Positions 1-54,017 of a stretch of 54,017 nucleotides of DNA are shown here, one piece after another (positions within the stretch are counted from its first letter, which is position 1; each line of letters begins with the position of its first letter). A program made the translations under genes and the position numbers. The stretch lies in NCBI GenBank assembly GCA_903854995.1, contig CAINXS010000067.1, positions 1 through 54,017 of the forward strand, written 5' to 3'. The stretch comes from Candidatus Moraniibacteriota bacterium. GTDB lineage: Bacteria > Patescibacteriota > Minisyncoccia > Moranbacterales > UBA1568. Below the pieces are notes generated by a model. That model saw nothing but the letters and a program-made list of their open reading frames with translations. It ran no database searches and was not told the DNA's origin.

Positions 1-114
1 AGACGGTGGAATATGTATTACAATGATTTGGAGCACTGCGGATTGAACGGAAAGAGTCCGAACGAATTTCTGAAAGAATTCGAATTAATAAATCCGCCAA
101 ATGTGTGTACTTAA
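1..114 (+). mobile_element. C-terminal remnant of an integrase-core (DDE/rve-type) transposase, truncated by the window edge
   Basis: Frame 1 reads RRWNMYYNDLEHCGLNGKSPNEFLKEFELINPPNVCT*, resembling the YYNxxRPHxxLNxxTPxEFL tail of rve-domain transposases. Confidence 0.65.
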
Positions 115-116
115 AA

Positions 117-227
117 CATTCTGGCCTTGTGACCCGTTTCCGTTGTGTATGGGTCGGGACATTTTTTCGGGTAGGTATTTTTCGCAATGGACAAAAAGAA
201 GAAGCCGTCCTGGTTCGGGCGGCTTCT
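117..227. repeat. 111-bp direct repeat copy 1, containing an intrinsic-terminator-like hairpin on the minus strand
   Basis: Matches 691-801 with 2 mismatches by eye; contains agaagccg...cggcttct inverted repeat. Confidence 0.95.
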
Positions 228-249
228 ACGGTTTGTGGGGCAGAGTGGT

Positions 250-600
250 TTAACTCTTTTTTTTGGCGGGTTTGTTCTCTGGTGGCGTGTCATTGATCTC
301 GATCAGTTCGTTTTTTTCGGGCTCCCTGACGAGCGGGACCCTGAACTGTGTATCGGACGCGATTTCCAGCACATTGTCGCAGAGGGGAGAAAGACCCTCT
401 TTTGATGTCGGCTCGGTGATCTGTTTCGATATCATTGGTGCTATTTTCAGTAAATGGTACTCAAACACCAATGTGGCATAGCCTGACGATTTACTATAGA
501 GTGTAAGCACGATCGGATTTCCGTTGAAGCCCAGATCTATCCTGGCACTTACGATCCGGTATTTCCCTTCAAGGGCGGACGGCTTTACTGTTTTCTTCAT
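250..600 (-). CDS. hypothetical protein (MKKTVKPSALEGKYRIVSAR...)
   Basis: ORF; ATG at 600 preceded by SD-like GAGGAG; bracketed by the 111-bp repeats. Confidence 0.6.
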   Translation of the reverse strand: MKKTVKPSALEGKYRIVSARIDLGFNGNPIVLTLYSKSSGYATLVFEYHLLKIAPMISKQITEPTSKEGLSPLCDNVLEIASDTQFRVPLVREPEKNELIEINDTPPENKPAKKKS

Positions 601-690
601 GGAAGTGTCTCCTCGATATTTTTGATTGACGAATTGATAAAGAAAAACTGTTTCAGAGGAGGCTATCATCCCGCGAAGGGAAAGTCAAGG

Positions 691-801
691 CATTCTGGCC
701 TTGTGACCCATTTCCGTTGTGTATGGGTCGGGACATTTTTTCGGGTAGGTATTTTTCGCAATGGACAAAAAGAAGAAGCCGTCCTGGTTCGGGCGGCCTC
801 T
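691..801. repeat. 111-bp direct repeat copy 2
   Basis: Near-identical to 117-227. Confidence 0.95.
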
Positions 802-970
802 CGTTTTGGTGTGATTTGTGGGAAAGAGGGTAGTCGAGCTTTCGGGAGCGGGGCATCGCCTCGTCCTTTCGCCTTTCCCGAATACTTGACTGAAGAGCGA
901 AAATATGCTATGTTTTCAGTCAGTTGCTCAAAAAATGAATATTTTTTCACCGAAGTTCAAAGGAGGAGTT

Positions 971-1615
971 ATGTTGATCTGTAGACGTGAAGTAAGGCCG
1001 AATGGTGTTATCATCGCCGTTGACCAGTACCCTTTTCTGAAGAGCGGTCTTCGGGGTATCTTTCCGGAAGGAACTGTTTCGGAGGATAGTTCGATTCCGA
1101 AGTATAGAGGAGTGGTTAATCACAAGAATCCCACGAAAACTATTCGCGAAATAGCGGAACAATTGGCGGGAAATATCTCCAGCCGTCATGCCGACCAAAT
1201 TGTCGTTTCTGTGGCAACGCTCGCATTGTATGCCGGTTTTTCTCTCGACGTCGTCTTGACGGACCCGGATGCACGTGATGATCTCGACGATCTGCGTGAG
1301 GAAGACACGTTTATACTTCTCATGGCTGTCACGGTCGTTGTTCCGGGATCCGACTCGATGACGAAGACTTTTCGGAGAAGGATGCTCATCGATATTCCGG
1401 AATCCTGCGATGACTTTGACTTGGAGTCTTTGAGCGACGCGGATTTCCGCTCTTCCTCGCCAGGTAAGCCGTTTACGGGATACTTTCGTAATTTGGTTCT
1501 TCAGATTTTGAGAGACGAAGAATATCTCCTGGAATCCGTAAGCTGTTTTGTGAAGGCTTGCTGTTTGCGAGAAGGAGCTAGACATCTGTTGCGTGAAAAC
1601 GCTGTCGTTGCGTGA
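971..1615 (+). CDS. hypothetical protein (MLICRREVRPNGVIIAVDQYPFL...)
   Basis: ORF with strong SD aaaggaggagttATG. Confidence 0.7.
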   Translation: MLICRREVRPNGVIIAVDQYPFLKSGLRGIFPEGTVSEDSSIPKYRGVVNHKNPTKTIREIAEQLAGNISSRHADQIVVSVATLALYAGFSLDVVLTDPDARDDLDDLREEDTFILLMAVTVVVPGSDSMTKTFRRRMLIDIPESCDDFDLESLSDADFRSSSPGKPFTGYFRNLVLQILRDEEYLLESVSCFVKACCLREGARHLLRENAVVA

Positions 1616-1743
1616 TGGAAAGTCGTGAGTCGTTTCGATTATGGCCGCGCATCATGCTTATATGGTGCCGGCCGCTTTTATTTTCTTCTCCGGAGCTGTC
1701 ATTCTACGCTTCGCCATAGACGGGTCTTGTAAGGTGAGACTGG

Positions 1744-1764
1744 ATTCCGGATCAAGTCCGGAAT
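1744..1764. repeat. REP-like palindrome ATTCCGGA-TCAAG-TCCGGAAT
   Basis: Perfect 8-bp arms, 5-nt loop, within tggattccggatcaagtccggaatgacaa. Confidence 0.7.
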
Positions 1765-1879
1765 GACAAGTCAGGGATACCATATGGTTTACAGAGGATT
1801 TTCATCTCCTTGACTTTCCGGCGGCTCGCGGGTAGGAAGGAGGAAAGAGAAAAAAGAAGATGCCGACCGCGGGGCTTCC

Positions 1880-2416
1880 GTGGGAACCAAACCGTTCATT
1901 ATCATGTGGGTTTTGCAAGAAGGCATTTCCCCCGTAGTCGCCATAACGTTGCGGGATGTCATGAATCTCCTGCTCCGGGAACGATGTTTCGACGGATGGC
2001 GTTCCGCGGAGCTCGGGAAACTGTTCGAGATGATAACCGGAGAAGAAGAGGTCATTGCAAAGTATGGGGACGAGGTCGCGAAGATGATAGCGAATTACGT
2101 CCTCCTCTGTCTCCCGGATCTTCCCGGTATGGTTCCTTTGATGGAGGACCCGATCGAAGCGATCGCCTATATCCGCAGGAATTCGCGCGATCGGAATGAT
2201 GCCTATGAGGATGCGTGGAACCGGTTTGGCACGGCGATCAGTGCGCTTGAGGCCGGTTTCGGAAAGATTTTCCTGATTCCGAAGACGCAACTGGTGTTCG
2301 AAGAGTCGGATGGGAACGACGCTTCGGATCGGCCGGATAATGACGTTCGGTGGAAAGGGCCTGAAGACGGCCCGGACGATACGTCATGTCTCGGTGGTGC
2401 GGGAGTGCCCGTATGA
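1880..2416 (+). CDS. hypothetical protein
   Basis: 178-aa ORF followed by a terminator; start uncertain. Confidence 0.5.
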   Translation: MGTKPFIIMWVLQEGISPVVAITLRDVMNLLLRERCFDGWRSAELGKLFEMITGEEEVIAKYGDEVAKMIANYVLLCLPDLPGMVPLMEDPIEAIAYIRRNSRDRNDAYEDAWNRFGTAISALEAGFGKIFLIPKTQLVFEESDGNDASDRPDNDVRWKGPEDGPDDTSCLGGAGVPV

Positions 2417-2433
2417 ATATCATTGAGAGGAAT

Positions 2434-2468
2434 GGCCCGTCGCGGATGTGACGGGCTCTTTGTTTTTT
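2434..2468 (+). terminator. Rho-independent terminator
   Basis: GGCCCGTC...GACGGGCT followed by T-rich ctttgtttttt. Confidence 0.7.
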
Positions 2469-2602
2469 GAAAAATGTGACCTGAAAGGTATCCCGTCCGG
2501 GCGGTCGCGCGAAAAGGCGGAAAATGCTATACTCGGGTTAATTGCGGAACCGGGAATAATCCGTTCCCGGAGTGTCGTCGTGATACGTTCAATCATCTCG
2601 AT

Positions 2603-5008
2603 ATGGGAAGGAAACAACAGGAAGAGAGACCGAGGAGGGGCCGACCGAGAAAGGAAGCCGAAGAAGAAACGTCTGAGGCGAAATCGGGATGGGGAGATGC
2701 ACTCGGAGGGGATGCGAAGCGGAGTATCGCGGCGATTTTCCTGGTGGCGTTTTCCATCCTGTTCCTCTTCGCGTTTTTCGGTGCCGGAAGCAGGCTTGGA
2801 GGTTGGCTGGACAGCGGCGTGGGGGCGCTTTTCGGTTGGGGAAAGTGGCTCTTTCCTCTTCTGCTTCTCGTCTCCGCGGTCTTTCTCCTGAGACGCCGGA
2901 CGACGACCCTTTCGGATGTCGTGAAATTCATCGGACTCGGAATCGTGTTTTTTTCCGTTCTCGGTTTTTTCCATCTGTTTCTCGGCGATTCCGCCAAGGA
3001 AATGCTTTCCTTCGCGAAGAAGGGATCGGGAGGCGGGTATGTCGGGTACGGCATCGCCGCGTTCCTGTTCACGTTCACGGGGCGTGCCGCCGCCGCGGTC
3101 ATTCTTGCGGCCCTGCTTTCGTCCGGTGTCGTGGCCGCATTCAACGTTTCGCTGATCCATTTCCTGTCATTTATCAAGGGAAAACTGTCCGATATGCGGA
3201 GGCCTCGCGGTGTCGACGAATCAGTCGTGGACGAGGCTCCTCGGGATCCGGCTCCGGAAGTAGAGATTCCTTGTGCGGCGCCGGATCCGTTACCGGCCAT
3301 CGCTGAGGGATACGGCAACATAGGGACGATAGATTTTCCCGAAGATCGTCCGGAGGGGATCGAACCGGAAGAGGAAGCCGACGAAGAAGAGCCGGAGATG
3401 CCGGCGCCGAAGAAACGACGGAAAAGTACAGTATCCGTATGGCGCCAGCCCGACCCGGATTTTTTCCGTGGAAAGAGCGGACAGGCCGACTCGGGAGACC
3501 TCGAGCGGACGAAGCAGATAATCCAGAGCACGTTGAAATATTTCAACATATCGGGAGAGATGGGGGAGACGACCGTCGGTCCGACGGTGACCCAGTATAC
3601 GTTCAGTCCGGCGTTCGGGACCAAGCTTTCGAAGATAGTCGGATTGTCGAACGACCTCGCGCTCGCGCTCGCCAAGCACCCGATCCGCATCGAGGCCCCG
3701 ATTCCGAACAAGTCTTTGGTCGGCATCGAGGTTCCGAACACCAAGCAGGCGAGTGTCCGCATGCGGGACATCCTGGAGAGCGCCGCGTACGACGCCCGGA
3801 AGTCGAACCTGTCGTTCGTGCTCGGGGAATCCGTCTCGGGAGACTTCGAGATCGCGGATCTCGAATCCATGCCGCACCTTCTCATCGCCGGGCGTACGGG
3901 ATCCGGGAAAAGCGTCTGTATCAACTCGGTCATTCTCTCGCTTCTTTATCAGAATTCACCGGAAGAGCTTCAGCTCATACTTATCGACCCGAAACGCGTC
4001 GAGCTCTCGCTGTATAACGGGATACCGCATCTGAAAAGCGGCCGGGTGATAACGGATTCGAAGCATGTCGTGAACGCGCTCAAGTATGCCATCGGAGAGA
4101 TGGAGAAACGGTTGCGTATATTCGAATCGGTACGGGTGCGCGATCTGGCATCCTATCGCGAAAAGGAACGCCGGGGCGAAACGTACGTAGACAAGAACGG
4201 ACCCGACGGGCGGCCGCGTACGATGCCCTTGGAGCCGCTTCCGTATATCGTCATCGTCATCGACGAGATGGCGGATCTTATGATGTCGCATGGCAAGGAA
4301 GTGGAAGGGGCGATCGTCCGGCTCGCGCAGATGTCCCGGGCGGCCGGCATACATCTCGTCCTGGCGACGCAGAAACCGGTAGCGGACGTCGTTACCGGCC
4401 TCATCAAGTCGAACATTCCCGGAAAGATCGCATTCGCGGTCTCGAACCAGATGGACTCGCGCATCATCCTCGATACGGGCGGCGCGGAAAAACTCATCGG
4501 CAAGGGGGATATGCTGTATGCGCCCCCGGAATCGTCCCAGCCGAAACGAATCCAGGGCGTATATGTCGACGACCGGGAAGTGAAGGATGTCGTGAAATTT
4601 TTCATCGATCAGAAAAAGGATCTCGGTGAGGAGAACCTGGACGAGGATTTCGACGGAGGCGAGCGGGAGGAGGGTGTCGGCGATCCGTTCTCTTCCGGTG
4701 ATGTCGATTTTACGGCATCGGCGGACGATCCGAACGACCTGGATGACAAATACGGCGAAGCCCGGCAGCTTGTCATCGAATCGGGACGGGCCGCGACGAC
4801 GTTTCTGCAGAGACGCCTGTCCGTCGGGTATGGTCGCGCCGCGAAACTCCTCGATCTGCTTGAGGAGAACGGCGTTGTCGGCCCGCCGGAAGGCGCGAAC
4901 AAGGGACGCCCGGTCCTTATCGGCAAGTTTGCGGGTCGTGAGGACATTCCCGAGTATGAAGATCCTATGGCGGACCAGTCGGCCCGGGACAAATGGCAGG
5001 TCGAATGA
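2603..5008 (+). CDS. ftsK: DNA translocase FtsK/SpoIIIE
   Basis: N-terminal TM helices; Walker A (LIAGRTGSGKSVCINS), Walker B (IVIVIDEMADLMM), C-terminal gamma winged helix. Confidence 0.95.
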   Translation: MGRKQQEERPRRGRPRKEAEEETSEAKSGWGDALGGDAKRSIAAIFLVAFSILFLFAFFGAGSRLGGWLDSGVGALFGWGKWLFPLLLLVSAVFLLRRRTTTLSDVVKFIGLGIVFFSVLGFFHLFLGDSAKEMLSFAKKGSGGGYVGYGIAAFLFTFTGRAAAAVILAALLSSGVVAAFNVSLIHFLSFIKGKLSDMRRPRGVDESVVDEAPRDPAPEVEIPCAAPDPLPAIAEGYGNIGTIDFPEDRPEGIEPEEEADEEEPEMPAPKKRRKSTVSVWRQPDPDFFRGKSGQADSGDLERTKQIIQSTLKYFNISGEMGETTVGPTVTQYTFSPAFGTKLSKIVGLSNDLALALAKHPIRIEAPIPNKSLVGIEVPNTKQASVRMRDILESAAYDARKSNLSFVLGESVSGDFEIADLESMPHLLIAGRTGSGKSVCINSVILSLLYQNSPEELQLILIDPKRVELSLYNGIPHLKSGRVITDSKHVVNALKYAIGEMEKRLRIFESVRVRDLASYREKERRGETYVDKNGPDGRPRTMPLEPLPYIVIVIDEMADLMMSHGKEVEGAIVRLAQMSRAAGIHLVLATQKPVADVVTGLIKSNIPGKIAFAVSNQMDSRIILDTGGAEKLIGKGDMLYAPPESSQPKRIQGVYVDDREVKDVVKFFIDQKKDLGEENLDEDFDGGEREEGVGDPFSSGDVDFTASADDPNDLDDKYGEARQLVIESGRAATTFLQRRLSVGYGRAAKLLDLLEENGVVGPPEGANKGRPVLIGKFAGREDIPEYEDPMADQSARDKWQVE

Positions 5009-5080
5009 TACGAACGGGAAGTCTCATGGCCCGGGGCGTGTTCGGGAGGAGGGAACGGATCATGATGCGTTGAGCCGGAT

Positions 5081-5110
5081 AAGCCGTCGACATGGGTCGG
5101 CGGCTTTTTA
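5081..5110 (+). terminator. Intrinsic terminator after ftsK
   Basis: AAGCCGTCG...CGGCGGCTTTTTA. Confidence 0.7.
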
Positions 5111-5195
5111 TCCGGGCGGTTTCCGGTAAGATAAGGCGATTTGCTTCTATTTACACATCCTTTGCCCTTCGATTCGGACGTGCTAAAATGAGGGC

Positions 5196-6173
5196 ATGAC
5201 AGCGGCAAATTTCACCAGAAAACGGGTCGGTTCGCTCACGCTCGGGGAGAAGCTTCGAAAGGTCAGGAACGACAATCGGATCAGTCTCGCGGAGGTTTCG
5301 CGCGCCACGAAAATACAGGTGAAGTATCTCGAGGCGCTCGAAGCCGGAGCGTATGAGAAGCTTCCACCGGAGGTGTATGTGCGCGGGTTTCTTCGGGGGT
5401 ATGCCGCACATCTGGGTATTCCCGAGGATGCGATACTGAGGTTGTACGAACGTGAGCGGAGCATACGGAAGAATCTCGGGAAGACGGAGGCGCCGGCCCG
5501 TTTTCAACTCGGAGGCGGGATGCCGATCCGCATACCGCTTTCCCCGCGCGGCGTCGTCGTGTCCGTGATCGCTCTTGTCATAGTCGGTTTCTTCTCGTAT
5601 CTTTTCTTCGAGTTCCGTTCCTTCGTTTCCGAACCGCGTCTGGTTATCCTTTCGCCGTCGGACGGAGATACGGTAGCGGAGGCGGAAGTGCTCGTTCGGG
5701 GAGAGACGGACCCCCGGGCGGAGGTCCGTATCAACGGCGAAGGGACGACCGTCGATGAGCGTGGAGCGTTTTCCGAGGGGCTGTCGCTCGATTCCGGACT
5801 CAACGTGATCACGATCTCGTCCACGAACCGATTCGGTAAGACGCGGGAACGGACGGTTTCGGTGAACGCCGCACTTCCCGAGCGTACCGACGAGGGCGGC
5901 GCATTGATGGATCCGACACCGCCACCGACGGTGCACGTGACGCTTCGGACGGTCCGGTCGACCTCGGTTTCGGTCGGTGTCGACGGCGTGACCGTGTGGA
6001 GCGGGAAACTCCCGGTCGGCGAGGAAAAGACGTTCGATGCGCGGGAGCGGGTCGAAGTGTCGTCCGATGAAGGAAACGCGGTCATGATCCGTGAGGGTGA
6101 TACGACAGAGGCGGCCCTTTCGGGTGATGCCCGTCCGGCGATGGCGGTCTTCGGATCGGACGGAAGAAAGTGA
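5196..6173 (+). CDS. RodZ-like HTH-domain membrane protein
   Basis: N-terminal HTH (LGEKLRKVRNDNRISLAEVSRATKIQVKYLEALEAGAYEKLPPEVYVRGFLRGYA), one TM helix, periplasmic beta-rich domain. Confidence 0.8.
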   Translation: MTAANFTRKRVGSLTLGEKLRKVRNDNRISLAEVSRATKIQVKYLEALEAGAYEKLPPEVYVRGFLRGYAAHLGIPEDAILRLYERERSIRKNLGKTEAPARFQLGGGMPIRIPLSPRGVVVSVIALVIVGFFSYLFFEFRSFVSEPRLVILSPSDGDTVAEAEVLVRGETDPRAEVRINGEGTTVDERGAFSEGLSLDSGLNVITISSTNRFGKTRERTVSVNAALPERTDEGGALMDPTPPPTVHVTLRTVRSTSVSVGVDGVTVWSGKLPVGEEKTFDARERVEVSSDEGNAVMIREGDTTEAALSGDARPAMAVFGSDGRK

Positions 6174-6217
6174 ACGAATCGTTTCAAGAGGAAAGCTAAT
6201 CATCGAACAGAAGACAT

Positions 6218-7252
6218 ATGGCGACAAAAGACGTGAACGCGAAGCAGGAGAAGCGTGGCGGCAAGGACGGTTTGGATGCGGTGATGGGGACGATCAAGGA
6301 GAAATTCGGGGACGAGATGATCATGAAACTCGGCGAGGTCCGGAAGGTGGACATCGAGGCGATTCCGACGGGATCGATATCCCTCGACCTGGCTCTCGGT
6401 ATCGGAGGCGTTCCCCGCGGTCGGGTGATAGAGGTGTATGGACCGGAATCTTCCGGAAAGACGACCTTGGCGCTGCATATCATCGCGAATGCCCAGCGGA
6501 TGGGAGGCACGGCCGCCTTCATCGACGCGGAGCATGCGCTTGATCCGGAATACGCCAAGAAGCTCGGTGTGAAGACGGCGGACCTGCTTATCTCGCAGCC
6601 GGACGCCGGCGAACAGGCGCTCGACATCGTTGAGACGCTCGTCCGCTCGAACGCGCTCGACGTGATCGTCGTCGACTCCGTCGCGGCGCTCGTGCCTCGG
6701 GCGGAAATCGAGGGGGAGATGGGTGACCAGCATGTGGGACGGCAGGCGAGACTCATGTCCCAGGCGCTTCGGAAACTTACGCCGATCATGGCGAAATCGA
6801 ATACCGTGGTCATCTTCATCAATCAGCTCCGCATGAAGATCGGTGTCATGTTCGGCAACCCGGAAACGACGACCGGCGGTCAGGCGCTCAAGTTCTATTC
6901 CTCGGTTCGGATCGAGGTCCGACGCGCGGCGCAGATCAAGAAGGGCGAGGAAGTGGTCGGCAACCGCGTAAAGGTCAAAGTCGTGAAGAACAAGGTCGCT
7001 CCGCCGTTTAGGACGACCGAGTTCGACATCATGTACAACGAGGGGGTCTCGGCATCCGGCGACCTGTTGGATACGGGAGTCCGTCTGGAGATCATCAAGA
7101 AATCGGGCAATTCATATCTCTTCGGGGAAACGAAACTCGGTGTCGGTCGCGAGGCGGCCAAGGCGTTCCTCAAGGAAAATCCGAAAGTCTCCGAGGGAAT
7201 CGGTAAGGCCATCATGAAGCGGGCAAAGGAAGACGCCGCCGCGCTCCTGTAG
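6218..7252 (+). CDS. recA: Recombinase RecA
   Basis: [56 protein letters not shown]. Confidence 0.98.
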
Positions 7253-7270
7253 CCTCGGACTCATTCGCGA

Positions 7271-7304
7271 AAGGACCGTCCGGATCATCGGGCGGTCCTT
7301 TTTT
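7271..7304 (+). terminator. Intrinsic terminator after recA
   Basis: AAGGACCG...CGGTCCTTTTTT. Confidence 0.85.
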
Positions 7305-7350
7305 GTCGGTCATCCTACCGTCCGGTTCATATCCGTGGTATGATATGGCT

Positions 7351-8619
7351 ATGAAATCCGTACTCAGGATAGGTTCGTTTGTTTTTGTCTTCGCTGTCAC
7401 TTTCGTTACGGTGATGCCGGTTTTTTTTGCGCATGCTGAAGACGCCGCATCGATTCAGAAGGATCTGGAGAAGACGTTGGAGAAGCTGAAGCGTGCGGAG
7501 GCGGAGAAGGCCGCGCTTGCGAACGAACTGAGTCGGATCAATTCTTCTCTGACGGCGGCACAGACAGCGATAGCCGGTGCGAAAGCGAGAATCGCTTCGG
7601 CTACGAACGATATCGAACGGAAGCAGGCTGAGATAGACCTGATCCAGGAGCGAATCGAAGGAAACAGGATAATCCTGGCCGGGCTGGTTCGGGAGATGCA
7701 GGCCGAATCGAACGAGCCGCTTTTCAGCGCGGTGCTGTCGGCGGAAGACGTGACACGGTCCCTTAATGATCCGGACCGGCTCCAGTCGGTCGGGGAGCGC
7801 ATGAACGCGATTTTGGCCGACATCCATTCCTCGCAGGAACAGACCGTTCAGGAACAGCAAAGCCTCGAGAAACTGAAGCAGGCGCATGAGGCGGCGCTCG
7901 GCGACAAGCTGGAAGAGAAACAGGCGCTTGCCTCCGACCAGCAGGAGACGCAGGCGGACCTCGCTGAACAGAGCAAGATCGTCTCCCGCTTGGAAAAGGA
8001 GATCAAAGAATTGCAAAGCGACCTTTCAAAACTGACCGGGAAGTCGTATGACGCGAAAGATATCCGCGAGGCCGTCGAATTTGCCAGCGATCGTACCGGA
8101 GTTCCCGAGGGCGTACTGTACGGCTTTCTCAAGATGGAAACCAATCTCGGTGCCAATACCGGTCAGTGTACGTATGCGGAAGTGGAGAAAGTATCCGTGG
8201 CAAGATATAAGAAATACGGTTCGAAATACAAGGCGTCCATCGCCAAGCTATACGAGCGAAGGGATATTTTCTATGATATCGTAGATGACCTCGGGTACAG
8301 CAGAAGCAAGAAAGTGTCGTGTTCTCCGAGCGGGTACATCGGACAGGGCGGGGCCATGGGCGTTTCGCAGTTCATGTCGGACGTCTGGAAGGGATATGAA
8401 TCACAGATTTCCGCTAAGACAGGACACGGTAAGCCTGACCCTTGGAATCTTACGGACGGAGTAATGGCCATGGCGCTCAAGCTGAAAAAGGCGGGAGCGA
8501 CCTCGAACAAGGAATCGGTCATCAAAAGCGCCTCCATCAGTTATCTCGGCGGGTTCAATGCCGGGTATTATAACGGCATTGTCTATTGGTCGAAGAATTA
8601 TAAACTTCTCTTCAAATAG
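7351..8619 (+). CDS. Secreted coiled-coil protein with C-terminal lytic-transglycosylase-like domain
   Basis: Signal peptide; long coiled coil (EnvC/CwlO-like); C-terminal YGFLKMETNLG...GGAMGVSQFMSDVWKGY. Start at 7345 or 7351. Confidence 0.7.
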   Translation: MKSVLRIGSFVFVFAVTFVTVMPVFFAHAEDAASIQKDLEKTLEKLKRAEAEKAALANELSRINSSLTAAQTAIAGAKARIASATNDIERKQAEIDLIQERIEGNRIILAGLVREMQAESNEPLFSAVLSAEDVTRSLNDPDRLQSVGERMNAILADIHSSQEQTVQEQQSLEKLKQAHEAALGDKLEEKQALASDQQETQADLAEQSKIVSRLEKEIKELQSDLSKLTGKSYDAKDIREAVEFASDRTGVPEGVLYGFLKMETNLGANTGQCTYAEVEKVSVARYKKYGSKYKASIAKLYERRDIFYDIVDDLGYSRSKKVSCSPSGYIGQGGAMGVSQFMSDVWKGYESQISAKTGHGKPDPWNLTDGVMAMALKLKKAGATSNKESVIKSASISYLGGFNAGYYNGIVYWSKNYKLLFK

Positions 8620-8719
8620 CGTCATAAGCCGACGAATCCGGCTACGGGCCGGGGATGACGGTTCGAAGGACGATGATATGCGAACGGTGGTCAATACGGT
8701 GTCAATCGCAGAGAAACAT

Positions 8720-9178
8720 ATGAAACAGCTCAGGATGAAATCGAGTCAGAATGGTTCCGTGCTCGTCTTTTCGCTGGTCATCCTTTCGCTGATGCTCGTG
8801 ACTTCGCTCACGCTGCTTTCTTCCGTGTCGCTTGATCAGAAGGCCTCGCTCTCGACCGGCAACTCGACCCGTTCCTTTCAGGTCGCCGATTCGGGAGTCG
8901 AGCAGGTTCTCTATCAGATATACAAGAAGAGCAACGCGACGATCGGGGACCTCAGCGACAGCATCACTGACACGACATGTACCGACGGTTTCGTCGTTTC
9001 CAGCGACGGGTGGACCGTCGCGTTCTATACGGGGGATGACGGTGATGTCAGGATCGACTCGTGTTCCGCGACCGACTGGCGAACGCTGGTCACCAAGATC
9101 AAATCCCAGGGGACGCTCAGCGGGACCACACGCGCGGTCGAGGTTTCGGTGAAGTCGCCCCTTATGATGACCCCGTAG
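8720..9178 (+). CDS. PilX-like type IV pilus minor pilin/assembly protein
   Basis: N-terminus NGSVLVFSLVILSLMLVTSLTLLSSVSLDQKAS...SFQVADSGVEQVLYQIYK. Confidence 0.65.
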   Translation: MKQLRMKSSQNGSVLVFSLVILSLMLVTSLTLLSSVSLDQKASLSTGNSTRSFQVADSGVEQVLYQIYKKSNATIGDLSDSITDTTCTDGFVVSSDGWTVAFYTGDDGDVRIDSCSATDWRTLVTKIKSQGTLSGTTRAVEVSVKSPLMMTP

Positions 9179-9260
9179 GCCACCATGACTGATCGTCGTG
9201 CGGTTCCGATACGCACATCGTTTTTCATGAGGCGAACGAAGGTGTCGATAGCCCCGGTTC

Positions 9261-9289
9261 TTGCCAGAATCCGAAAACCCTGGTAGGAT
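9261..9289 (+). promoter_or_regulatory. Candidate sigma70-type promoter for the rpsF operon
   Basis: TTGCCA-17 nt-TAGGAT, extended TG. Confidence 0.5.
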
Positions 9290-9387
9290 TCGGAGACAAA
9301 AGAGAAAGTCCGACGCGTCGCTCCGCTTCATTCCGAAGACCAGGGCGGGCAGAAACCGCACAGGGGCCCTCTTTTGGCGGTTTTAGT

Positions 9388-9462
9388 ATCTCTCTCAAAT
9401 CTCATTTCGGGCTGCAAATCCGAAATTTTCGGCTTCTGATCGCGGTGAGATTTGAGAGAGAT
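9388..9462 (+). promoter_or_regulatory. Leader hairpin upstream of rpsF
   Basis: Perfect 17-bp inverted repeat ATCTCTCTCAAATCTCA...TGAGATTTGAGAGAGAT with 41-nt loop. Confidence 0.8.
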
Positions 9463-9496
9463 GCGGAGCATAATTTGTGGTAATCAACCATACCGT

Positions 9497-10075
9497 ATGG
9501 CAGCCAAGGATACGAGGGAATACGAGCTTTTTTATCTCGTCGGTGATTCGAAGGAGGCCGAGCTTCCGACGATTCGGACCGAGGTGGAGAAGATCGTGAC
9601 GGACTTCGGAGGAACGTTCCTGCCCGAGGAGACGGAGGAAAAGAGGAATCTTGCGTATGAGATTCTGGACGAGCGCCGCGGTACGTATGTGGCGCGCCGT
9701 TTCACGATGCCGGAAGCCGGTGACGAACCGTTCTCCGCGGAGGCGCCGGAAAAAGTGAATGCGATCGACGGGATGACCCGACTGCTTCAGCTGTACAAGC
9801 CGGTTTCGCGATTCATCCTGATCCGGGCTGAGAAACTCCCGGAGCTCAAGGCGATTCCGCGCGAGGAACGTGCGAAGCCGGTCCGACGTGACGATCGTCG
9901 TAGCAGTGGCGGAGGGCGCCGCTTCCCGGATCGCGGAGGGGAGCGCCGGTCCGTGGAGCCGGTCCGTGCCGAGAAGCCGACGGTGAAGGAGGAAGAAAAG
10001 CCGGTTGAAAACGAGAAGAAGCCGATCGCGCAGGAAGACCTCGATAAGCAGCTGAAGGAAGTGCTCGATATCTAA
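9497..10075 (+). CDS. rpsF: 30S ribosomal protein S6 with long charged C-terminal extension
   Basis: YELFYLVGDSKE... S6 fold; operon with ssb and rpsR. Confidence 0.88.
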   Translation: MAAKDTREYELFYLVGDSKEAELPTIRTEVEKIVTDFGGTFLPEETEEKRNLAYEILDERRGTYVARRFTMPEAGDEPFSAEAPEKVNAIDGMTRLLQLYKPVSRFILIRAEKLPELKAIPREERAKPVRRDDRRSSGGGRRFPDRGGERRSVEPVRAEKPTVKEEEKPVENEKKPIAQEDLDKQLKEVLDI

Positions 10076-10220
10076 AAGAAGTCACTAGCCACAAGTCGAA
10101 AGTCCATAAAGTCGGAACGGGAAAAAAGAAACACTCGGTTAACGGGTCAACGCGCTGAGCGCGGGATGTGATTGAAAACAATGAAAAGATCTAACAATAC
10201 GTAATCGGTAATCAAAATAT

Positions 10221-10739
10221 ATGAACGTGAACAGAGTGATCCTGGTGGGACGTCTGACACGCGATCCCGACATACGGACGACGCAGACCGGTCAGACGGT
10301 CGCGACCATCGGAATGGCGACAAACCATCACTGGACCGACAAGGCCGGCCAGAAACAGGAGAAGACCGAATTTCATACGGTCGTCCTCTGGGGGCGACTC
10401 GCGGAGATCGCCGGACAGTACCTTACGAAGGGCATGGAAGCGTTTTTCGAAGGGAGACTCCAGACCCGTTCGTTCGTGGGCAAGGACGGCGTGGAGCGAA
10501 AGACGACCGAAATCGTCGGCGAATCCATGCAGATCGGGTCTCGACCGCAGGGGAATCAGGGCGGCGGATATGCGCCGAGACAGGGCGGTTATTCCCAGGC
10601 TCCGGCCGGCGGCGGATCCGTGGCAGGTCCGCGTCCCGCGGCGCAGCGATCGGCGCCGGCCGCGATCGAAGACGAAATTCCGACCATCAACCTCGATGAC
10701 GAGAAAGACGAGATCCGGATCGAGGACGTCCCGTTCTAA
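10221..10739 (+). CDS. ssb: Single-stranded DNA-binding protein
   Basis: MNVNRVILVGRLTRDPDIRTTQTGQTVATIGMATN; acidic C-terminus ending DVPF. Confidence 0.97.
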   Translation: MNVNRVILVGRLTRDPDIRTTQTGQTVATIGMATNHHWTDKAGQKQEKTEFHTVVLWGRLAEIAGQYLTKGMEAFFEGRLQTRSFVGKDGVERKTTEIVGESMQIGSRPQGNQGGGYAPRQGGYSQAPAGGGSVAGPRPAAQRSAPAAIEDEIPTINLDDEKDEIRIEDVPF

Positions 10740-10821
10740 ACAGGACTTACAACTTACAACCGACAACCAGCAGCAATGATGAAGCGAGTTGTTCGGGATA
10801 ATTCGTTCGAATATCATATCT

Positions 10822-11016
10822 ATGGAAGACGCGATGCAGAAAAAGCTCGATCACCTCGATTACAAGGACGCCTATTTTCTTCGGAAGTTCCTGAACTCCC
10901 AGGGAAAGATCTATCCGCCGAAGCGGTACGGACTGTCGGCGAAGCAGCAGAAGGACGTGTCGCTCGCGATCAAGCGTGCGCGGTTCATGGGACTCATCCC
11001 GTACGTGGTGAAGTAG
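10822..11016 (+). CDS. rpsR: 30S ribosomal protein S18
   Basis: LDYKDAYFLRKFLNSQGKIYPPKRYGLSAKQQKDVSLAIKRARFMGLIPYV. Confidence 0.95.
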   Translation: MEDAMQKKLDHLDYKDAYFLRKFLNSQGKIYPPKRYGLSAKQQKDVSLAIKRARFMGLIPYVVK

Positions 11017-11181
11017 GTCATAGAACAGATAACAAAAAATTCATATATTCTTTTGGGTTTTTGTTTTCTTCGGCTGTTCGATGATATGCTTATTGTTATC
11101 TGACTGTCGTTCCATGTACCTGTTTAACGTTATCTGCTCATCGACTCCCGTTAGCCGTTAATTGATTTCTGCTGACCGCTT

Positions 11182-11739
11182 ATGCTCGGACTGAGCGACA
11201 TCAAGACCGGAAAAAAGATAGTATGGGACGGACAGCCGTTCGTCGTGCTCGATTACCAGCATTCCAAGACGGGACGTGCCGGCGCCGTCATGCGCACGAA
11301 GCTTCGCAATATCATCACCGGCGCGACGATCGAATACACGTTCCAGGACAAGGACAAGTTCGAGGAGGCGGAAACCTCGAAGTCCTCGGCCCAGTACCTG
11401 TATCCGGAAGGGGACGAGTATCATTTCATGGATTCGGAAAGTTACGAGCAGTTCGCCCTTTCCGCCGAGACGCTCGGCGATGCCGCGAAGTATCTTATCG
11501 AAGGGACCGAAGTCGTCATACTCAACTACGCCGGTCGCGCGATCAACGTCGAACTTCCCGTGAAGATGACGCTCGAGGTCGTCGATGCGCCGCCGGGACT
11601 CAAGGGCGATACGGCCTCGGGCGGCGACAAGGTCGTCACGCTCGAGAACGGGCTCAAACTGACCGTACCGCTCTTCATCTCCGCCGGAGACAAGGTGATA
11701 GTGAATACCGAGAAGGGGGCATACGTGTCACGGGCATAA
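11182..11739 (+). CDS. efp: Elongation factor P
   Basis: LSDIKTGKKIVWDGQPFVVLDYQHSKTGRAGAVMRTKLRN... Confidence 0.96.
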   Translation: MLGLSDIKTGKKIVWDGQPFVVLDYQHSKTGRAGAVMRTKLRNIITGATIEYTFQDKDKFEEAETSKSSAQYLYPEGDEYHFMDSESYEQFALSAETLGDAAKYLIEGTEVVILNYAGRAINVELPVKMTLEVVDAPPGLKGDTASGGDKVVTLENGLKLTVPLFISAGDKVIVNTEKGAYVSRA

Positions 11740-11871
11740 GCGCCGAACTGACAACTCACAACTGACAACGGAATCCGGAAGAAAGAATCAAGAATCAAGA
11801 ACGCACAGCACAAAGAAAGCCGCCCACGTGGGTGGTTTTTAGACTTTTTGTAGATACTTTTGGGAATAATT

Positions 11872-12135
11872 TCACATTCGGATCTCCGCTTCGGTCATGG
11901 TTTTTCGAAGTGTTCGTGCTCGGGATTTCAGGATGATTTTCCTATCGGATGGCATAAGTTTTACCTTTTTTTTTGGCTTTCCATTCTTCCAACCCCTCCT
12001 GTCACGTCGTTCGCGAACGACGTGACTGTCCTCCCCTTGGGACAAGGGGAGAGAACGTTTTATTATTACCTGTTCTCTATCCTGTGTTTTCTCCTTTGGG
12101 ACAAAGGAGAAGCAAAGAGGATTGGGGAATAGCAA
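11872..12135 (-). pseudogene. Truncated DUF559-like (endonuclease-related) remnant with embedded palindromic repeats
   Basis: Minus-strand ORF ends ARTLRKTMTEAEIRM*, resembling the start of the DUF559 domain; upstream part is translated palindromes. Confidence 0.5.
12001..12026. repeat. 26-bp perfect palindrome GTCACGTCGTTCGCGAACGACGTGAC
   Basis: Direct reading; followed by ctccccttgggacaaggggag and tctcctttgggacaaaggaga. Confidence 0.95.
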
Positions 12136-12141
12136 CAGCGA

Positions 12142-12672
12142 CTATTCTGAGTCAAGTTTTTTCTCTATCTCCAAAAAAGTCTTCCGAAGCGCAATAAGTT
12201 CCTCCTCCGAAAAAGGCGATAGCACGTAGGCGTCGGCGGGAATGTTTTCCGGCGGACGGCCGATGCCGATGCGGATGCGCGTGAAATCCTTGGTACCGAG
12301 TTTCTCGATAAGGTCGGCGACACCGTTGTGTCCCGCGGCTCCGGACCCCTTGGTGATCTTGAACGTACCTGAAGCGATGTCGAGGTCGTCATGAATGACG
12401 ATGATATCGTCGACGGGAATCTTGAAGAAGTCCATGACGGATCGGACGGACTCCCCGGAGCGGTTCATGAATGTTTCGGGCTTGAGAAGGATGGTCTTTT
12501 CGCCGTCATGCATGCCTGCCGAGACGGAACCCTTCCATTTTGTGTTCGGTTGAAACGGCTCGAGGCCCCACGTTTCGCTCAGGAAATCAAGAAACAAGAA
12601 CCCGGCATTGTGGCGGGTCTTTTCGTATTCTTTTCCCGGATTGCCGAGGCCGACGATGAGTTTCATAGACAT
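12142..12672 (-). CDS. pth: Peptidyl-tRNA hydrolase
   Basis: KLIVGLGNPGKEYEKTRHNAGF, KPETFMNRSGESV, GSGAAGHNGVADLIEKLGT. Confidence 0.96.
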   Translation of the reverse strand: MSMKLIVGLGNPGKEYEKTRHNAGFLFLDFLSETWGLEPFQPNTKWKGSVSAGMHDGEKTILLKPETFMNRSGESVRSVMDFFKIPVDDIIVIHDDLDIASGTFKITKGSGAAGHNGVADLIEKLGTKDFTRIRIGIGRPPENIPADAYVLSPFSEEELIALRKTFLEIEKKLDSE

Positions 12673-12835
12673 TTTATTATGTATTTATCATACCATTATA
12701 ATCGTTCCAGGAGTCGAATTGTATCCGTATGTCAGAAATTATTTCGTTAACGCGTTAACGAGTTTTTCCGCCAATCGATTTCTGTTTCCCTGTTTTCTGC
12801 CTTCTGTTAACTGTTATCTGCTCTCTGTTATCTGA

Positions 12836-14281
12836 CTATCGTGTCTGCGGCGTGAAATATTCCGAGAAGGGGTCGTCGCCGGCCGCGTCGGACGAGTCGC
12901 TGCCGAGCGATGCCTCCGGCAGAGGGTGTTCTTTCACGTCGTTCCCGATGACGATGACAAAGTCCGCATCCTTGGTCCCGGCCGGGAGTGTCGGCATGTC
13001 GGCGGTCCTCTCAAGCGAGAACGTGCCGAGGAGCGAGTCGAGCGTGAACGGTTTGCCGAGATTCGTACGGTCGAAGACGGCACTCTTCGGGGACATCCTT
13101 ATCGTGTTTTCCGTCGAAACCCGGATGTCCTCGGCGGGAACGGCATCATTGAGCGCGGCCGCGAACCGGCTCGCGACGGACGCCTCTTCGGGTCGTGACA
13201 GGATGAGGATGGATGCCTTCTCCTGTTCCATCCCGCCGCGTTTCCGATCGAGTTCCTGCTTGTCGAATATGTTGGAAGCGAGATCGCGGATCTCGTTCCA
13301 GTTTCCGGTACGCGGAACGAGAATGAACGCCCGGATCCCGTTCATGTCCATATGTGAGACCCTGAGGAGACTCTCCTTTTTCCACGCGTCGACGACCGCC
13401 GTCGAGGCGTTGCGGAGATCGGTCGTCTTTCCAATCTCGATAAGACTCCCGATCTGGCTCATCGTCAGATTCGTACGGACGCTGTCACCCAGGGTGTCGA
13501 GCAGCCGGTTCGCGGTGAAAACATCGAGATATGTCCTGATCGAAAGGGCCTTTTCCTGAAACGCCTTTATGATCTGCTGCTGGCGTTTCGCCCGGCCGAA
13601 ATCGCCTTCGGGGTCGTCGTGCCGTTCCCGGGCGTATTTGAGCGCCGTCGCCCCGTCGAGCGTATGCCATCCGGCCGAAAGTTCGAATGTCTCGTAGCTG
13701 TAATTTTTTCCGGGATAGCGGGTGTCGAGTATGTCGCGTGCCGATTCGACGCGGATGCCGCCGATGTCGTCGATGACCTTTTCGAATCCGTCGAAGTCGA
13801 GCGCCGCATAGTAGGGGATGTCCTGCCCCGTCAGTTCTTCCACGGCACCGATGACCGAATCGGCGCCATCGCCCTGGTTGAGTCCGTACTGGTAGACGGA
13901 GTTGAGTTTGGTATACAGGCCCGAACCCGGAATCGGTACGAACAGATCGCGCGGAATGGAGAGGAACGCGGCGCGATGTTCGCGGGTGTCGATACTCGCA
14001 AGCATGATCGTGTCGGTCAGATTCTGGCCGGGATAGTTTTTTCCGGCACGACCGAGGAGCAGGATGTTGACCCTCCCGTTTTCCTCGCCTTTGAGCGGCT
14101 CGCGCTTTCCTCCCGGAAGAACGGATGCGAGGTTCCCGAACGCTCCGGACGATGACGCATTGTCGACGTGGATCTTTTCCGCGGTTCGGAGCACCCGGAT
14201 CCCGAGGAAAAGCAGTGCTACCGTCGGAACGGCGATCACTGCGGCGATCAGGTATCTTATGCTGTTTTTCCCTTTATCCAT
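12836..14281 (-). CDS. LytR-CpsA-Psr (LCP) family protein
   Basis: N-terminal TM, RVNILLLGRAGK...TDTIMLASIDTREHRAAFLSIPRDLFV, ALKYARERHDDPEGDFGRAKRQQQII. Confidence 0.93.
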   Translation of the reverse strand: MDKGKNSIRYLIAAVIAVPTVALLFLGIRVLRTAEKIHVDNASSSGAFGNLASVLPGGKREPLKGEENGRVNILLLGRAGKNYPGQNLTDTIMLASIDTREHRAAFLSIPRDLFVPIPGSGLYTKLNSVYQYGLNQGDGADSVIGAVEELTGQDIPYYAALDFDGFEKVIDDIGGIRVESARDILDTRYPGKNYSYETFELSAGWHTLDGATALKYARERHDDPEGDFGRAKRQQQIIKAFQEKALSIRTYLDVFTANRLLDTLGDSVRTNLTMSQIGSLIEIGKTTDLRNASTAVVDAWKKESLLRVSHMDMNGIRAFILVPRTGNWNEIRDLASNIFDKQELDRKRGGMEQEKASILILSRPEEASVASRFAAALNDAVPAEDIRVSTENTIRMSPKSAVFDRTNLGKPFTLDSLLGTFSLERTADMPTLPAGTKDADFVIVIGNDVKEHPLPEASLGSDSSDAAGDDPFSEYFTPQTR

Positions 14282-14390
14282 GGTATTTTACGGAGTGTTT
14301 CGGATGCTTGATTTTCCGTCGGAAACGTGATATCATGGCAACGTTTGATTCTCATTCACGGAGGAATGACTCCTCCTGATTTTCTTCATT

Positions 14391-15047
14391 ATGATCGCGA
14401 ACCCCGACCGACCGGGTCTTCCGAAGCGTGAAGCCGACTCGAAAAACGGAAGCGAGGAGGAGCTCTCCGCCGGACAATTCTTTCTCGAGATGGTGAAGGT
14501 GTTCCTGTTGGCCGCCGTCATCATCATACCAGTACGTGTCTTTCTCTTCCAGCCGTTCTTCGTTCAGGGTTCGAGCATGCAGCCGAATTTCGAAAACGGC
14601 GAGTATCTCGTCGTCAACGAATTCGGGTACAAGAAGACCCGGGTAGGTCTTCCCGAAACCCCGTTCTTCACGGTCTCGCCGTTTTATTCGCTGACGCGGC
14701 AGGAACCGATAGTCTTCCGATCCCCGCAGAAAGAAGGCTTGTACCTGATCAAGCGCGTCATCGGTCTTCCGGGTGAAACCGTGCGGATCGAACATTCGAA
14801 CATCATCATCACGGACGCCGAGCATCCGGACGGGTTCAGGCTCGACGAATCATCGTATCTCGCATCGTCGGTCATAACGACGGATATGAAACCGCTGACC
14901 CTCGGGGCCGACCAGTATTTCGTTCTCGGCGACAACCGCATGAACAGCCTCGATTCCCGCGTATTCGGTCCCGTCGATCGGGGGCTCGTCGTCGGGAAGG
15001 TGCTCTTCCGGGCGTGGCCGATTACGCGGGGCGAGTGGTACCGGTGA
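14391..15047 (+). CDS. lepB: Signal peptidase I
   Basis: VQGSSMQPNFENGEYLVVN, YLIKRVIGLPGE, YFVLGDNRMNSLDSRVFGPV. Confidence 0.96.
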   Translation: MIANPDRPGLPKREADSKNGSEEELSAGQFFLEMVKVFLLAAVIIIPVRVFLFQPFFVQGSSMQPNFENGEYLVVNEFGYKKTRVGLPETPFFTVSPFYSLTRQEPIVFRSPQKEGLYLIKRVIGLPGETVRIEHSNIIITDAEHPDGFRLDESSYLASSVITTDMKPLTLGADQYFVLGDNRMNSLDSRVFGPVDRGLVVGKVLFRAWPITRGEWYR

Positions 15048-15096
15048 ACCGACGTTTCGGATATTTTCGTAATAAAGCAGCATAAGCGACCCGTCT

Positions 15097-16539
15097 ATGA
15101 CTCCGAAGAAGACCGTGCTCCCGAAGAAGGCCAAACCGGCGGCGAAGAAGCCGGTGGCAAAGTCCGCCGTGAAGCCGGAAAAGAAGTCCGTGGCGAAAGC
15201 CGCTCCGGCACCGCTCGTTTCCGAGAACGAGCTCCTCATGCAGTCATTGCGCGGCATGCGCGATATTCTGCCCGACGAGCAGCCGTATTGGGAGCGCGTG
15301 AGGCGGAGCCTATCCACGGCCGCGCAGGACTACGGGTTCCAGCGTATCGATACGCCGACAGTCGAATACCTGCATCTTTTCGTGCGTTCCATCAAGGAAG
15401 GGACGGACATCATAGACAAGGAGATCTACTCGTTCCAGACCCGTGGCGGAGACCGCGTGGCGCTCCGGCCCGAGTTCACCGCCGGAATCGGTCGCGCCTA
15501 CATCCAGCACGGGATGAGTGTGCTTCCGAAGCCGATCCGCCTCTTCTCCATGGGACCGGTGTTCCGTTATGACCGGCCTCAGGAGGGACGATATCGCGAA
15601 TTATGGCAGGGGGACTTCGAAGTGTTCGGCGAGGCCGATCCGATATTGGATGCCCAGGTGATGCAGGTCGCGTACCGTGTCGTCCGGGAGCTCGGTCTCA
15701 AGGATGTCGAATTTCAGGTGAACTCCATCGGAACGCCCGAATCGCGCAAGCGATATGAGAAGGCTCTGGTCCGGTTCCTCGAGTCCCAGAAGCACAAGCT
15801 CTGTCAGGTGTGTCGCGAGCGTCTTACGACGAACCCGATGCGCATCCTCGACTGCAAGGAGGACAAGTGCGTGCAACTGACCTCGCAGGTCCCGCAGGCG
15901 CTCGATTTCCTCGACGACGAGTCACGCGCGCACTTCAAATCGTTGCTCGAGTATCTGGACGAGCTCGAACTTCCGTATTCCATCAATCCTCGTCTCGTCC
16001 GCGGACTCGACTATTACACGCGGACCGTGTTCGAGATCTGGTCGACCGACCGTGAGGGGAAGAAATACGCGCTCGGTGGCGGTGGCCGGTACGACAACCT
16101 CATACAGGAGCTCGGTGGCGAGCCGACGCCGGCGATCGGTTTCGGCCTCGGTCTCGACCGCGTCGTGCTTGAGATGAAGCGTACCCAGGTGCGGCCGTAC
16201 GAATTTCCGAAGCCACGCGTGTTTCTCGCGCAGCTCGGCGATCTTGCGAAGAAGAAAAGCCTCAGGCTGTTTTCCGAACTTGAGAAGCACGGCATCCTGA
16301 CGACGGAGAGCTTCGGTCGCGGAAGTCTCAAGGCGCAGATGCGCGTCGCGGGACGGCTCGGCGTGGAGGTGACGATCATCCTCGGTCAGAAGGAAGCCCT
16401 TGATGGCACGGCCATCGTGAAGGATATGGTGTCGGGGACGCAGGAGACCGTCACGCAGGAACGACTCGTGGATGCCGTGAAAAAAATCCTCAAGACGAAC
16501 GTGACGCTTGCACATCCGCCCGTGAAATCCGAAAAGTGA
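15097..16539 (+). CDS. hisS: Histidyl-tRNA synthetase with Lys/Ala/Pro-rich N-terminal extension
   Basis: RGMRDILPDE, LRPEFTAGIGRAYI, RGLDYYTRTVFEI, ALGGGGRYDNLI. Confidence 0.96.
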   Translation: MTPKKTVLPKKAKPAAKKPVAKSAVKPEKKSVAKAAPAPLVSENELLMQSLRGMRDILPDEQPYWERVRRSLSTAAQDYGFQRIDTPTVEYLHLFVRSIKEGTDIIDKEIYSFQTRGGDRVALRPEFTAGIGRAYIQHGMSVLPKPIRLFSMGPVFRYDRPQEGRYRELWQGDFEVFGEADPILDAQVMQVAYRVVRELGLKDVEFQVNSIGTPESRKRYEKALVRFLESQKHKLCQVCRERLTTNPMRILDCKEDKCVQLTSQVPQALDFLDDESRAHFKSLLEYLDELELPYSINPRLVRGLDYYTRTVFEIWSTDREGKKYALGGGGRYDNLIQELGGEPTPAIGFGLGLDRVVLEMKRTQVRPYEFPKPRVFLAQLGDLAKKKSLRLFSELEKHGILTTESFGRGSLKAQMRVAGRLGVEVTIILGQKEALDGTAIVKDMVSGTQETVTQERLVDAVKKILKTNVTLAHPPVKSEK

Positions 16540-16554
16540 TCGTTCCGACGCAGT

Positions 16555-16908
16555 ATGGAAGAGACCGTTTTCGACAAAATCATACGGAAAGAGATTCCGG
16601 CGGACATCGTGCTCGAGACGGACGAGCTGATCGCGTTTCACGATATTCATCCGCTCGCGCCTGTGCACGTCCTCATCATCCCGAAACGTCGAATCGAGAC
16701 TATCGACGACCTTGAGGACGGGGACGCGGGGCTTGCGGGGCGCATGATCATCGCTGCGCGCGATATCGCGAGGGACTTGAACATTTCCCGGAAAGGGTAT
16801 AAGCTTCTGTTTCGGGTCGGTCATGACGGCGGGCAGGAAATCCCGCATATTCATCTGCACCTGATCGGCGGGGCCAGGCTCTCGGAAGGGATCCGACCCG
16901 CGAAATGA
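16555..16908 (+). CDS. HIT family (HINT-like) protein
   Basis: FDKIIRKEIPADIVLETDELIAFHDIHPLAPVHVLIIPKR...IPHIHLHLIGG. Confidence 0.95.
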   Translation: MEETVFDKIIRKEIPADIVLETDELIAFHDIHPLAPVHVLIIPKRRIETIDDLEDGDAGLAGRMIIAARDIARDLNISRKGYKLLFRVGHDGGQEIPHIHLHLIGGARLSEGIRPAK

Positions 16909-16979
16909 AAGAGACGCCCGAAAGGGCCGGGATGAGGCGGAAATTCAATCGATATCACTAGGAAAGGAGGTCGGTATAC

Positions 16980-17234
16980 ATGATACAGGTACGTAAGAAG
17001 GAAAAGGAGACGCCGGAAAGCATGATCCGTCGTTTTTCTCGGCGTGTCCAGCAGAGCGGCACGCTTCAGCGCGCGCGAAAGCTTCGCTTCCGTCGCGAGG
17101 AGAAGAGCAAGACCGAGCGTCGCAATGAGGCGCTCTACAAGACGAAGATCCGCAAGGAAATCGGCCGGCTGAAGAAATTCGGAAAATTCGACGATGAATC
17201 GCTCCGCGAGATCAAGAAAAAACTCAACCGCTAA
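16980..17234 (+). CDS. rpsU: 30S ribosomal protein S21
   Basis: S21-like basic protein, strong SD (aaaggaggt), followed by yqeY. Confidence 0.85.
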   Translation: MIQVRKKEKETPESMIRRFSRRVQQSGTLQRARKLRFRREEKSKTERRNEALYKTKIRKEIGRLKKFGKFDDESLREIKKKLNR

Positions 17235-17247
17235 ACCATAGTCCGCT

Positions 17248-17700
17248 ATGACCCTCTACGAAACGATCCAGGGCGACCTCAAGGAGGCCATGAAGGCGGG
17301 GGACGCCGTACGACGCGACGTGATCCGTATGGTCGGGAGCGCGCTCAAGAACGAGGCGATCGAACTCCGGAAGCCAGCGGTCGAGCTGACCGATGCCGAG
17401 TCGGTTGCCGTTTTGCGACGGCTGGCCAAGCAGCGTCGCGAGAGCATCGCGAGCTTTCTCGCGGGCGGTCGTCCGGAACTTGCCGAGCAGGAAGAGTCCG
17501 AGCTTTCGGTCATCGGCGCGTATCTCCCGGCGAATCTTCCTGATGATGAAATCCGGAAGCTTGTCGCCGAAGCGAAAGCCGAGACCGGAGCCGCGTCGAA
17601 AGCCGACTTCGGAAAGCTCATGGGAGCCGTATCGAAGAAGGTCGCCGGTCGCGCGGACGGGAACGCCGTCAAAGTCCTCGTCGAGGAAACGCTTTCCTAG
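17248..17700 (+). CDS. yqeY: GatB/YqeY domain-containing protein
   Basis: TLYETIQGDLKEAMKAGDAVRRDVIRMVGSALKNEAIELRK...GKLMGAVSKKVAGRADGNAV. Confidence 0.93.
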   Translation: MTLYETIQGDLKEAMKAGDAVRRDVIRMVGSALKNEAIELRKPAVELTDAESVAVLRRLAKQRRESIASFLAGGRPELAEQEESELSVIGAYLPANLPDDEIRKLVAEAKAETGAASKADFGKLMGAVSKKVAGRADGNAVKVLVEETLS

Positions 17701-17704
17701 TCGC

Positions 17705-18157
17705 ATGGAACCCGAACTCGACATCGTGAGGAATATCGATTGCGAGTCTGACGATGATTTTTTTGTCGCGGTCGTGAAAGAGACGATAGCCCGATCCGGG
17801 CTGTCGTCTCTTTCCTCGTACCGCACCGTATCCGCGGGTATCGCGCTCGTGACCGACGAGGCGATCGCGGAACTCAACGGGACGTATCGGGGCAAGGCCG
17901 TGCCGACCGACGTCCTGTCGTTTTCGGAACACGAGGGGGAGGAGATCCGTCCCGATGCGGACGGGAACATATTTCTCGGCGATCTCGTGATCGCGCCCGA
18001 CTTCGTGCGCCGTGCGGCGGCGGGGGATGGCGTTCCGTTCCGTATGGAACTCGCGTTCGTCTGTTCGCATGGCATACTCCACCTCCTCGGATTCGATCAT
18101 TCTCCCGAAATGTTCCGGATCCAGGATGAAGTGACGGAGACATTCTTTCCCCGCTGA
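17705..18157 (+). CDS. ybeY: Endoribonuclease YbeY
   Basis: YRGKAVPTDVLSF, CSHGILHLLGFDH. Confidence 0.93.
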   Translation: MEPELDIVRNIDCESDDDFFVAVVKETIARSGLSSLSSYRTVSAGIALVTDEAIAELNGTYRGKAVPTDVLSFSEHEGEEIRPDADGNIFLGDLVIAPDFVRRAAAGDGVPFRMELAFVCSHGILHLLGFDHSPEMFRIQDEVTETFFPR

Positions 18158-18229
18158 TATCCGCGCGCGTTGGCGGGGCGCGCCGTTCCATTGTAAAATA
18201 TCCGACGACGGTCCGAATCATTTTTTCCT

Positions 18230-18589
18230 ATGATGAAATTCGTAAAAAGTTTTCGACATGCCGCGGACGGGATCCGCAGTGCGGCGTCGACGGAACGGAA
18301 TTTCCGTATCGAGCTCGTGTTGGCGGCGGGAGCATTCGCGCTTTCCTGGGTCCTCCCTCTTTCCGTGACGGAGCGGGCCATGGTGTTTCTGACTATCGGT
18401 ATCATTCTCGCGCTCGAGCTGCTGAATACCGCTTTCGAACAGTTGACCGATATGCTGAGCCCGCAGTTTCATGAAAAGGTGAAGACCATCAAGGATCTTG
18501 CCGCCGGCGCGGTGCTGCTTTCGTCTTTCAGCGCGGTTCTCGTCGGGCTTGTCATCTTCGCACCGCATCTCGTGGCGCTGTTTTCGTGA
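18230..18589 (+). CDS. dgkA: Diacylglycerol/undecaprenol kinase
   Basis: FRHAADGIRSAASTERNFRIEL...ALELLNTAFEQLTD...KTIKDLAAGAVLLSS. Confidence 0.92.
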   Translation: MMKFVKSFRHAADGIRSAASTERNFRIELVLAAGAFALSWVLPLSVTERAMVFLTIGIILALELLNTAFEQLTDMLSPQFHEKVKTIKDLAAGAVLLSSFSAVLVGLVIFAPHLVALFS

Positions 18590-18671
18590 CATCGAGCCGA
18601 TATCTTCCGAATCTTCCGACCAAAATTCGTAGAGACGAGGCATGCCTCATTTCTACGTTCGTGCTCGCGGT

Positions 18672-18700
18672 TTGACAAAAAAATCATCCTGGTCTATTCT
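18672..18700 (+). promoter_or_regulatory. Strong sigma70-type promoter
   Basis: TTGACA-17 nt-TATTCT. Confidence 0.8.
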
Positions 18701-18768
18701 TGTATTGGAAGGCTGGTTCGTTTAACAGTTTTCCCGTTTTCAAAACTTTTTAACAAAAGGAGTTAGCC

Positions 18769-18939
18769 ATGAATCATGGAACTGGAACTCTGTCGTTACT
18801 GCTGACCAACGGCGGAAAGACGGGCAGGTTAATCGACAACGGCGATAAAAGGATTGAGGGTGGCCTGAACCGCATCTTCCCAGGCAACTCTTCCATCGCT
18901 GTCGCTGACCTCGGCCAGAACTACTCTACCGCTGCTTGA
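18769..18939 (+). CDS. 56-aa small protein of unknown function (not in the ORF track)
   Basis: MNHGTGTLSLLLTNGGKTGRLIDNGDKRIEGGLNRIFPGNSSIAVADLGQNYSTAA*; SD AAAAGGAG 6 nt before ATG; own promoter and terminator. Confidence 0.8.
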   Translation: MNHGTGTLSLLLTNGGKTGRLIDNGDKRIEGGLNRIFPGNSSIAVADLGQNYSTAA

Positions 18940-18960
18940 GGTAAAATAACCTGGCAGCTT

Positions 18961-19000
18961 GGCACCGCGCGCTTATTGCGTCGCGGTGCCGATTTTTTTT
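18961..19000 (+). terminator. Intrinsic terminator of the small-ORF transcript
   Basis: GGCACCGCG...CGCGGTGCC followed by gatttttttt. Confidence 0.92.
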
Positions 19001-19165
19001 GTAGAGGCCGTGCCGAATTTTCGGCTAGAAATAGGCATGAAATGTTTTGCAGATTACCGAGCGTCGTTTTGTACACCGAAATCCGAAACGAATTCTGGCA
19101 CGGTGAATGGAACAGGTTTCCGGCGGGCAATTCGCGATTCCTACTGATGGCGGGTTGTCACATCT

Positions 19166-19642
19166 CTATTCTCCCGTCGTTTTCATCGACGGGTTTTCCG
19201 GATAGTTTTCCTTTTCCAGGGTTTCAAAAAGGAAGAGAATCTTTTCGTATTTTTCCTTGACGCGATCCATATATTCGTCATCGGGATGTTCCGGCAGGCC
19301 GACCTGTTCCGACGGACGTTCGGAGCCTTCTTGCGCGGCTTTTTCGGGAGCGGACGGGAAGACGACCGATTCGAATTCTTCGATCGCTAACTTCACTTTC
19401 TCGGACGTTCCCTCCGGGAACTTTGTCGCTTTCGCACTCACAAAGAGGTCGCGTATCCGTTTTTCGGCCTCCCCCCTGTGGCTCGGGTCGTCAACGGATG
19501 CCGCCCGTATCGCCATGACGATATGGCTGAGGCAGTGCCGGATTTTTCCCTCGTCGCCCGTCCCCCGGGCCAGCTCTTTACGGTACTCTTTGAGGGCATC
19601 CTGCACCTTCGGATTTAGAAAGTGAGGGGATTCTGTTGGCAT
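19166..19642 (-). CDS. hypothetical protein
   Basis: 158-aa charged ORF in a region with no competing ORF. Confidence 0.6.
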   Translation of the reverse strand: MPTESPHFLNPKVQDALKEYRKELARGTGDEGKIRHCLSHIVMAIRAASVDDPSHRGEAEKRIRDLFVSAKATKFPEGTSEKVKLAIEEFESVVFPSAPEKAAQEGSERPSEQVGLPEHPDDEYMDRVKEKYEKILFLFETLEKENYPENPSMKTTGE

Positions 19643-20011
19643 AGGAGTTGCATTATGGATGCATATCCTTCATGTTCTCTCATTTTCGAGAAAAAATAAA
19701 GCCTCCGTCGCGACTTCGGATGATGATGGTCCGACGTCTCACCGATTCTGACCGTAGCCGGTCCCGAAACCTCTCCGTTTTCTCATGCGGCGTGATGATG
19801 CCGAGACGGACTGGCGAAGCGGCGTAGCGCATCGGATCGGATTATGGCGACAGGCGACGATATCGGAAAGCGAAATTCGGAACCGGCGAGCGGATTCTCA
19901 TCATCCGATCTTCGGAATGTCTCTTCCGGCATTGTGCACCATGGTCGTTTCGGGGTATACTATTTCCCATAAGCAGGATTTTCGCTGGGAAGGAATTCCC
20001 CGGTTGTCTGT

Positions 20012-21292
20012 ATGCCGAAAACGGAAAATTATCTCGGAATCGACATCGGTTCGGCGCATGTACGCGCGGTCATGGCGCAGGAAATAGCCGGCGAGGAGTC
20101 CTTGCGTGTTCTTGGCGCCGTCTCCATGCCGTCGGAAGGCATGCGTCGCGGAAGCGTCATCGACGCGTCCGCGGTCGCCGGTGCCGTCGCAAAGGCGGTG
20201 TCGCATGCGGAGCGCATGTCGGGCGTCACGTCCGATGTCGTAGGCGTAGGTATTTCCGGAACGGATATCTTCTGTCAGAAAACGCTCGGAGTCATCGCCG
20301 TCAGCCGTCCCGACGGCGAGGTCGCCGAAGAGGACGTGGAACGCGCGATGGCGGAAGTCGAGGCGCGCGTCATGCTTCCCTCGAATCGGGAAGTGTTGCA
20401 CGTCATCCCGAAAAGTTATCGGCTCGACGACCAGAAAGACATCAAGGATCCGATCGGCATGCGCGGTGTGCGGCTCGAGGCCGAGGCGTTCGTCGTCGGC
20501 ACGAGCATGAACCAGATGAAGGGCATCGGACGCATACTCGACCAGGTCGGTATCCGGCCGGATTTCCACGCCGTGGAGCCGCTTGCCGCCGCCGAAGCGG
20601 TGCTTAATCCGAAGCAGAAAGAGCTTGGTGTCGTGCTGGTCGACATCGGTGGAAGCACGACGTCGGTCACGGTGTACGAGGAGGGGGAGCTGGTTCACCT
20701 CGCGACACTGCCGGTCGGCGGAGCGCACGTCACGAACGACATCGCGATAGGACTTCGCGCGTCCATTGACACCGCGGAACAGGTGAAGCTCCAATACGGC
20801 ACGGCACTTCCGGATACCGTCGGAAAACGCGAGGAAATCGACCTTTCCAGTTTCGATTCCCATGAGACGGAATCCGTCTCGCGACATCATGTCGCCGAAA
20901 TCATCGAGGCTCGGATGGATGAACTCCTGCGTTTCGTCAATTCCGAACTCGCGAAGTGCGGGCGGGAAGGATTGCTGCCGGCGGGGGTGGTGCTTACCGG
21001 AGGCGGTGCATTGCTGCCGGGAGCCGTCGAGTTGGCGAAGGATATCCTCCGATTGCCATCGCATGTCGGATATCCGAAGCCGCTCGGAGGGATCCTCGAC
21101 CAGGTGGACAGTCCGGACTTCGCGACCGCCGTCGGGCTCGTTTTACTGGCGCGGGAGCGGAGGAAGTCCCACGGGAACATCGCGGGTATAGGGTTCCTGG
21201 CAGAGGGTGCGAAACGGGCCGTTCCGGATTGGATGCTTTCGGTCGGAAACAAAACGAAGGACTGGCTCCGGAAGTTTCTCCCGCTCGACTGA
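20012..21292 (+). CDS. ftsA: Cell division protein FtsA
   Basis: YLGIDIGSAHVRAVMAQ, VLVDIGGSTTSVTVYEEG, GVVLTGGGALLPGAVELAKD; precedes ftsZ. Confidence 0.95.
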   Translation: MPKTENYLGIDIGSAHVRAVMAQEIAGEESLRVLGAVSMPSEGMRRGSVIDASAVAGAVAKAVSHAERMSGVTSDVVGVGISGTDIFCQKTLGVIAVSRPDGEVAEEDVERAMAEVEARVMLPSNREVLHVIPKSYRLDDQKDIKDPIGMRGVRLEAEAFVVGTSMNQMKGIGRILDQVGIRPDFHAVEPLAAAEAVLNPKQKELGVVLVDIGGSTTSVTVYEEGELVHLATLPVGGAHVTNDIAIGLRASIDTAEQVKLQYGTALPDTVGKREEIDLSSFDSHETESVSRHHVAEIIEARMDELLRFVNSELAKCGREGLLPAGVVLTGGGALLPGAVELAKDILRLPSHVGYPKPLGGILDQVDSPDFATAVGLVLLARERRKSHGNIAGIGFLAEGAKRAVPDWMLSVGNKTKDWLRKFLPLD

Positions 21293-21332
21293 AAACAGAC
21301 AGAAAAATGCGACAAAAACGGAAAAAATCCGC

Positions 21333-21362
21333 TTGACACACGCTTTTTCCGCGTGCTAAAGT
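21333..21362 (+). promoter_or_regulatory. ftsZ promoter with a palindrome in its spacer
   Basis: TTGACA-18 nt-TAAAGT; spacer contains CACGC-tttttcc-GCGTG. Confidence 0.75.
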
Positions 21363-21423
21363 AGGACTTCGAAAACAAAAGCCGGGTGAAACCTTTCGAT
21401 TATCCTTTTAGCACCCCTTCCGT

Positions 21424-22689
21424 ATGGCTGAAATCAAACCCGACATCGAAACATTCGCCAAGATTAAAGTCGTTGGCGTCGGTGGGGCCGGCGGCAATGC
21501 CGTCTCCAGGATGATCGACTCCAAGATTAAGGGAGTCGAGTTCGTGGTAATCAATACCGATGCGCAGGCACTTCATAATTCGAAGGCGGCCGAGAAGGTG
21601 CATATCGGAAAGAACCTGACGAAAGGACTCGGGGCGGGAATGAATCCGGAAATCGGCCGGCAGGCCGCGGAGGAGAACCGCGACGAGATACAGGAAGTGC
21701 TCAAGGGTGCGGACATGGTGTTCGTCGCGTGCGGACTCGGAGGCGGGACCGGTTCCGGGGCGGCGCCGATCGTCGCTGAGACGGCGAAGGAACTCGGCGC
21801 GCTGACCATCGGAATCGTGACGAAGCCGTTCACCTTCGAAGGTGCGCAGCGTCGGGCGATAGGTGAGGAGGCCCTCTCGAACCTTCGTGACCGCGTCGAT
21901 TCGCTCATCACCATCCCGAATGACAAGCTGCTTTCCATCATCGACAAGAAGACCTCGCTCATCAACGCGTTCCGCATCGTCGATGACGTGCTCCGCCAGG
22001 GTGTTCAGGGCATCTCGGACCTCATCACGAAGCCGGGTATCGTGAACGTCGATTTCGCGGACGTACGCACCATCATGGAGGACAGCGGCAGCGCTCTCAT
22101 GGGTATCGGTATCGCCTCCGGAGAAAACCGTGCCGAGGAGGCGGCGCGTGCGGCCATCAACAGCCCGTTGCTCGAGCTTTCCATCGACGGGGCGAAGGGA
22201 GTCCTCATAAATATTTCCGGTTCCGCGGATCTCGGCATGCTCGAGATCAACGAGGCGGCGAACATCATTACCGAAAGCATCGATCCGAACGCGAAGGTCA
22301 TCTTCGGGGCCGTCGTCGACGATCAGGTCCACAAGGGAGACATCCAGATTACGGTGGTCGCGACCGGATTCGACGCGGGCCGCGTACGCGAACGCAACCC
22401 GGTCGGTTTCATCTCCCGGGCGGCCTCCGCTCCCGCTCCCGCAGTCGCGGCGCCCTCGCGATCCGTCGTCGAGCCGGAACCGGCGAAGTCTGCCGAGCAG
22501 GAAGAAGAGGATATCTTTTCGCGGAGTGCCTTCGAAAGCACCCGGCGCATGGTTGAAAAGCCGGCGATGATCATCGAGGAGAAGATTCAGCCGACTCAGG
22601 CTCCGCTTCGTTCCGAGACGAAAGAGTTTGCCGAGGAGGGAGACGACCTTGAGATACCGGCCTTCATACGTCGTAAGATGAAGAAATAA
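21424..22689 (+). CDS. ftsZ: Cell division protein FtsZ
   Basis: VVGVGGAGGNAVSRMID, FVACGLGGGTGSGAAPIVAE, C-terminal IPAFIRRKMKK. Confidence 0.98.
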   Translation: MAEIKPDIETFAKIKVVGVGGAGGNAVSRMIDSKIKGVEFVVINTDAQALHNSKAAEKVHIGKNLTKGLGAGMNPEIGRQAAEENRDEIQEVLKGADMVFVACGLGGGTGSGAAPIVAETAKELGALTIGIVTKPFTFEGAQRRAIGEEALSNLRDRVDSLITIPNDKLLSIIDKKTSLINAFRIVDDVLRQGVQGISDLITKPGIVNVDFADVRTIMEDSGSALMGIGIASGENRAEEAARAAINSPLLELSIDGAKGVLINISGSADLGMLEINEAANIITESIDPNAKVIFGAVVDDQVHKGDIQITVVATGFDAGRVRERNPVGFISRAASAPAPAVAAPSRSVVEPEPAKSAEQEEEDIFSRSAFESTRRMVEKPAMIIEEKIQPTQAPLRSETKEFAEEGDDLEIPAFIRRKMKK

Positions 22690-22710
22690 TCCCGGACGTT
22701 CCATCGTACT

Positions 22711-22747
22711 GAAAGGAGGGTGCCGGGCGCCCTCCTTTCCTTTTTTG
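22711..22747 (+). terminator. Intrinsic terminator after ftsZ
   Basis: GAAAGGAGGG...CCCTCCTTTCcttttttg. Confidence 0.85.
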
Positions 22748-22797
22748 CGGGATGTGGTAGATTGTTCTCGAGAGGGGTTTTTTGATGCCTGAATCGT

Positions 22798-23244
22798 ATG
22801 AGGTGCCCGTTCTGCGGCCATGATGAGACCAAGGTCGTCGATTCGCGCGAGACGAAGGAAGGACGCGCGATACGGCGGAGGCGCGAGTGCGAAAAGTGCT
22901 CGGGCCGGTTCAGCACGTACGAGGAGGCGGAAACGATGGGTATATCCGTCGTGAAAAAGGACGGTCGCAAGGAGGAATACGATCGCAAGAAGATCGAGGT
23001 CGGGCTCAGGCGCGCGCTCGAGAAGCGGCCGGGGAACGAGGAGAAGGCTGAGAAAATTCTCGAGGAAATCGAATACGAGCTGCATGCGAGGCGCGAGCCC
23101 GAGGTCTCCAGCAAGGAAATCGGTAACATGGTGCTCGAAAAGCTCCGAGCCGTGGATGAGGTCGCCTATCTCCGGTTCGTGAGCGTATACAAATCCTTCG
23201 GTTCCGTGAAAAGCTTCAAGAAGGCGATCGAGAACCTCGAGTAA
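22798..23244 (+). CDS. nrdR: Transcriptional repressor NrdR
   Basis: MRCPFCGHDETKVVDSRETKEGRAIRRRRECEKCSGRFSTYE. Confidence 0.98.
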   Translation: MRCPFCGHDETKVVDSRETKEGRAIRRRRECEKCSGRFSTYEEAETMGISVVKKDGRKEEYDRKKIEVGLRRALEKRPGNEEKAEKILEEIEYELHARREPEVSSKEIGNMVLEKLRAVDEVAYLRFVSVYKSFGSVKSFKKAIENLE

Positions 23245-23257
23245 CGTGATTGTTCCC

Positions 23258-23284
23258 AAACCCCGGATCAGCCGGGGTTTTTGT
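23258..23284 (+). terminator. Intrinsic terminator after nrdR
   Basis: AAACCCCGGatcaGCCGGGGTTTTTG. Confidence 0.8.
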
Positions 23285-23340
23285 TATTCGGAAAAAGAGA
23301 AAATGCCGTGTCGTCCGGAATTCGCGATCCGATTCCTCCT

Positions 23341-24918
23341 ATGTCGGATGTGACATCCCTGTTGCGTCGTTCTTTCCCGGCGGTGATTCCGGGTGTTTTT
23401 ATCGGGTCGCTGTTTCCCTCGTGGTCGCCGGTCGTTCCATTGCTCGCAGTCGCGACTGGTGTGGCGATCGTCATGGTATGGCCTCGACGGAAAGGAGTGC
23501 TCATCTGTTCATGTCTTTTCGCCTGTTCCCTCGGTATCTTCCTGTCTGGGGAACGGGAAGCGGCGTGGGACAAGTCTCGCCCTTCGGGACGCGTGAACGG
23601 AACGGCCACGATCGTGAGAAATCCGGAGTCCGACGACAACGGGCGGGCAGCGGTGTTCCGATTCGATTCATGTTCTGACGGCCCGGTTTGTCCTCGGGAG
23701 CTTGTCATGGGAACGTTTCCGATACGGTCCGGCGTCCTTTACGGGGATACCGGGAGTCTGACGTGCGCGCTGGAGACTCCGGATGAGGAATGGCGCATGT
23801 ATTACGCGAAAGACGGGATCGCATACAGGTGTCGGATCTCGTCGTGGGAAAAGACGGGATCACGTTATGTCGTGCGTCGGGCGCTTTTCGGATTTTCCGG
23901 GGCGTTTCAGGAGGCGCTCTCGCAGGCGCTCACCGAGCCGGAGGCCGGACTCGCCGCCGGATTGCTCATCGGGGGAAGCAAGCAGCTTCCGGATTCGGTC
24001 GTCGCGGATTTCCGGTCCGCCGGGCTTTCTCATATCGTCGCCGTTTCCGGATACAACATTTCCATCATTGCCGCGTGTTTCCTGCTTCTCGGAGTCGTGT
24101 GTCTCCTGCCTCGACCGAAAGCTGCCGTCTTCTCGCTTTTCGCGACGGCCGCGTTCGTGATCATTTCCGGGGCCCCGGCGTCCGCAGTCCGAGCGTTCGG
24201 GATGTCGTCCGTCCTGGTTTCGGCCGGGTGGTTCGGCCGGCGGTATGCGTCGGTTCAGGCGATCGTCCTCGTCGCCTCCCTCATGCTTCTGTGGAATCCG
24301 CTTCTGCTTCGTCATGATATCGGTTTCCTTTTGTCGTTCGCCGCGACGGTCGGTATCGCACTCACGTCGCCGCTTATCGGTCGGGTTGTCAAACGTGTTT
24401 CGTTCGGCGGATTCTTCGTCGAGGCCGCCCTGCTTACGTTCTCCGCGAACCTGTTCGTCATGCCGGTCATTTTCGCGAACTTCGGAACGTTTTCTCCCGT
24501 TTCCTTCCTGGCGAACGCCGTCATCCTGCCGCTCGTGCCGTATGCGATGCTGCTCTCGGCCATTACCGGGGCCGCCGGCCTGGCGTCGCCGTTTCTGGGA
24601 AACCTGTTCGCATTCCCGGCATACGCGACAATACGACCGATCATCCTCGGTACGGAATATATGGCCGTCCTTTCGAGAAGGGTGATGATCCGCGCGGAAT
24701 TCGGGTGGGCGTCGTCGTTCGTCTGGTATCTGTCGCTTTGGGTGGCGCTTCGATTCTCTTATCTTGCGATGAGGTATCGCGGAGGGTATCCTGGAGCAGG
24801 GCCGTCCTTTTCAGGTATGCTTGCGTTCCTGAAGACGGAATCGTTGTCGTCGATCTCGCGTTTCGTGAAAGCGGAATCGAAGGCGACTGATCCAGACGGA
24901 TCGTCGGGTACGGAGTGA
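23341..24918 (+). CDS. comEC: ComEC/Rec2 competence domain protein
   Basis: AGLLIGGSKQLPDSVVADFRSAGLSHIVAVSGYNISII; multi-TM; start uncertain. Confidence 0.88.
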   Translation: MSDVTSLLRRSFPAVIPGVFIGSLFPSWSPVVPLLAVATGVAIVMVWPRRKGVLICSCLFACSLGIFLSGEREAAWDKSRPSGRVNGTATIVRNPESDDNGRAAVFRFDSCSDGPVCPRELVMGTFPIRSGVLYGDTGSLTCALETPDEEWRMYYAKDGIAYRCRISSWEKTGSRYVVRRALFGFSGAFQEALSQALTEPEAGLAAGLLIGGSKQLPDSVVADFRSAGLSHIVAVSGYNISIIAACFLLLGVVCLLPRPKAAVFSLFATAAFVIISGAPASAVRAFGMSSVLVSAGWFGRRYASVQAIVLVASLMLLWNPLLLRHDIGFLLSFAATVGIALTSPLIGRVVKRVSFGGFFVEAALLTFSANLFVMPVIFANFGTFSPVSFLANAVILPLVPYAMLLSAITGAAGLASPFLGNLFAFPAYATIRPIILGTEYMAVLSRRVMIRAEFGWASSFVWYLSLWVALRFSYLAMRYRGGYPGAGPSFSGMLAFLKTESLSSISRFVKAESKATDPDGSSGTE

Positions 24919-24937
24919 TCGTACTTTTCGCACATGT

Positions 24938-25798
24938 ATGGGCAAGCTTTTCTTTCGATTCCTGTTCATCATCCTCATCCTTTCCGCGTTCGTCGGCGGA
25001 GTGTTCTCCCTTTGGGCGTGGCAAAATGCCCGGGAGACCAGGGTCGTCTTTCTCGACGTGGAGCAAGGGGACGCGGTTCTCATCTCACAGGGTGGGAATC
25101 AGATACTGATCGATGGCGGCCGGAGCGGCAAACTCCTTCTTTCCCGGTTATCGAGATATGTCCCGTTCTGGGATCGGACCATCGAGACGGTCGTCATGAC
25201 ACATCCCGATGCGGACCATATCGGCGGACTGCCGGATCTGATCGGAAACTATCGGGTACGTGAGTTCGTGTCGACCGGAGCCGTCTCGTCTTCGGAAATA
25301 TTCAAGCTGCTTCAGGACAGGCTGAATGCCGGTTCGGACCTTCCGGAACGGGTCGACGCGAAAGAGGGACTCTCCCTTTCGTTACCCGAAGGCGGCGTGC
25401 TGCGCGTGCTGTATCCGCGTGGCGATCTTTCGGATGCGACCGAATCGAACGAGGGGAGCGTAGTCTCGCGGTTTTCATACGGAGAGACGGATTTCCTCTC
25501 GGCCGGAGATCTTCCGAGGGAGGAGTCGTTCCTTCCGAACGTTCCCGAGACCGAAATTCTCAAACTGTCCCATCATGGTTCGAAATATTCTTCAAGTGAG
25601 AAATTTCTCTCCCTGGTCAGACCGAAGGAAGCGGTTATTTCGGTCGGAAAAAATTCCTACGGCCATCCGTCGCCGGAAGTCATTTCCAGGGTCTCGTCGG
25701 TTGGAGCGTCGATCCGCCGGACCGATATGTCCGGTGATATTTCTTATCGTTGCTCGACGGCGCTTAAAGGATGTGTCTTTTCCGGTTCGACGAGGTGA
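24938..25798 (+). CDS. ComEC-type metallo-beta-lactamase-fold protein, separate ORF
   Basis: VVFLDVEQGDAVLISQGGNQILIDGG, VVMTHPDADHIGGL, ILKLSHHGSKYSSSE. Confidence 0.9.
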   Translation: MGKLFFRFLFIILILSAFVGGVFSLWAWQNARETRVVFLDVEQGDAVLISQGGNQILIDGGRSGKLLLSRLSRYVPFWDRTIETVVMTHPDADHIGGLPDLIGNYRVREFVSTGAVSSSEIFKLLQDRLNAGSDLPERVDAKEGLSLSLPEGGVLRVLYPRGDLSDATESNEGSVVSRFSYGETDFLSAGDLPREESFLPNVPETEILKLSHHGSKYSSSEKFLSLVRPKEAVISVGKNSYGHPSPEVISRVSSVGASIRRTDMSGDISYRCSTALKGCVFSGSTR

Positions 25799-25860
25799 TT
25801 TATTGCCTTGAATCGGCTTTCATGATATCAATGGAAGGAATGTATCCTTATCACGACGTT

Positions 25861-26475
25861 ATGGAGAATACACATCCGAAGAAAGAACGGACGCTGGTCA
25901 TTATCAAGCCGGACGGCGTCCAGCGGTCGCTCATCGGTGAGATCGTCCGCCGGTATGAGCGGACCGGACTCAAGCTTGTGGCCACGAAGATGCTCATACC
26001 GACTTCGGAGATGGCAACCGAGCATTATATGGTTGGCGGCGAGGAATGGCTTGAGGCCGTCGGAGAAAAAGCCGCGGCGGCGTATGCGAAGAAAGGTCAG
26101 AAATCACCCTTCTCCACGTACCGTGAGAACGGACTTGCGATTCTGAAGGCGAACGCGACGTATCTTTCCGCCGGACCGGTCGTTGCCATGGTCTGGGAGG
26201 GGAACGGTGCTATCGGGGTCGTACGCAAGATTACCGGATCGACCGAGCCGATGTCGAGTGACGTAGGAACTATCAGAGGGGACTTCACCGTTGATTCGTA
26301 TCAGATTTCCGACGTCGACAGCAGGTCGATCCGGAACCTTATCCATGCGTCCGGCAATGCCGAGGAGGCGGAGAAGGAAATCCCGATCTGGTTCAAGGAG
26401 AACGAGCTTCTGAATTATCGGCACCTGAACGAGGCAATCCTGTATGACGTAAACCTGGACGGCATACTGGAATAG
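25861..26475 (+). CDS. ndk: Nucleoside diphosphate kinase with internal insertion
   Basis: RTLVIIKPDGVQRSLIGEIVRRYERTGLKLVATKM...RNLIHASGNAEEAEKEI. Confidence 0.93.
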   Translation: MENTHPKKERTLVIIKPDGVQRSLIGEIVRRYERTGLKLVATKMLIPTSEMATEHYMVGGEEWLEAVGEKAAAAYAKKGQKSPFSTYRENGLAILKANATYLSAGPVVAMVWEGNGAIGVVRKITGSTEPMSSDVGTIRGDFTVDSYQISDVDSRSIRNLIHASGNAEEAEKEIPIWFKENELLNYRHLNEAILYDVNLDGILE

Positions 26476-26623
26476 TCCAAGTCACAAGTCTGAAAGTCGA
26501 AAGTCAAAGAAAGGAGTCATTTTGTTAACGGGTTCACGAGTTACGAAGAAACAGAAGAATAAGTCGAAAGCATGTCTTGTAATCGCATCCCGCGATTATA
26601 CGGGGCGGGGGAGAGGATGATTC

Positions 26624-26668
26624 GCCCTGCATGCGCAGGGCTTCGTCCCGTGCCGTACGGCACGGGAC
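26624..26668. repeat. Double-hairpin element A
   Basis: GCCCTGC-ATGC-GCAGGGC and GTCCCGTGCC-GTAC-GGCACGGGAC. Confidence 0.85.
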
Positions 26669-26670
26669 TC

Positions 26671-26738
26671 CGGGCCGTCGTATAGTGGTAGTACGCGTCC
26701 ATGGGGGTGAAACATGAATGATTTCATGTTCACGGGCG
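26671..26738 (+). other. tRNA-like 5' half (acceptor strand, D-arm, anticodon arm) with 27-nt hairpin in the anticodon loop
   Basis: CGGGCCG TC GTATAGTGGTAGTAC G CGTCC ATGGGG [gtgaaacatgaatgatttcatgttcac] GGGCG; D-arm identical to the tRNA at 26856. Confidence 0.55.
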
Positions 26739-26798
26739 TTTCCACTCCGAGGTTTCCGAGGCAAGAAATGAAACGTTCTGGAGCATGTGGTCCGGGTT

Positions 26799-26836
26799 CG
26801 TCCGGCATTCGCCGGACGCCCCGCGTATGCGGGGCG
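26799..26836. repeat. Double-hairpin element B
   Basis: CGTCCGGC-ATTC-GCCGGACG and CGCCCCGC-GTAT-GCGGGGCG; flanks gggttcg|attcc resemble a T-loop. Confidence 0.85.
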
Positions 26837-26855
26837 ATTCCAAGCAGACAGTGAA

Positions 26856-26926
26856 CGGGCTGTAGTATAGTGGTAGTACGCATGCATGGGGTGCATGTAG
26901 TTCGGGTTCGATTCCCGACAGCCCGA
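26856..26926 (+). tRNA. tRNA-Pro (anticodon GGG)
   Basis: CGGGCTG TA GTATAGTGGTAGTAC G CATGC ATGGGGT GCATG ... TCGGG TTCGATT CCCGA CAGCCCG A; folds as cloverleaf; no encoded CCA. Confidence 0.9.
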
Positions 26927-27022
26927 CAGAAGAAACGGGCCCGGCGGTAGCCGGGGCCGTTTTCGTATTCCGCTTCCGTCCGCGCCCGCTTCGCGGTATA
27001 CTGATACTGAAAATACATCTTC

Positions 27023-28741
27023 ATGGATATCATCACGTTCTCCATAAACGGACGCAAGGTCTCGGTCGAGAAAGGAGTCACCATTCTCGAAGCCGCGAAA
27101 AAGGCGGGTATTACGATCCCTACGCTCTGTAACCATCCGGACCTGCCACCGTCGGGAACGTGCGGCATGTGTTCGGTATCCGTCGCGGGTCGTGAAGGAA
27201 CGGTGCGCTCGTGTGCGACGATGGTCGAGGAGGGGATGGAAGTAACGACCGACACCCCGGAGCTCACGCGAGAGCGGAAGGGGAATCTCGAGACGCTTCT
27301 CGGGCATCATGTGCTCGAATGCGACGACTGTGTTTTTCTTCAGAAGTGCCATCTGCTCGAACTCGTCCGGGAGTATGGGGCGAAGCCGACCGGAAAAAAG
27401 CGGGAAACCGATCGTGTGCTCCGCTCGGGGACGATCGTGTTCGATCAGACCAAATGTATCGGGTGCGGAAACTGCACGAAGGTCTGCCCGACGGGGTATC
27501 TCTCGATAGACCCTTCCACCGGGAAGCTGAAGCTGTCCGATGATCCGGACGTGGAGTGTATCAACTGCGGACAGTGCATCACGCATTGTCCGGTTGGTGC
27601 CATCGAGGGAGTCGGGGAATTCGAGGAGCTCGAACGGATCTTCGATGATGCGGGCAAAATCGTCGTCGTGCAGTTCGCACCGTCGATCCGGACGAGTATC
27701 GGCGAGGAGTTCGGCATGGAAGCCGGATCGGTCGCCACGGGACAACTGGTCGCCGCGCTCCGGAAGGTCGGTTTCAGATACGTGTTCGATACCGCGGCGG
27801 GGGCTGACTTTACGACGATGGAAGAGGCGGCGGAAGTCGTGGGGCGGATCCGCGCAGGCGGTCCGCTTCCGGCAATGACGTCGTGCTGCCCGTCGTGGGT
27901 GAAGTTCGTCGAGTTCTATTATCCCGAATTCATTCCGAACCTCGCGTCGTCGCGTTCCCCGCAGATCATGCTCGGCGGTATCGTGAAGGAATACTGGAGT
28001 CGCGAAACGGGGATCCGTCCCGAGGATATCGAGATGGTCTCGATCATGCCGTGCGTCGCCAAGAAGGCGGAAGTGAAACGCGACGAGCTGAAGATCGACG
28101 GACGGTTTCCGGTCGATCGGGTGCTGACTACGCGCGAGCTCGCCCGGCTCTTCCGCAAACGCGGTATCGATCTTTCGAAACTCGAGCCGGAAGCCGCGGA
28201 CGATCCGTTCGGTGTGCCGTCGGGTGCCGGCGTGATTTACGGATCTTCGGGCGGCGTGTTCGAATCCGCGTTCCGTACTGCCTATTACCTGATGACCAAA
28301 GAGGAGCTTCCCGAGGACGCGATGCAGGAAATCCGCGGTATCGACGGGCGAAAGGAGAAGACGGTGACCATCGGCGAGACGACGATCCGGATCTGCGTGG
28401 TGAGCGGGCTCGATAACGCGCGGAGGGTGCTCGAGGAGCTCAAGGAAGATCCGCATAAGTATGACGCGCTCGAGGTGATGACCTGTCCCGGCGGATGCAT
28501 CGGCGGCGGCGGGCAGCCTATCCCTACCTCGGCCGAAATCGTGAAGAAACGTTCCGCAGGGCTGTATTCGATCGACAAGAAAGGGTCGCTCCGCGTCGCG
28601 CATCGGAGCAAACCGGTGCAGGCCGTCTATCGCGAGTACTTCAATACCGAAGCCACGAGAAAGAAGGTCCTCCATACGAGGTATGTGGGTCGGAAAAAAA
28701 CCGAAGTCGAATCATTAAGGGATTCAAAACAATATGAATAA
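27023..28741 (+). CDS. [FeFe] hydrogenase, NuoG-like N-terminus (group A type)
   Basis: 2Fe-2S domain, His-Cys3 (HHVLECDDCVFLQKC), two 4Fe-4S motifs (CIGCGNCTKVCP, CINCGQCITHCP), H-cluster motifs TSCCPSW, MPCVAKKAE, CPGGCIGGGGQP. Confidence 0.96.
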   Translation: MDIITFSINGRKVSVEKGVTILEAAKKAGITIPTLCNHPDLPPSGTCGMCSVSVAGREGTVRSCATMVEEGMEVTTDTPELTRERKGNLETLLGHHVLECDDCVFLQKCHLLELVREYGAKPTGKKRETDRVLRSGTIVFDQTKCIGCGNCTKVCPTGYLSIDPSTGKLKLSDDPDVECINCGQCITHCPVGAIEGVGEFEELERIFDDAGKIVVVQFAPSIRTSIGEEFGMEAGSVATGQLVAALRKVGFRYVFDTAAGADFTTMEEAAEVVGRIRAGGPLPAMTSCCPSWVKFVEFYYPEFIPNLASSRSPQIMLGGIVKEYWSRETGIRPEDIEMVSIMPCVAKKAEVKRDELKIDGRFPVDRVLTTRELARLFRKRGIDLSKLEPEAADDPFGVPSGAGVIYGSSGGVFESAFRTAYYLMTKEELPEDAMQEIRGIDGRKEKTVTIGETTIRICVVSGLDNARRVLEELKEDPHKYDALEVMTCPGGCIGGGGQPIPTSAEIVKKRSAGLYSIDKKGSLRVAHRSKPVQAVYREYFNTEATRKKVLHTRYVGRKKTEVESLRDSKQYE

Positions 28742-29288
28742 GCGAAATGTCGGTGTCGGTGAAGAGGCGGGAACGCTTTCGTTGGAAAATTCCGGGACGA
28801 TGAGAATGTTCCGATTCGCGTTCCTTTCCGCGATCGTGCTGGCGTCTCCTTTGGTGTTCTCGCAGCCGATTACCGGATCGTTCGTGAACGCGGCGCTTTT
28901 CCTGTCGGCAGCCTACTTCGGATTCCGGAAGGAATCGTTCGCGATAGCGGTCGTGCCGAGCGTGGTAGCTCTCGCGACGGGCCAGCTTCCCGTGGCGTTC
29001 GCCCCGCTCGTTCCGTTCATCATGACGGGCAACCTGCTGCTCGTTTATCTGGCCGCGCTCGGATTCGAAAAAGGGAGGAATTATTTCGTGACGGCGGCAT
29101 CCGCCGCAGTCGCGAAGTCCGCATTGCTGTTCGCGGTCGGCGTAACGTTCTCGGGGACGCTTTATAGCGGGACGGCCGTGGCCGGAAAGATGCTCACGAT
29201 GTTCGGCTGGCTCCAGCTCGCGACCGCGCTTGCCGGTGCTGCCATCGCTTTCGGTGTCTTGCGGATCCTTCGTCGGGAAGAGCGATAA
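28734..29288 (+). CDS. Multi-TM protein, ECF-transporter S-component-like
   Basis: Hydrophobic; overlaps the hydrogenase stop by 8 nt. Confidence 0.6.
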   Translation: MNKRNVGVGEEAGTLSLENSGTMRMFRFAFLSAIVLASPLVFSQPITGSFVNAALFLSAAYFGFRKESFAIAVVPSVVALATGQLPVAFAPLVPFIMTGNLLLVYLAALGFEKGRNYFVTAASAAVAKSALLFAVGVTFSGTLYSGTAVAGKMLTMFGWLQLATALAGAAIAFGVLRILRREER

Positions 29289-29292
29289 CCGT

Positions 29293-29688
29293 ATGGACCA
29301 ATTTTCCTGGTATGCGTCTCTGGTGAAGCCTTCGTGGGCGCCGCCCGCGTGGTTGTTCGGTCCGGCCTGGACCGTACTATATGTTCTTATCGCGGTTTCA
29401 TTCGGAAACGTCGCGCGCCTTTTCTTCAACGGGAAGATTCCGTTTATTATCGTGCTGCCGTTCGCGCTGAACCTCGTTTTCAATTTCGCGTTCTCGCCGA
29501 TCCAGTTCGGGATGCGGAACAACGTTCTTGCTGCCGTTGATATTCTCTTATTGCTCATGACTCTTGTCTGGGCGTTGATAGCGATCTGGCCGTATGCCCG
29601 GTGGGTCACGCTCATGAATATCCCGTATCTTTGTTGGGTCCTGTTCGCGACCGCACTCCAGCTGACCGTGACGGCGATGAACCGGTAA
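29293..29688 (+). CDS. tspO: TspO/MBR family protein
   Basis: WYASLVKPSWAPPAWLFGPAWTVLYVLIAVSFG...NLVFNFAFSPIQFG. Confidence 0.92.
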   Translation: MDQFSWYASLVKPSWAPPAWLFGPAWTVLYVLIAVSFGNVARLFFNGKIPFIIVLPFALNLVFNFAFSPIQFGMRNNVLAAVDILLLLMTLVWALIAIWPYARWVTLMNIPYLCWVLFATALQLTVTAMNR

Positions 29689-29787
29689 GGATGGGAATAT
29701 TGGTTTTTTTGACGATTGACGTACGCCTCCTTTCCTGCTAGAAAGGAGGCAATTTCAGTCTTACTTAACAATCAGCCCCAATATGCG

Positions 29788-30738
29788 ATGCAACATCAGA
29801 CGGCTTCTATTTCGGGTAAAGAGGGAGGCTTGCCTTCTTCGGAACTGCTTTCACGCACCATCGAATCGCTTAAGTTTTTTTCTGAGCGGCACGGGCTTAC
29901 ACCGACAGAAAGCGACTCAATCGCAGCTCTTATCAAAAACTCGTATCTTTCCGAAACCGGATTCAGTGTTTCCGATAAACACTTTCTGCCGCATTCCGAA
30001 ATCGCGAGAGAGCTTATCGATTCCTTGTTAGGCAAGATGGTGACCTTGTCAAAAGTGATCGGACTGGACTATCTGCGGCTGGCGATCTCAAGCGGAAAGA
30101 GGATTATCATCGCTTTCAATCACATCAGCCATACCGATGCCTTGCTTGTGCGTTACCTGCTTGTTCATGCCGGGTTTACCGATGATGAGATACTTTGGGT
30201 CGCCGGGCATAAGGTTTGGGAACTGCCGGAAGTGAGGGCGTATTCCAGGTGCGTTCCGATGTTTACCATCTACTCTGACAAGTACAAGTCGGAGGAAAAA
30301 AGGAACCAAAACGAAGCCGAATATCTACGGATGATGAGGCACAACGCGGGAACGCTCCGTGAGATAGCGACAACCGAAGGTTTGATAGGTTATTTCCCCG
30401 GCGGGAGGCGTGATGATTCCGAAGATATTCCGAACCTCTCGGGAGATCCTGAATCGGTGAAACTTCTCGAGATGGTGAGTGCCGGTTCCAAAAAAGGCTT
30501 ACTCATAATTCCGGCGCGACACTTCGGAAGCGGACACATCCTTGATCAAAGCAGCGATAAGGCATCGAATGATTTTCTTCGGTATACGAACAGCGGCCCG
30601 GCCAGTCTGGTTTTCGGTAAACCGATAGAATGGGCCGATATCTGGCCTGTCGACATAAGAAAAGAGGGAAAGCCCGCTGCGCGTATCACGACCGTCCGTC
30701 ACGTAATGGGGCTCATCGCGGCACTGGAAGCCGTATGA
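29788..30738 (+). CDS. PlsC-like acyltransferase family protein
   Basis: IIIAFNHISHTDALLVRYL (HxxxxD-type) and IGYFPGGRRDDSED; start uncertain. Confidence 0.65.
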   Translation: MQHQTASISGKEGGLPSSELLSRTIESLKFFSERHGLTPTESDSIAALIKNSYLSETGFSVSDKHFLPHSEIARELIDSLLGKMVTLSKVIGLDYLRLAISSGKRIIIAFNHISHTDALLVRYLLVHAGFTDDEILWVAGHKVWELPEVRAYSRCVPMFTIYSDKYKSEEKRNQNEAEYLRMMRHNAGTLREIATTEGLIGYFPGGRRDDSEDIPNLSGDPESVKLLEMVSAGSKKGLLIIPARHFGSGHILDQSSDKASNDFLRYTNSGPASLVFGKPIEWADIWPVDIRKEGKPAARITTVRHVMGLIAALEAV

Positions 30739-30803
30739 GATGTGACAGTTTCAGAAATCAGCTCCGGAATCCCCATTCCGGAGTTAAAACTTTCTATACG
30801 AAA

Positions 30804-30827
30804 CCCCGCCCTTCGCGAAGGGCGGGG
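30804..30827 (-). terminator. Perfect 24-bp palindrome, probably the rpmB terminator
   Basis: CCCCGCCCTTCGCGAAGGGCGGGG followed by TTTCG on the minus strand. Confidence 0.6.
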
Positions 30828-30863
30828 CGGGGTGCTTCAAATCGATTTCCTTTACTCGCTTGG

Positions 30864-31046
30864 CTATTTCGTCGCCGCCTGCTTGGCGAGCGTCTTGATG
30901 GCCTTGGCGGAGAGGCGGACGCGCTTGCCGTCCACTACTTTCGTCTGGAGGTTCACCGCGAATTTCCGCTTGGTGGCGATATTGGAATGGCTTCGGGAGT
31001 TACCGGAACGGGTCCCACGGCCGGTCAGCTGACACACTCGGCTCAT
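30864..31046 (-). CDS. rpmB: 50S ribosomal protein L28
   Basis: [49 protein letters not shown]. Confidence 0.92.
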
Positions 31047-31154
31047 AGTCGGGGTCTTGAGATATTACAGGGGCTACGGTATCATGGGAATCGGTTCCTG
31101 GCAAGAGGCGGTGAGTAATTTCGACTTTTAACTTTCGACTCGCGACTTCTGCTT

Positions 31155-31877
31155 ATGGCGAACGAACTCGTTTTGGTCGGCTTCTATTTCCTGACGCTCA
31201 TCTATTCGATCATCATCCACGAAGTGTCGCACGGATGGATGGCTCTGTGGCTCGGGGACCTGACGGCGAAGTATGCCGGTCGCCTCGACCTGAATCCGAT
31301 CAAGCACATCGATCCGATCGGCTCCATCGTGGTTCCCATCACGCTGTTTTTCCTGACGGGGATGTCGTTCGGCTGGGCAAAACCCGTCCCATACAATCCG
31401 TACAACCTGAGGAACCAGAAGTGGGGTCCGGCACTCGTCGCCCTTGCGGGACCGCTTTCGAACATAGTACTCGCCACCTTGGCTATCGCGGTCGGACGTA
31501 TGTTGCCGATCAGTCTGGTCGAGCGTCGCGACGTGTTCGCCCATTTTGCAGGCGTACTGTCGGGGCAAGGGGGATTTCTCGACCGATGGGCCGGATTTTC
31601 CGACGCGCTGTCCGGTTCGATCCCGCATGTCGTGTTCGGGCTTTGTCTTCTGGTCGTTTTCTGGAACGTGTTGCTCGCTTTCTTCAATCTGATCCCGATT
31701 CCGCCCCTGGACGGTTCGAAAATCCTCTATGCAACATTTTCGTTCCGTCCGGAAACCGTCATGTTTCTGGAGCGGTACAGCTTTTTGCTCCTGGTGCTCG
31801 TCCTGTTCCTGTTTCCGGCACCGATATCCTTCGTTCTCGATACCGCGCTCGGTTTCTTCTTCGGCCTGGCGGTATAG
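31155..31877 (+). CDS. Site-2 protease family (M50) membrane protease
   Basis: IIHEVSHGWMALWLGD, NLIPIPPLDGSKIL. Confidence 0.93.
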   Translation: MANELVLVGFYFLTLIYSIIIHEVSHGWMALWLGDLTAKYAGRLDLNPIKHIDPIGSIVVPITLFFLTGMSFGWAKPVPYNPYNLRNQKWGPALVALAGPLSNIVLATLAIAVGRMLPISLVERRDVFAHFAGVLSGQGGFLDRWAGFSDALSGSIPHVVFGLCLLVVFWNVLLAFFNLIPIPPLDGSKILYATFSFRPETVMFLERYSFLLLVLVLFLFPAPISFVLDTALGFFFGLAV

Positions 31878-31974
31878 GATTCCGGTCCGAGAACGGCGCT
31901 GTTGACAAGTTTCTCGCTTTCCCTTACCATGTTTTCACAGCGTGACAACTCGCTTTTCATTTTGTTTCACCGCA

Positions 31975-32397
31975 ATGGCAACGATCAATCAGCTCGTCAA
32001 GCGTCCGAGGAAGACATCCGCGAAGAAGTCCAAGTCTCCGGCGATGACGTTCATCCAGAACACCATTCATAACCGGAAGACCCTGACGCAGAGCCCGTTC
32101 AAGCGCGGTGTCTGCACCAAGGTGACGACGGTCACCCCGAAGAAACCGAACTCCGCTCTCCGCAAGATCGCCCGTGTCCGGCTCACGAACGGAATGGAAG
32201 TCTCGGCATATATCCCGGGAGAGGGGCACAATCTTCAGGAGCACTCGATCGTGATGATTCGCGGCGGCCGTGTGAAGGATCTTCCGGGTGTGCGGTATCA
32301 TATCGTCCGCGGCGTGCTCGACTCGGCCGGCGTGGCGAAGCGGAACAGGAGCCGATCGAAGTACGGAGCGAAGCGCCCGAAGGCGGCGAAGGAATAA
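31975..32397 (+). CDS. rpsL: 30S ribosomal protein S12
   Basis: [37 protein letters not shown]. Confidence 0.98.
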
Positions 32398-32401
32398 TAC
32401 T

Positions 32402-32521
32402 CAACTAACAACCAACAACGAACAACCAACAACCCAGAGCGAACAAACGGAGACATACCATGTCTGAAGATCGGAACGACATGTTCCCCGTTGTAAGTTG
32501 TAAGTTGTAAGTTGTAAGTTG
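32402..32521. repeat. Period-7 tandem tracts in the rpsL-rpsG spacer
   Basis: CAACTAA CAACCAA CAACGAA CAACCAA CAACCC (32402-32435) and (TTGTAAG)x4+TTG (32491-32521). Confidence 0.95.
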
Positions 32522-32529
32522 CGCAGCAT

Positions 32530-32997
32530 ATGCCACGAAGGAAACGGCAATACGACAAGACCTGGAAATCGGATTCGAAGTACGACAGCCCGCTCGTCGG
32601 TCATTTCATCGGTCTCATCATGTGGGACGGGAAGAAGAGTGTGGCCGAGAAGATCGTGTACGACGCGTTCGATATCATCCACGAGCGGACGAAAAAGGGC
32701 GGTCTGAACATTTTCGAACAGGCGATCAAGAACATCTCCCCCTTGCTCGAGCTCAAGAGCCGACGCGTCGGAGGCGCGAACTATCAGGTGCCGATTCCGG
32801 TGTCCGGAGACCGTCGCCAGACGCTCGCGATGCGATGGATCCGCGAGGCCTGCCGCAAGCGCAAGGGAAAGCCGATGGCCGAGCGGTTGGCGGACGAACT
32901 CATCGAGGCTTCGAACAAGGCGGGTGTCGCCATGAAGAAGCGCGACGAGGTGCATCGCATGGCCGATGCCAACAAGGCGTTCGCGCACTTCGCCTAA
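32530..32997 (+). CDS. rpsG: 30S ribosomal protein S7
   Basis: [50 protein letters not shown]. Confidence 0.98.
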
Positions 32998-33033
32998 CCA
33001 GATCATTTCCGGAGGGCGCCGCGGGGCGGCCGG

Positions 33034-33072
33034 ACGAGAAGGGGAGCCTTGTGCGGCCTCTTCTCGTTTTTA
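33034..33072 (+). terminator. Intrinsic terminator between rpsG and fusA
   Basis: ACGAGAA...TTCTCGTTTTTA. Confidence 0.7.
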
Positions 33073-33148
33073 TACGGAAGCATCGTCGGCATCCTCCCGT
33101 TCCCTTTTTTTATCTCATCGACTAACAAAACCGTTAACCTTTCGTCCT

Positions 33149-35257
33149 ATGGCCCGTCTCAAGCCTATCGAGAAGATTCGTAATATCGGTATTATCGCGC
33201 ATATCGACGCGGGAAAGACGACGACGACGGAACGCGTCCTTTTCTATACCGGCATCACGCACAAGATCGGAGAGGTGCATGAGGGCGAGGCGACCATGGA
33301 CTGGATGGAACAGGAGCGAGAGCGCGGCATTACGATCACCAGCGCCGCGACGACCTGTTTTTGGAAGGACCATCAGATCAACATCATCGATACCCCGGGG
33401 CACGTCGACTTCACCGTGGAGGTGGAGCGTTCTTTGCGCGTCCTCGACGGCGGAGTGGTCGTCTTCGACGGCAAGGAGGGCGTGGAGCCGCAGTCCGAGA
33501 CCGTGTGGCGCCAGGCGGAGAAGTACAAGGTGCCGCGCATGTGCTTCATCAACAAGATCGACAAGGAGGGTGCCGATTTCACCGTGGCGCTCGAATCCAT
33601 CTGGAACCGGCTTACGCCGCACGCGGTCGCGATGCAGATCCCGATGGGGGAGCGCGGGGATTTCTACGGCGTCGTCGACCTTCTCAAGATGAAAGGGTAT
33701 ACCTTCGACGGCCCGATGGGCGAAATCGTGATCGAAGGCGAGATTCCGGCGGAACTGGCCGACAAGGCAAAAGAATGGCGCGAAAGACTCGTGGAGAAGG
33801 TCGCCGAGACCGACGACGCGCTCACCGAAAAGTTCCTCGGCGGCGAGGAGATTTCCGTCGACGAACTCAAGGCGGCAATTCGCAAGGCCGTCATCGCGAC
33901 GCGTCTCGTGCCGGTCTACACCGGAACGGCGCTTCGCAACAAGGGCGTGCAGCTCGTGCTCGACGCGGTCGTGGATTTCCTCCCGTCTCCGATAGACGTT
34001 CCGCCGATGGCCGGCGAGGACGTGAAGACCGGTGAGGCGATGACACGCAAGCCGAGCGACGACGAACCGTTTTCCGCGCTCGCGTTCAAGATCGCGACCG
34101 ATCCGTTCATTGGACAGCTGACGTTCTTCCGCGTGTATTCCGGCTCTCTCAAGACGGGAAGCTATGTGCTCAACGCCTCCAAGGGGGAGCGGGAGCGTGT
34201 CGGACGCATCGTCCGGATGCATGCGAGCCATCGTGAGGAGATCGAGGACATCTACGCGGGCGACATCGGCGCGCTCGTCGGCATGAAGGCGACGACGACC
34301 GGCGATACGCTCTGTGACGTCGATCATCCGGTACTGCTCGAATCGATCACCTTTCCGGAGCCGGTCATCGACATTGCCATCGAACCGAAGACCAAGGCTG
34401 ACCAGGAAAAAATGGGCGTCGCGCTCAAGAAGCTCGCCGAGGAGGATCCGACCTTCCGCGTGCATACCGACGAGGAGAGCGGCCAGACCATCCTTTCCGG
34501 TATGGGCGAACTGCACCTCGACATCATCGTCGATCGCATGAAACGGGAATTCAAGGTCGAAGTGAACGTCGGCCGTCCGCAGGTGGCATACCGTGAGACG
34601 ATCCGCGAGACCGCCCAGGCGGAAGGGAAATATATCCGTCAGTCCGGCGGTCGCGGTCAGTACGGTCATTGCTGGCTCCGCGTCGAGCCGCTTGAGACCG
34701 GCAAGGGCTACGAGTTCGAGGACGAGATCAAGGGAGGTGTCATTCCGGGAGAGTTCATCAAGCCGATCAACCGCGGAGCGTTCGAGGCGGCCTAGTCCGG
34801 CGTGCTTGCCGGGTACCCGATGGTCGACGTGAAGGTCGTCGTCTACGACGGATCCTTCCACGATGTCGACTCTTCGGAAGCGGCCTTCAAGATCGCGGGC
34901 TCCATGGCGTTCAAGGAAGCGACCCGCCGCGCGAAGCCGGTCATTCTCGAACCGATCATGAACGTCATCGTCATCACTCCGGAAGCGTTCATGGGCGATA
35001 TCGTGGGAGATATCAATTCGAAGCGCGGCATGATCAAGGAGATGACCGACCGTGGGGAAGGGAACGCCCGCGTGAAGGAAATTCATGCCGATGTGCCGCT
35101 CGCCTCGATGTTCGGATACGCGACGCAGCTCCGGTCCATGTCCCAGGGACGGTCGAACTATTCCATGGAATTCGGCCATTATGCCGAGGTTCCGACGAAT
35201 ATCGCGACCGAGATCATCGGGAGCCGGCAGGGGGTCGTCGGGAAGCGGGTGGAATAG
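33149..35257 (+). CDS. fusA: Elongation factor G, interrupted by in-frame TAG at 34793-34795 (548 codons + 153 sense codons in the same frame)
   Basis: [20 protein letters not shown]...; ...[18 protein letters not shown]... continues in frame to TAG at 35255; possible GTG restart at 34802. Confidence 0.95.
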
Positions 35258-35441
35258 GAACGTCGACGATATTCCCGCGCTTGACACGTCGGAATATTGT
35301 TGGTACGATTCCCATTGATGTCCTCTTCCGACCGCATGCGGCCGGTAATGACGGTTTTCATCAGCTAAAAAAATAATTCATTAGTTTCAGGATTGTGCGG
35401 TCGAGGCGTATGCGCTTCCCCGACGCGGTCCCAAAATTCGT

Positions 35442-36635
<1,194 letters not shown>

Positions 36636-36657
36636 TCTCGACGGTTCATGGAATCGC

Positions 36658-36681
36658 GCGGGCGGAACCGCTTCCGCCCGC
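36658..36681. promoter_or_regulatory. Perfect hairpin between tuf and rpsJ without T-run
   Basis: GCGGGCGGAA-CCGC-TTCCGCCCGC. Confidence 0.75.
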
Positions 36682-36717
36682 AACCATTCCCTGAATGTAA
36701 TCCCAAGGATCACGGCA

Positions 36718-37053
36718 ATGGCAAAAGCAAAGAAAACGACGAATGAATCCGAGTCCCGGATGCGCGTGAAGATCAAGGCGTACGATCACAAGGTCATCGA
36801 CCAGTCGGCCCGAAAGATCGTCGAGACGGCGGAGCGCAGCGGCGCCACGGTCGTCGGACCGGTACCGCTCCCGACCGAGATTCACAAGGTGACGGTCAAT
36901 CGATCGACGTTCGTGCACAAGAACTCGCGAGACCAGTATGAGATGCGGGTGCACAAACGGCTTATCGATGTCGTGAACCCGACGCCGAAGACCATTGACC
37001 TCATGACGAACCTCGATCTCCCGACCGGAGTCGACGTGGAAATAAAAATGTAG
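36718..37053 (+). CDS. rpsJ: 30S ribosomal protein S10
   Basis: [41 protein letters not shown]. Confidence 0.98.
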
Positions 37054-37114
37054 ATTCACTCGTTAAAGTCCTTTCGCCCGTCGTTTCGCGGGGCGTTGTG
37101 GTCAGGCCGATGGT

Positions 37115-37207
37115 GGCCCGTCCGCATCGCTACGTGAATCGTCGCTGGCGGGGATACTGAACGGGCCAGGCGCGAGAGCGGTTTGGCTGGGAAACCGGCT
37201 TTTTGTT
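37115..37207 (+). promoter_or_regulatory. Structured leader/attenuator-like element between rpsJ and rplC
   Basis: GGCCCGT...ACGGGCC long-range stem, then CGGTTT-ggctggg-AAACCGgctttttgtttt. Confidence 0.55.
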
Positions 37208-37224
37208 TTACCAGAGAAAACGGT

Positions 37225-37845
37225 ATGAAATTCATCATCGGGAAGAAACTCGGAATGACCTCGCTCCACGAAGGTCTGACCTCGGAGAACGTGACGGTCA
37301 TCACGTGCGGACCGAATACGGTATCGCAGGTCCGGACGGTCGAGAAGGACGGCTATGCCGCGGTCCAGGTGGAGACGGACAAGACGTCGCGCCGAAAGGT
37401 CCGAAAGGAGTTCCGACCGCCTTTCTTCGCGAAGGGGAAGGATGAGGCGGGTGCCGAAGCTTTTTTGGGGGAGGTGAAGGTCGGTGATACGCTCAGCGTC
37501 AGCACGTTTGAGGTCGGCGATATCGTCGATATCTCCGGAGTCACCAAGGCGAAGGGTTTCCAGGGTGTCGTGAAGCGACACGGATTTGCGGGTGCGCCGG
37601 CGAGCCATGGACGCAAGCATGATATGCGTAAGCCCGGTTCCATCGGTGCGACGTTTCCAGAGCATGTCGTGAAGGGTCGCCGGATGGCTGGGCGGATGGG
37701 CGGCGAGAATTTCACGGTTCGCGGTCTCCGGGTGGTCCTGGTTGACGCGGAGAAGAACCTTATTGCGGTACGCGGCGCGGTTCCCGGAAACAACGGAGGC
37801 GTCGTCGGTATCCGCGGACTCGGTCAGAAAGTCGGTAAGGCGTAA
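37225..37845 (+). CDS. rplC: 50S ribosomal protein L3
   Basis: IIGKKLGMTSLHEG, GFQGVVKRHGFAGAPASHGRKHDMRKPGSIGA. Confidence 0.98.
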   Translation: MKFIIGKKLGMTSLHEGLTSENVTVITCGPNTVSQVRTVEKDGYAAVQVETDKTSRRKVRKEFRPPFFAKGKDEAGAEAFLGEVKVGDTLSVSTFEVGDIVDISGVTKAKGFQGVVKRHGFAGAPASHGRKHDMRKPGSIGATFPEHVVKGRRMAGRMGGENFTVRGLRVVLVDAEKNLIAVRGAVPGNNGGVVGIRGLGQKVGKA

Positions 37846-37877
37846 CCCAGGGCAATCCAGAACTCACAGGAACGATT

Positions 37878-38537
37878 ATGATCAAGGCTCCGCTCTACAA
37901 CGTGAAAGGCGAGAAGACAGGGGAAATCGAACTCCCCGAAGCCGTGTTCGCCGTGCCGAGTAACGACACGTTGCTCCATCAGGTCTACGTGGCCATTTCG
38001 GCGAATCTTCGTTCCCCGATCGCCCATACGAAGGACCGTGCGGAGCGCGCCGGTTCCGGAAAGAAGCCGTGGAGGCAGAAGGGGACCGGTCGTGCCCGTA
38101 TCGGACAGGTCCGCGCTCCTCACTGGCGGAAAGGCGGTATCGTGTTCGGTCCGACGAAGGATCGGAATTTTTCCAAGGAGGCGAACAGAAAGATGCGCCA
38201 GAAGGCGCTTCGTATCGCCCTCTCAGAGAAACTTCGCGGAGACAAGGTCCGGTTCGTGGAGGGATTCGCGTTTGAAGATCGGAAGACGAAGTCGTTTTCG
38301 GCGCTGCTGGCCGGTCTCGGTATCGGTGCCGGGAAACGGACGCTCGTCGGGTTCGCCCGTGAAGAACGGGAGACGGAACGGATGAGTCGAAATATCGATC
38401 GCGTCGAGAACGTGCTTTCCGAGAACATGAGCGTATACGATCTGCTCCAGAGCGAATACCTTGTCGTCACGAAACAGTCGGTCGCGATGTTCGCGGAGCG
38501 CTTTTCCGGGAAGGAAGAGACGTCGGTCAAGAACTAG
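37878..38537 (+). CDS. rplD: 50S ribosomal protein L4
   Basis: GSGKKPWRQKGTGRARIGQVRAPHWRKGGIVFGP. Confidence 0.98.
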   Translation: MIKAPLYNVKGEKTGEIELPEAVFAVPSNDTLLHQVYVAISANLRSPIAHTKDRAERAGSGKKPWRQKGTGRARIGQVRAPHWRKGGIVFGPTKDRNFSKEANRKMRQKALRIALSEKLRGDKVRFVEGFAFEDRKTKSFSALLAGLGIGAGKRTLVGFAREERETERMSRNIDRVENVLSENMSVYDLLQSEYLVVTKQSVAMFAERFSGKEETSVKN

Positions 38538-38546
38538 GAAACGAAT

Positions 38547-38912
38547 ATGGCACTCATCAAGAAAGACGCGATAAGGAAAGCGGTGAAGCGCGAGGCTCCG
38601 AAAGGCGGGGACACGCTTCAGGGACAGTCGCACGCCGGGCGTGTCCTGTTGTCCGCCCGCATGACGGAGAAGGCGTATGTCCTGAACTCGCTCAACCAGT
38701 ACGTGTTCCGGGTCGCGAAGGATGCCACGAAGGAAGACGTGAAACGGGCGGTCGGGGTCGCCTACGGCGTTCATGCGGAAAAGGTCCGGATGATCAACGT
38801 TTCGGCTCGGAAGAGGGCTTTCGGACGGACGGTCGGAACCACGTCGGGAATGAAGAAAGCGATCGTCACGCTGCCGAAGGGCGAAGAGATCGTCCTGTTC
38901 AAGGGAGCCTAG
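38547..38912 (+). CDS. rplW: 50S ribosomal protein L23
   Basis: MTEKAYVLNSLNQYVFRVAKDATKEDVKRAV. Confidence 0.95.
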   Translation: MALIKKDAIRKAVKREAPKGGDTLQGQSHAGRVLLSARMTEKAYVLNSLNQYVFRVAKDATKEDVKRAVGVAYGVHAEKVRMINVSARKRAFGRTVGTTSGMKKAIVTLPKGEEIVLFKGA

Positions 38913-38937
38913 CACGCAACACTAGAATCGAACGAAT

Positions 38938-39771
38938 ATGGCCATCAGGATCTACAAGAAGAACCACGCGGGACGCCGCTTCATGACTATCGTGAAGCCG
39001 GACCAGGTGACGCCGGGCGCGAAGTCCGAGAAGTCGCTCATGCGTCCGATCAAGCAGCTCGCCGGTCGCGGCGGAGGGAAGATCTCCGTCCGTCATCAGG
39101 GGGGCGGGCACAAACGCGCGTATCGTCTCATCGATTTCCGCCAGGACAAGCATGGTATTCCGGCGAAAATCGCGCAGATCGAACGCGATCCGAACCGGTC
39201 GGCGCTTATCGCGCTCCTCAATTTCGCGGACGGAGAGAAGCGCTATATCCTCGCGACATCCGGCATGAAGGTCGGTCAGCAGATCCTGTCCGGGCCGGAG
39301 GCGCCGGTCGCGGAAGGGAACCGACTCCGTATCAACGACATCCCTGCGGGAACGGTCATCTGCAACATCGAGATGAAGATCGGCCGAGGCGGGCAGATCG
39401 TCCGGAGTGCCGGAACGAGCGCGACCCTGATGGCTCTCGAGGGAGGAATGGCACAGGTGAAGCTGACATCCGGCGAGGTCCGGCTCGTGTCCAAGGAATG
39501 CTACGCGACCATCGGACAAGTGAGCAACTTCGAACACGGTGTCGAACGGATCGGTAAGGCGGGACGCAACCGCTGGAAGGGCATCCGCCCGTCGGTCCGC
39601 GGAACGGTTATGAACCCGGTCGACCATCCGCACGGAGGAGGAGAAGGTTGTCAGCCGATCGGTCTCAAGGGGCCGAAGACGCCGTGGGGTAAGCCGGCTC
39701 TCGGCAAGAAGACCCGCAAGCGCAAGAAGGCGAGCAACAAGTACATCGTGAAACGTCGGGCGAAGAAGTAA
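38938..39771 (+). CDS. rplB: 50S ribosomal protein L2
   Basis: [26 protein letters not shown]-like ([14 protein letters not shown]). Confidence 0.98.
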
Positions 39772-39893
39772 TCTGCCAGTGGACTCACAACTGACGACTC
39801 ACAACTTATAACCAACCAGGAACGGGAACGAAGGAGTTGTTTGTAGGGTCGTAAAAAGTTGTATGTTGTAAGTTGTAAGTTTAGAGAAACGAT

Positions 39894-40241
39894 ATGTCTC
39901 GAAGCCTCAAGAAAGGACCATACGTAGATCCGAGAGTGACTAAAAAGCTCGAGGGTCGAAAGATCGGTGACAAGACCGTCATCAAGACGTGGTCCCGAGC
40001 CTGCACGATCTCGCCGGAAATGGTCGGATTCACCTTCGGCGTCCACAACGGAAAGGATTTCATCCCGGTGTACGCGACGGAGGAGATGGTCGGCCACAAG
40101 CTCGGTGAGTTCTCTCCGACGAGGAAGTTCCAGCGGCATGGCGGCAAGATCCAGAAGGAAATGGATTCGGCGGCGAAACAGCGCGACCTCGAGGCGAACA
40201 AGGCGGCAAAGGCGGCAGCAGGAGGTCCGAAGAAGAAATAA
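39894..40241 (+). CDS. rpsS: 30S ribosomal protein S19
   Basis: [13 protein letters not shown]...[30 protein letters not shown]. Confidence 0.98.
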
Positions 40242-40272
40242 TTCCAGGTGATTCGAATCTGAGAACACGGTT

Positions 40273-40803
40273 ATGCAGGTAACAGCAAGACTCAACAACC
40301 TGAAGATCGCCCCCCGGAAAGTCCGTCTCGTGGCTCATGTGATCAAGGGAATGTCCGCCGATGCGGCGCTCATCGAGCTTTCCAAGCAGGTGAAGCGTTC
40401 GTCGGAGCCCATGAGCAAGCTCCTTCGGAGCGCGATCGCGAACGCGGAGCACAACTTCGGGATCGATCCCTCGAACCTTTTCGTCCGTTCCGTCCTTGTG
40501 GGCGACGGCAAGCGCCTCAAACGCTGGCAGCCCCGGGCATTCGGACGGGCCAACCAAATCCTTCACCGTCTTTCGAACGTATCCCTCGTCGTAGAGGAGC
40601 GGATCGAAGGATTGAACCGCAAGGAGGTCCGGAGGGAGGAGGCGAAGAAGGCCACCCTGCCGAAAAAGACGAAGGAGACGGAAGGAAAGGTGGTCCTCGC
40701 GGCGGACGAACGGAAAGAGACGAAGAAGGACTCGTCCGTGAAACAGGAAATGAAGGAGAGAAAGAACGCCGTCAAACGGGTTTATCAGAGGAAATCGATC
40801 TAA
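40273..40803 (+). CDS. rplV: 50S ribosomal protein L22 with charged C-terminal extension
   Basis: ARLNNLKIAPRKVRLVAHVIKG...; extra K/E-rich tail. Confidence 0.95.
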   Translation: MQVTARLNNLKIAPRKVRLVAHVIKGMSADAALIELSKQVKRSSEPMSKLLRSAIANAEHNFGIDPSNLFVRSVLVGDGKRLKRWQPRAFGRANQILHRLSNVSLVVEERIEGLNRKEVRREEAKKATLPKKTKETEGKVVLAADERKETKKDSSVKQEMKERKNAVKRVYQRKSI

Positions 40804-40813
40804 CACACTCGCT

Positions 40814-41482
40814 ATGGGACAGAAGATTCATCCGATCGGGTTCCGGCTCGGCGTGACCGCGGGATGGAAATCGCGCTGGTTCGACTCGAGGAACTTCCAG
40901 AAGACGCTCCGCGAGGACGTCGAAATCCGTGAGTTCATCACGAGGAAGTGGAAGGCCGCCGCGATCGCCGACGTGCATATCGAACGCTCCGCGAACACGC
41001 TTCGGATCATCATCAACACTTCCCGCCCGGGCGTGCTTATCGGACGTGGCGGTACGGGAGTCGAGGACCTGACCCGTGTCATGAAAGCGCGATTCTTCCG
41101 CGGACGGAAAGTCGACCTCAAGATCGATATCATCGAGGTCAAGTCGCCGGACCAGAACGCCTCGCTGGTCGCACAGGCCGTCGCGGAACAGCTCGAGAAG
41201 CGTATGCCGTTCCGTCGGATACTCAAGGGTACGATCGAGACCATCATGAAGCAGCGTGAGGTGAAGGGGGCGAAGATCGAAATTTCCGGACGGCTCGGCG
41301 GCGCCGAAATGTCCCGTCGGGAATGGACTTCCAAGGGAGAGATTCCGCTTCATACGCTCCGCGCGGACATCGATTTCTCGAAAGCCGAAGCGAGGACGAC
41401 CTATGGGACGATCGGAGTGAAGGTCTGGATCAACAAGGGGGAGAAATTCGAGGATCGCGAGGCGAAGGAATCCGCGGAATAA
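40814..41482 (+). CDS. rpsC: 30S ribosomal protein S3
   Basis: [23 protein letters not shown]. Confidence 0.98.
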
Positions 41483-41519
41483 GACCGAACGACGCTACAA
41501 GAAGATTGAAGACAACCGT

Positions 41520-41942
41520 ATGTTGCTCATGCCACGAAAAGTGAAACACCGGAAAGCCCATCGCGGCGGATGGCCGAAAGGCCCGACCGACAAAGGGGCT
41601 CGCGTCAGCTTCGGAAGCTTCGGCCTGAAGGCCATGGAGACCGGGCTCATCTCCGCGAGGCAAATCGAGGCGGCACGACGTGCCATCACTCGGCATATCC
41701 TCCGCGGCGGAAAGGTCTGGATCCGCATTTTCCCGGACAAGCCGATCACCAAGAAGGGTGAGCAGACCCCGATGGGTAAGGGAAAGGGAAGTGTCGACCA
41801 CTATGTGGCGAAGGTACAGGCCGGAAAGGTGCTCTTCGAACTCGACGGCGTTTCGCGGGAGGCGGCGGCGGAAGCGATGCGGCTTGCGTCACACAAGCTG
41901 TCGGTAAAGACGAAGTTCGTCGACCGACACGGAACCGAATAA
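41520..41942 (+). CDS. rplP: 50S ribosomal protein L16
   Basis: [13 protein letters not shown]...[36 protein letters not shown]. Confidence 0.98.
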
Positions 41943-41952
41943 GGGCAACCGT

Positions 41953-42147
41953 ATGAAGATGAAAGAACTCCGTGAGAAAAGCCGTGGTGAGCGCGAGAAA
42001 CTCCTTCTCGACCTCCGAACGAAGGTCCGCGAACTCCGGTTCTCGGTCGCCGGACGGGAGACGAAGAATCACCGCGAATATCGGGCCCTGAAAAAGGACG
42101 TCGCACGGGTGATGACCCTCGGGCACGAAGAGGAATTAAACGCATAG
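41953..42147 (+). CDS. rpmC: 50S ribosomal protein L29
   Basis: MKMKELREKSRGEREKLLLDLRTKVRELRF. Confidence 0.95.
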   Translation: MKMKELREKSRGEREKLLLDLRTKVRELRFSVAGRETKNHREYRALKKDVARVMTLGHEEELNA

Positions 42148-42154
42148 AAGACCT

Positions 42155-42427
42155 ATGGCAACCACGAAGCAGACAACCGAACAAACGACCTCGAAGGCGC
42201 CGACGCTGCGTGGGACCGTGACGAGCGCCAAAGCGGCGAAGACGATCACGGTCGAGGTGAAGACCCTCAAGGTCCATCCGAAGTACGGGAAGCGGTACCG
42301 CTCCTCGAAGAAGTACCTCGTGCATGCGCCGGAAGGGACATACGCGGAGGGCGATACGGTGACGTTCCGCGAGTGCCGACCGCTTTCCAGCAGGAAGAGA
42401 CACGAGGTGGTCACGGACGCGAAGTAA
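42155..42427 (+). CDS. rpsQ: 30S ribosomal protein S17
   Basis: LRGTVTSAKAAKTITVEVKTLKVHPKYGKRYRSSKKYLVH. Confidence 0.96.
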   Translation: MATTKQTTEQTTSKAPTLRGTVTSAKAAKTITVEVKTLKVHPKYGKRYRSSKKYLVHAPEGTYAEGDTVTFRECRPLSSRKRHEVVTDAK

Positions 42428-42453
42428 GTCATGAAGACGGCTGAAGCACGCAT

Positions 42454-42825
42454 ATGATACAGGCAGAAACACGGCTCAGAGTGGCCGACAATTCCGGAGC
42501 GAAGGTGATCGAGTGCTTCAAGGTGCTCGGTGGGACGAGACGACGCTATGCCGCCATCGGTGATATCGTGGTCGCGTCCGTGAAATCCGCCGAACCGCGT
42601 GGCGCGGTGAAGAAGGGCGACAAGGTTCGGGCCGTTATCGTCCGACAGACGCGGGAGTATCGCCGGAAGGACAACTCCTATATCCGATTCGACGAGAACG
42701 CCGCGGTCATCCTCGATGCGAACGGCGTCGATCCGAAGGGTACCCGTATTTTCGGTCCGGTCGCGCGCGAGCTTCGCGAAAAGGGATTCTCGAAGATCGT
42801 CTCGCTTGCGCAGGAGGTGCTCTAA
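42454..42825 (+). CDS. rplN: 50S ribosomal protein L14
   Basis: [27 protein letters not shown]. Confidence 0.98.
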
Positions 42826-42955
42826 CGTAAGCTTCCGTAGCTTCGAGAGCTTCATAAGCTTCGTTCGAAAGAAAGAAGTTGATGAGGCTTAAGAAGTTGG
42901 GAGCCGGGAAGCTTGGAAGCTCGAGGAAGCTAATGAAGCTAACGAAGTCAGGATT
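42826..42955. repeat. Degenerate AAGCT-rich tandem tract in the rplN-rplX spacer
   Basis: aagcttccgtagcttcgagagcttcataagcttcg...gaagctaatgaagctaacgaagtc. Confidence 0.85.
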
Positions 42956-43261
42956 ATGAAACTGAAGAAAGGAGACGAAATCGAGGTGATCGCCGGAAAG
43001 GACCGCGGAAAGCGCGGGAAGGTTTCGAGCATCATCACCAAGGAAGACAAGGTGATCGTCGAGGGCGTGAACGTCATGACGAAGCACGTCAAGGCGGGGC
43101 GTGACGGAAGCAAGGGAGAGCGTATCGAGAGGCCGTTCCCGATACATGTCTCGAACGTGATGCTTGTCTGCCCCCATACCGGAAAGCCGACGCGCGTCGG
43201 ATATGCCGTCGAGGGCGGGGAGAAGGTCCGTGTGAGCCGGCGTTCCGGCAAGGCGATCTAA
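42956..43261 (+). CDS. rplX: 50S ribosomal protein L24
   Basis: MKLKKGDEIEVIAGKDRGKRGKVSSIITKEDKVIVEGVNVMTKH. Confidence 0.97.
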   Translation: MKLKKGDEIEVIAGKDRGKRGKVSSIITKEDKVIVEGVNVMTKHVKAGRDGSKGERIERPFPIHVSNVMLVCPHTGKPTRVGYAVEGGEKVRVSRRSGKAI

Positions 43262-43286
43262 CGAGAGCGATTATCCGAACAACCGA

Positions 43287-43847
43287 TTGAGTATGAACCA
43301 GCCGATCATGAAAACGAAATACCGGGAAATCCTTCCGGAGCTCGGAACAGCCCTGGGTGCGAAGAACGCGCTGGCTCTTCCGCGTATCATGAAGGTGACG
43401 GTGAACGTCGGAATCGGGAAGTTCCAGAAGGAGCAGGCCCGTGTCGATGAGATACTTGCGGCATTGACGGCCATCACCGGGCAGAAGCCGGTCCTCGCCA
43501 AGGCGCGCAAGGCCATCGCCGGCTTCAAGATCCGTGAAGGACTCGAAGTCGGTACGCGAGTGACGCTTCGCGGTCGCCGCATGTGGCAGTTCCTCGATCG
43601 GTTCTTCTACGCGACGCTTCCCCGAACCCGTGACTTCCAGGGTATTCCGGTTTCCTCGGTGGACGCCTCCGGGAACTGCAATATCGGACTTCGGGAGCAT
43701 ATGATCTTTCCGGAAGTCGTTCCCGAAAAGGTGCAGACGGTCTTCGGTCTCCAGGTCACGATAACGACGACGGCGAAGAATCGGGAAGGCGGACTGGAGC
43801 TGTTCCGGAAACTCGGACTCCCGTTCCGGACCGAGGAAACTAAGTAA
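43287..43847 (+). CDS. rplE: 50S ribosomal protein L5
   Basis: YREILPELGTALG...MKVTVNVGIGK...ITGQKPVLAKARKAIAGFKIREG. Confidence 0.97.
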   Translation: MSMNQPIMKTKYREILPELGTALGAKNALALPRIMKVTVNVGIGKFQKEQARVDEILAALTAITGQKPVLAKARKAIAGFKIREGLEVGTRVTLRGRRMWQFLDRFFYATLPRTRDFQGIPVSSVDASGNCNIGLREHMIFPEVVPEKVQTVFGLQVTITTTAKNREGGLELFRKLGLPFRTEETK

Positions 43848-43871
43848 CGACGACCCCTAAATGTATCTCTT

Positions 43872-44057
43872 ATGGCGAAGACTTCAGTAATAGCGAGGGC
43901 ACTCAAGCATCCGAAGTTCTCCACGCGCATCGTGAGGCGGTGCTGGAAGTGTGGTCGGAAGCACGGGTATCTCCGCCGCTACGATCTCTGCCGGATCTGC
44001 TTCCGTGAACTCGCGTCGAAAGGCGAGATTCCGGGAGTCAGGAAATCCTCGTGGTAA
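43872..44057 (+). CDS. rpsN: 30S ribosomal protein S14 type Z
   Basis: [39 protein letters not shown]. Confidence 0.97.
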
Positions 44058-44149
44058 TCGGGATCGGTTTCCAGGTCCGACCCTTCGGGAAGCGAAGAGG
44101 GGCTCGGAAACGGGAAGTCGATGAATGCTATACAGTAAGAACCTAGACT

Positions 44150-44560
44150 ATGTTGGACCCAATCGCAGACATGCTCACCAGGATTCGAAACGCGCAGCGC
44201 GCCGGACACAAGACGGTCTCGGTGCCCGCTTCGAAGCTGAAGTTCGCCATCGCGGAGACGCTCCTTTCGCGCGGTTTCATCGAGGCCGTCGAGAAGCAGC
44301 GTGACGAGACCGGAAAGAAGGAATCCCTCGAGATCACGCTCAAGTACGTCGAGCGGTCGTTGCTTCGACGTGATCCGGCCATCATCGGGATACGACGTAT
44401 CAGCAAGGAGGGATGCCGCGTGTACGCGAAGAAGGGCGAGATCCGCAAGGTGAAGAACGGATACGGCCTGGCGATCGTCTCGACCTCGAAGGGCGTGATG
44501 AGCGGTGAGGAGGCGTATACCAAAGGACTCGGAGGAGAGTATATCTGTGAGGTCTGGTAA
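44150..44560 (+). CDS. rpsH: 30S ribosomal protein S8
   Basis: DPIADMLTRIRNAQRAGH...GYGLAIVSTSKGVMSGEEAYTKGLGGEYICEVW. Confidence 0.97.
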   Translation: MLDPIADMLTRIRNAQRAGHKTVSVPASKLKFAIAETLLSRGFIEAVEKQRDETGKKESLEITLKYVERSLLRRDPAIIGIRRISKEGCRVYAKKGEIRKVKNGYGLAIVSTSKGVMSGEEAYTKGLGGEYICEVW

Positions 44561-44564
44561 TATT

Positions 44565-44610
44565 CAAGTCGAAAGTCTAAAAGTCAAAAGTCGAAAGTCA
44601 CGAGCGGACA
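44565..44610. repeat. Period-7/8 AAGTCGAA-type tandem tract
   Basis: caagtcgaaagtctaaaagtcaaaagtcgaaagtcac. Confidence 0.9.
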
Positions 44611-44662
44611 GGCTTGGGATCGGCGGAATGACTGAGAAGATAATGAAGCTAATGAAGCCGTT

Positions 44663-45199
44663 ATGAGTCGAATAGGAAAAAAACCGGTTCACGTCACGAA
44701 GGGCGTTGAGGCATCCGTGAAGGCGAACGTCGTGACCGTAAAGGGCCCGAAAGGTGAGCTTTCCTTCGCGCATCATATCGATGTCGAGGTCGCTCTCGCG
44801 GAAGAGACGTTTACCGTGACCAAGCGAGGCGAGTCGAAACGCGCTGCGGCCGTCTGGGGAACGACCGCCAAGGTGCTTTCGAACATGATCGAAGGTGTAA
44901 CGAACGGTTTTCAGAAGCAGCTCGAGCTCAACGGCGTCGGATACCGTATGGCGGTCGCGGGAAAGAAGATCAATCTCGCGCTCGGTTTCTCTCATCCGGT
45001 CGAGGTGGCCATTCCGGCAGGCATCGAGGCGAAGATCGAGGGAAACGTCTTGACGATAACCGGCATCGACAAGCGGGCGGTCGGACAGTTCGCCGCGGAA
45101 ATCCGTCGCCTGAAACCGGTGGAACCGTACAAGGGGAAAGGCTTCAAGTACGTCGGCGAAATCGTCCGTCGGAAGGAAGGGAAGAAGTCATCTTCCTAA
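44663..45199 (+). CDS. rplF: 50S ribosomal protein L6
   Basis: MSRIGKKPVHVTKGVEASVKANVVTVKGPKGELS. Confidence 0.98.
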   Translation: MSRIGKKPVHVTKGVEASVKANVVTVKGPKGELSFAHHIDVEVALAEETFTVTKRGESKRAAAVWGTTAKVLSNMIEGVTNGFQKQLELNGVGYRMAVAGKKINLALGFSHPVEVAIPAGIEAKIEGNVLTITGIDKRAVGQFAAEIRRLKPVEPYKGKGFKYVGEIVRRKEGKKSSS

Positions 45200-45227
45200 T
45201 CGTGAATAGATTGTTTTTCATACGCAT

Positions 45228-45584
45228 ATGCTGAAGCAGATACTGAGGAACCAGGAACGGAGAAGGCGGGCGCGTCGCGTGCGCGCGAAGGTGTCCGGCA
45301 CCGCCGAGCGGCCGAGACTTTCGGTTTTCCGGAGTCTTCGGAACCTGACCGTCCAGGTCATCGACGATATTTCCGGGAAAACGGTCCTGGCCGTCAGCAT
45401 CCGCGATTTGGGAAAGGACGCGAAGAACACCGTCGAAAGCGCCGTTCTTCTCGGGAAGAAAGTCGGCGAGAAGTGTCTCGCTGCCGGCATCCAGACGGTC
45501 GTGTTCGATCGTTCCGGATATCGTTATCACGGGAAGGTGAAGGCCGTTGCCGATGGGGCGCGCGAGGCCGGACTCCGGTTCTAA
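45228..45584 (+). CDS. rplR: 50S ribosomal protein L18
   Basis: RRRARRVRAKVSGTAERPRLSVFRSLRNLTVQVIDD. Confidence 0.97.
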   Translation: MLKQILRNQERRRRARRVRAKVSGTAERPRLSVFRSLRNLTVQVIDDISGKTVLAVSIRDLGKDAKNTVESAVLLGKKVGEKCLAAGIQTVVFDRSGYRYHGKVKAVADGAREAGLRF

Positions 45585-45602
45585 GCAATTCCGAACAACG
45601 TT

Positions 45603-46157
45603 ATGGCAATGAAACAACAGTCGAAGGGACGGCGCGGCGGCGGACGCCGGGAAAAGCCGGAATATGATCAGAAACTTCTGTCGCTCGCGCGCGTGACCCG
45701 CGTCGTGAAAGGCGGTCGCCGGTTCCGTTTCCGCGCGACACTCGTGATTGGGAACCGCAACGGAAAGGTCGGCGTCGGCGTCGCAAAGGGAAACGATGTC
45801 TCGGATGCCATCCAGAAGGCCTTCAACGACGCGAAGAAGAACATCGTCTCGGTTCCGCTCGTCAACGGGACAATCGCCCATGACGTGTACGCGAAGGAAG
45901 GCAGCGCGAAGGTACTTCTCAAACCGGGTAAGGAGGGTCGCGGACTCATCGCCGGCGGGGCGGTCCGTGCCGTGTCCGATCTGCTCGGGGTGAAGGATAT
46001 CGTCTCTAAGTCGCTCGGCTCCTCGAACGCGCTCAATCTCTCCCGCGCCACGGTCCGCGCGTTCGGTCAGCTCAAGAACGAACCGCCTGCGGCCAAGGAA
46101 GTCTCGACCGAGACCGAAGCCAAGGCCGAAGCGCCGTCGACCGAATCGAACCAGTAA
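45603..46157 (+). CDS. rpsE: 30S ribosomal protein S5
   Basis: RVTRVVKGGRRFRFRATLVIGNRNGKVGVGVAKG. Confidence 0.98.
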   Translation: MAMKQQSKGRRGGGRREKPEYDQKLLSLARVTRVVKGGRRFRFRATLVIGNRNGKVGVGVAKGNDVSDAIQKAFNDAKKNIVSVPLVNGTIAHDVYAKEGSAKVLLKPGKEGRGLIAGGAVRAVSDLLGVKDIVSKSLGSSNALNLSRATVRAFGQLKNEPPAAKEVSTETEAKAEAPSTESNQ

Positions 46158-46169
46158 GAGAAGAACCGT

Positions 46170-46610
46170 ATGCAGATCCATTCCTTATCCGTCGAGAAGA
46201 AGCCGGGACGCAAGCGTGTCGGCCGTGGTGGTAACCGGGGCAAGACCGCCGGACGCGGAACGAAGGGACAGAAATCCCGTTCCGGAGCCTCCGTCGATCC
46301 GCTGTTCGAAGGCGGACGATCTTCAATCATCGATCGCTTGAAAAAGGTGAAGGGATTCAAATCCCCGCACGCGAAGCGCGTCACATTGACCCTTTCCTTT
46401 CTCGAGCGACATTTCGACGCCGGCCAGGAAGTCAGCCGGGAAACGTTGCTCGCGAAGAAGCTGTTCTCGCCTAAGTGCGTGACCGGCGGATTCAAGGTCG
46501 TCGGGGGTGGAGAACTTTCCAAGGCGCTCGTCTTTGATTCCCGTATCCGCTTTTCCGATACCGCGCTCGAGGCCGTGAAGAAAGTCGGGGGGACTATCCG
46601 TGAGGACTAG
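46170..46610 (+). CDS. rplO: 50S ribosomal protein L15
   Basis: KKPGRKRVGRGGNRGKTAGRGTKGQKSRSG. Confidence 0.96.
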   Translation: MQIHSLSVEKKPGRKRVGRGGNRGKTAGRGTKGQKSRSGASVDPLFEGGRSSIIDRLKKVKGFKSPHAKRVTLTLSFLERHFDAGQEVSRETLLAKKLFSPKCVTGGFKVVGGGELSKALVFDSRIRFSDTALEAVKKVGGTIRED

Positions 46611-46651
46611 TTTTCCGCTATACTGGGAACGTAACCCTTTCCGATACCCTC

Positions 46652-47923
46652 ATGATGCGCGCGTTCCGACAGGTATTCGCCGTCTCCGAACTCCGGGAGA
46701 AGATTCTCTTCATCCTCGGAGTTCTTGTCGTATACCGATTTGCCGCCAATATTCCGATGCCGGGAGTCAATATGGCCGTCCTTTCGAACCTCTTCGATCA
46801 GAACAGCATGCTCGGACTCCTGAATGCCTTTTCCGGAGGTGGCTTGAAGGGCGTTTCCGTCGTCATTCTCGGAGTGGCGCCGTACATTTCCGCTTCCATC
46901 ATCATGCAGCTTCTGACCATGGCCGTACCGGCGTTGGAACGGATCCAGAAGGAAGAGGGTGAGGCCGGTCGCCGAAAATTTACGATGTGGACGAGATGGA
47001 TCACTCTGCCACTCGCGGCCGTACAGGCGTTCGGCATGATCACCCTGCTCAAATCGCAGGGAGTCATCGCGGTGTCGTCTCCGGCGACGCTCGCGGTGAT
47101 GATCGTGACAGCCGTGGCCGGAACGGTCTTTCTCATGTGGCTCGGCGAGCTCATAACCGAGAAGGGTCTTGGAAACGGCGTTTCCATGATGATTTTCGCC
47201 GGCATCATCGCCGGACTGCCGGTATCGTTCGCTAGGTTCCTCTCGACATGGGACCCGGCTCAAATCTTTTCCTACCTGCTTTTCCTCGCGGTCGCCGTCA
47301 TAACGATCGCGGGAGTCGTTTTCGTGAACGACGGACAGCGGGTCATTCCGGTGTCATATGCGAAACGGATGCGCGGGGCCCGGGTATACGGCGGGGCGTC
47401 GACCCATCTGCCGCTCCGGGTGAACCAGGCCGGCGTCATTCCGATCATCTTCGCCGTGTCGATCATCCTGATTCCGAAAATGGCGGCGAGCTACCTTTCG
47501 CAGTCGGGGTCCGGTCGCGTCGCCGACATCGCCTTCGCGGTCAACGCGTTCCTGGCCGATCAGTGGGTCTACGCCGGACTGTATTTCCTCCTGGTCGTCG
47601 TCTTCACGTATTTCTATACGGCCGTCGTCTTCGATCCGTTCAAAATCGCGGAAAACCTTCAGAAACAGGGAGGATTCATTCCGGGAATCCGTCCCGGAAC
47701 CGCTACGGCGGAATATCTCGGGCGCGTCATCAATCGTATCACGCTCGGAGGGGCGTTGTTCCTCGGCGTCATCGCGGTTCTGCCGTCCGTCATCCAGAAC
47801 GTGACGAACATCCAGTCGCTCACCCTCGGAGGCGTGTCGATACTCATCGTGGTGTCCGTCGTGCTCGAGCTCATGAAGCACGTCGAAGGGCAGCTTTCCA
47901 TGCGCAGCTACGAAGGGTTTTAG
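46652..47923 (+). CDS. secY: Protein translocase subunit SecY
   Basis: YRFAANIPMPGVN, GVAPYISASIIMQLL, LPLRVNQAGVIPIIFAVSII, GFIPGIRPGTATAEYL. Confidence 0.98.
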   Translation: MMRAFRQVFAVSELREKILFILGVLVVYRFAANIPMPGVNMAVLSNLFDQNSMLGLLNAFSGGGLKGVSVVILGVAPYISASIIMQLLTMAVPALERIQKEEGEAGRRKFTMWTRWITLPLAAVQAFGMITLLKSQGVIAVSSPATLAVMIVTAVAGTVFLMWLGELITEKGLGNGVSMMIFAGIIAGLPVSFARFLSTWDPAQIFSYLLFLAVAVITIAGVVFVNDGQRVIPVSYAKRMRGARVYGGASTHLPLRVNQAGVIPIIFAVSIILIPKMAASYLSQSGSGRVADIAFAVNAFLADQWVYAGLYFLLVVVFTYFYTAVVFDPFKIAENLQKQGGFIPGIRPGTATAEYLGRVINRITLGGALFLGVIAVLPSVIQNVTNIQSLTLGGVSILIVVSVVLELMKHVEGQLSMRSYEGF

Positions 47924-47924
47924 A

Positions 47925-47980
47925 CTGTCAAAAAAGTCGATAGTCTGAAAGTCGGAAGTCCGAACGTCAGGAGACGAAAT
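47925..47980. repeat. Degenerate GTC-AAA heptad tract
   Basis: gtcaaaaaagtcgatagtctgaaagtcggaagtccgaacgtc. Confidence 0.8.
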
Positions 47981-48018
47981 CGTACGTGTGGTCTGTCCGG
48001 GCTTTTGACGTGTAACTT

Positions 48019-48699
48019 ATGACTGGTGACATTATGGATTCTCATCCGGACGCCTATATCCTTCTCGGGCCGCCGGGGAGCGGAAAAAGCACTCAAGCGG
48101 ACCTTTTTGGCCGCGAGTTCGGAGCCGCGCACATCGATATGGGGGCCGCATTGCGGGCCGCCGCCGGAGAACGGACTCCGTTCGGCGAGGCTCTTTCCGA
48201 TATTATCAACAAACGTCGGGAACTCGTGCCTGACGGGATTGTCCGTTCCATCCTGGAGAACGAACTGAAGCGCGTCGGCCCGTCGCGACCGGTGGTCATA
48301 GACGGCGCGCCTCGGCGCGAGAGCCAGATTCAGGCGGTACTGTCGGCGATTCACGGATCCGGTCGGGAGCTTCGGAAAGCTATTTTTATCGATCTGTCGG
48401 AAGCGGGGTCGGTCGAGCGAATCTCGAAACGATTTTCTTGCGCCTCGTGCGGAAGGAAGCTCATACTCGGCTCCGACCTGCCGGCGGCGGGCGGGCCCTG
48501 TCCGTTCTGTGGAGGAGTCGCTTCCCAGCGGGCGGATGATACGGAAGACGGGGTCCGGACACGTTATCGCATATTCCGCGAAGAGACGATGCCGGTCATA
48601 TCGCATTTCAAGGAAGAGGGGACGTTGCTTCATATTCCCGGCGACCAGGCATCCGACGCGATTTTCAAGGAAATACTGAGTGCACTCGAAACGGTATGA
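48019..48699 (+). CDS. adk: Adenylate kinase with zinc-type lid
   Basis: YILLGPPGSGKSTQADLF, CASCGRKL...CPFCGG; start uncertain. Confidence 0.93.
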   Translation: MTGDIMDSHPDAYILLGPPGSGKSTQADLFGREFGAAHIDMGAALRAAAGERTPFGEALSDIINKRRELVPDGIVRSILENELKRVGPSRPVVIDGAPRRESQIQAVLSAIHGSGRELRKAIFIDLSEAGSVERISKRFSCASCGRKLILGSDLPAAGGPCPFCGGVASQRADDTEDGVRTRYRIFREETMPVISHFKEEGTLLHIPGDQASDAIFKEILSALETV

Positions 48700-49475
48700 A
48701 CGAATTCATCAAAACCGAATTGGAGCTCGAAAATATCCGCGAATCAGGGGCCAGGCTTGCCGCGGTCATGGAGGAGCTTCTTTTTGCCGCCGTTCCCGGT
48801 GTTTCGACCGGTGCCATCGGCGATATGGCCGAAGAACTTATTCGAAAACAGGGCGGTATACCGATTTTCAAGGGATATGGAGCGGAATGGGGGAAGCCGT
48901 TTCCGGCGGCCGTCTGTGTCTCTCTTAACGACGAAGTCGTTCATGGTATCCCGTCATCCGACCGCATTCTCAAGGAGGGCGATCTGTTGAAGCTCGATCT
49001 CGGTATGATGTTTCAGGGAATGGTTTCGGACATGGCCCGTACGAAAGCGATCGGTACGGTCTCGGCGGAGGCGGCCCGATTGCTTTCGGTCACGCGCGAG
49101 TCTCTTGATCGCGGTATCGCCAAGATCCGTTCCGGGGCAAAACTGTCCGATTTCGCGATGGCAGTGGATCGCAGGGTTCGCCAAGACGGTTTTTCCGTTG
49201 TTCGGGACCTTGTCGGGCATGGGGTCGGTCGAGAATTGCACGAGGATCCGCAGATTCCGAACTATTTCGATCAGGGTATGCCGGATTTTTCCTTTCGGAA
49301 GGGGATGACCGTCGCGCTGGAACCGATGGTGAACGTCGGCGGGCATTCGATCCGCCTCGCGAAGGACGGATGGACGTATGTGACGCGTGACGGGAGCCTG
49401 TCGGCACACTTCGAAGACACCGTGATCGTCACGGAGCGCGGAACGGAGATCGTGACGAGACGAATAGGCAGATAA
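48696..49475 (+). CDS. map: Type I methionine aminopeptidase
   Basis: GYGAEWGKPFPAAVCVSLNDEVVHGIPS, DLVGHGVGRELHEDPQIPNY, FEDTVIVTERGTEIVT. Confidence 0.97.
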   Translation: MNEFIKTELELENIRESGARLAAVMEELLFAAVPGVSTGAIGDMAEELIRKQGGIPIFKGYGAEWGKPFPAAVCVSLNDEVVHGIPSSDRILKEGDLLKLDLGMMFQGMVSDMARTKAIGTVSAEAARLLSVTRESLDRGIAKIRSGAKLSDFAMAVDRRVRQDGFSVVRDLVGHGVGRELHEDPQIPNYFDQGMPDFSFRKGMTVALEPMVNVGGHSIRLAKDGWTYVTRDGSLSAHFEDTVIVTERGTEIVTRRIGR

Positions 49476-49577
49476 CGTTAACAGAGAGCAGTTAACATAA
49501 GACACACGACAGGAGTCATATTGAGCGGTCTCCGTTCCCGCTCCCTCGTTATCTGCTCGCTGTTTACTGATATTGAT

Positions 49578-49982
49578 ATGGGTGAAAACTATCTCGGTAT
49601 CGATTGGGGGGCGTCGTACGTCGGTATCGCTTTCTCCGACTCGGAAACGCGGATGGCGTTCGCGGTGTGCGCGATCAGAAACGATAAGACGCTTCTTGCC
49701 AAACTCGGCGAGCTGTTTTCGGAGCGGGAAATCGGTACCGTCGTCATAGGTATTCCGTCGCACGTGAATCGTCAGGATGCCGTATACGGAGGCGAGATCC
49801 TCGGTGAAGCGATCCGCAAGGAATTCCTGTCGATCCGAATCGAATTTCAGGACGAGATGTTCACGACGAAGATGGCATCTGCGAATCTTCGCGAACATGG
49901 GATCCGGAACATCGCCCGATTCGACGATCAGGAGGCGGCGCGCATCATCTTGCAGGAGTGGCTGGATTCCAGGAATACATGA
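49578..49982 (+). CDS. ruvX: Putative pre-16S rRNA nuclease YqgF/RuvX
   Basis: YLGIDWGASYVGIAFSDSETRMAFAV...FQDEMFTTKMA. Confidence 0.9.
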   Translation: MGENYLGIDWGASYVGIAFSDSETRMAFAVCAIRNDKTLLAKLGELFSEREIGTVVIGIPSHVNRQDAVYGGEILGEAIRKEFLSIRIEFQDEMFTTKMASANLREHGIRNIARFDDQEAARIILQEWLDSRNT

Positions 49983-50060
49983 CCGTCTGATTCTGATTTC
50001 GTCATAGTTTTAAGGCTCTTTAAAGCCATTTTCTTTCGACTTTTCCCATTTCAACAAAAA

Positions 50061-50092
50061 ACCGCCCAATGCCGTTCGGGCGGTTTTTTTTG
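50061..50092. terminator. Bidirectional terminator between ruvX and manC
   Basis: AAAAAACCGCCCaatgccgttCGGGCGGTTTTTTTT. Confidence 0.9.
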
Positions 50093-50105
50093 TTGCTTCA
50101 GGCAG

Positions 50106-51191
50106 TTAGAGAAGATCCTCGCGCCCGCGATCCTTCAGCTCGGAAATAAGTTTCTTGATGTCCGCCGCACGTTCCCGGCTGGTGACGAGCAGGGCATCGT
50201 CGGTATCAACGACGACGAGGTCGTCGACCCCGAACAACGCGATGACTTTCTTCCCGTTTCCGTACACGAGATTTCCGGACCCTTCGAGCTCAACGGTTTC
50301 GCCAAATAGGAAACTCTCACTTTTATACCTGTGCGCGAGAACATCGAAAAGAGAACTCCAGGTCCCGATATCGCTCCATCGTATCGGGGCCGGAACGACG
50401 ATCCGTGATTCGGCCGGGAGTTTCTCTACGACGATCGGCTCGATTGCCTCGACTTCGATGTCGTCGTATGCGCTCTTGTCCGCGGTACCGTTTCCGATAG
50501 CCGTGAGGACTTCCGAAAGCTTCGGCGCGTATTTCGCGATCCATCCGAGCATGGCGTCCGCGGAAAAAATGAAATATCCGGCGTTCCAAAGGTATCGCCA
50601 ATCGGCGAGGTAGGCCTCAGCCGTTTTTTGATTCGGTTTTTCCTTGAATTCGTCGGCGTAGAACGTCCGTTCCCGACCGGAATCCGTAAATTCTTCTCCC
50701 ATCCTGATATAGCCGAGTCCCGTATCCGGTGTTGTCGGGTTGATGCCGACGACCGCGAGCTTGTCCGGATGGCGCGCGATGGTCTCGAGCCCGGAGCGAA
50801 GCGCCGCGACGAACGCCTCGTCGTTCTCGATAGCGTGGTCGGACGCGATTGTCGCAATCGTCACGCCAGGCAGTCGATTCCCGAGTACGGTCGCAATAAG
50901 ACCGAGTGCCGGGCCGGTTCCCTTTGCCGAAGGTTCGAGGAGTATCTGCTCTTCGGGAACTCCGGGAAGGATGGTCCGTATCCGGCTTCCATATTTTTCG
51001 CTGCTTGCTACGAAAACACGATTTACAGGAACGACTTGCTTCACGCGGTCGTACGTTTCTTCGAGAAGAGTCTTGTCCGAGACGAATGACTGGAACTGCT
51101 TTGGCGATTCCTTTCGGGATAGAGGCCAGAGCCTGGTTCCCGACCCACCCGCGATGATGACGATCGCCAAATTTTTTTCCTGCGTTTTCAT
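50106..51191 (-). CDS. manC: Mannose-1-phosphate guanylyltransferase
   Basis: AIVIIAGGSGTRLWPLSRKESPKQFQSF, FKEKPNQKTAEAYL, YLWNAGYFIF. Confidence 0.93.
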   Translation of the reverse strand: MKTQEKNLAIVIIAGGSGTRLWPLSRKESPKQFQSFVSDKTLLEETYDRVKQVVPVNRVFVASSEKYGSRIRTILPGVPEEQILLEPSAKGTGPALGLIATVLGNRLPGVTIATIASDHAIENDEAFVAALRSGLETIARHPDKLAVVGINPTTPDTGLGYIRMGEEFTDSGRERTFYADEFKEKPNQKTAEAYLADWRYLWNAGYFIFSADAMLGWIAKYAPKLSEVLTAIGNGTADKSAYDDIEVEAIEPIVVEKLPAESRIVVPAPIRWSDIGTWSSLFDVLAHRYKSESFLFGETVELEGSGNLVYGNGKKVIALFGVDDLVVVDTDDALLVTSRERAADIKKLISELKDRGREDLL

Positions 51192-51356
51192 AGGATTTTT
51201 CGTTATTTCCGAACCGGTTTCCTCGGCGCCAGCATACCTCGAAACGGCCTGCCGATACAAGGGCGGGCGTGTTGCCGCGACCCCGTTCGAAAAACATTCA
51301 TCGTCATGGTAGAATGTGACGGTGCGGTGCGGGAGTCATCATCTTGAGGCGGACAT

Positions 51357-52043
51357 ATGGACGGTTCGTGGGCAAAAATCTTTTCCGGCGCGAACGACGT
51401 CGACAAACGTCCGCATCGGCGGATCGTTTTGGCGGTCATTTTATCGGTCTCCGTGTTGATTGCGGGCGGAGTCTTTTCGCGGTTTCGTTTCCGGTCGACG
51501 GGACCGACCGAGGCCACCCCGGTCGTCATAAAGACGGAGACGCCCCTTTCGGTTTCGCCGGTACAGGAACCGCCCGCTCCCGAAGTCGGTACGGACGCCC
51601 CGTATCAGAGCGAGCATTACCGTGCCGAAGAAATAGCGATCGGTGGCGAAATGGGCCTGTTCGTTCCGGAGTCGGACCCATCACCGCTTTCGATCGGTTT
51701 CGTGCGCGGAGAGGCGTTTTCCGCGAACGGGAAGAACGGGTCCAAGTTGGTCGTCACCTGGGAAACGAATAAGCCTGCCAGATCGCGGATATCGTACGGG
51801 AAAGGCGTCGGACAGGCGGAAGCGGTAATCGAGGAGACGGAGTATGGCACGAATCACAGCGTTATCATTCCGGATGTCACGCCTGCCTCGACGTACGTGT
51901 ACGTGATTTCCGTCACGGACAAATGGGGGGGATCGGCCCAGTCTGATCCATATGCGGTCTATACCGGTGCCAAAACCGTTTCACTTTTCGAACTCATCGC
52001 GGGAGCGGTCGGGGAAGTGTTCGGGTGGGCGGTCAAAAAATGA
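51357..52043 (+). CDS. Membrane-anchored protein with fibronectin-III/purple-acid-phosphatase-N-like domain
   Basis: N-terminal TM; LVVTWETNKPARSRISYGKG...ASTYVYVISVTDKWG. Confidence 0.65.
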   Translation: MDGSWAKIFSGANDVDKRPHRRIVLAVILSVSVLIAGGVFSRFRFRSTGPTEATPVVIKTETPLSVSPVQEPPAPEVGTDAPYQSEHYRAEEIAIGGEMGLFVPESDPSPLSIGFVRGEAFSANGKNGSKLVVTWETNKPARSRISYGKGVGQAEAVIEETEYGTNHSVIIPDVTPASTYVYVISVTDKWGGSAQSDPYAVYTGAKTVSLFELIAGAVGEVFGWAVKK

Positions 52044-52261
52044 GGCGGCGGGCGTATCGGGATGATGGTGAAAAATGTATTCTTACGTCGATCGAGACTC
52101 TCCCAAGGGCCTCGATTTTTTACTGTTTCGGAGTCCGTTTCGTATTCCGAATTCGACGCACGATGTCCTCGCGGCGTGAATCGGCGTCATGTCGGAGGGC
52201 AGAAAAACAAAGGTTTCGTCGGCATGCGTCGAGCCGATTTTTATGGTCCGTGAAAATACCG

Positions 52262-52309
52262 TTGACAAGATATAAAATCGTTTTTAAAAACCGATTTTTT
52301 GTGCTAGTA
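52262..52309 (+). promoter_or_regulatory. Promoter region of the tail-fibre-like gene with inverted repeat
   Basis: TTGACA at 52262; AAATCG-tttttaaaaac-CGATTT; TGTGCTAGTAT. Confidence 0.5.
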
Positions 52310-52356
52310 TTATTGGAGTAATCTATCCGTTTTTTCGGATCGGATATGGCATCCGC

Positions 52357-54017
52357 ATGACGAAGTATGTAACACAAAAAACCTGGAAAATTTTCGTACC
52401 CTTCCTCGTCGCGATAATAAGCGCGGGGATGCACATATGGTGGCAGGCCGGCCTGCGACCCGTTTTCGCGCAGTCACTTGATCAGATAAACGTCTCTCTT
52501 TCGGTTTTTGATGCCAAGAACGAGGCTGTTAACGGAACGTTCCAAGTCCGTTTCGCGATTTACAATGTCGACAGGTCGACTGTCAACGCTTCGGAAACGG
52601 CGGGAAGAGTGTGGGAAGAGACGAAACAGGTCGAGGTGAGAAACGGAATCGTCAGGACCTCGCTCGGTGATACGAACGTTCTTCCTGCGGGATTGTTTTC
52701 CGATGCTTCGCAAAGCTACTACCTCGGTGTGCGTATAGGCCAGGATTCGGAGATGGTCCCGCGCAAAAAAATATCGTCGGTTCCATCGGCACTCAATGCC
52801 ATCAGTGCTGCGGACTCCAGGTCGCTCGACGGGAAGGTCGTCGGTATGAGGTCGGGTAACATACCCGTACTCGGGACCGGTGGTAAGATCGCAATAAACC
52901 TGCTACCTACCGGAACCGGTACGAAGCAACTCGTGTTGGGGAACGACGGACGTCTGCACAACCAGAATACCGATACGGGAACCTCCGCGGATTCCTTCGT
53001 GATCGGTTCGAACACCGGGCTCGGTTCCGCAAGCTTCGATCTCTCGGTATCAAGCGCGTCCTCCAAGCCTACGCTGCGGTACGATTCGTCCGCCGGTGTC
53101 TGGCAGCTCTCGAACGACGGCACTTCGTACAGTCAGATCCTTACCGGAGCTTCCGGATCGTTCCTTCCGCTTACGGGCGGAACCATGACGGGGTCCATCG
53201 TTTTCGATCCGTCACAGACATTCGGCGGAGCGACGATCACCGAACTCGGGTATCTCTCCGGGACGACGGGGAGCATCCAATCCCAACTTAATTCGAAAGC
53301 TGATGCTTCGCACGCGCATGCCGCGAACGATATAACGTCCGGCACGCTTGGCGTCGCACGTGGCGGCACCGGAGTCTCGTCGTATAGTACCGGCGACATG
53401 CTTTATGCTAGCGGGACATCCACATTGACCACGCTCGGTATCGGTGTCGATGGCGAATGCATCGTGGTTTCCGGGGGCATGCCGGTATGGGGTGCCTGTT
53501 CCGGATTGGGCGGGAGTTCGCACGGACTTCTTTCCGCGACCCATACCGATACCGTTACTGGAACGGTTCTTCGAGGCGATCTCATTACCGGTCAGGGGAC
53601 GACCGCGAAATGGACGCGGCTCGCGATCGGTGCCATCGGGAGCATATTGCGTTCCGACGGGACCGACGCCGCCTGGGCTACGCTATCGAAGTCGGATTTC
53701 GGTCTCGGCAATGTCGAGAATACGGCTCTCTCGACATGGGGTGGTTCCGTGAATATCGCTACTCTTGGAACCGTGACATCCGGTACGTGGAGTGGAAATG
53801 CCGTCGGTGCGGCACATGGCGGTACGGGAATCACTTCTTCGGGAGCGGCTGGCAACCTTCTTCGGTCGGATGGGACCGGGTGGACCAGTTGGACGCCGAC
53901 CTACCTCTCCTCCGAAGCCGACACCCTCGCCACCGTCACCGGACGCGGCGCCACGACCTCGACCGCATCCTCCTTCACGGGCGGCGCCACCATCCGCTCG
54001 CTCACGGTCGACACCGC
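52357..54017 (+). CDS. Large secreted tail-fibre-like repetitive surface protein (incomplete at window edge)
   Basis: Open frame with no stop to 54017; signal/TM N-terminus; LPLTGGTMTGSIVF, SKADASHAHAANDITSGTLGVARGGTGVSSYSTGDMLYASG, repeated GGTGITSSGAAGNLLRSDGTGWTSW. Confidence 0.9.
   Translation, partial: MTKYVTQKTWKIFVPFLVAIISAGMHIWWQAGLRPVFAQSLDQINVSLSVFDAKNEAVNGTFQVRFAIYNVDRSTVNASETAGRVWEETKQVEVRNGIVRTSLGDTNVLPAGLFSDASQSYYLGVRIGQDSEMVPRKKISSVPSALNAISAADSRSLDGKVVGMRSGNIPVLGTGGKIAINLLPTGTGTKQLVLGNDGRLHNQNTDTGTSADSFVIGSNTGLGSASFDLSVSSASSKPTLRYDSSAGVWQLSNDGTSYSQILTGASGSFLPLTGGTMTGSIVFDPSQTFGGATITELGYLSGTTGSIQSQLNSKADASHAHAANDITSGTLGVARGGTGVSSYSTGDMLYASGTSTLTTLGIGVDGECIVVSGGMPVWGACSGLGGSSHGLLSATHTDTVTGTVLRGDLITGQGTTAKWTRLAIGAIGSILRSDGTDAAWATLSKSDFGLGNVENTALSTWGGSVNIATLGTVTSGTWSGNAVGAAHGGTGITSSGAAGNLLRSDGTGWTSWTPTYLSSEADTLATVTGRGATTSTASSFTGGATIRSLTVDT

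What the first reader, a model, noticed from the sequence alone, without database searches (positions are those of the whole stretch)
18672..19000. Stand-alone small-protein gene (56 aa) with complete expression signals, absent from the ORF track
TTGACA-17-TATTCT promoter, AAAAGGAG SD 6 nt before ATG, 56-codon ORF (MNHGTGTLSLLLTNGGKTGRLIDNGDKRIEGGLNRIFPGNSSIAVADLGQNYSTAA) and a strong hairpin plus T8 terminator define an approximately 290-nt monocistronic transcript. Expression signals this good are rare in the window. The peptide is Gly/Asn-rich, with no evident TM segment and no Cys, and I recognise no family. It could be an abundant small structural, nucleic-acid-binding or secreted protein, or a dual-function RNA.
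Basis: partly seen in the sequence, partly recalled or inferred. Interest (0 to 1): 0.78.

Follow-up and report, generated by a model that had tools for sequence, protein, structure and literature searches.

The report
Orphan small-protein gene with boxA-like leader
This is a real but very lineage-restricted 56-residue protein gene in an ultra-small uncultured bacterium, and its upstream leader carries a short RNA motif, resembling the one that protects ribosomal RNA transcription from early stopping, that recurs in front of dozens of mostly unknown single genes in its relatives.

Summary
In detail: TTGACA-17-TATTCT, AAAAGGAG six bases before ATG, a 56-codon ORF (18769-18939) and a strong hairpin plus T8 terminator. 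The ORF most likely encodes protein: codon usage fits this forward frame only (p=0.004). The RNA body is not unusually folded (ORF z=-0.6), no Rfam family matches, and the genome's tmRNA lies elsewhere. No other held genome has a recognisable full-length homologue. A Moraniibacteriota relative (G005) has, in the same dgkA-ftsA gap, a 34-aa gene with an identical 18-nt leader segment and a weakly similar C-terminus (p=1.6e-4), plus a second orphan small gene. The leader is the more interesting part. Across the genus, genes with this promoter/SD layout share a leader motif, found de novo as GTTCTTTAACAA, that matches boxA, the NusB-S10 site of rRNA operons. It holds up in held-out leaders, in other families of the order, and in the genus's own 16S leaders. 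These genes are mostly orphans, often with their own terminator. The window copy is a divergent member (one inserted base). Such signals are therefore not unique: 17 matches in the genome, three in the window. I read the gene as one member of a boxA-led class of free-standing orphan genes. NusB binding is inferred, not shown.

The parts
18672..18700 (+). sigma-70-type promoter TTGACA-17-TATTCT
   Evidence: 10 of 12 consensus matches; matched by the module pattern; aligned with TTGACG...TATCAT at the same spacing in G005
18707..18735 (+). 5' leader hairpin GGAAGGCTG/CAGTTTTCC with a 10-nt loop GTTCGTTTAA, at the predicted 5' end of the transcript
   Evidence: fold (leader z=-1.6); inner 5 pairs GGCTG/CAGYT kept in G005, outer pairs not
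18715..18726 (+). boxA-like element GTTCGTTTAACA (consensus GTTCTTTAACAA with one inserted base), inside the 18-nt stretch GGCTGGTTCGTTTAACAG (18711-18728) identical in G005
   Evidence: 9.2 bits against the motif; identical in G005 at the same locus; motif found de novo and validated
18755..18762 (+). Shine-Dalgarno AAAAGGAG, 6 nt before ATG
   Evidence: sequence
18769..18939 (+). 56-codon ORF with stop TGA, orphan small protein
   Evidence: codon-usage score exceeds shuffles in this frame (p=0.004; other two forward frames 0.64 and 0.81); C-terminal 22 aa resemble the G005 34-aa protein (p=1.6e-4)
18961..19000 (+). intrinsic terminator: G+C-rich hairpin followed by T8
   Evidence: -27.3 kcal/mol, z=-6.4

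Best explanation
The locus is a free-standing, monocistronic gene for a fast-evolving, genus-restricted 56-residue protein. It belongs to a class of self-contained units in this Moranbacteria-type lineage: strong TTGAC/TANNNT promoter, short leader with a boxA-like element, strong SD, mostly orphan ORF, often its own terminator. Proposed mechanism: RNA polymerase starts near 18707 and transcribes the boxA-like sequence. NusB with ribosomal protein S10 (NusE) binds it on the nascent RNA, as at the rRNA leaders, and loads the Nus complex on polymerase, which tunes elongation, termination or translation of the short mRNA. The ribosome then makes the small protein and transcription ends at the hairpin-T8. 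Shown: the anatomy, coding bias, conserved leader, motif enrichment, and the motif in the genus's 16S leaders. Inferred: transcription, NusB-S10 binding, the direction of regulation. The protein's biochemical role stays open; nothing ties it to DgkA or FtsA/FtsZ beyond position.
For: Coding: frame-specific codon bias in the window ORF (p=0.004) and in both G005 small ORFs (p=0.0005 each). Homology: same dgkA-ftsA gap in G005, 18-nt identical leader, C-terminal similarity. Class: pattern matches 17/49/27 in G000/G001/G005 against 1/0/0 reversed. Motif GTTCTTTAACAA from 58 leaders, log-likelihood 108 against 34-36 in shuffles. Held-out genus leaders 27 of 43 at 6 bits or more against 5.3 shuffled; other families 18 of 38 against 3.9. 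The published boxA consensus GYTCTTTAANA (PMC5725501) with up to 2 mismatches: 24 of 52 leaders against 2.6 shuffled and 0 reversed. Variants in 16S leaders 34-54 nt after the promoter, each p<=0.04. Module proteins: 12 Pfam families in 49 proteins against 9 of 10 ordinary window genes with a Pfam match. Terminators after 27 of 49 module genes against 3 of 17 control genes and 2 of 60 random sites.
Against: The window copy departs from boxA by an inserted base (GTTC-G-TTTAACA), or 3 mismatches to the strict consensus. It may sit in the loop of a 5' hairpin, unlike single-stranded rrn boxA. NusB was not looked for in this genome. Only one relative carries a homologue, and its protein is hardly similar. 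No expression data. Held-out leaders include some orthologues of training ones, so counts are not fully independent. The pattern selects strong-promoter genes, so the orphan excess may partly reflect that operon genes lack their own promoter. The ORF's codon score is lower than that of most ordinary genes (-0.11 against about 0.2-0.4 per codon).
Confidence: 0.55

Rival explanations
1. Ordinary orphan small-protein gene; the shared leader motif is a generic translation enhancer or unstructured standby site rather than a NusB-S10 site.
For: The motif sits between promoter and SD, at variable distance to both (mean 16 nt from the -10, 21 nt to the SD), and is rich in A and U. It also precedes genes with known families (radical SAM, nucleotidyltransferase).
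Against: G1, C4 and C10 positions and strand specificity fit boxA; it matches a published consensus not derived from these data and recurs in the untranslated 16S leaders.
Confidence: 0.3
2. Small regulatory RNA of about 294 nt with a chance ORF.
For: Promoter and terminator define a short transcript; leader conserved better than ORF; whole-transcript fold z=-5.75.
Against: The z-score comes from the terminator: ORF z=-0.6, leader z=-1.6. SD, start and frame-specific codon bias. No Rfam match at E<=10. Only part of the leader is conserved.
Confidence: 0.1
3. SOS-type regulated gene: the CTG-N10-CAG dyad just after the predicted start of transcription is a LexA operator.
For: CTGGTTCGTTTAACAG has the spacing of an enterobacterial LexA box.
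Against: The genus's own LexA-like gene next to a dinB-like gene has a different box, GGGAACATATGTTCCC.
Confidence: 0.03

Closest known systems
boxA (NusB-NusE recognition element) in rRNA leaders and in mRNA leaders such as suhB (Baniulyte et al. 2017, PMC5725501)
   Same: Motif GTTCTTTAACAA, location in the transcribed leader, presence of variants in the genus's own 16S leaders
   Different: Found in many mRNA leaders per genome (9-49 pattern matches, most with the motif) rather than 0-7 per gammaproteobacterial genome, though with a looser definition; genes are mostly orphans; the window copy has one extra base and may lie in a hairpin loop
Taxonomically restricted (orphan) bacterial small-protein genes
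   Same: Short ORF with good SD, no homologues outside the genus, fast divergence
   Different: Carries a leader module shared with many unrelated genes

Membership tests
boxA element | Sequence consensus GYTCTTTAANA | tested here: inconclusive
   The class meets it (24 of 52 leaders within 2 mismatches against 2.6 shuffled); the window copy needs one inserted base (3 mismatches)
boxA element | Present in rRNA operon leaders of the same organism | tested here: met
   GAACATTTACAA 53 nt after the 16S promoter in G000; similar in four other genomes
boxA element | Bound by NusB-S10 as RNA | not testable with these tools
   needs biochemistry
boxA element | NusB encoded in the genome | not tested
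Small protein-coding gene | Coding-type codon usage in the ORF frame | tested here: met
   p=0.004, other two forward frames not significant
Small protein-coding gene | Homologues with coding-type substitutions | tested here: inconclusive
   one syntenic relative, 6 of 22 identical C-terminal residues; too diverged for a synonymous/nonsynonymous ratio
Known structured RNA (Rfam, tmRNA) | Match to a covariance model | tested here: not met
   no match at E<=10; tmRNA lies on another contig
LexA operator | Same box as upstream of the genus's lexA-like gene | tested here: not met
   GGGAACATATGTTCCC, unrelated

The most novel reading that the evidence does not exclude
In Moranbacteria-type Patescibacteria the boxA/Nus system is not reserved for rRNA: it is a general leader module that controls dozens of free-standing, mostly orphan genes, coupling their expression to free NusB-S10, that is, to ribosome production and growth.
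Probability: 0.35. Interest if true: 0.75.

Novelty: new variant of a known kind. Interest (0 to 1): 0.5.

Why it matters
Little is known about transcription control in Patescibacteria, and few have been cultivated. A leader motif shared by rRNA operons and by many orphan single-gene units gives a testable handle on which unknown genes are expressed together. It would extend Nus-factor control of mRNAs from a few genes per genome to a large class. It also offers a way to find small genes that length cut-offs hide.

Tried and rejected
(1) tmRNA or tmRNA-like (the peptide ends ...QNYSTAA): the genome's tmRNA is elsewhere, tag ANITQKVKAAFASAFAPSFASVLA. (2) Structured RNA: the fold signal comes from the terminator only. 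(3) LexA/SOS operator. (4) Phage or plasmid origin: no matches to the protein; 6 PHROG families among 49 module proteins. (5) Leader 18-mer in 85,462 species: 3 hits, only the G005 contig meaningful; the other two lie in unrelated contexts. (6) Homology of the window ORF to the second G005 small gene: not significant. (7) Structure prediction of the single sequence: mean pLDDT 55, uninformative.

Full report
What is there. The claimed signals are all present: TTGACA-17-TATTCT, AAAAGGAG, ATG at 18769, TGA at 18937-18939, then a hairpin and T8. The neighbours are ybeY and dgkA upstream, and ftsA, ftsZ and nrdR downstream.

Protein or RNA. The complete transcript folds with z=-5.75, but dissection gives leader -1.6, ORF -0.6, terminator -6.4, so the signal is the terminator. 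There is no Rfam match at E<=10. Codon usage learned from window genes favours the ORF frame (p=0.004) and not the other two forward frames (0.64, 0.81); one reverse frame reaches 0.034. The two small ORFs of G005 give p=0.0005 each in their own frame. I conclude that it is translated.

Conservation. The protein has no match in 95 other relatives, in viral contigs, phages or plasmids. DNA comparison found one informative stretch: 24 bases in G005, in the same dgkA-ftsA gap. That gap (L087) holds two small genes. Gene B has TTGACG...TATCAT, the identical GGCTGGTTCGTTTAACAG, an SD, 34 codons and a downstream hairpin. Gene A has TTGACG-17-TACCAT, GTTGCTTACAAT, an SD, 63 codons and a hairpin with T-run. 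Anchored at the stop codon without gaps, the last 22 residues of the window protein and of protein B score 27 (shuffle p=1.6e-4). This anchoring was chosen after inspection; the best ungapped local alignment gives p=0.05. The leader is therefore better conserved than the protein. Three other genus members (G001, G002, G003) have short gaps in which I saw no such gene, and G004 has what looks like an IS200-type element at both contig ends.

The leader belongs to a class. A strict pattern (TTGAC-N18-TANNNT, 38-68 nt, GGAG, start) matches 17, 49, 21, 20, 9 and 27 times in G000 to G005, against 0-1 for the reversed pattern. De novo motif search in 58 leaders gave GTTCTTTAACAA (log-likelihood 108 against 34-36 for shuffles). 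In sequences not used for training, 27 of 43 genus leaders reach 6 bits (shuffled 5.3, maximum 11) and 18 of 38 leaders from two other families of the order (shuffled 3.9, maximum 7); reversed and reverse-complement controls are low. The motif resembles the boxA of rRNA operons. The gammaproteobacterial consensus GYTCTTTAANA was taken from Baniulyte et al. 2017 (PMC5725501), independently of these data; with up to two mismatches it is met by 24 of 52 leaders against 2.6 in shuffles and 0 reversed. The 16S leaders of the genus carry variants, GAACATTTACAA and GAACTTTTACAA, 53-54 nt after the rRNA promoter. The window copy, GTTCGTTTAACA, scores 9.2 bits but has one extra base.

What the class contains. 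Of 49 downstream proteins, 12 Pfam families are found, each in one member, so at most 12 proteins have a Pfam match. Nine of ten ordinary window genes have one. A terminator lies within 130 nt of 27 of 49 module genes, against 3 of 17 other window genes and 2 of 60 random places. Two small paralogue groups exist among them. The window has two more module genes at its left end, divergent, 116 and 214 aa.

Mechanism. By analogy with rRNA and suhB leaders, NusB-S10 would bind the nascent element and load the Nus complex. Whether this raises or lowers expression cannot be said: in E. coli the complex prevents termination at rRNA but represses suhB (PMC5725501). In this window the element may lie in the loop of a 5' hairpin, an alternative or additional feature. 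The gene product has no confident predicted fold (mean pLDDT 55), no known family and little net charge; its role is unknown and I do not assign one.

Novelty. A search of the held papers found no report of boxA or NusB in Patescibacteria leaders; most subscription papers are not held. Nus control of mRNAs is known for a few genes per genome. A large orphan-gene class is, as far as I can test, new.

Noticed in passing
window 598-688 (-) and 886-973 (+): Divergent pair of the same promoter-leader-SD module in front of a 116-aa and a 214-aa protein.
   Followed up: partly
L087 (G005 dgkA-ftsA gap; coordinates about 420-900 of the reverse complement): A second orphan small gene (63 aa, GTG start...FFTAGGGCCHSPEVSGYKMANKA) with its own promoter, boxA-like GTTGCTTACAAT and terminator; no convincing homologue in the other relatives searched.
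   Followed up: partly
L132 / G000:C72:1-1700: LexA-like regulator beside a dinB-like gene with the box GGGAACATATGTTCCC; G001 has the same box and G005 a diverged one.
   Followed up: partly
L088 end and L089 start (G004): What looks like an IS200-type element occupies the dgkA-ftsA gap at both contig ends; the gap varies strongly within the genus although FtsA is 99% identical between G000 and G004.
   Followed up: no
window 19166-19642 (-): A 158-aa ORF in the same gap with no Pfam or NCBIfam family; not seen in the G005 gap.
   Followed up: no
L172, L190, L210 and L182, L211, L212: Two paralogue groups of unknown proteins whose genes carry the module leader (phmmer down to about 1e-19).
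   Followed up: no
L180 and L204: Two related leaders from different species carry the hairpin-flanked GTTCTTTC motif and an 11- or 12-codon ORF, possibly a leader peptide or a mis-set start.
   Followed up: no

Follow-up and report, generated by a model that had tools for sequence, protein, structure and literature searches.

In this Candidatus Moraniibacteriota DNA, the element upstream of an intact tRNA-Pro(GGG) gene probably belongs to a family of GIY-YIG homing elements by which tRNA genes are split; it is decaying and has no ORF. Within this scattered family of mobile elements it is the smallest, and it lies in the window, the whole 54,017-nucleotide stretch that was analysed, in whose numbering coordinates are given.

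A dead tRNA-Pro(GGG) copy and its intact neighbor

The intact tRNA-Pro(GGG) gene occupies 26856-26926/7 (ARAGORN; Rfam, 62.9 bits) and begins 14 nt past the end of a dead, 3′-truncated copy of the same gene (26671-26841), which is interrupted in the anticodon loop and in the T-loop. The tRNA-like 5′ half that the first-pass annotation had seen before the intact gene is borne out by alignment, as 26671-26800 shares 88% identity over 130 nt with an insert-bearing tRNA-Pro(GGG) gene of a congener (G003:C5:600-760). The locus is built from the following parts:

26624-26668, + strand: upstream hairpin pair, GCCCTGC-ATGC-GCAGGGC and GTCCCGTGCC-GTAC-GGCACGGGAC, which abuts the dead tRNA (sequence, inverted-repeat match)
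26671-26706, + strand: 5′ part of the dead tRNA-Pro(GGG), with acceptor 5′ strand, D-arm, and anticodon 5′ strand, up to base 37 (alignment to G003)
26707-26781, + strand: structured insert of 75 nt at anticodon-loop position 37/38, with hairpin P1 (26707-26733) and helix P2 (26734-26742/26770-26778) (comparison with homologues)
26782-26800, + strand: middle part of the dead tRNA, from base 38 to T-loop base 57, with the anticodon 3′ strand GCATG at 26783-26787 (alignment)
26801-26836, + strand: double hairpin (DH), consisting of TCCGGC-ATTC-GCCGGA (26801-26816), CG, CCCCGC-GTAT-GCGGGG (26819-26834), and CG, which splits GTTCG from ATTCC (pattern search, covariation)
26837-26841, + strand: ATTCC, the last tRNA-derived bases, with the 3′ side of the T-loop and the start of the T-stem 3′ strand (sequence, comparison)
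26842-26855, + strand: 14-nt spacer, which holds the GIY-YIG gene in complete elements (sequence, comparison)
26856-26927, + strand: intact (regenerated) tRNA-Pro(GGG) (ARAGORN, Rfam)

The DH spans 36 nt between T-loop bases 57 and 58 and sits exactly between TTCG and ATTCC, where it had been placed at first reading. The tRNA homology of the dead copy stops after ATTCC (26841), and the element itself contains no ORF. The dead copy remains below the Rfam tRNA threshold and gives no tRNA signal in a local scan even at E = 10, and a relaxed Rfam scan of the region returned the intact tRNA, chance matches, and no other known RNA family. The covariance search of 26671-26850, on which the first-pass annotation had staked its tRNA reading, thus goes against it; despite this silence of Rfam, the upstream sequence is, as judged by homology, a copy of tRNA-Pro(GGG). 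The RNA fold of 26600-26860 has a z of -4.25.

The second double hairpin that had been reported just upstream (26624-26668) is real in the sequence. Similar pairs are found directly 5′ of tRNA-Pro(GGG) in the relatives G001, G004, and G005, of which G001 and G005 lack a T-loop element, so that the upstream pair is a feature of the locus and is not required by the element. Directly 3′ of the intact tRNA, a GC-rich hairpin followed by TTTTC (26935-26965) is probably its terminator.

Within the anticodon-loop insert, P1 is a near-perfect hairpin of 27 nt (11 bp and one bulge), as originally described, and P2 is a 9-bp helix. The anticodon stem CGTCC/GGGCG that had been proposed around P1 needs revision: the real partner of the 5′ strand is GCATG (26783-26787), and GGGCG belongs to P2 as its left strand, so that the insert comprises 75 nt rather than 27. 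The proposed stem is replaced by the homologous pairing CGTGC/GCACG together with helix P2.

Homologues of the insert with covarying P1 and P2 occur in nine genomes of the same family (f1) and in one of f5. In G003 (L107:601-747, C5), the insert is located at 37/38 inside a perfect cloverleaf tRNA-Pro(GGG), and no other Pro-GGG is present among the 43 tRNAs of the regions fetched, while Pro-CGG and Pro-TGG are. Judged from the sequence, the G003 insert is a candidate intron: splicing may remove it, or the cell may be able to do without this gene. A genome with Pro-TGG can probably spare Pro-GGG. All the other loci that were read have the insert in a dead copy next to an intact Pro-GGG, and since further genera show this arrangement, an intron is no longer the main reading. 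The choice initially offered between a mini-element targeting tRNA loops and a decaying or intron-bearing duplicate resolves into both together, except that intron function is unsupported in this genome because the dead copy is truncated and replaced. The inserts of G003 and the window are alike at 70 of 75 positions (by eye) and more alike than the surrounding tRNA, which suggests transfer or strong constraint. A group I intron, which is characterized by a conserved catalytic core and a length above 200 nt, was rejected for this 75-nt insert, and no Rfam group I match was obtained at gathering or at E ≤ 10.

Related arrangements are seen elsewhere. In G016 (L180/L172, C2:21188-21450) and G027 (L181/L173), a dead tRNA-Pro(GGG) that is split at the anticodon loop encloses a whole second tRNA-Pro(GGG), and the 3′ half of the dead tRNA bears its own T-loop hairpin. 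A dead tRNA-Gly(CCC) in G000 (L013:380-600, C27:17280-17500) combines a 27-nt anticodon-loop hairpin with a T-loop DH; the anticodon-loop hairpin takes on the architecture of P1 (4 bp, 1-nt bulge, 7 bp, 4-nt loop) with an unrelated sequence.

The T-loop double hairpin and the nuclease gene of complete elements

The link between paired tetraloop hairpins and tRNAs that was suspected from the single locus holds genome-wide and across genera. The pattern GCATDCGC-N10-GCGHATGC was searched in the 1.11-Mb genome with the reversed pattern as a control. At up to one mismatch there are eight matches (reversed control, 0), and at two mismatches the pattern is as frequent as its reversed control. Each of the eight close matches interrupts the T-loop of a tRNA copy that is truncated and has an intact tRNA next to it (Pro-GGG, Pro-TGG, Pro-CGG, Gly-CCC, Leu-CAG, Ser-GGA, Val, and Tyr), and double hairpins are accordingly not equally common away from tRNAs. 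A longer DH variant with a third hairpin precedes Ser-TGA (L015).

The helices of the hairpins covary strongly. Across 26 distinct DHs, 96.2% of the cells are paired compared to 85.6% after shuffling, with a covariation of 0.308 compared to 0.120, and none of 500 shuffles reaches these values; nine pairs show double-sided changes, and slid registers are only 38-45% paired. The loops ATNC and GNAT are conserved in nearly all DHs and are kept in L151, a member of a distant family with quite different stems. The dinucleotide CG is repeated around the hairpins and becomes CA where the T-loop has CA, and two DHs with TTCA in place of TTCG on their left have TG instead of CG between the hairpins, which preserves the helix.

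In GTDB, a T-loop-flanked DH was found in 29 contigs, nearly all beside an intact tRNA of the same orientation. The contigs belong mostly to Moranbacteria, with others from Falkowbacteria, the Parcubacteria group, other Patescibacteria, and MAGs labelled Smithella/Syntrophaceae. The same design is found across taxa at tRNAs for Pro, Ser, Tyr, Gln, Lys, Val, Leu, Thr, Arg, and Gly. The insertion point is identical in all 44 modules, which take on two mirror forms: in one, a 5′ remnant and the DH precede an intact tRNA, and in the other, GGTTCG-DH-AATCC and a 3′ remnant come after it. The 5′ remnants are up to 100% identical to their intact neighbor (Pro-TGG, 55/55; Ser-GGA, 69/69; Ser-CGA, 71/71; Gln, 55/55), the 3′ remnants match it at 17/17 to 19/19 positions, and the state of the dead copies overall varies from sequence identity to strong decay. 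At the Pro-GGG locus, which is syntenic in six genomes of one genus, the T-loop element is of the 5′ type in two (G000, G004), of the 3′ type in two (G002, G003), and missing in two (G001, G005), so that occupied and empty alleles are both present among relatives. Such polymorphism is expected from independent, repeated insertions at a single point.

Tandem arrays also occur. Four tandem 95-bp units, each consisting of a tRNA-Lys 3′ end, a spacer, and GGTTCA-DH, follow an intact tRNA-Lys in G056 (C19:128088-128398; L072, L110), and three tandem 62-bp units follow a tRNA-Ser in a Falkowbacteria contig (L117). In MAGs of Smithella/Syntrophaceae (Desulfobacterota), T-loop DHs lie beside tRNA-Ser and tRNA-Arg (L113, L115, L132, L137). 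With the HMM used, no GIY-YIG gene of the DH-linked clade was detected near the Smithella DHs, which are read as either transfer or independent carriage.

Complete elements additionally harbor a nuclease gene. Their order is a tRNA 5′ part up to T-loop base 57, the DH, AATCC, 12-20 nt, a GIY-YIG gene of 83-87 codons, about 10 nt, and a whole tRNA of the same kind. The ORF is flanked by the split T-loop on one side and, 9-27 bp away, by the intact tRNA on the other. At the Tyr locus of G000, an 87-codon GIY-YIG ORF fills the interval, starting about 20 nt past the DH and ending in the first bases of the tRNA, and the arrangement recurs at Tyr, Ser, and Gln elements in several genera and families. 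All five members of set A1 match PF01541 (Pfam GIY-YIG), and the invariant residues comprise YVYIL...YxG, DLKRR, EH, and RE. The closest PDB structures are the UPF0213 proteins 1zg2 and 1ywl (E 6e-13). When 131 genomes of the order were searched for the family, 103 had matches; each of the ten best (E < 1e-35) adjoins a tRNA, most of the weaker ones do not, and the DH-linked nucleases form one clade in the tree.

Most DH elements, including that of the window, are without the nuclease gene. In the Tyr mini-element of G002, the ORF is missing and an in-frame gene tail, VRLTKSLDDE, precedes the tRNA (compare ...RLTKSLV in L034), so that at least this mini-element is a deletion derivative of a complete element. 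The window element is presumably a deletion derivative as well.

Some tRNA-adjacent GIY-YIG genes (Ala, Glu, Leu, Asn) have no DH. Small GIY-YIG ORFs also stop 11-52 bp short of a tRNA where no T-loop DH is present, as in L049 (Ala), L044/L050 (Trp), L216 (Glu), L218 (Leu-CAA), L223 (Ala-CGC), and L225 (Ser-CGA). At the Ala and Trp loci, the break of the 5′ remnant lies at the anticodon loop, and at Trp a single hairpin joins the anticodon loop to the T-loop. A second insertion family consists of small GIY-YIG ORFs away from tRNAs (L219, L226, L227, L228, L229) that are flanked by (T)CACCCYGTTAAATAATTTTAAATTTTT upstream and GGGTRAA downstream (TTCACCC/GGGTGAA inverted repeat).

Proposed homing mechanism and competing explanations

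The proposed mechanism is modelled on T6 SegB, a GIY-YIG homing endonuclease that cuts inside tRNA genes, has the cleavage-associated motif RAWTSGAAC, and is needed for the tandem amplification of tRNA-Tyr in T6 (PMC13096335). The split T-loop motif GTTCG/AATC agrees with the reverse complement of this motif, GTTCSAWTY, and the DH is placed between GTTCG and A. The enzyme would cut both DNA strands of a tRNA gene at its T-loop GTTCG/AATC, and repair of the break would copy the element from an occupied locus, with homology provided by the conserved T-arm that is common to tRNA genes. The element or the repair would supply a tRNA 5′ (or 3′) part, whereby one functional tRNA remains and the old part is left as the remnant. 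The DH would keep the remnant site split and hence uncuttable, which would permanently block the old site, and it may also restrain expression of the adjacent nuclease gene. The anticodon-loop insert could act as a second, different plug with a similar splitting role. Subsequent loss of the nuclease gene would give rise to mini-elements such as that of the window. GIY-YIG homing enzymes leave 2-nt 3′ extensions (PMC2988022), and by analogy such ends are consistent with the CG/CA repeated around the hairpins. Because the intact tRNA retains the T-loop motif, something must keep the enzyme from cutting its own locus: specificity for the flanks, low expression, or rapid repair.

Tyrosine-integrase tRNA islands leave a split tRNA, a displaced fragment, and a regenerated tRNA as their classic mark (PMC4383910), and T-loop attachment sites are known, as for Ms6 (PMC1762012). 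The elements could be remnants of such integration, in which a tyrosine recombinase inserts a circle at a T-loop attB, restores the tRNA, and the integrated DNA later shrinks to its ends. Fragment and regenerated tRNA are both seen here, the two polarities share one virtual junction (GGTTCG-DH-AATCC), and the identical 95-bp and 62-bp tandem units look like repeated integration. This origin is nevertheless unlikely, as the elements measure about 50-350 bp, carry a hairpin cap and both 5′ and 3′ remnant polarities, and contain no recombinase or integrase gene, the sole recurrent gene being the GIY-YIG gene. The flanked DH pattern has no match in IMG/VR viral contigs either, and a viral origin was rejected on this result, with two weak GIY-YIG relatives (42-45% identity) in the phage collection. 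Another, quite unlikely reading takes the DH for a palindromic parasite in its own right, whether REPIN/RAYT, IS200/IS605-derived, or akin to mitochondrial double-hairpin elements, which enters T-loops and persists only where a tRNA copy is redundant. The inverted order of the hairpins in the alignment, with the reverse-complement-related loops ATNC/GNAT, and the Y1 transposases of G000 would fit a parasite, but no Y1 transposase was found in the DH-carrying G002 and G005, the DH is restricted to tRNA remnants within the genome, and the flanking GIY-YIG genes form one clade. REPIN/RAYT in particular was discarded because the Y1_Tnp distribution does not track the DH and the repeats are not scattered intergenically.

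Covarying helices and the G003 cloverleaf, the only Pro-GGG among the 43 tRNAs fetched, could also be explained if the remnant were a structured RNA (an intron-bearing precursor, decoy, or leader) for the processing or regulation of the downstream tRNA. Such a function is very improbable, since the 5′ and 3′ remnant forms have only the DH in common and thus no common RNA, the loci read outside G003 show the insert in a dead copy with an intact neighbor, and Pro-GGG is probably dispensable given Pro-TGG. Truncated tRNA copies beside intact ones are common debris, and the dead copies here vary from identical to heavily decayed; ordinary tandem duplication and decay, with hairpins arising from replication slippage, is still hardly credible against a fixed insertion point in 44/44 modules, conserved loops with covarying stems, and the many isoacceptors and taxa involved. 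The preferred reading remains a GIY-YIG homing element. A further-reaching and rather doubtful proposal is that these are mobile elements of a class of their own, in which a tiny GIY-YIG nuclease is united with a spare tRNA half and with a T-loop DH serving as cruciform substrate or immunity mark, so that the whole can enter almost any tRNA gene without killing it, and that the companion insert of about 75 nt in the anticodon loop is perhaps an undescribed type of bacterial tRNA intron where no intact Pro-GGG was found (G003).

Relation to known systems and significance

Fungal mitochondria, including those of Allomyces, reportedly harbor double-hairpin elements and a GIY-YIG gene that is inserted in an essential gene and carries a substitute end of the host gene. 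The elements described here share the double hairpins and the nuclease gene with a replacement part; they differ in being bacterial, always T-loop specific, and in uniting the hairpins with a GIY-YIG clade in one element. SegB of phages T4/T6, a free-standing enzyme, is likewise a GIY-YIG protein encoded beside tRNA genes, and its reported motif is the T-loop sequence split by the DH; SegB drives the tandem duplication of tRNAs (PMC13096335) and homes in the tRNA region (PMC2988022). In contrast to SegB, the present elements reside in Patescibacteria cells and not in a phage, encode a single-domain protein of about 85 aa, and bring their own tRNA part and a DH at the presumed cut point. CPR bacteria contain LAGLIDADG homing endonucleases in rRNA insertion sequences (PMC11270868). 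These, too, are homing elements that occupy structural RNA genes within the same radiation, but they have another nuclease fold, target rRNA, and in many cases are group I-like introns remaining in place, unlike the duplication of the tRNA seen here. UPF0213 proteins (1zg2, 1ywl) are also single-domain GIY-YIG proteins, for which no link to tRNAs or hairpins is known.

tRNA genes are classic landing sites. Literature searches with partial coverage returned no description of tRNA-split GIY-YIG elements in Patescibacteria, and by the searched literature, no bacterial case has been described in which tRNA loops are split by a minimal homing element that is capped by paired hairpins and brings the tRNA part for the repair. 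The elements account for truncated tRNA copies in these Patescibacteria genomes and point to a likely role for one clade of the small GIY-YIG proteins that are common in them. The enzymes of about 85 aa are predicted to cut the tRNA T-loop motif as SegB does, which would make them testable minimal GIY-YIG endonucleases, and the multiplication of tRNAs by such enzymes may be a general evolutionary process.
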